From a virus, in IMG/VR virus record IMGVR_UViG_3300031963_001171, positions 1-20,078 of that record: a DNA stretch of 20,078 nt. One strand, given 5' to 3'. Each line of letters starts with the position of its first letter. Within the stretch, counting starts at the first letter, position 1. This document shows, piece after piece, positions 1 to 20,078 of the stretch. A model generated the notes under the pieces. It did no database searches. It was given only the letters and a program-made list of their open reading frames with translations, and had not been told where the DNA came from. Position numbers and translations under genes: made by a program.

Positions 1-2
1 GC

Positions 3-392
3 GCACAACTACAAGCAACTGGTATCACTGAAGGTGAACAAGTTACTGAAGTTGAATTTGCTAATTTACAAAAATTTGTTAGCGAATTAGCTAAGGTTAG
101 AGAAGCTGGTGCTGCTTTAAAAACTAAGCTTGATGAAGAAATCACAGCTATTGAGGAAAAAATCAAAGCTGAAAAAGATAAAATCAAAGAAATGATTGGT
201 TTGATTTCTGAAGAGCCTAAAGAAGATAAAAAAAAAGCTAAAGTAGACGAAAAATTAAAACCGTCTATGGGTGCTGGTGCTTATGTTAAAGATTTTGAAA
301 AATCTAAAGCACCACAGTTTGCAGGTAAGTCTAAAGCCAAAAAACAAAAAATGGCTGTAGCTGCTTATTTAACTGCTAAAGATAAAAAATAA
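3..392 (+). CDS. Lysine-rich coiled-coil protein, 5' end outside window
   Basis: The reading frame is open from the left edge, so this is the last 129 residues of a longer protein. An internal ATG at 192 is not the likely start, because coding-like sequence in the same frame continues upstream to base 3. The visible part has a charged alpha-helical stretch (about residues 25-65, heptad-like, K/E-rich). It ends in a short basic tail in which the motif DFEKSKAPQFAGKSKAKKQK is followed by MAVAAYL. From memory, similar tails (DF..S.APQF.GKS..K...MA.AA) occur in uncharacterised proteins of T4-like marine phages, though I cannot confirm this here. The stop overlaps the next start (TAATG), implying translational coupling. 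Function is unknown; a virion-associated role is inferred from neighbours. Confidence 0.8.
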   Translation, partial: AQLQATGITEGEQVTEVEFANLQKFVSELAKVREAGAALKTKLDEEITAIEEKIKAEKDKIKEMIGLISEEPKEDKKKAKVDEKLKPSMGAGAYVKDFEKSKAPQFAGKSKAKKQKMAVAAYLTAKDKK

Positions 393-769
393 TGGAACAC
401 AACGCACTAATGGGTCAATTCGTTTCTACTTTAATGGCGTCTCGTACGCAGGCCCATATATTTCATCTTCAAACACCATCATTTGCTGCTCATAAAGCAC
501 TAAATGAATACTATGAAAATATAGTAGACATTATTGATGGTTTAGTTGAATCTTATCAAGGCAAGTATGGTATTATTACAGGATATGTTAATGTTGCTAT
601 ACAAGAGTATCAAAGCTGTGATGGTATCAAAATGTACTTCACCACACTTTGTGCTTTAATTGAAAAAAGTCGTTCAATGATTTGTCAAGATTCATATGTT
701 CAAAATCAAATTGATGAAGTAGTTGCTGAAATTAACTCATTACTTTACAAATTAAAGTATCTAAAATGA
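392..769 (+). CDS. Dps/ferritin-like four-helix protein
   Basis: This 125-residue, mostly helical protein has no signal peptide. Residues H22, H34, N38, D49 and E53 reproduce the spacing of the ferroxidase residues of Dps (E. coli H51, H63, D67, D78, E82; gaps 12, 4, 11, 4), with Asn in place of the third ligand. The context SFAAHKALNEYYENIVDIID also resembles the Dps/bacterioferritin helix B pattern. Dps proteins oxidise and store iron and protect DNA; whether this one binds iron is not known. It is shorter than Dps (about 160-170 residues). Some T4-like phages carry ferritin-like proteins of unknown function (I recall DUF5856), and this is probably one of them. The start overlaps the preceding stop (TAATG) and the stop overlaps the next start (ATGA), so it is translated as part of a polycistron. 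Confidence 0.8.
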   Translation: MEHNALMGQFVSTLMASRTQAHIFHLQTPSFAAHKALNEYYENIVDIIDGLVESYQGKYGIITGYVNVAIQEYQSCDGIKMYFTTLCALIEKSRSMICQDSYVQNQIDEVVAEINSLLYKLKYLK

Positions 770-1305
770 TAAAGTTACTTAGTTTATTAGAAGAACTAGA
801 TCCAGTAGGAAAAGAAGATGCTGATATCGACAATGATGGAGATACTGATAAAACAGATAAATATCTTTTAAATCGTCGTAAAGCAATAGCTGCTAACATT
901 AAAGAAGGCGATCATGAAGTAGCTATGGCAGTATCAAGTCTAGAATCAATTGCAGAAGCAATTGTGGAATTGAGACAAAAACTCGGTAACGTTGAGCGTA
1001 ATATTCCAGGATGGATTCAAGATCATATCGCTAAAGCTGAAAACTATATTGAGCAAGCAGCTCAAGGTTTTCACGAATTAAAAGGTGAAATGAATGAAAA
1101 CGTAAAGGTAAGAACCGAACCAGCTGGATTTAGAGGTGTTGAAAAAATTGTTTCATCTAAAGATAAAGCAGCTGTTGAACAAGCAGTTGCACAAATAGAA
1201 AGAGAATATCCAAGTGCTGGCTACGGAACAAACGTAAAGAAAATGTATCAAACACCTAGTGGCGTTTGGGTAGCTGTAGTAAGACACTCTACAACATCAG
1301 ATTAA
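766..1305 (+). CDS. EF-hand-loop and helical-domain protein, unassigned
   Basis: The protein has 179 residues. Residues 20-31 form a 12-residue EF-hand/dockerin-like loop (D20, D22, D24, G25, D26, D31), so calcium binding is plausible. Residues about 50-108 are a helical segment with the motif NIPGWIQDHIAKAENYIEQA. I recall related segments (LP.W.Q.KI..A.DY) in uncharacterised T4-like cyanophage and pelagiphage proteins. Residues 118-175 look like a small alpha/beta domain. The N-terminus MIKLLSLLEELDP contains LEE, a possible prohead-protease site. The start lies in an ATGA overlap with the upstream gene, and the stop overlaps the next start (TAATG). Function is unknown; a structural or packaged role is inferred from context. 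Confidence 0.8.
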   Translation: MIKLLSLLEELDPVGKEDADIDNDGDTDKTDKYLLNRRKAIAANIKEGDHEVAMAVSSLESIAEAIVELRQKLGNVERNIPGWIQDHIAKAENYIEQAAQGFHELKGEMNENVKVRTEPAGFRGVEKIVSSKDKAAVEQAVAQIEREYPSAGYGTNVKKMYQTPSGVWVAVVRHSTTSD

Positions 1306-1844
1306 TGAGTAAAGAATTATTATTAGAAAAATATATTAAAGTTGCTGTTCGTAAAGCACTAAAAGAGCAAGAAGAACAACAACGTAAAGCCGAAAAAGCG
1401 ATGTACCTTGTATATCGCTTCCCTGGTTTAAAGAAATTAATGGAGGATTTAATGTCTCCTGCTTTTGGTCGTTATGTAAGTGGTATTAATGTTGTTGCCC
1501 CTAAACCAACAACATTTAATGTTTCATTAATTAACGGACAAGATTTTACTATTAAATATATTGGTAAAGGAAAATGGAACGTTAAAGTATCAGGTAAACA
1601 ATATCATCCTGATAATATTGGAGAGGAAGAGCGTTGCTCACAAGCAATAGCAGATTTATTAGAATTAAACTATTCTACAGCTGAAGGTAAAGAACAAACT
1701 AGTGCTGCCCCTGAAACAGGAGGAGGTGAATCAACCCCACCACCAGCTGAACCAACAGGACCTGGAGCTGAAGAATTAGGACCTGAATTAGCAGCTGCTG
1801 AAGAGGAAACACCAACTGAAGAAACTCCACCAGCCGAAGCTTAA
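1305..1844 (+). CDS. Helix-tagged head-region protein with acidic Pro/Glu tail
   Basis: I chose the ATG at 1305 because it overlaps the upstream stop (TAATG). An in-frame ATG at 1266 lies well inside the previous gene and is unlikely. The product has 179 residues. Residues 7-24 are an amphipathic basic/acidic helix (YIKVAVRKALKEQEE) of the kind shared by several proteins in this window, with LKE as a possible cleavage point. Residues about 45-120 form a compact, probably alpha/beta, domain with alternating hydrophobic strands around FNVSLINGQDFTIKYIGKGK. The last 50 residues are Pro/Glu/Ala/Thr-rich and probably disordered. I do not recognise the family. It is coupled to the genes on both sides (TAATATG to the next). 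Confidence 0.8.
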   Translation: MSKELLLEKYIKVAVRKALKEQEEQQRKAEKAMYLVYRFPGLKKLMEDLMSPAFGRYVSGINVVAPKPTTFNVSLINGQDFTIKYIGKGKWNVKVSGKQYHPDNIGEEERCSQAIADLLELNYSTAEGKEQTSAAPETGGGESTPPPAEPTGPGAEELGPELAAAEEETPTEETPPAEA

Positions 1845-1845
1845 T

Positions 1846-2877
1846 ATGACAGTTATAGATAAAATATTAAACGAGTGGGCTTATCGCTGCTCCGATGGCG
1901 TTGTGAGTCTAGACGACCCTCAAAAAGTAAAAATATTATTTGAAATTATCAAACCAATGTTGAAAGAAGACATTGATGATGATATATTAAATGCATTGAT
2001 TGATGCTGATTCTGATACAAAATCTCAAGTATTAAAGTTTATTAAAAAATCTACTTCTAAAACAGCTGAAAAAGATAGTGATAGTGGTTTTTACGCTTAT
2101 TTAAAAAGCAAAAATATTACTAGTGATACAATAGATGGAATAAATGTTCCTGAAAAAATACATGATATATTAATTGATAATGATGATTTTGAGGATTTTA
2201 ATGAATACAGGAAAGATGCAAAATCTTTTCCTGGCGGAGCAGGATCATTACCTGGAATACTAATAGATACAAAAATATCTCCTAAATCCGTTTATGAAAT
2301 AAATAGAATAGATGGAAAAAAACAAGGGGTAGGTATTGGTAAAGGTGAAATAGCTTTAGCTTTATTTTTTAGTGATATTAAAAAATCACCTGGTAAGGGA
2401 GATTTAGATTGGAATGGAAATAATCTTGAAGTTAAATCAGTAGGAGCTAGACTTGGTGGTGAAAGAGAAGTTAGTCCTTCTATTATATTAGGTAGTGAAT
2501 TAGGTAGAGCAGCTGAAAATAATGGATTTGATCCTTTAAAAAGATTAGATGCTGTTATCTCTGGATTAAATGGTGAAATTGATTCAAAAGAATTATATAA
2601 TATATCAACAGATTTTTTGAAAAAAATATACCCTAACGCTGATTTTAAATATTTTACTGTAGATTCATTAAAAAATATAACTGATGCTCGTAAAGCCTTA
2701 AATAAACTTTATGTATCTAACTATATGAACAGTGAAAATATACAGTATATTGTATACATAAATACAGAAGGCAATTATGTAACATTTTCCCCAGAACAAA
2801 TAAATGAAGTAATTGATAAAAATATAATTAAAATAAAATCAATATCAGGAACTAATTTATATCCTCAAATAGGATAA
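1846..2877 (+). CDS. Predicted PD-(D/E)XK nuclease-like protein
   Basis: The protein has 343 residues. The core around residues 165-200 reads as a restriction-endonuclease fold. A helix carries E168 (GKGEIALALFF), then come D186 and D188 (GKGDLDW), then a strand with E195-V-K197 (NNLEVKS). That spacing (E, about 18-20, D, 7-9, ExK) matches the PD-(D/E)XK signature, in which the acids bind metal. The N-terminal 70 residues are a separate helical segment beginning IDKILNEWAYRC. I recall similar EWxYRxxDG openings in other T4-like phage proteins; LNE there is a possible prohead-protease site. The C-terminal third is lysine-rich alpha/beta. Possible roles are host-DNA degradation, competitor exclusion or DNA processing at packaging; none can be chosen from sequence. 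It is the last gene before a terminator. Confidence 0.75.
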   Translation: MTVIDKILNEWAYRCSDGVVSLDDPQKVKILFEIIKPMLKEDIDDDILNALIDADSDTKSQVLKFIKKSTSKTAEKDSDSGFYAYLKSKNITSDTIDGINVPEKIHDILIDNDDFEDFNEYRKDAKSFPGGAGSLPGILIDTKISPKSVYEINRIDGKKQGVGIGKGEIALALFFSDIKKSPGKGDLDWNGNNLEVKSVGARLGGEREVSPSIILGSELGRAAENNGFDPLKRLDAVISGLNGEIDSKELYNISTDFLKKIYPNADFKYFTVDSLKNITDARKALNKLYVSNYMNSENIQYIVYINTEGNYVTFSPEQINEVIDKNIIKIKSISGTNLYPQIG

Positions 2878-2883
2878 CATATA

Positions 2884-2904
2884 GAACGGATTCATTGCCC
2901 GTTC
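2884..2904 (+). other. Small intergenic hairpin
   Basis: GAACGG at 2884-2889 pairs with CCGTTC at 2899-2904 around a 9-nt loop. It lies immediately after the nuclease-like gene and 24 nt before the stronger terminator hairpin. No T-tract follows, so it may be an mRNA 3'-end stabiliser or chance. Confidence 0.35.
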
Positions 2905-2928
2905 GCATCGATTTAAAACATTGGAGTA

Positions 2929-2960
2929 GTGGCCCACCCTAAAAGGTGGGCTACCTTTAT
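2929..2960 (+). terminator. Hairpin terminator after the nuclease-like gene
   Basis: GTGGCCCACC (2929-2938) pairs with GGTGGGCTAC (2945-2954), a 10-bp stem with one G-T pair and a 6-nt loop CTAAAA. It is followed by a short T-rich stretch (CTTTATTTG). It stands out in AT-rich DNA and separates the 1-2877 operon from the FAD gene. The tail is weak, so termination may be partial. Confidence 0.7.
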
Positions 2961-2990
2961 TTGAGATGTCAAAGTAAAATCGTACATTTA
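2960..2990 (+). promoter_or_regulatory. Possible Bacteroidota-type promoter before the FAD gene
   Basis: TTTG at 2960-2963 and TACATTTA at 2983-2990 are 19 nt apart. This resembles the Bacteroidota TTTG / TAnnTTTG promoter with one mismatch. The -7 element ends only 5 nt before the ATG at 2996, so the transcript would be nearly leaderless. In AT-rich DNA this match may be chance. Confidence 0.2.
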
Positions 2991-2995
2991 ATCAT

Positions 2996-4294
2996 ATGCA
3001 AAAGAAAATCGTAATCGTAGGCGCTGGCGTTGCAGGTATCAACGCAGCAACTAAATTAGTTGATAACGGCTATCCTGGTGAATTAATCACTATTATAGAC
3101 AAAGGTAATGATCCAATTAACCGTTTACCTGAAGAGGTAATGACAGGAATGTTAGGTGCTGGTGGTTGGTCTGATGGTAAATTAACTTACCATACAGCAA
3201 TTGGTGGTCAATTAAACAAGTATTGCGGTGATGAAAAAGCAATGCAACTAATGGATCAAGTTATTAGTAATTTTAGACGTTTCCATCCTAAACCAGAGGA
3301 AATATTCATGTCTGATCCACAAGAGGAACCTGAATTTATTAAACCATATTTTGGATTACGTATGTTTCCTGTATGGCATATTGGATCTAATTTCTTACAT
3401 GAAATTGCTAAAGCATGGTATTCATATTTGTTAGATAAAGGTGTTAAGTTTGAATGGAAAACTGAGGTTGAAGATATTGACTTTAATGATAATAGAATTT
3501 ATACACATAATGCTGACATGCAATATGATACTCTTATATTTGCAGTAGGTAAATCAGGTATTGATTTTGCTCAAAAATTATCTGATGAATATAGTTTCCC
3601 TACTGAACCTAAATCAGTACAAATTGGAGTTCGATTTGAAGCTCCACAAAAATATTTTCAAAAATTAATCGATGTAAGTTATGATTTCAAACTCTATCAG
3701 AAATTTGATAAGGTATCTCTCCGTAGCTTTTGTACTAACAACAATGCGGCTTATGTGGCTGTTGAGGAAACCTATGGCGATGTTAGTTACAATGGTCACG
3801 CTAAGAAAGGAAAGGAATTTGAAAACCAAATGACCAACTTTGGTATCTTAATGGAAATTAAGGGTATTGAAGATCCGTTTAAGTGGTCAAGAGATGTAGT
3901 ACAAAAACTACAAGAAAATGGTACAGGATTATATTATTCCCCAGGCAATACTCGCAAACCAGGATTAACATCAGAGGGTTCAACAGTATCAGCTACACAA
4001 ATAGGTTGGTTAGAGCTAATCAAAGTTACTCAAGTAATGGAGCCATATTTTGACTATGTTGTTAACTTTATTGATGATATGAATAAAGTATTTGAATTCG
4101 GAGATGATTATGGTATTTATATTCCTGAGGTAAAATATCTAAGTCCTGAACCACTAGTAAAATATGATAGCTTAGCATTAGCTAATTACCCTAACGTACA
4201 TTTTGTAGGTGATGCTTTATCAGCTCGTGGTATTACAGTAGCTGGTGCGCAAGGTATTTATGTTTCTGAATATTTATTGTCAAATAGATCATAA
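2996..4294 (+). CDS. FAD-dependent dehydrogenase-like protein
   Basis: The protein has 432 residues. The N-terminus is a dinucleotide-binding Rossmann motif (VIVGAGVAGINAA: G9, G11, G14), with an acidic residue, D35, ending strand 2 (IIDKG). Residues 54-70 contain GAGGWSDGKLT, and the C-terminus contains FVGDALSARGITVAGAQG, the second FAD-contacting element. Both resemble the uncharacterised NAD(FAD)-utilising dehydrogenase family (COG2509-like). No signal peptide or membrane segment is visible, so it is probably soluble. Substrate is unknown. It begins after a terminator and its stop overlaps the start of the next gene (TAATG), tying its expression to a head-type protein. Such an enzyme is unusual among phage head genes; it could be a host-derived auxiliary metabolic gene or a redox component of assembly. 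The fold call is secure, the role is not. Confidence 0.85.
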   Translation: MQKKIVIVGAGVAGINAATKLVDNGYPGELITIIDKGNDPINRLPEEVMTGMLGAGGWSDGKLTYHTAIGGQLNKYCGDEKAMQLMDQVISNFRRFHPKPEEIFMSDPQEEPEFIKPYFGLRMFPVWHIGSNFLHEIAKAWYSYLLDKGVKFEWKTEVEDIDFNDNRIYTHNADMQYDTLIFAVGKSGIDFAQKLSDEYSFPTEPKSVQIGVRFEAPQKYFQKLIDVSYDFKLYQKFDKVSLRSFCTNNNAAYVAVEETYGDVSYNGHAKKGKEFENQMTNFGILMEIKGIEDPFKWSRDVVQKLQENGTGLYYSPGNTRKPGLTSEGSTVSATQIGWLELIKVTQVMEPYFDYVVNFIDDMNKVFEFGDDYGIYIPEVKYLSPEPLVKYDSLALANYPNVHFVGDALSARGITVAGAQGIYVSEYLLSNRS

Positions 4295-4776
4295 TGGATA
4301 AGAAAAAATTACTCGAAACTGTTCGCCGCGTTATTAAGGAAACAATTAATGAGAAAAAATATCCTGTAGCTGGTGAAAAAGGATATATTCGCGTTAGTCA
4401 ATTAAAAAAGGGTGACGTATTAGGTGGCTCTGGCTTAGAAATCGTTGATATGTCTTCTGGTGCTATGACACCATCAGGTAAAATTGAAGTGACTGTTAAA
4501 GATCCTAAAACTGGTAAGCAATTAACTAAAACTTGGAATAAATCAACTACTGTTAGATTAAAACCTAAAACAAATGAAGCTGCAGCCCCAGCACCATCTA
4601 AGCCTAAAGAAAAACCAGGCCCAGCTGTAGCTCCAGGTAAACCAGGTGAAAAACAAAAACCACGTCGTCCATTAGGAAATCCTAATGTAAAACCTGAACC
4701 AAAAGCTAGTATGAAAGAAGCTGAAATGCTAGATAAAATTATTAAACGCTTTAGATCAGCTAAGAAAAATGGCTAA
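4294..4776 (+). CDS. Helix-tagged protein with small beta domain and Pro/Lys tail
   Basis: The protein has 160 residues. Residues 5-20 form the amphipathic helix seen in several neighbours (LLETVRRVIKETINE), with IKE and INE as possible prohead-protease sites. Residues about 30-90 are predicted beta-rich and SH3-like in character (GYIRVSQLKKGDVLGG, then strands ending TTVRLKP). Residues 92-140 are Pro/Lys/Ala-rich and probably unstructured, and a final short basic helix follows. Theoretical charge is strongly positive, which would suit contact with packaged DNA. The start overlaps the FAD gene's stop (TAATG), and the last 8 nt overlap the next gene. I do not recognise a named family. Confidence 0.75.
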   Translation: MDKKKLLETVRRVIKETINEKKYPVAGEKGYIRVSQLKKGDVLGGSGLEIVDMSSGAMTPSGKIEVTVKDPKTGKQLTKTWNKSTTVRLKPKTNEAAAPAPSKPKEKPGPAVAPGKPGEKQKPRRPLGNPNVKPEPKASMKEAEMLDKIIKRFRSAKKNG

Positions 4777-5779
4777 TTTATTAGAAGTAGAATACGAAAA
4801 GATATTTTCACCTAAAACAATGGCTTCCTTAAAAGGCAAGTCAGGTGAATCATTGCGTCAAATGCTTGGCAACAAGGACTTAATGCAAACATTAATGCGC
4901 TCACAAGCATTATTAGGTGAAATTATTGAGGCAGAAGAAGGATATCGTGATGAGCTTGAAATGGTAGCTGCTCAAATGGTAACTGATGCTTATCCAATTA
5001 TTGATTATGCAAATATTAAAATAGATGCTAAGATAGTTGGAATGGGAGATTTAAATATAGGAATGGGCAATGATGAAGAAAGTTTAGATAATATACCTCA
5101 AGAAGCTGAAAAAGCTAAACGCCGCATCATAAATGGCATTACACAAGGCGCCTCAATTAGAGGTGCCTTTGGCTTTATGCTATTTAAAGAATACTTAGAC
5201 GAATTAAACCCAGAATTAGTAGCAAAATATAACGAAATACTTAAATTAGCATTTGGTATTTACGATGATGAAAATGCTATTGCTATGATGTTGGCTGCCT
5301 TAGCACAAGGTCAAAAAATGCAAGGTGGTGAAAGTGAGATGGAATATGACGAGGAAAACGAGCAATTTGTAATTAAAGCACGTGCTATTTGCTTCCCAAT
5401 GCTTGTACATGAAATTGTAAAAGGATTGTACGAGATTGTTGGTACAGAAGGATTTGGTCCTGATAAAGAAAAGAATCAAGCTATTGTAGGTGCTGTAGAT
5501 AAATTATCTAATGAACCAAACGATTTACGTTTTGGTAAATTCTTTTATGATGCTATTTCTAAAATATATAACGACAGTGATATAGAAGATGCACGTGTAC
5601 GTGAATTATTCTTTGCTGAGGTATATAAATTAGATGAAAATGATTTCTTCTCATTTGTAGAAAATGCTGTTAATGATGAATTAACACCAGCTCAATTAAG
5701 TTGGGCAACGGGTACAATGAAGGATATAGAAAAAGATCTTAAAAAAGACGATACTGGTTTAGAGGATTTGGACGAGTAA
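4769..5779 (+). CDS. Helical acidic protein, unassigned
   Basis: The protein has 336 residues. The start ATG lies inside the last codons of the previous gene (8-nt overlap, ATGGCTAA), giving a complete protein that opens MANLLEVEYEKIFSP. It is almost entirely alpha-helical and acidic, with no signal peptide or transmembrane segment. Notable stretches are residues 115-140 (RRIINGITQGASIRGAFGFM, glycine-containing) and a central motif (ARAICFPMLVHEIVKGLYEI) that I associate, from memory only, with conserved proteins of unknown function in T4-like phages. The C-terminal 20 residues are very acidic. Position among virion genes suggests a structural or assembly role; no catalytic motif is visible. 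Confidence 0.8.
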   Translation: MANLLEVEYEKIFSPKTMASLKGKSGESLRQMLGNKDLMQTLMRSQALLGEIIEAEEGYRDELEMVAAQMVTDAYPIIDYANIKIDAKIVGMGDLNIGMGNDEESLDNIPQEAEKAKRRIINGITQGASIRGAFGFMLFKEYLDELNPELVAKYNEILKLAFGIYDDENAIAMMLAALAQGQKMQGGESEMEYDEENEQFVIKARAICFPMLVHEIVKGLYEIVGTEGFGPDKEKNQAIVGAVDKLSNEPNDLRFGKFFYDAISKIYNDSDIEDARVRELFFAEVYKLDENDFFSFVENAVNDELTPAQLSWATGTMKDIEKDLKKDDTGLEDLDE

Positions 5780-5809
5780 AGATTTCTTCGTACCTTTAAA
5801 ACCAAAACG

Positions 5810-6055
5810 ATGGAAACAAAAAAATTAGTTACAGCAGAAGGTACTATTGTTTATTATCTCAATATTAATGGTGTTAATAAACTTCACAACATTGATGGCC
5901 CAGCCTTAATCCCTAACGGCAATAAACGCGCCTCAGAATATTACATTTTTGGAATTAAATACACTAAAGAACAGTGGGACGATAGGAAAAAAGACACTAA
6001 CGGAGTTCCCTGGTATAAAACAGCAGCTGGTAAAGCAGCAGGAGCTAGAGTATAA
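5810..6055 (+). CDS. Small protein with 'HxxDGPA' repeat-type motif
   Basis: The protein has 81 residues and starts 30 nt after the previous stop with no Shine-Dalgarno. The segment VYYLNINGVNKLHNIDGPAL, followed by a tyrosine-rich YYIFGIKYTKEQW, looks like one to one-and-a-half copies of a repeat (NG..LHR.DGPA....G...YY..G....E.W) that is common in uncharacterised phage proteins. Function is unknown. The C-terminus is basic and Ala/Gly-rich. The stop overlaps a small hairpin. Confidence 0.7.
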   Translation: METKKLVTAEGTIVYYLNINGVNKLHNIDGPALIPNGNKRASEYYIFGIKYTKEQWDDRKKDTNGVPWYKTAAGKAAGARV

Positions 6056-6074
6056 GGATCGTCAAGATCCTTTC
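6054..6074 (+). terminator. Possible weak terminator hairpin
   Basis: AAGGATC (6054-6060) pairs with GATCCTT (6066-6072) around a 5-nt loop, starting inside the stop codon of the preceding gene. Only a short TTT and then CCC follow, so it is weak and may act as a processing or attenuation site. Confidence 0.35.
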
Positions 6075-6088
6075 CCTAATTTCATGTT

Positions 6089-6298
6089 ATGGAAAGAAAA
6101 TTTACACGTGTTTACGAAGACGATGATACAACAGAAACATGGACATTTGATTTAGACAAATTTGCTCGTGGTCCAATTAATGTTGATATCAAGTATAAAG
6201 CTGGTGCTGAGAAACGTTTGAAACAACGTGCTAAAGAGGTTAAGCAACAGAAGAAAGTTGAACGTCAAATGAAAAAAATAAATAATAGAAACAAATAA
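6089..6298 (+). CDS. Small basic protein, unassigned
   Basis: The protein has 69 residues. The first 30 are acidic (RVYEDDDTTETWTFDLDKF). The rest is strongly basic and helical (AEKRLKQRAKEVKQQKK and onward), ending in a Lys/Arg/Asn tail that could contact nucleic acid. An ATG at 6084 is out of frame, so 6089 is the start. The stop is joined to the next short reading frame by TAATATG, the junction seen repeatedly in this window. I do not recognise the family. Confidence 0.65.
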   Translation: MERKFTRVYEDDDTTETWTFDLDKFARGPINVDIKYKAGAEKRLKQRAKEVKQQKKVERQMKKINNRNK

Positions 6299-6299
6299 T

Positions 6300-6371
6300 A
6301 TGCAAACAACTTTACTAATTGTTATCATTATATTATTATATAAAATATATAAAAATACAGAAAAAGAATAA
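6300..6371 (+). CDS. 23-residue single-pass membrane microprotein
   Basis: A 24-codon reading frame fills the gap between the neighbouring genes. Its product is MQTTLLIVIILLLYKIYKNT plus KE: a hydrophobic helix (residues 4-14) followed by a charged Lys/Glu tail. The frame begins one base after the previous stop (TAATATG) and ends one base before the next ATG (again TAATATG), the same junction that joins established genes here. That favours a real gene over leader sequence. Topology, by the positive-inside rule, would place the C-terminus in the cytoplasm. Function is unknown; phages often make tiny membrane proteins for lysis control or exclusion. The alternative is an AT-rich untranslated leader. 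Confidence 0.5.
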   Translation: MQTTLLIVIIILLYKIYKNTEKE

Positions 6372-6372
6372 T

Positions 6373-6894
6373 ATGAAAATAGGATTAGCAGGTACAATGA
6401 GTGTAGGTAAAACTACATTAGCTAAAGCATTAGGTGAACTAGATCAATTTAAAAATCATAGTGTACAAACTGAACGTAGTAAATATCTTAGCAATTTAGG
6501 TATTCCATTAAATACTGATTCTACGTTGCGTGGTCAATTTGTATTTTTAGCTGAACGTGCTAGTGAATTACTTGTAGATAATATTATTACAGATCGTACT
6601 ATTTGGGATGTATGTGCTTTTACATTAAGTGCTAAATCAATATTGGATTGGGAAAAGCGTGATTTTGTAACAGCAGCTATGCATCTTAAACAATATTATG
6701 ATTATGTTATTTATGTTTCACCTGATGGTGTTGAAATGGAAGATAATGGTGTGCGTGAAACTGATATGGTCTATCGTGGTAAAATTGATACTGTAATACA
6801 AATGCTACTAAACGAATATACACCAACAAATTTAATAACTGTTAAGGGCAGTACGGAGGAACGTATTGCTACTATTATTTCTAACATTAAATAA
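6373..6894 (+). CDS. P-loop nucleoside/nucleotide kinase-like ATPase
   Basis: The protein has 173 residues starting at 6373; an in-frame ATG at 6319 would add an implausible tail overlapping the microprotein. A Walker A motif lies at residues 7-14 (GTMSVGKT). A DR motif follows in VDNIITDRTIWDVCAF, as in small kinases, and a lid-like stretch RETDMVYRGKIDTVIQMLL comes near the C-terminus. This arrangement fits the AAA_28/NadR-type nicotinamide-riboside or deoxynucleoside kinase group. The substrate cannot be read from sequence; phosphorylation of a nucleotide or NAD precursor in the cytoplasm is the best guess. It is linked to the upstream gene by TAATATG. Confidence 0.75.
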   Translation: MKIGLAGTMSVGKTTLAKALGELDQFKNHSVQTERSKYLSNLGIPLNTDSTLRGQFVFLAERASELLVDNIITDRTIWDVCAFTLSAKSILDWEKRDFVTAAMHLKQYYDYVIYVSPDGVEMEDNGVRETDMVYRGKIDTVIQMLLNEYTPTNLITVKGSTEERIATIISNIK

Positions 6895-6899
6895 TATTT

Positions 6900-7901
6900 A
6901 TGGACATAACGACTAACGAATTAAAAAGTATGAAAGCAAAACAACTCCGCAGAATGGTTCGCGAAGCTATTCAAGAGGTATTAAAAGAAGCAGATTTATC
7001 TCCTGCTGAAAAAGCAGCTAAAGATGCTGAAATTAAAGCAATTGATGCTAAACTTAAGGCACTTCAAGCTAAAAAGGGTGATTTAGCCTCTGGTAGAGAA
7101 GAAATTGTTGAAGATGAAGTTAATGAATTAGCTCGTATCGCCAAAGGATTTCGTTTAGCCGATGAAAACTTTGATGCTACTCCATATGCTAATAGACGCG
7201 TATCAGGAACTTCATTAGAAGATGTTATTAATTACTTCCGTGAAAACCCAGGTGCTGATAAAAAATCATTACAAACACAATTTAATTTTGCTCGTCCACA
7301 AATCTCTAATGCAATTGTAAATGCATTACTTGATGCTGGTGTATTAGTTAAACTAGGTGCTGGTGGTGAGGTTGAAGCTATACCTGAACCAGGTGAAGAA
7401 ACAGCTCCTAAAGCAACTGATCCAGAAGATTTATTTATGGGTGGTGCTGAAGATCCACTTTCAATGTACTTTGATGGTGAACCAAATGCTGATGGTTCTG
7501 AAGATTTTGAACCTGAAGCTGGTGAAATTGAAAAAGCTGAACTATCTGCTTCATCTATGTCTGATGAAGATTATGAGGCATTTATGAAATATGATGATTT
7601 AAAGCGTCGTTTAGATGCTACTAAATCTAACATCTTAAAGATGAGAAAATCTAGAGGTGTTGCTGGTGATATTTCAGATAAACCATCTACTGAATTACAA
7701 CGTTTACGTGATTTAAAGAAATCACTTGAAGATAGAATTGATACATTAGTTGCAGGTTCAGATTATTTGAAAAAGAAACTTGCAAAAGATATGCCACCTG
7801 CTCCACCAGTAGAAACTCCTGATGAAGAAGAAACACTTGATGAAGGATTAGACGAGTGGACAGTAAATAAACTCCAGTTTTATGCTGGTATTAAACCTTA
7901 A
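6900..7901 (+). CDS. Helix-tagged winged-helix protein
   Basis: The protein has 333 residues. Residues 13-31 are the amphipathic helix shared with neighbours (AKQLRRMVREAIQEVLKEAD), containing LKE followed by Ala, an ideal match to T4-type prohead cleavage. Residues 103-153 look like a winged helix-turn-helix (EDVINYFRENPGADKKSLQ, then ARPQISNAIVNALLDAGVLV), suggesting DNA or protein binding. Residues 155-225 are an acidic linker, 226-295 a coiled coil, and the C-terminus LDEWTVNKLQFYAGIKP is a compact conserved-looking tail. The start lies 5 nt after the kinase stop. It may be a packaged DNA-binding protein; this is inferred from the tag and domain, not demonstrated. Confidence 0.75.
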   Translation: MDITTNELKSMKAKQLRRMVREAIQEVLKEADLSPAEKAAKDAEIKAIDAKLKALQAKKGDLASGREEIVEDEVNELARIAKGFRLADENFDATPYANRRVSGTSLEDVINYFRENPGADKKSLQTQFNFARPQISNAIVNALLDAGVLVKLGAGGEVEAIPEPGEETAPKATDPEDLFMGGAEDPLSMYFDGEPNADGSEDFEPEAGEIEKAELSASSMSDEDYEAFMKYDDLKRRLDATKSNILKMRKSRGVAGDISDKPSTELQRLRDLKKSLEDRIDTLVAGSDYLKKKLAKDMPPAPPVETPDEEETLDEGLDEWTVNKLQFYAGIKP

Positions 7902-7904
7902 TAT

Positions 7905-8660
7905 ATGAAAAAATTATTTCAAGACTTATCAAAACTGATTAAAGATAATTGGAAAGCAATATTAATAATTGTAATTGTTTTAGGTATATTATCAAATTAT
8001 TCTGAAATAAAAAAAGTAATCCAAGATGGTTGGTCTGAAGATGAAACAGTTGAAGATATTAATAAAATAGTAAAGATTCACGAAGGAGCTTTTGCATTTT
8101 GTGGTGCATCGGGCGCTATACCTACAGGAAAAAAGATTATTGTTCAAGGAAAGGAATATGATGAAGGATGTGCTATATGTCCTGTACTAAATGGACCATC
8201 TATTTCTAATTTAGCAATGGAAGGTGTTAGTGGAACTTATGGAAAATTTAATGTAAGCGAAAATTTTCAAACTCCTGATGGTACAGATACTACAATATGG
8301 TCTTTATTTTGGTATTATGATTCAACAACCACAGTACCTCAATTCAACCCAGCTACTAAAGAATGGGAATTATTACCACCTGTAAACCGTGCGTTTATTG
8401 TAAATCTTGATGATCCAAGCACAAGCGAAAGTAATATGTTTGCAATGCCTGGTATTATTTTTGATACAACATCTACAGGTATTGTGCTGGCTAAAGTATA
8501 TGGTCCACTTAATGAGGCTGCTGTTCCATTACGTAAAGCTATTCCTGTAAAATCAGGAATGAAATCCATAACTGCAGCTAAAGAAGGATTTCCTTATCCT
8601 GTAGGAACACCAGTTCCTATTAGTGATTTAAGTAAAGAACTTCAGAAACAAAATAAATAA
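7905..8660 (+). CDS. Single-pass membrane protein with cysteine-containing ectodomain
   Basis: The protein has 251 residues. Residues 17-30 are a hydrophobic segment (AILIIVIVLGILS) preceded by lysines, so it is probably an N-in signal anchor with the rest outside the cytoplasm. The ectodomain has C66, C89 and C92 (the last two as CAIC), which could form disulphides or hold a cofactor, and is otherwise beta-rich with no recognised fold. The start is 3 nt after the previous stop. Together with the next membrane protein it may form an envelope or lysis pair; this is a positional inference only. Confidence 0.75.
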   Translation: MKKLFQDLSKLIKDNWKAILIIVIVLGILSNYSEIKKVIQDGWSEDETVEDINKIVKIHEGAFAFCGASGAIPTGKKIIVQGKEYDEGCAICPVLNGPSISNLAMEGVSGTYGKFNVSENFQTPDGTDTTIWSLFWYYDSTTTVPQFNPATKEWELLPPVNRAFIVNLDDPSTSESNMFAMPGIIFDTTSTGIVLAKVYGPLNEAAVPLRKAIPVKSGMKSITAAKEGFPYPVGTPVPISDLSKELQKQNK

Positions 8661-8666
8661 TAAAGT

Positions 8667-9386
8667 ATGAGCCAAGTTAAAAATTTCGCTAAAGAAAACA
8701 GAAAAACCTTATGGTTAGCTATATTGCTACTTTTGGGATTTTTCATTTATGGTAGTTTTTCAAACAGCTATCATAAGGCAGAAATTAAAGAATTAGAAAA
8801 AGAAATTGCTGTAGTACAAGATCAGTTTGAAGAAGCTTTTAACGAAAAAGAGCGTTTTAGAGATTCATCTATTGCTTATGAGCTTTTAGCTGAACAAGCT
8901 GGAGATGAGGCTGATGCTTTTAAAGCTAAAGCCGCTAAAGAACGCAAAGCAAAAGAAGAAGCATTAGCTACTCTTCGCAACTTACCTAAAGATATTATTG
9001 ATACTTTCTTTATTAATCGCTATGCTAATGTAACTAAATCAGATGTTGGTTTAGAACTTGATAAAAACGTTGGTAACGAAATTATAGTTGAATTAGTTGA
9101 AAAAGATCATTTAGTAGGTGAATTAGCTACTGCTGAAAATTTAAATAATACATTAGGTGTTCAAGTTAAATCATTAGAAAGCTCACTTATGTTTTCTAAA
9201 GCAGCATTAGTACAAGCCGATTCAGCAATTGCTTTAAAATCAAAACAATTTGAATTATCACAACAAGTAAGTGAATTACTTAAAAAAGACCTTAAAACAG
9301 CCAAAAATAAAGCATTTTGGAATAAGTTTAAGGGCGCTGGCGTTGGAATAGCCGCTGGTGTAGTAGTTGGCTTATTAGTTAAATAA
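8667..9386 (+). CDS. Spanin-like coiled-coil membrane protein
   Basis: The protein has 239 residues. Residues 14-30 are a transmembrane helix (LWLAILLLLGFFIYGS). Residues 37-105 form a long heptad coiled coil, and residues 105-150 a conserved-looking middle (LPKDIIDTFFINRYANVTKS, then VELVEKDHLV). A second coiled coil follows, and the last 17 residues are a Gly-rich hydrophobic tail (GAGVGIAAGVVVGLLV). N-terminal anchor plus periplasmic coiled coil resembles i-spanin/Rz architecture, but the second C-terminal hydrophobic segment is atypical and there is no lipobox. From memory, similar proteins occur in Bacteroidota phages near lysis genes. A strong terminator follows. The spanin role is inferred. 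Confidence 0.7.
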   Translation: MSQVKNFAKENRKTLWLAILLLLGFFIYGSFSNSYHKAEIKELEKEIAVVQDQFEEAFNEKERFRDSSIAYELLAEQAGDEADAFKAKAAKERKAKEEALATLRNLPKDIIDTFFINRYANVTKSDVGLELDKNVGNEIIVELVEKDHLVGELATAENLNNTLGVQVKSLESSLMFSKAALVQADSAIALKSKQFELSQQVSELLKKDLKTAKNKAFWNKFKGAGVGIAAGVVVGLLVK

Positions 9387-9408
9387 GATCCTTGCAATCC
9401 CATGCACT

Positions 9409-9440
9409 GAGGCTCAACCATAGTGGTTGGGCCTCTTTTA
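9409..9440 (+). terminator. Strong intrinsic terminator before the terminase gene
   Basis: GAGGCTCAACCA (9409-9420) pairs with TGGTTGGGCCTC (9424-9435), giving a 12-bp stem with one G-T pair and a tiny loop, followed by TTTTA. This is the best terminator in the window. It closes the membrane-protein operon and separates it from the packaging genes. Confidence 0.85.
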
Positions 9441-9442
9441 AT

Positions 9443-9450
9443 ATATTTAT
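9443..9450 (+). promoter_or_regulatory. Candidate late-promoter element before terminase
   Basis: ATATTTAT occurs 23 nt before the terminase ATG and directly after the terminator. The same octamer sits 20 nt before the portal ATG and 21 nt before the post-portal gene. Consistent spacing suggests a -10-like late element, but the window is AT-rich. Confidence 0.35.
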
Positions 9451-9473
9451 ATATATAACCAACAGCGTTAAAT

Positions 9474-11057
9474 ATGTCGCAACAGGCTGATATTAAAGAA
9501 ATAATAAAACAGGAGTATATTAAATGTGCAATGGATCCTGTACATTTCTTTAGAAAATATTGTTATATTACCCACCCAGTTAAAGGTAGAACACTATTTC
9601 ATCTTTATCCGTTTCAGGAGGCTACACTAACTGATTTTAGAAATAATCGATTTTCAATTGTAAATAAATCTCGCCAGTTAGGTATCTCCACATTAGTAGC
9701 AGGTTATTCTTTGTGGACAATGTTGTTTAATAAAGATAAAACTGTATTGTGTATAGCTACTAAACAAGAAACCGCTCGTGGGATGGTTGAGAAGGTACAA
9801 TTCATGTATGAAAACTTACCTTCATGGCTTAAGGGTAATCAAAAACCAATATCAAATAATAAATTATCCTTCCAGTTAGCTAATAACTCCAGAATTGTAG
9901 CTACATCAGCTGCCTCAGATGCAGGTCGATCCTACGCCGTATCTTTGTTACTAATAGATGAGGCTGCGTTTATTGAAGGTATTGATAAAATTTATACGAG
10001 TATTAAACCAACCATTGCAACGGGAGGAGGAATTATAGCATTATCCTCTCCAAATGGTATTGGTAACTGGTTTCATAAAACATATGCTGAGGCTCAAATT
10101 GGTAAAAACGACTTTTATCCAATTGAGCTAAAATGGAATTTACATCCTGATAGAGATGAGGCTTGGGAGCTACGTGAGCGTGCTAACATGTCACCACGTG
10201 AATTTGCTCAAGAGTATGATTGTGACTTCCTTGGTTCTGGTAACTCAGTAATTGAACCTGATAATCTATCATTTTATGAACAAACGTACATCCAGGAACC
10301 TGTCGAGCGCCGCTTTATGGGTGGCGACTTTTGGATATTTCAGTATCCTGACTATACTAGGAATTATATTATTAGCGCTGACGTTGCTCGCGGTGATGGT
10401 TCAGACTACTCTGCGTTTCACGTTATTGATGTGGACTCGTGTGAGCAAGTGGCTGAGTATAAATCACAAATCGATACTCGTTCCTATGGTAATATGCTTG
10501 TTTCTGTTGCTAGTGAATATAATAATGCTTTACTTGTGGTTGAAAATGCAAACGTGGGTTGGGACGTCGTTAATACGATAATTGAAAAAGGGTATCAAAA
10601 TATGTATTATTCACCTCGTGCTTATGGTGAAATGCAAATGGATAAATGGATGGCTAAGATGGGAAGTGATCAAACAGTTCCTGGATTTACTACATCAGTA
10701 AAGACAAGACCACTTGTTGTCTCCAAGATGGAGGCGTATATTCGAGATAGAGCATTCATCTTTCGATCTAAAAGATTGTTAGAGGAGTTGCGTGTATTTA
10801 TTTGGAATAATGGTAAAGCACAAGCCCAAACAGGTTATAATGATGACTTAGTTATGGCTTTAGGTATTGGATTATTTACTAGAGATACTGGTGTTAAGTT
10901 CGCTCAACAAGGTATGGATTTAACCCGATTATCTATTAATAATATATCTAATGCTCAAAATCCAGCAATGCTTCCACCATCACTACCAAACGGTGCATCA
11001 AATCCATATATAGCCGAAACCCCGTACGGTTTTGAAGATTTTAGATGGGTGCTTTAA
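9474..11057 (+). CDS. terL: Terminase large subunit (gp17-like)
   Basis: The protein has 527 residues and is a packaging motor that cuts concatemeric DNA and pumps it through the portal. The ATPase half contains a P-loop NKSRQLGIST (residues 64-73) lacking Lys at the usual GK(S/T) position (Ile71), with K65 or R67 available as the displaced basic residue. It also has Walker B SLLLIDEAAF (D162, E163) and a coupling motif SSPNG (191-195). The nuclease half has D303 (SADVARGDGSD), E357 (VVENAN) and D457/D458 (GYNDDLVMA), the acidic triad of terminase RNase-H-like nucleases. Length is somewhat below T4 gp17 (610). It follows the strong terminator, with its own candidate promoter and no Shine-Dalgarno. 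Identification is firm. Confidence 0.97.
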   Translation: MSQQADIKEIIKQEYIKCAMDPVHFFRKYCYITHPVKGRTLFHLYPFQEATLTDFRNNRFSIVNKSRQLGISTLVAGYSLWTMLFNKDKTVLCIATKQETARGMVEKVQFMYENLPSWLKGNQKPISNNKLSFQLANNSRIVATSAASDAGRSYAVSLLLIDEAAFIEGIDKIYTSIKPTIATGGGIIALSSPNGIGNWFHKTYAEAQIGKNDFYPIELKWNLHPDRDEAWELRERANMSPREFAQEYDCDFLGSGNSVIEPDNLSFYEQTYIQEPVERRFMGGDFWIFQYPDYTRNYIISADVARGDGSDYSAFHVIDVDSCEQVAEYKSQIDTRSYGNMLVSVASEYNNALLVVENANVGWDVVNTIIEKGYQNMYYSPRAYGEMQMDKWMAKMGSDQTVPGFTTSVKTRPLVVSKMEAYIRDRAFIFRSKRLLEELRVFIWNNGKAQAQTGYNDDLVMALGIGLFTRDTGVKFAQQGMDLTRLSINNISNAQNPAMLPPSLPNGASNPYIAETPYGFEDFRWVL

Positions 11058-11059
11058 AT

Positions 11060-11072
11060 TATAAATATTTAT
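11060..11072 (+). promoter_or_regulatory. T4-type late promoter match before portal gene
   Basis: TATAAATA at 11060-11067 is the exact T4 late-promoter octamer. It overlaps ATATTTAT (11065-11072), which recurs before neighbouring genes; together they form a palindrome ATAAATATTTAT. The octamer ends 25 nt before the portal ATG, a spacing typical of T4 late genes. It could be chance in AT-rich DNA. Confidence 0.5.
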
Positions 11073-11092
11073 TGATATAATAAAATTACAAA

Positions 11093-12979
11093 ATGGCTGA
11101 ACAAAGTACAGGCTTATTTGATAGGTTAAGACGCCTCTTTTCTACAGATGTTATTATTAGAAATGTAGGTAACAATCAATTAAGAACAATAGACGTTGAC
11201 AGAATTCAGGCTTACGGCAATATAAAAACAAATGCATTAATTGATAGATTCACTAAGTTGCATCGTTATGGCGCTAATATGCCATACAACCCAACAATGA
11301 ACTATCAAACATTGCGTATTCAGTTATATACTGACTATGAAGCAATGGATACAGAATCAATCATTGCCTCTGCTCTTGATATTGTTTCAGATGAAGCTAC
11401 ATTAAAAAATGAAAATGGAGAAATATTGCAAATTAAATCACCAGATGAAAATTTGCAACGTATCCTATATAACTTATTCTACGATGTTTTAAACATCGAA
11501 TTTAACTTATGGTTGTGGATCCGTAACATGTGTAAGTATGGTGATTTTTACTTGTACTTACAAATTGCTGAAAAATTTGGTATCTACGGTGCTATACCAC
11601 TTTCAGTGTACGATATGGTTCGTGAAGAAGGATTAGATCCTGCTAACCCATCTTATGTATGCTTTAAGATTGATCCAATGGTAATTGCTGCTGGTGGTAT
11701 CAATAGCCGTGTTAAAGATAGAGATGGTAAGATCAAGTTTGAAAACTATGAAGTAGCGCATTTTAGACTATTAACTGATGCTAACTACTTACCTTATGGA
11801 CGCTCATATATTGAGCCTGCTCGCAAAACTTACAAGCAATATATTTTGATGAAAGACGCGATGTTACTACATCGTGTTACCCGTGCCCCAGAAAAACGTA
11901 TCTTCTATGTTGACATTGGAAACTTACCTCCAAATGAAGTAGATGGATACATGGAGAAGTTAAAGCAAAGAATGCAGAAAGTTCCATTCATTGATAAGAA
12001 CACTGGTGAATATAACCTCCGCTACAACATGATGAACTTAATGGAGGACTTCTATATTCCACAACGTGGCGCTAATAGCAATACTAAGATTGATACGTTA
12101 AAAGGTCTTGAGTATAACGCTATTGAAGACGTAAACTTCTTACGTGATGAAATGTTAGCTGCCCTTAAAGTACCTAAAGCATTCTTCGGATTTGAAAAAG
12201 ACTTAACTGGTAAAGCTACATTAGCTGCTGAAGATATTCGCTTCGCTCGTACAGTTGAGCGTATCCAACGCATTGTATTATCTGAGTTGTATAAGATTGC
12301 TTTAGTACACTTGTATACTCAAGGATACGATGGTGCTTCATTAAATAATTTTGAATTAGCATTAACAGTTCCATCAATTATCTACGAACAAGAGAAAGTA
12401 GCATTGTGGAAAGAAAAAATAGATTTAGCTAAAAATATCCAAGATACCAAATTATTACCTTCAGATTGGATTTACCACCATGTATTCCAATTCAGTGAGG
12501 ATCAATACGATGAATACCGTGATTTAGTATTAGAGGATATGAAACGTACATTCCGCTTATCACAAGTTGAAAACGAGGGTAATGACCCAGCTAAATCAGG
12601 TAAATCCTATGGTACACCACATGACCTTGCTTCGTTATATGGTAAAGGCAGAATGGGTAATGGTGAGACTGGTGCTATTCCTCCTGGATATGATGAAAAG
12701 AATCCTGTAGGCCGTCCTAAAGAAAAAGCATCTATTGTTGGTACACAACAAAGAGCATTAGGTAAAGATCCATTAGGTAGTGCTGAAAATACTATCTATA
12801 CTGCTAATATACCTGATGAAGGAAGTGGTACACCTAAAGGTGGATCTCCATTAGCCTTAGCTGAATCTTTACGCTATAAAGATATGCTTAAAGGTATGCG
12901 TGCCGATATGGATAATAAGCAAAACATATTTGAGCAGGAATCTACATTATTAGACGAAAAAAATATTAAGGGCATATAA
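11093..12979 (+). CDS. Portal vertex protein (gp20-like)
   Basis: The protein has 628 residues and is the dodecameric ring at the head vertex through which DNA passes and on which the prohead assembles. Recognisable T4-type portal stretches are NPTMNYQTLRIQLYTDYEAM, DIVSDEATLKNENGE, the clip/stem region around RKTYKQYILMKDAMLLHRVT and the AEDIRFARTVERIQ helix with upstream FFGFEKDLTGKATL. T4 gp20 has 524 residues. The extra length here is mostly the C-terminal 120 residues, a Gly/Pro/Lys-rich low-complexity extension (about 505-628) ending in a charged helix. It has its own candidate late promoter, and its stop codon forms the start of a repeated AT-rich element. Identification is firm. Confidence 0.96.
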   Translation: MAEQSTGLFDRLRRLFSTDVIIRNVGNNQLRTIDVDRIQAYGNIKTNALIDRFTKLHRYGANMPYNPTMNYQTLRIQLYTDYEAMDTESIIASALDIVSDEATLKNENGEILQIKSPDENLQRILYNLFYDVLNIEFNLWLWIRNMCKYGDFYLYLQIAEKFGIYGAIPLSVYDMVREEGLDPANPSYVCFKIDPMVIAAGGINSRVKDRDGKIKFENYEVAHFRLLTDANYLPYGRSYIEPARKTYKQYILMKDAMLLHRVTRAPEKRIFYVDIGNLPPNEVDGYMEKLKQRMQKVPFIDKNTGEYNLRYNMMNLMEDFYIPQRGANSNTKIDTLKGLEYNAIEDVNFLRDEMLAALKVPKAFFGFEKDLTGKATLAAEDIRFARTVERIQRIVLSELYKIALVHLYTQGYDGASLNNFELALTVPSIIYEQEKVALWKEKIDLAKNIQDTKLLPSDWIYHHVFQFSEDQYDEYRDLVLEDMKRTFRLSQVENEGNDPAKSGKSYGTPHDLASLYGKGRMGNGETGAIPPGYDEKNPVGRPKEKASIVGTQQRALGKDPLGSAENTIYTANIPDEGSGTPKGGSPLALAESLRYKDMLKGMRADMDNKQNIFEQESTLLDEKNIKGI

Positions 12980-13000
12980 TATCTACATATTTATAGGTAG
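12977..13000 (+). repeat. Repeated intergenic element, copy 1
   Basis: TAATATCTACATAT, then TTATAGGTAG, closely matches 17040-17065 apart from a 2-nt insertion and two substitutions. It contains ATATTTAT (12987-12994), 21 nt before the next ATG. A small bulged hairpin (ATAG-G-TA / TA-CTAT, 12993-13010) overlaps its end. Candidate late promoter or RNA-processing site. Confidence 0.5.
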
Positions 13001-13015
13001 TGCATACTATTTAAT

Positions 13016-13870
13016 ATGAAAATTAAACATAGTAAATTTAAAAATACCGGTATATTATTTGAATTGCTGGTACGCCAGATAGCAAGCGACACCATTTCTG
13101 GTGTTGATTCTGCTGCTATCGGGTTAGTTAAGAAATATTTTTCCAAATCCGAATTAACTAAAGAACACAAACTATATCAAGCATTAGTTAGTACTAAAGC
13201 ATTGACTGAAGGTAAAGCTGAATCATTAATTAATGCAACGCTTGAAATATCTTCTCGTTTAAATCGTTCTGCGTTACGTAAAGAAAAATATAATTTAATC
13301 AAGGATATTCGTGAATCTTATGATTTAGAAGAATTTTTTAAATCTAAGATCAACAACTATTCACAATATGCTGCTGCATATAATTTAATTGAGGCTCACA
13401 ACTCATTAGAGTTTGTTGAGCCATCTCAAGTTATTGAAAATAAAGTAACATTGCTTGAGCATATTACACGCAAAGAGGTTAAAAAAGAAGATGTTAAAGA
13501 TCGCGTGTTAGAAGAATATGCTAAAATGGATAAGGGTACTCGTATTCTAGCCTATAAAATGTTGCTTGAAAAATTCAACGAAAAATACGGTGATATGTCT
13601 CCAGCACAAAAAGCTGTGTTGAAAGAATACATCAACAATATTTCTAATACTGTTAAATTACGTGAATTTGTAAATGAAAGCTTTACTGCTATTAAATCAC
13701 AAATTGCACAATTAAGCAAAATAGTGTCTGATAAAACTATTCAAATTAAATTGAATGAGGTGGCTACATTTTTAAAGCCACTTGATAAAAATCAAAATGT
13801 AAAGGATGATAATATCATTGCTTTACTTCAGTTTCATCAATTAATTGAAGAATTAAAATCCGTAAAATAA
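13016..13870 (+). CDS. Conserved-looking helical post-portal protein, unassigned
   Basis: The protein has 284 residues and is almost wholly alpha-helical and lysine-rich, with no signal peptide or membrane segment. The N-terminus KIKHSKFKNTGILFELLVRQ, followed by IASDTISG, resembles from memory an uncharacterised protein that follows the portal gene in pelagiphage-type T4-like phages. T4 has the small core proteins gp67 and gp68 at this position, but there is no visible similarity to them. A prohead-core or head-assembly role is inferred from position between portal and protease. It starts 36 nt after the portal gene behind a candidate promoter, has no Shine-Dalgarno, and its stop overlaps the next start (TAATG). 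Confidence 0.8.
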   Translation: MKIKHSKFKNTGILFELLVRQIASDTISGVDSAAIGLVKKYFSKSELTKEHKLYQALVSTKALTEGKAESLINATLEISSRLNRSALRKEKYNLIKDIRESYDLEEFFKSKINNYSQYAAAYNLIEAHNSLEFVEPSQVIENKVTLLEHITRKEVKKEDVKDRVLEEYAKMDKGTRILAYKMLLEKFNEKYGDMSPAQKAVLKEYINNISNTVKLREFVNESFTAIKSQIAQLSKIVSDKTIQIKLNEVATFLKPLDKNQNVKDDNIIALLQFHQLIEELKSVK

Positions 13871-14550
13871 TGGATTTAAAAGAGTACATAAGATCATTAG
13901 TACAACAGGAGCTAGAAGAGATATCTGCTACTGGCGCTATTGGTGTTGGTGCTGGTCCTATTATGACTGCTAATTGGGTTGCTCCTAAAGGACAAAAGAA
14001 AAATGCAGCTACAAAATATGCTGAAAAAGAAGGTTGGAAAGTAACTAAAGGTGAAACAACAATGCCTTCAGATTCTAAAGTAAGAGATTATAAAACACTT
14101 ACAGGTAAGAAGAAAAAAGGCGTTAAAATATACAAAGAAGAAAGTAACTACGATAAAGCATCTCAATATAGTGCTGCTAGTGGTTATACTGCAGCTAGTG
14201 GTTACACTGGTCCTAGTTTAGCTACTAAAGGTACAGGTGAGTTAAAAGAAAATAAAATGAAATCATTAAACGACATTATTGAGCAAGAGTTACTTAACGA
14301 AATTTCTTACTCTAAATTTAAAAACGAAGTAACCTACAGAACTAAAGCTGAAAGATTACATAAAGCTGTTCGTGAGGTAAAACGTAAATTACAAGAAATT
14401 GATCGTATTGTAGAATATACTCAACGTATTAAACAAGAATTAAGTGAGGGTGATGGTATTCAATATTGGAACCGCACTAATAATGCTGTTGCTAATATAG
14501 CTGAAATGGTAAATCATTTAAATAATAAAATTAAAAATCTAAATCAATAA
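13870..14550 (+). CDS. Protein with two copies of the head-region helix tag
   Basis: The protein has 226 residues. It carries the short helix twice: at the N-terminus (MDLKEYIRSLVQQELEEISATG) and again at residues 130-147 (MKSLNDIIEQELLNEIS). Each contains LxE (LEE, LNE) just before Ile-Ser, matching prohead-protease cleavage preferences. Between them lies a Gly/Ala/Lys-rich, probably disordered region with a short tandem repeat. After the second copy comes a basic coiled-coil domain (150-225). The layout suggests two proteins joined in one polypeptide, separable by protease. The start overlaps the previous stop and the stop overlaps the next start (both TAATG). No named family recognised. 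Confidence 0.75.
   Translation: MDLKEYIRSLVQQELEEISATGAIGVGAGPIMTANWVAPKGQKKNAATKYAEKEGWKVTKGETTMPSDSKVRDYKTLTGKKKKGVKIYKEESNYDKASQYSAASGYTAASGYTGPSLATKGTGELKENKMKSLNDIIEQELLNEISYSKFKNEVTYRTKAERLHKAVREVKRKLQEIDRIVEYTQRIKQELSEGDGIQYWNRTNNAVANIAEMVNHLNNKIKNLNQ
14173..14208 (+). repeat. Tandem 18-bp coding repeat (AASGYT x2)
   Basis: Two adjacent 18-nt units (14173-14190, 14191-14208) differ at two third-codon positions and encode AASGYT twice (residues 102-113 of the host protein). Slippage or recent duplication of a flexible linker is the likely cause. Confidence 0.85.
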
Positions 14551-14786
14551 TGGCAAACGTACCTTCAAATTTCAATGCAGCTGTTATAAGTGGATCAGCT
14601 TCTATTTCTGGTTCATTTGCTGGTTTTACAACTTTAACAGCTGGAACTTTTACAGGATTAAAAGATGGATATGGAGCTGCTTTAGCAAGTGGAACAAATA
14701 CAATTGCTTTTTCAGCTGGTGTTAATGTTCCTCTTACTGTAACTAGTGCCTCTATTTCTTCAGGTGTAGTATTATTATATCCTTAA
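14550..14786 (+). CDS. Small Ser/Gly/Thr/Ala-rich beta protein
   Basis: The protein has 78 residues, composed mainly of Ser, Gly, Ala, Thr and Val, with alternating strand-like segments (SASISGSFAGFTTLTAGTF and PLTVTSASISSGVVLLYP) and almost no charge. It lacks a signal peptide and a clear transmembrane helix. The composition resembles capsid decoration or fibre-like beta proteins, but no specific family is recognised. The start is coupled to the previous stop (TAATG). Codon use looks like that of its neighbours. Confidence 0.65.
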   Translation: MANVPSNFNAAVISGSASISGSFAGFTTLTAGTFTGLKDGYGAALASGTNTIAFSAGVNVPLTVTSASISSGVVLLYP

Positions 14787-14797
14787 AATAAATAATA

Positions 14798-14929
14798 ATG
14801 GCAAAAGCAAAAGGTGGTGCTAAAGAAGCCCGTAAAATAACCTTTGGTAAAAGAAAAGGTGGCAAAGCAAGAAAGTCACGTGGACCTAAAGATAAAAAAG
14901 TATCAAAATACAGAGGCCAAGGCCGCTAA
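14798..14929 (+). CDS. 43-residue very basic protein
   Basis: The product opens MAKAKGGAKEARKITFGKRK and ends KDKKVSKYRGQGR. It is Lys/Arg/Gly-rich, with only two acidic residues. From memory, similar tails (GPKDK..KYRGQGR) occur in tiny proteins beside structural genes of Bacteroidota phages. The frame exactly occupies the gap between two genes (11 nt and 12 nt spacers, A-rich leader AATAATAATG). Its charge suits binding packaged DNA or the acidic scaffold; this is inferred. T4 head clusters also contain small core proteins here, but no homology is visible. Confidence 0.75.
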   Translation: MAKAKGGAKEARKITFGKRKGGKARKSRGPKDKKVSKYRGQGR

Positions 14930-14941
14930 ATAAAACAAAAG

Positions 14942-16411
14942 ATGAAAAGTATAGCTAATCAATACCGTGATTTAAAAGAAGGCAAATTATCACAATTTAA
15001 TTTTATGCGTAATTTACGCATGACAATGCCTCAGTACATTACTAATACAACTTCATTTAATGATGCTGTTAGAATTTTAAAAAGCAAAAGTATTTTAACT
15101 GAAGCTTTTGATCCTAGAGATGCTGCTGACACTGCTGCTGAGGAATTAGCCATAGCAGCTGGTGATTATGATGCTGCTGTTGGGATGTTACAAGATGAAA
15201 TGGGATTATCATTTAGCGCTGCTTCAGCCATTGCTGCTAGAGTTTATGAACCAGAACCAATATCTGGTGAGGAAGATTATATGGAAGATGAAATGCCTAG
15301 AGATGATTTTCCTATGTCCGATTACAATGACGGAGAGTTTTGGGAAGCTAAAGTAGAAGAATCACCAAAACCTAAAGCAGATATCTACGGTGAAGATCCC
15401 AATCTAGATGTTTATGCTGATAAAGACATTCCAGGACAAGGAATGACTGAAAATGAAGAAGATGATGATGCTGAAACACTTGCTATGATTGATAAAATTG
15501 AACAAGAAATGGCTGGTGAAGAGGCTGTAAAAGCTCAATACGATATAACTGAGGCTAAACAAAAAGTAGATGCTGATCGTGTTCATCCACAAGAATTAAG
15601 AATGGGTATTAAAGTTGAAATGGAGCATACAAAAGATGCTGAAAAAGCTAAAAAAATTGCTTTAGATCATTTAGCTGAAAATCCATTCTACTATACTCAA
15701 CTTAAATTATCTGGTGTTGATGTTAAAGCAACCCCAAATAAAGAGAAAAAAGCTATCGCTAAGAAAAAAGACGAAACTGAATTAGTAGATAAGGCTAATC
15801 AAATGAAGCCTGTTAAAGGTGTTGAAAAAGCTAAAGCATCTGCTAATAAAGCTTCTAAAGAAACTAATAAGCCTGTTAAAGGTATTTCATTAATGTCACT
15901 TATAGCTAAAACATCTCGTGGCGTTAAAAAAATGGAACCAACAGGTGAAAAAATGAAGGTTGTTAAAGAAGATTATCAATCATTCCTCGCGCAAAAAAAA
16001 AGAGAAGAAGAAGCTGCTGAAACATACGGTGGGTTTAAAAGAGGAGATAAAGTAATGATTGATCCTGATGCTGCTAAAGCTACAGGATTAAAAGCAGGTA
16101 AGGTTTATACTATTACTAATTTCAGAGTTTATAAAGCAGGATCTATATTACAAAACGTAGATGCTTTATTAGATAATGGCGAAGAAATCAACGTAGATTA
16201 TATATTTAAAGCTCCTAAAGTATTTACTTCATCTACTAATTTAGGTGGATATGATTTAAATAAACTTAAAGAAATGGTTCGTGAAGTATTAGCTGAAATG
16301 GAAAGTGATGATGAAGTAACAGCTGATGTTGCTTTAGGAATGGATGAAACAATGGATGGACGCGATAATTTAACTGATACTGCTGGTCACCAACTAGATG
16401 AAAATAAATAA
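14942..16411 (+). CDS. Multidomain head-region protein with DUF5661-like segment
   Basis: The protein has 489 residues. The N-terminal 55 are helical and include ILTEAFD, a good prohead-protease site (LTE before Ala). Residues 100-205 are highly acidic and probably disordered. Residues 208-257 (HPQELRMGIKVEMEHTKDAE, then IALDHLAENPFYYTQL) match my memory of the small DUF5661 helical family, function unknown. Residues 260-345 are Lys-rich. Residues 363-425 look like a KOW/SH3-type beta barrel (FKRGDKVMI ... GKVYTITNFRV). Residues 439-454 repeat the helix tag (DLNKLKEMVREVLAEME). It lies directly before the protease gene, joined by TAATATG. The role may be in the core or as a packaged substrate; unproven. 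Confidence 0.75.
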   Translation: MKSIANQYRDLKEGKLSQFNFMRNLRMTMPQYITNTTSFNDAVRILKSKSILTEAFDPRDAADTAAEELAIAAGDYDAAVGMLQDEMGLSFSAASAIAARVYEPEPISGEEDYMEDEMPRDDFPMSDYNDGEFWEAKVEESPKPKADIYGEDPNLDVYADKDIPGQGMTENEEDDDAETLAMIDKIEQEMAGEEAVKAQYDITEAKQKVDADRVHPQELRMGIKVEMEHTKDAEKAKKIALDHLAENPFYYTQLKLSGVDVKATPNKEKKAIAKKKDETELVDKANQMKPVKGVEKAKASANKASKETNKPVKGISLMSLIAKTSRGVKKMEPTGEKMKVVKEDYQSFLAQKKREEEAAETYGGFKRGDKVMIDPDAAKATGLKAGKVYTITNFRVYKAGSILQNVDALLDNGEEINVDYIFKAPKVFTSSTNLGGYDLNKLKEMVREVLAEMESDDEVTADVALGMDETMDGRDNLTDTAGHQLDENK

Positions 16412-16412
16412 T

Positions 16413-17024
16413 ATGAGCAAATCATTATTAATAGATCACACACCATTTCAAGCAGCTAAGCTTACCTTAGTTGAAGGTAAAGGTGCTAAAGCTGGTTTAA
16501 CTACCTTAATAGGTAAATTACAAGAAGCTGAACAAAAAAACGGTAATGGTCGTGTATATCCACGTGAAGTACTAGAGCGTGAAGTTCAAAAATACGCTGA
16601 AGGACCAATTAAAACACGTACTGCTTTAGGTGAATTAGACCATCCTGAAGCATCTGTTGTTAACCTTGCAAATACTTCACATGTTATTACAGAGGTATGG
16701 TGGAATGGTAATGACTTAATGGGTAAATTAGAATTGTTACCTACCCCAAGTGGTAACATTGCTAAAGCACTTGTATTATCAGGTATTCCACTTGGTATTT
16801 CATCTCGTGGTATGGGTAGTGTTAAACAATTAGGTGAAACAGTTGAGGTACAAGATGATTTTGAATTATTGTGTTGGGATTTGGTATCAGTACCATCAAC
16901 ACCTCAAGCATATATGCAACTTGCTGAATCAAAGCAGTTTGCTTCTATTAAAGATTATAGTAAAGTTAATGAATTAATTACTGAAATTATTTGCAGCCAA
17001 ACAGGAGTTTGTCCTCTCTGCTAA
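16413..17024 (+). CDS. Prohead core protease (gp21-like)
   Basis: The protein has 203 residues from the ATG at 16413, which follows the previous stop as TAATATG; an in-frame ATG at 16398 would overlap the upstream gene. T4 gp21 has 212. The typical motif QKNGNGRVYPREVL precedes the catalytic His77 in GELDHPEA and the nucleophile Ser in GISSRGMG (S130 or S131), the herpesvirus-assemblin-like/S78-type protease layout. It digests the scaffold and trims capsid proteins at (L/I)xE sites after prohead assembly. The C-terminus contains ITE followed by Ile (189-192), suggesting self-cleavage, and then an odd cysteine-rich tail (CSQTGVCPLC). Identification is firm. Confidence 0.95.
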   Translation: MSKSLLIDHTPFQAAKLTLVEGKGAKAGLTTLIGKLQEAEQKNGNGRVYPREVLEREVQKYAEGPIKTRTALGELDHPEASVVNLANTSHVITEVWWNGNDLMGKLELLPTPSGNIAKALVLSGIPLGISSRGMGSVKQLGETVEVQDDFELLCWDLVSVPSTPQAYMQLAESKQFASIKDYSKVNELITEIICSQTGVCPLC

Positions 17025-17039
17025 ATGATTCGCGGTTTT

Positions 17040-17065
17040 TAATATCTACATATATTTATGGATAG
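17040..17065 (+). repeat. Repeated intergenic element, copy 2
   Basis: TAATATCTACATAT, AT, then TTATGGATAG, nearly the same as 12977-13000. Here it overlaps the left arm of a perfect hairpin and lies about 115 nt before the scaffold ATG. Candidate late promoter or processing site. Confidence 0.5.
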
Positions 17066-17088
17066 CCTAGCAATAGCTATCCATTTTC
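17058..17088 (+). terminator. Perfect 9-bp hairpin in scaffold leader, possible terminator/attenuator
   Basis: ATGGATAGC (17058-17066) pairs with GCTATCCAT (17076-17084) around a 9-nt loop, followed by TTTC. The right arm can instead pair with GATAGC at 17098-17103, so two exclusive structures are possible. The T-tract is short. Confidence 0.5.
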
Positions 17089-17126
17089 TATCCCCATGAT
17101 AGCTTAGGTAATCAATTAACCCCTAT

Positions 17127-17150
17127 TAAGCTTCTCTAATAAGCTTATTT
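17127..17150 (+). other. Second hairpin in scaffold leader
   Basis: TAAGCTT (17127-17133) pairs with AAGCTTA (17141-17147) around a 7-nt loop and is followed by TTT. It ends 15 nt before the Shine-Dalgarno, so it could shape ribosome access. Confidence 0.4.
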
Positions 17151-17164
17151 CCGAAAACAAATTT

Positions 17165-17170
17165 AAGGAG
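17165..17170 (+). promoter_or_regulatory. Strong Shine-Dalgarno of the scaffold gene
   Basis: AAGGAG ends 9 nt before the ATG at 17180. I see no comparable site before any other gene in the window, so this start appears to be specially strengthened for a protein needed in large amounts. Confidence 0.8.
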
Positions 17171-17179
17171 AAACACAAA

Positions 17180-18541
17180 ATGAGTAAGGAATTATTCAAA
17201 GAGGCTATCGCCGACGCTAAAGCCGTTCGCGAAGCAGCGTTAGCCAACGCAAAAGCCGCTCTTGAAGAAGCTCTCACTCCAAAACTCCAATCAATGTTAG
17301 CTGCCAAACTTCAAGAAATTGAAGAAATTGACGAAGCTAAAGAAGAAGACGAGAAGATGGACGAAGCTAAAAAGAGCGAAGAAAAAATGGAAGAAGGCAT
17401 GTATCCTGATGTAACAGGAGACACCATTCAAGACAAATACCGTGCAACCGGTGCTGCTCTTGAAGAAGCTGAAGAAGATCTTGAAGAAGACTTCGATTTA
17501 TCTGAAATTTTAGCTGAACTTAACGAAGAAGAAGAGTTAGATGAAGCTAAGAAAGAAGATAAAAAAGAAATGGATGAAGCTTATGACAAAGAAGAAATGG
17601 AAGAAGCTAAATCCGAAGAAGAAGAGGAAGAAGAAGAAGAGGAAGAAGAAGGTGGTGAAGAAGAAGTAGAGGTAAAAGATATGACTATCGAAGACCTCAA
17701 AGATCTTATCAAAGACATCATCTCCCAAGAAATGGACACTGAAGCCCCAGCTGACGAAGAAGAAATCGTTCCAGTTGACGCTATGTCAGGTGAAATGGGT
17801 CCAGATATGGGTGCTGAAGTTGAAGAAGATGAGATCGATTTAGAAGAATTATTAGCTGAATTAGATTCTTTAGATGAATCAGATGAGCTTGAAGAAGCTA
17901 AGAAGAAAAAAACTAAAGAAGACGAAGACAAAGAAGACAAAAAAGAGAAAATGGAAGAAGGTAAAGTTAGCGATTTCTTAGACAAAGTATTTGGTCTTGG
18001 CCTTAGCTGTGTTAACACATACAATGCTGCTATTAAAGCTGCTGGTGGTGACAAACAAGCTGAAAAGGTTGCTATGACTGAATTTAGAAAATGTATGAAA
18101 GAAAAAGCTGGTGGTATTGACATATCAGGAACTGGTTCAGTAGTAGGTGGATTCGGTCAGAGTGGTAAATCAGCTGCTGACGTATACGAAAACGAAGAAC
18201 TTGCTGAAGCTATCGAAACCATCAACACTCTTCGCTCTGAGTTAAACGAAGTTAACTTATTAAACGCTAAGTTACTTTATGTTAACAAGCTCTTCAAAGC
18301 TAAGAATTTAACTGAATCACAAAAGCTAAAAGTAATTGCTTCATTCGACAAAGCAACTAACGTTAAAGAAGCTAAAGTAGTATTCGAATCACTCGAGTCT
18401 GCTATTAACGCCCCAGCTAAAAAAGCTATTAAAGAATCCTTAGGATTTGCTTCTAAAGCTGTAGGTGTAGCTCCAAATAAGTCAATTGTTGAGTCTAACG
18501 ATGTAATTTCTCGTATGCAAAAACTCGCAAATATCAAATAA
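17180..18541 (+). CDS. Prohead scaffold core protein (gp22-like)
   Basis: The protein has 453 residues, well above T4 gp22 (269). The C-terminal 120 residues match the T4-type core (LRSELNEVNLLNAKLLYVNK, then LTESQKLKVIASF, then VKEAKVVFESL), a coiled-coil region. The N-terminal 260 residues are extremely acidic and include three imperfect repeats (ELDEAKK...MDEA / MEEG-like) and a run of 12 Glu (146-157). Residues 262-335 are a distinct insert with C277 and C305 and a Gly/Ser-rich end. The scaffold fills the prohead and is cut to peptides by the gp21-type protease; many LxE/IxE sites are visible (for example LEE, LAE, IEE). It has a long structured leader and a strong Shine-Dalgarno. Codons favour C-ending forms, fitting high expression. 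Confidence 0.93.
   Translation: MSKELFKEAIADAKAVREAALANAKAALEEALTPKLQSMLAAKLQEIEEIDEAKEEDEKMDEAKKSEEKMEEGMYPDVTGDTIQDKYRATGAALEEAEEDLEEDFDLSEILAELNEEEELDEAKKEDKKEMDEAYDKEEMEEAKSEEEEEEEEEEEEGGEEEVEVKDMTIEDLKDLIKDIISQEMDTEAPADEEEIVPVDAMSGEMGPDMGAEVEEDEIDLEELLAELDSLDESDELEEAKKKKTKEDEDKEDKKEKMEEGKVSDFLDKVFGLGLSCVNTYNAAIKAAGGDKQAEKVAMTEFRKCMKEKAGGIDISGTGSVVGGFGQSGKSAADVYENEELAEAIETINTLRSELNEVNLLNAKLLYVNKLFKAKNLTESQKLKVIASFDKATNVKEAKVVFESLESAINAPAKKAIKESLGFASKAVGVAPNKSIVESNDVISRMQKLANIK
17615..17650 (+). repeat. Poly-glutamate run in scaffold gene
   Basis: Twelve consecutive Glu codons (GAA/GAG mixed) encode residues 146-157. The mixture of codons argues for selection on acidity rather than simple triplet slippage alone. 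Confidence 0.85.
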
Positions 18542-18567
18542 CAAAACAAATTAAATTTTAAACGAAA

Positions 18568-20078
18568 ATGAACATTCAATCATTATTAGAGTCATCTAAC
18601 CAATACAAAGTTGTTGCTGATGACGCCAAAAAACTCAACTCTAAGTGGGCCAAATCTGGTCTCTTAGAAGGTTTGAAGGGTGAGACAGATAAAAACACAA
18701 TGGCTGTTCTCCTTGAAAACCAAGCTAAGCAATTAGTAACTGAAGCTTCTTCTACTGGTACTGCTACCATCGGTGGTGGTGCTTACGCACAGGAAGCTTG
18801 GAACGGTGTTGCTTTACCATTAGTTCGCCGTGTATTCGGTGAAATCGCTGCTAAAGAATTCGTTAGCGTACAACCAATGAACTTACCTTCTGGTCTTGTA
18901 TTCTATCTAGATTTCAAATATGGTAGCAATTTCCCTGATCCATTTACTCAAAATGGTTCTTTATATGGTGCTAACCAAACTACTAACGTAACTGATATTA
19001 CTTCTCAGTCCCTTTATGGTGCTGGTCGTTTTGGTTACTCTATCAACCAATTTTCAGCTTCTGTAACTAACGCTGGTACAGCTTCTGCTACTTGGGCTGA
19101 TTTCAACTTCGATTCAGCTTATTCAGCTTCTGCTGCTGCTGGTTCTTGGAAGAAAGTATTAGTTCCATTAGCTTCTACTTTGAATGCTGATCAGAATGGT
19201 GTTCGTGCTTTCACAATCTCTTCTGGTTCTACTATCACTGTAGACACTCCATTACAAGCTTTCACTACTGTAACTAATAACACTGCTTCTTTCGTTGTTA
19301 CTGGTTCTTCAGTTGCTGCTGACATGAGTCCAGCTGCTGCTACTGTACGCTTGTTCTACAACGAACAACCAACTTCTACTGATCGTGGTGATTTTGAAGA
19401 TGCTTCTGGTGGTGGTTTCCCAAGTGCTAACTCTACAGCTAATGGTACTCCAACAACTGCTATCGCTATCCCAGAAATCAACGTACAGTTGAAATCTGAA
19501 CCAATTGTTGCTAAAACTCGTAAGTTAAAAGCACAATGGACTCCAGAATTCGCTCAGGACTTAAACGCTTACCATAGCGTAGATGCTGAAGCTGAATTAA
19601 CTGGTATCTTATCTCAGTACATCTCTATGGAAATCGACCTCGAAATCTTAGATATGTTGATCGAGAATGCTTTCACAGTTGATTACTGGTCTGCTATTAA
19701 CAACACAGCTATTAACTCTGCAGCTACTGCTTTCGAAGCTTTAGCTAGTGGTTACTACAACACACAAGGTGGATGGTTCCAAACTTTAGGTACTAAATTA
19801 CAGAAAGTTTCTAACAAGATCCATCAGTTGACTTTACGTGGTGGTGCTAACTTCCTCGTAACTTCTCCAACTGTTGCTACTATCTTAGAATCAATCCCAG
19901 GATTTGCTTCTGATGGTGACGGTGAGAAAATGGAATTCAACTTCGGTATCCAGAAGGTTGGTTCATTAAACAGCCGTTATAAGGTTTACAAAAACCCTTA
20001 TATGACTGAGAACGTAATCTTAATGGGTTACAAAGGTGCTCAATTCCTTGAGTGTGGTGCTGTATTTGCTCCATATGT
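18568..20078 (+). CDS. Major capsid protein (gp23-like), 3' end outside window
   Basis: The frame starts at 18568 and is open to the right edge (503 codons visible). By comparison with T4 gp23 (521 residues) only about 30 residues are probably missing. The N-terminal 59 residues match the T4 delta region (NTMAVLLENQAKQLVTEA), with the likely prohead-protease cut after E59 (VTE before Ala). Core motifs are EFVSVQPMNLPSGLVFYL, TRKLKAQWTPEFAQDL with AEAELTGILSQYISMEI, and NVILMGYKGAQ. Residues about 150-305 form a long Ser/Thr/Ala-rich beta-like segment with little resemblance to T4, probably a surface insertion domain. It follows the scaffold gene by 26 nt with no Shine-Dalgarno and favours C-ending codons. 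Confidence 0.96.
   Translation, partial: MNIQSLLESSNQYKVVADDAKKLNSKWAKSGLLEGLKGETDKNTMAVLLENQAKQLVTEASSTGTATIGGGAYAQEAWNGVALPLVRRVFGEIAAKEFVSVQPMNLPSGLVFYLDFKYGSNFPDPFTQNGSLYGANQTTNVTDITSQSLYGAGRFGYSINQFSASVTNAGTASATWADFNFDSAYSASAAAGSWKKVLVPLASTLNADQNGVRAFTISSGSTITVDTPLQAFTTVTNNTASFVVTGSSVAADMSPAAATVRLFYNEQPTSTDRGDFEDASGGGFPSANSTANGTPTTAIAIPEINVQLKSEPIVAKTRKLKAQWTPEFAQDLNAYHSVDAEAELTGILSQYISMEIDLEILDMLIENAFTVDYWSAINNTAINSAATAFEALASGYYNTQGGWFQTLGTKLQKVSNKIHQLTLRGGANFLVTSPTVATILESIPGFASDGDGEKMEFNFGIQKVGSLNSRYKVYKNPYMTENVILMGYKGAQFLECGAVFAPY

What the first reader, a model, noticed from the sequence alone, without database searches (positions are those of the whole stretch)
392..769. Dps/ferritin-like protein with conserved ferroxidase spacing in a phage head gene cluster
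H22, H34, N38, D49 and E53 keep the exact 12-4-11-4 spacing of the Dps ferroxidase residues, with one ligand changed to Asn. A ferritin-like protein co-translated with virion-type genes could protect packaged or host DNA from iron-driven damage, or could be a degenerate fold reused structurally.
Basis: partly seen in the sequence, partly recalled or inferred. Interest (0 to 1): 0.68.

Follow-up and report, generated by a model that had tools for sequence, protein, structure and literature searches.

The report
Phage Dps-like mini-ferritin (DUF5856, T4 RI.-1)
The gene encodes a small phage relative of the bacterial iron-handling protein Dps that keeps the four key iron-site residues; it belongs to a widespread, little-studied phage family that includes T4's lysis-inhibition accessory protein RI.-1 and a protein found by mass spectrometry in purified virions of other phages.

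Summary
ORF 392-769 (125 aa) is a member of Pfam DUF5856 / PHROG 858. It is predicted with high confidence as a four-helix bundle (pLDDT 96.3), and its best solved-structure matches are Dps proteins. H25, H34, D49 and E53 are invariant in 120 of 120 distinct homologues, while position 38 varies (N/Q/G/D/R), so the Asn is not a lost ligand. T4 RI.-1, a lysis-inhibition accessory protein, is in the same family. Ackermannviridae members were found in virions by mass spectrometry; one was already predicted 'ferritin' in 2024. Differences from true Dps: no BC helix, no Lys-rich tail, no Pfam Ferritin hit. Most likely it is a minimal Dps-type iron-binding/ferroxidase dimer protecting phage DNA during infection or in the particle. 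Fold (predicted), family and ligand conservation are shown; activity is inferred. New member of a known kind.

The parts
392..769 (+). DUF5856 / PHROG 858 Dps-like protein P0001, 125 aa; predicted helices at residues 2-27, 31-59, 76-93, 101-123
   Evidence: Pfam PF19174 67.4 bits (cut-off 34.6); phrog_858 E 1.5e-21; AlphaFold2 pLDDT 96.3; Dps matches
455..457 (+). codon of H22: conserved His one turn before the ligand; not the Dps ligand equivalent
   Evidence: 116/120 His, replaced by Q or K in three; maps to E. coli Dps K48 in the gapless structural register
464..466 (+). codon of H25: equivalent of Dps ferroxidase His (E. coli H51)
   Evidence: 120/120 invariant; register
491..493 (+). codon of H34: equivalent of second ferroxidase His (E. 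coli H63)
   Evidence: 120/120 invariant; alignment
503..505 (+). codon of N38: equivalent of E. coli D67; variable in the family
   Evidence: N 71, Q 19, G 18, D 10, R 2 of 120
536..538 (+). codon of D49: equivalent of ferroxidase Asp (E. coli D78)
   Evidence: 120/120 invariant
548..550 (+). codon of E53: equivalent of ferroxidase Glu (E. coli E82)
   Evidence: 120/120 invariant
3..392 (+). upstream gene (C-terminal part, open at the window edge), stop overlaps the DUF5856 start codon; no family match
   Evidence: sequence; no PHROG match
766..1305 (+). downstream overlapping gene with an EF-hand/dockerin-like DxDNDGDxDKxDKYLxxRRxAI motif
   Evidence: phrog_4359 E 1.9e-13 and relatives; Dockerin_1 E 0.03, below cut-off
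9474..11057 (+). T4-type terminase large subunit
   Evidence: phrog_2 E 1.6e-50, PF03237
11093..12979 (+). T4-type portal protein (gp20)
   Evidence: PF07230 E 9.5e-67
16398..17024 (+). head maturation protease
   Evidence: phrog_207 E 4e-54
18568..20076 (+). major head protein, runs off the window end
   Evidence: phrog_138 E 3.5e-63

Best explanation
The gene encodes a phage mini-ferritin of Dps type. It is a ~120-residue four-helix bundle that pairs as a two-fold dimer, so that H25 and H34 of one subunit and D49 and E53 of the partner build two iron-binding/ferroxidase sites at the interface, as in Dps. It binds and oxidises Fe(II) during infection, and in some phages also in the particle, and so limits Fenton damage to phage DNA and proteins. 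Shown: fold (predicted at high confidence), family, and invariance of the four ligands. Inferred: dimer, metal binding, ferroxidase activity, protective role, and presence in this phage's virion.
For: AlphaFold2 model pLDDT 96.3, pTM 0.89, four helices. Foldseek top PDB hits are Dps with TM mostly 0.66-0.80, though E is only 0.018 at best. VIA Z 13.6, rmsd 2.6, 125 residues aligned to MsDps2. The family profile finds HP-NAP Dps at E 7e-5 and MrgA at 0.03. H25, H34, D49 and E53 are 120/120 invariant, including T4 RI.-1, Ackermannviridae, jumbo and Caulobacter phages. H34 and D49/E53 lie 15 and 19 residues apart on one helix (roughly 22 A or more), too far to form one site within a monomer, so joint invariance argues for a Dps-like two-subunit site (inference). 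Virion mass spectrometry: LIMEstone1 ORF78, 3 unique peptides, 28% coverage; Sajous1 gp217, 10 spectra from CsCl-purified particles, a homologue 91% identical to ORF78.
Against: No BC helix (residues 60-75 not helical in the model); as I recall, that helix lines the two-fold interface in Dps. No Pfam Ferritin match for P0001. The fifth acidic ligand position is mostly not acidic. No activity or oligomer data exist. Infection of TonB and FeoB mutants was unchanged, so an iron-uptake entry role is not supported. Some mass-spectrometry hits could be carry-over. T4 data tie RI.-1 to lysis timing, not iron. Homologue retrieval was partly seeded on the H34 region, which biases that column.
Confidence: 0.5

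Rival explanations
1. Lysis-timing accessory: the family's main role is that of T4 RI.-1, tuning lysis inhibition, with the metal site used as a sensor of iron or oxidation state, or only for stability.
For: T4 RI.-1 is a DUF5856 member at E 5e-33 in an operon with rI. Its over-expression slightly delayed lysis-inhibition collapse (Golec et al. 2010, as reviewed in PMC6832632). Neighbours are a holin in P19250A, an endolysin in Caulobacter GB2A and rI in S16.
Against: The window copy lies upstream of packaging/head genes with no lysis gene recognised nearby. In 41 diverse loci, lysis-type domains were rare among 150 neighbours. RaK2 has the gene but lacks T holin and RI. The RI.-1 effect was slight and from over-expression.
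Confidence: 0.2
2. Structural or scaffold protein: the ferritin fold is reused as a virion part, and the conserved residues hold a structural metal without iron chemistry.
For: Virion mass spectrometry in LIMEstone1 and Sajous1. The window gene overlaps its neighbours in a region with terminase, portal, protease and capsid genes. In DSL-LC05 it directly follows the portal gene.
Against: Context is not tied to structural genes across the family. A purely structural role does not by itself require an invariant His2-Asp-Glu set matching Dps.
Confidence: 0.18
3. Ferrojan-horse entry: iron carried by the protein on the tail lets the phage exploit host iron uptake receptors.
For: Proposed for Sajous1 gp214-217 in PMC10892097.
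Against: The same paper found unchanged infection of TonB and FeoB mutants. No evidence here places the protein on the tail.
Confidence: 0.03
4. DNA-binding transcription regulator, as the PHROG/RefSeq label 'starvation-inducible transcriptional regulator' suggests.
For: The PHROG 858 label, which probably derives from remote Dps similarity.
Against: No DNA-binding domain found. Net charge is about -4, and the first 30 residues hold one basic and one acidic residue, so there is no Dps-like Lys tail.
Confidence: 0.04

Closest known systems
Pfam PF19174 DUF5856 / PHROG 858 (phage family including T4 RI.-1)
   Same: Full-length match above the curated cut-off; same length and invariant residues
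   Different: Only the 3-residue-short A-B loop and Asn at position 38, both common within the family
Dps (E. coli Dps, HP-NAP, MrgA, M. smegmatis Dps; Pfam Ferritin PF00210)
   Same: Four-helix bundle, Z 13.6 / rmsd 2.6 over 125 residues to MsDps2; equivalents of the two His, Asp and Glu ferroxidase ligands
   Different: Shorter (125 vs about 145-175 aa), no BC helix, no Lys-rich N-terminal tail, below Pfam Ferritin detection, acidic fifth ligand not kept
Ackermannviridae virion protein LIMEstone1 ORF78 / Sajous1 gp217 ('Ferritin' by Phyre2)
   Same: Same DUF5856 family, same four ligands, small ~120 aa protein
   Different: Different phage group; located beside primase gp61 and unknown structural genes instead of terminase/portal
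Other phage Dps/ferritin-like genes (gut Gratiaviridae, Lactobacillus phages; PMC8008677)
   Same: Phage-borne Dps-type proteins with a proposed oxidative-stress role
   Different: Described as DPS-family enzymes by that paper; not compared by sequence here

Membership tests
DUF5856 (PF19174) / T4 RI.-1 family | Score above the curated Pfam cut-off over the full model | tested here: met
   67.4 bits vs 34.6, model 1-94/94
DUF5856 (PF19174) / T4 RI.-1 family | T4 RI.-1 itself belongs to the family | tested here: met
   E 5e-33
DUF5856 (PF19174) / T4 RI.-1 family | Operon with rI antiholin and role in lysis inhibition (true of T4, not of the whole family) | tested here: inconclusive
   No rI or other lysis gene recognised among the scanned window genes, but the window is a 20 kb fragment; function itself not testable
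Dps (ferritin superfamily) | Four-helix bundle of Dps topology | tested here: met
   Model pLDDT 96.3; best PDB matches are Dps
Dps (ferritin superfamily) | Ferroxidase ligands His, His, Asp, Glu | tested here: met
   H25, H34, D49, E53 invariant in 120/120, aligned to Dps ligands
Dps (ferritin superfamily) | Fifth acidic residue at His+4 (E. coli D67) | tested here: not met
   N38 here; N/Q/G/D/R in the family
Dps (ferritin superfamily) | Short BC helix between helices B and C | tested here: not met
   Residues 60-75 not helical; 125 model residues span 140 Dps residues
Dps (ferritin superfamily) | Match to Pfam Ferritin PF00210 above cut-off | tested here: not met
   No match for P0001; one relative matches only at E 0.008
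Dps (ferritin superfamily) | Lys-rich N-terminal DNA-binding tail (many but not all Dps) | tested here: not met
   One basic residue in the first 30
Dps (ferritin superfamily) | Dodecameric shell with inter-subunit ferroxidase sites and iron core | not testable with these tools
   No multimer modelling or biochemistry available

The most novel reading that the evidence does not exclude
DUF5856, including T4 RI.-1, is a distinct minimal class of Dps-type ferroxidase carried by hundreds of phages and possibly giant viruses. It works as a bare dimer without a shell or DNA tail, travels in the virion of some phages, and links cellular iron or oxidant state to lysis timing in others.
Probability: 0.12. 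Interest if true: 0.75.

Novelty: new member of a known kind. Interest (0 to 1): 0.45.

Why it matters
The family is named 'unknown function' in Pfam yet was found in about 1,000 phage records, including T4, the best-studied large phage. A strictly conserved Dps ligand set gives a concrete, testable biochemical hypothesis for T4 RI.-1, whose role in lysis inhibition is undefined, and for an unexplained virion protein of Ackermannviridae. It would make phage-borne iron oxidation far more common than the few phage Dps genes reported so far.

Tried and rejected
A second structure prediction, of the long-loop member L029 without an alignment, gave a poor model (pLDDT 63) and did not help the register question. 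A general link to lysis genes: seen in S16, P19250A and GB2A, but not supported in the wider neighbour scan. A general link to head genes: terminase-like PHROG models each matched at most 5, and the T4-type portal model 3, of 150 neighbour genes from 41 loci, so local. Literature on 'DUF5856' by name: none held. Golec et al. 2010 could not be read; its results are taken from a review. Plasmids: no homologue. A viral scan seeded on the Microcystis phage member found nothing.

Full report
What is there. Its start overlaps the stop of the upstream gene and its stop overlaps the start of the downstream gene. It evolves under purifying selection: dN/dS is about 0.16 and 0.10 against two relatives of 82% and about 86% identity. 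G000 is a virus record of only 20,078 bases, so the window is probably a fragment.

Family. P0001 matches Pfam DUF5856 (PF19174) with 67.4 bits against a cut-off of 34.6 and PHROG 858, labelled 'starvation-inducible transcriptional regulator'. tblastn finds 1,003 phage records with a homologue; viral metagenome scans gave many more. None was found on plasmids, and one turned up in a bacterial genome scan. T4 RI.-1 (E 5e-33), LIMEstone1 ORF78, Sajous1 gp217 and Caulobacter, Erwinia and Microcystis phage proteins are all DUF5856 members.

Fold. With 69 aligned homologues the model has mean pLDDT 96.3 and helices at 2-27, 31-59, 76-93 and 101-123. Foldseek's best PDB hits are Dps proteins with TM mostly 0.66-0.80, though the best E-values are only about 0.02. 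VIA-align gives Z 13.6, rmsd 2.6 over 125 residues to M. smegmatis Dps2 and 12.6 to E. coli Dps; other ferritin-like proteins (YciF, bacterioferritin) score close behind. The tool warns that helical bundles can reach Z 13 without kinship, so I weigh it together with the sequence evidence: the family profile finds HP-NAP at E 7e-5, CAIP at 0.014 and MrgA at 0.031 in the PDB.

Ligands and register. The spacing is exact and rare in shuffles (4 in 100,000). However, three lines put H25 at the first Dps ligand. First, the structural alignment pairs model residue 1 with E. coli Dps residue 27; continued without gaps along the single helix A this pairs H25 with H51 and L26 with W52 (the tool reports range ends only, so the gapless step is an inference). 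Second, the profile alignments to HP-NAP, CAIP and MrgA pair H25 with the 'HW' His and place a 3-residue gap in the A-B loop. Third, 34 of 120 distinct homologues have that longer loop with H25-H34 exactly 12 apart (one more has 13), as in Dps. H25 is invariant in 120/120, whereas H22 is replaced in three. One contrary result: hhalign with E. coli Dps alone gives the gapless H22 register. H34, D49 and E53 are also 120/120. Position 38 is N 71, Q 19, G 18, D 10, R 2, so it is not a conserved ligand. Caveat: the metagenome homologues were seeded partly on the H34 motif; the annotated phage members, found by BLAST, show the same pattern.

Inference on architecture. H34 and D49/E53 lie on the same helix 15 and 19 residues apart, so they cannot form one site within a monomer. 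In Dps they meet across a two-fold dimer (established knowledge of the family). Their joint invariance therefore argues that DUF5856 forms such a dimer. No multimer model could be made to test this. The BC helix that, as I recall, lines this interface in Dps is missing (residues 60-75), and there is no Lys-rich tail. So the protein is Dps-like, not a Dps by the usual definition.

Virion and infection evidence in relatives. LIMEstone1 ORF78 was found in virions by mass spectrometry, with 3 unique peptides and 28% coverage (PMC3296691; the ORF is the DUF5856 gene). Sajous1 gp217 gave 10 spectra from CsCl-purified particles, was predicted 'Ferritin' by Phyre2, and a ferrojan-horse role was proposed; TonB and FeoB mutants were infected normally (PMC10892097). 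Its sequence is 91% identical to LIMEstone1 ORF78. T4 rI.-1 over-expression slightly delayed lysis-inhibition collapse (review PMC6832632). RaK2 carries a homologue without the T4 lysis-inhibition genes (PMC3622015). Gut phages with Dps-like genes have been proposed to protect hosts from oxidative damage (PMC8008677).

Context. In the window, terminase, portal, head protease and major capsid genes lie 9-20 kb downstream on the same strand, so 'head gene cluster' is fair for the region, though the immediate neighbours have no known function. Across the family the context varies: rI in S16, holin in P19250A, endolysin in Caulobacter GB2A, portal in DSL-LC05, RusA in MW202520, primase in Ackermannviridae, glycosyltransferases in Mel-JY01. 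A scan of 150 neighbour genes from 41 loci gave a scatter of terminase, portal, nucleotidase and unknown families. Context therefore does not fix the function.

Verdict. The fold (predicted), the family and the conserved ligand set are shown computationally; iron chemistry is likely but untested. The ferritin prediction for one family member is already published, and the family label in PHROGs hints at Dps. What I did not find stated in the papers searched is the strict conservation of the four ligands across the family including T4 RI.-1, and the corrected register.

Noticed in passing
window 766-1305, and genes flanking homologues in many loci: A DADIDNDGDTDKTDKYLLNRRKAI stretch resembling an EF-hand/dockerin calcium loop (phrog_4359, 38880, 3326, 22379, 764) recurs in genes on either side of DUF5856 homologues.
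   Followed up: partly
window 2996-4294: A phage-encoded FAD/NAD(P)-dependent oxidoreductase (Pyr_redox_2, phrog_12409 dehydrogenase) among virion-type genes, unusual and possibly redox-related.
   Followed up: no
BFVD fold hits A0A481ZC29, A0A7D3V608: Structural matches to proteins of giant viruses (Pithovirus LCPAC404 TM 0.80, Fadolivirus TM 0.86) suggest the fold family may extend to eukaryotic viruses.
   Followed up: no
L060 5001-5375: A DUF5856 homologue with an in-frame stop codon inside the match.
   Followed up: no
downstream neighbours in 29 of 83 loci: The unknown family phrog_7595 is the commonest match among genes directly downstream of DUF5856 homologues.
   Followed up: no
window 6376-6891: A thymidylate-kinase-like nucleotide kinase (phrog_2107) within the late gene region.
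   Followed up: no
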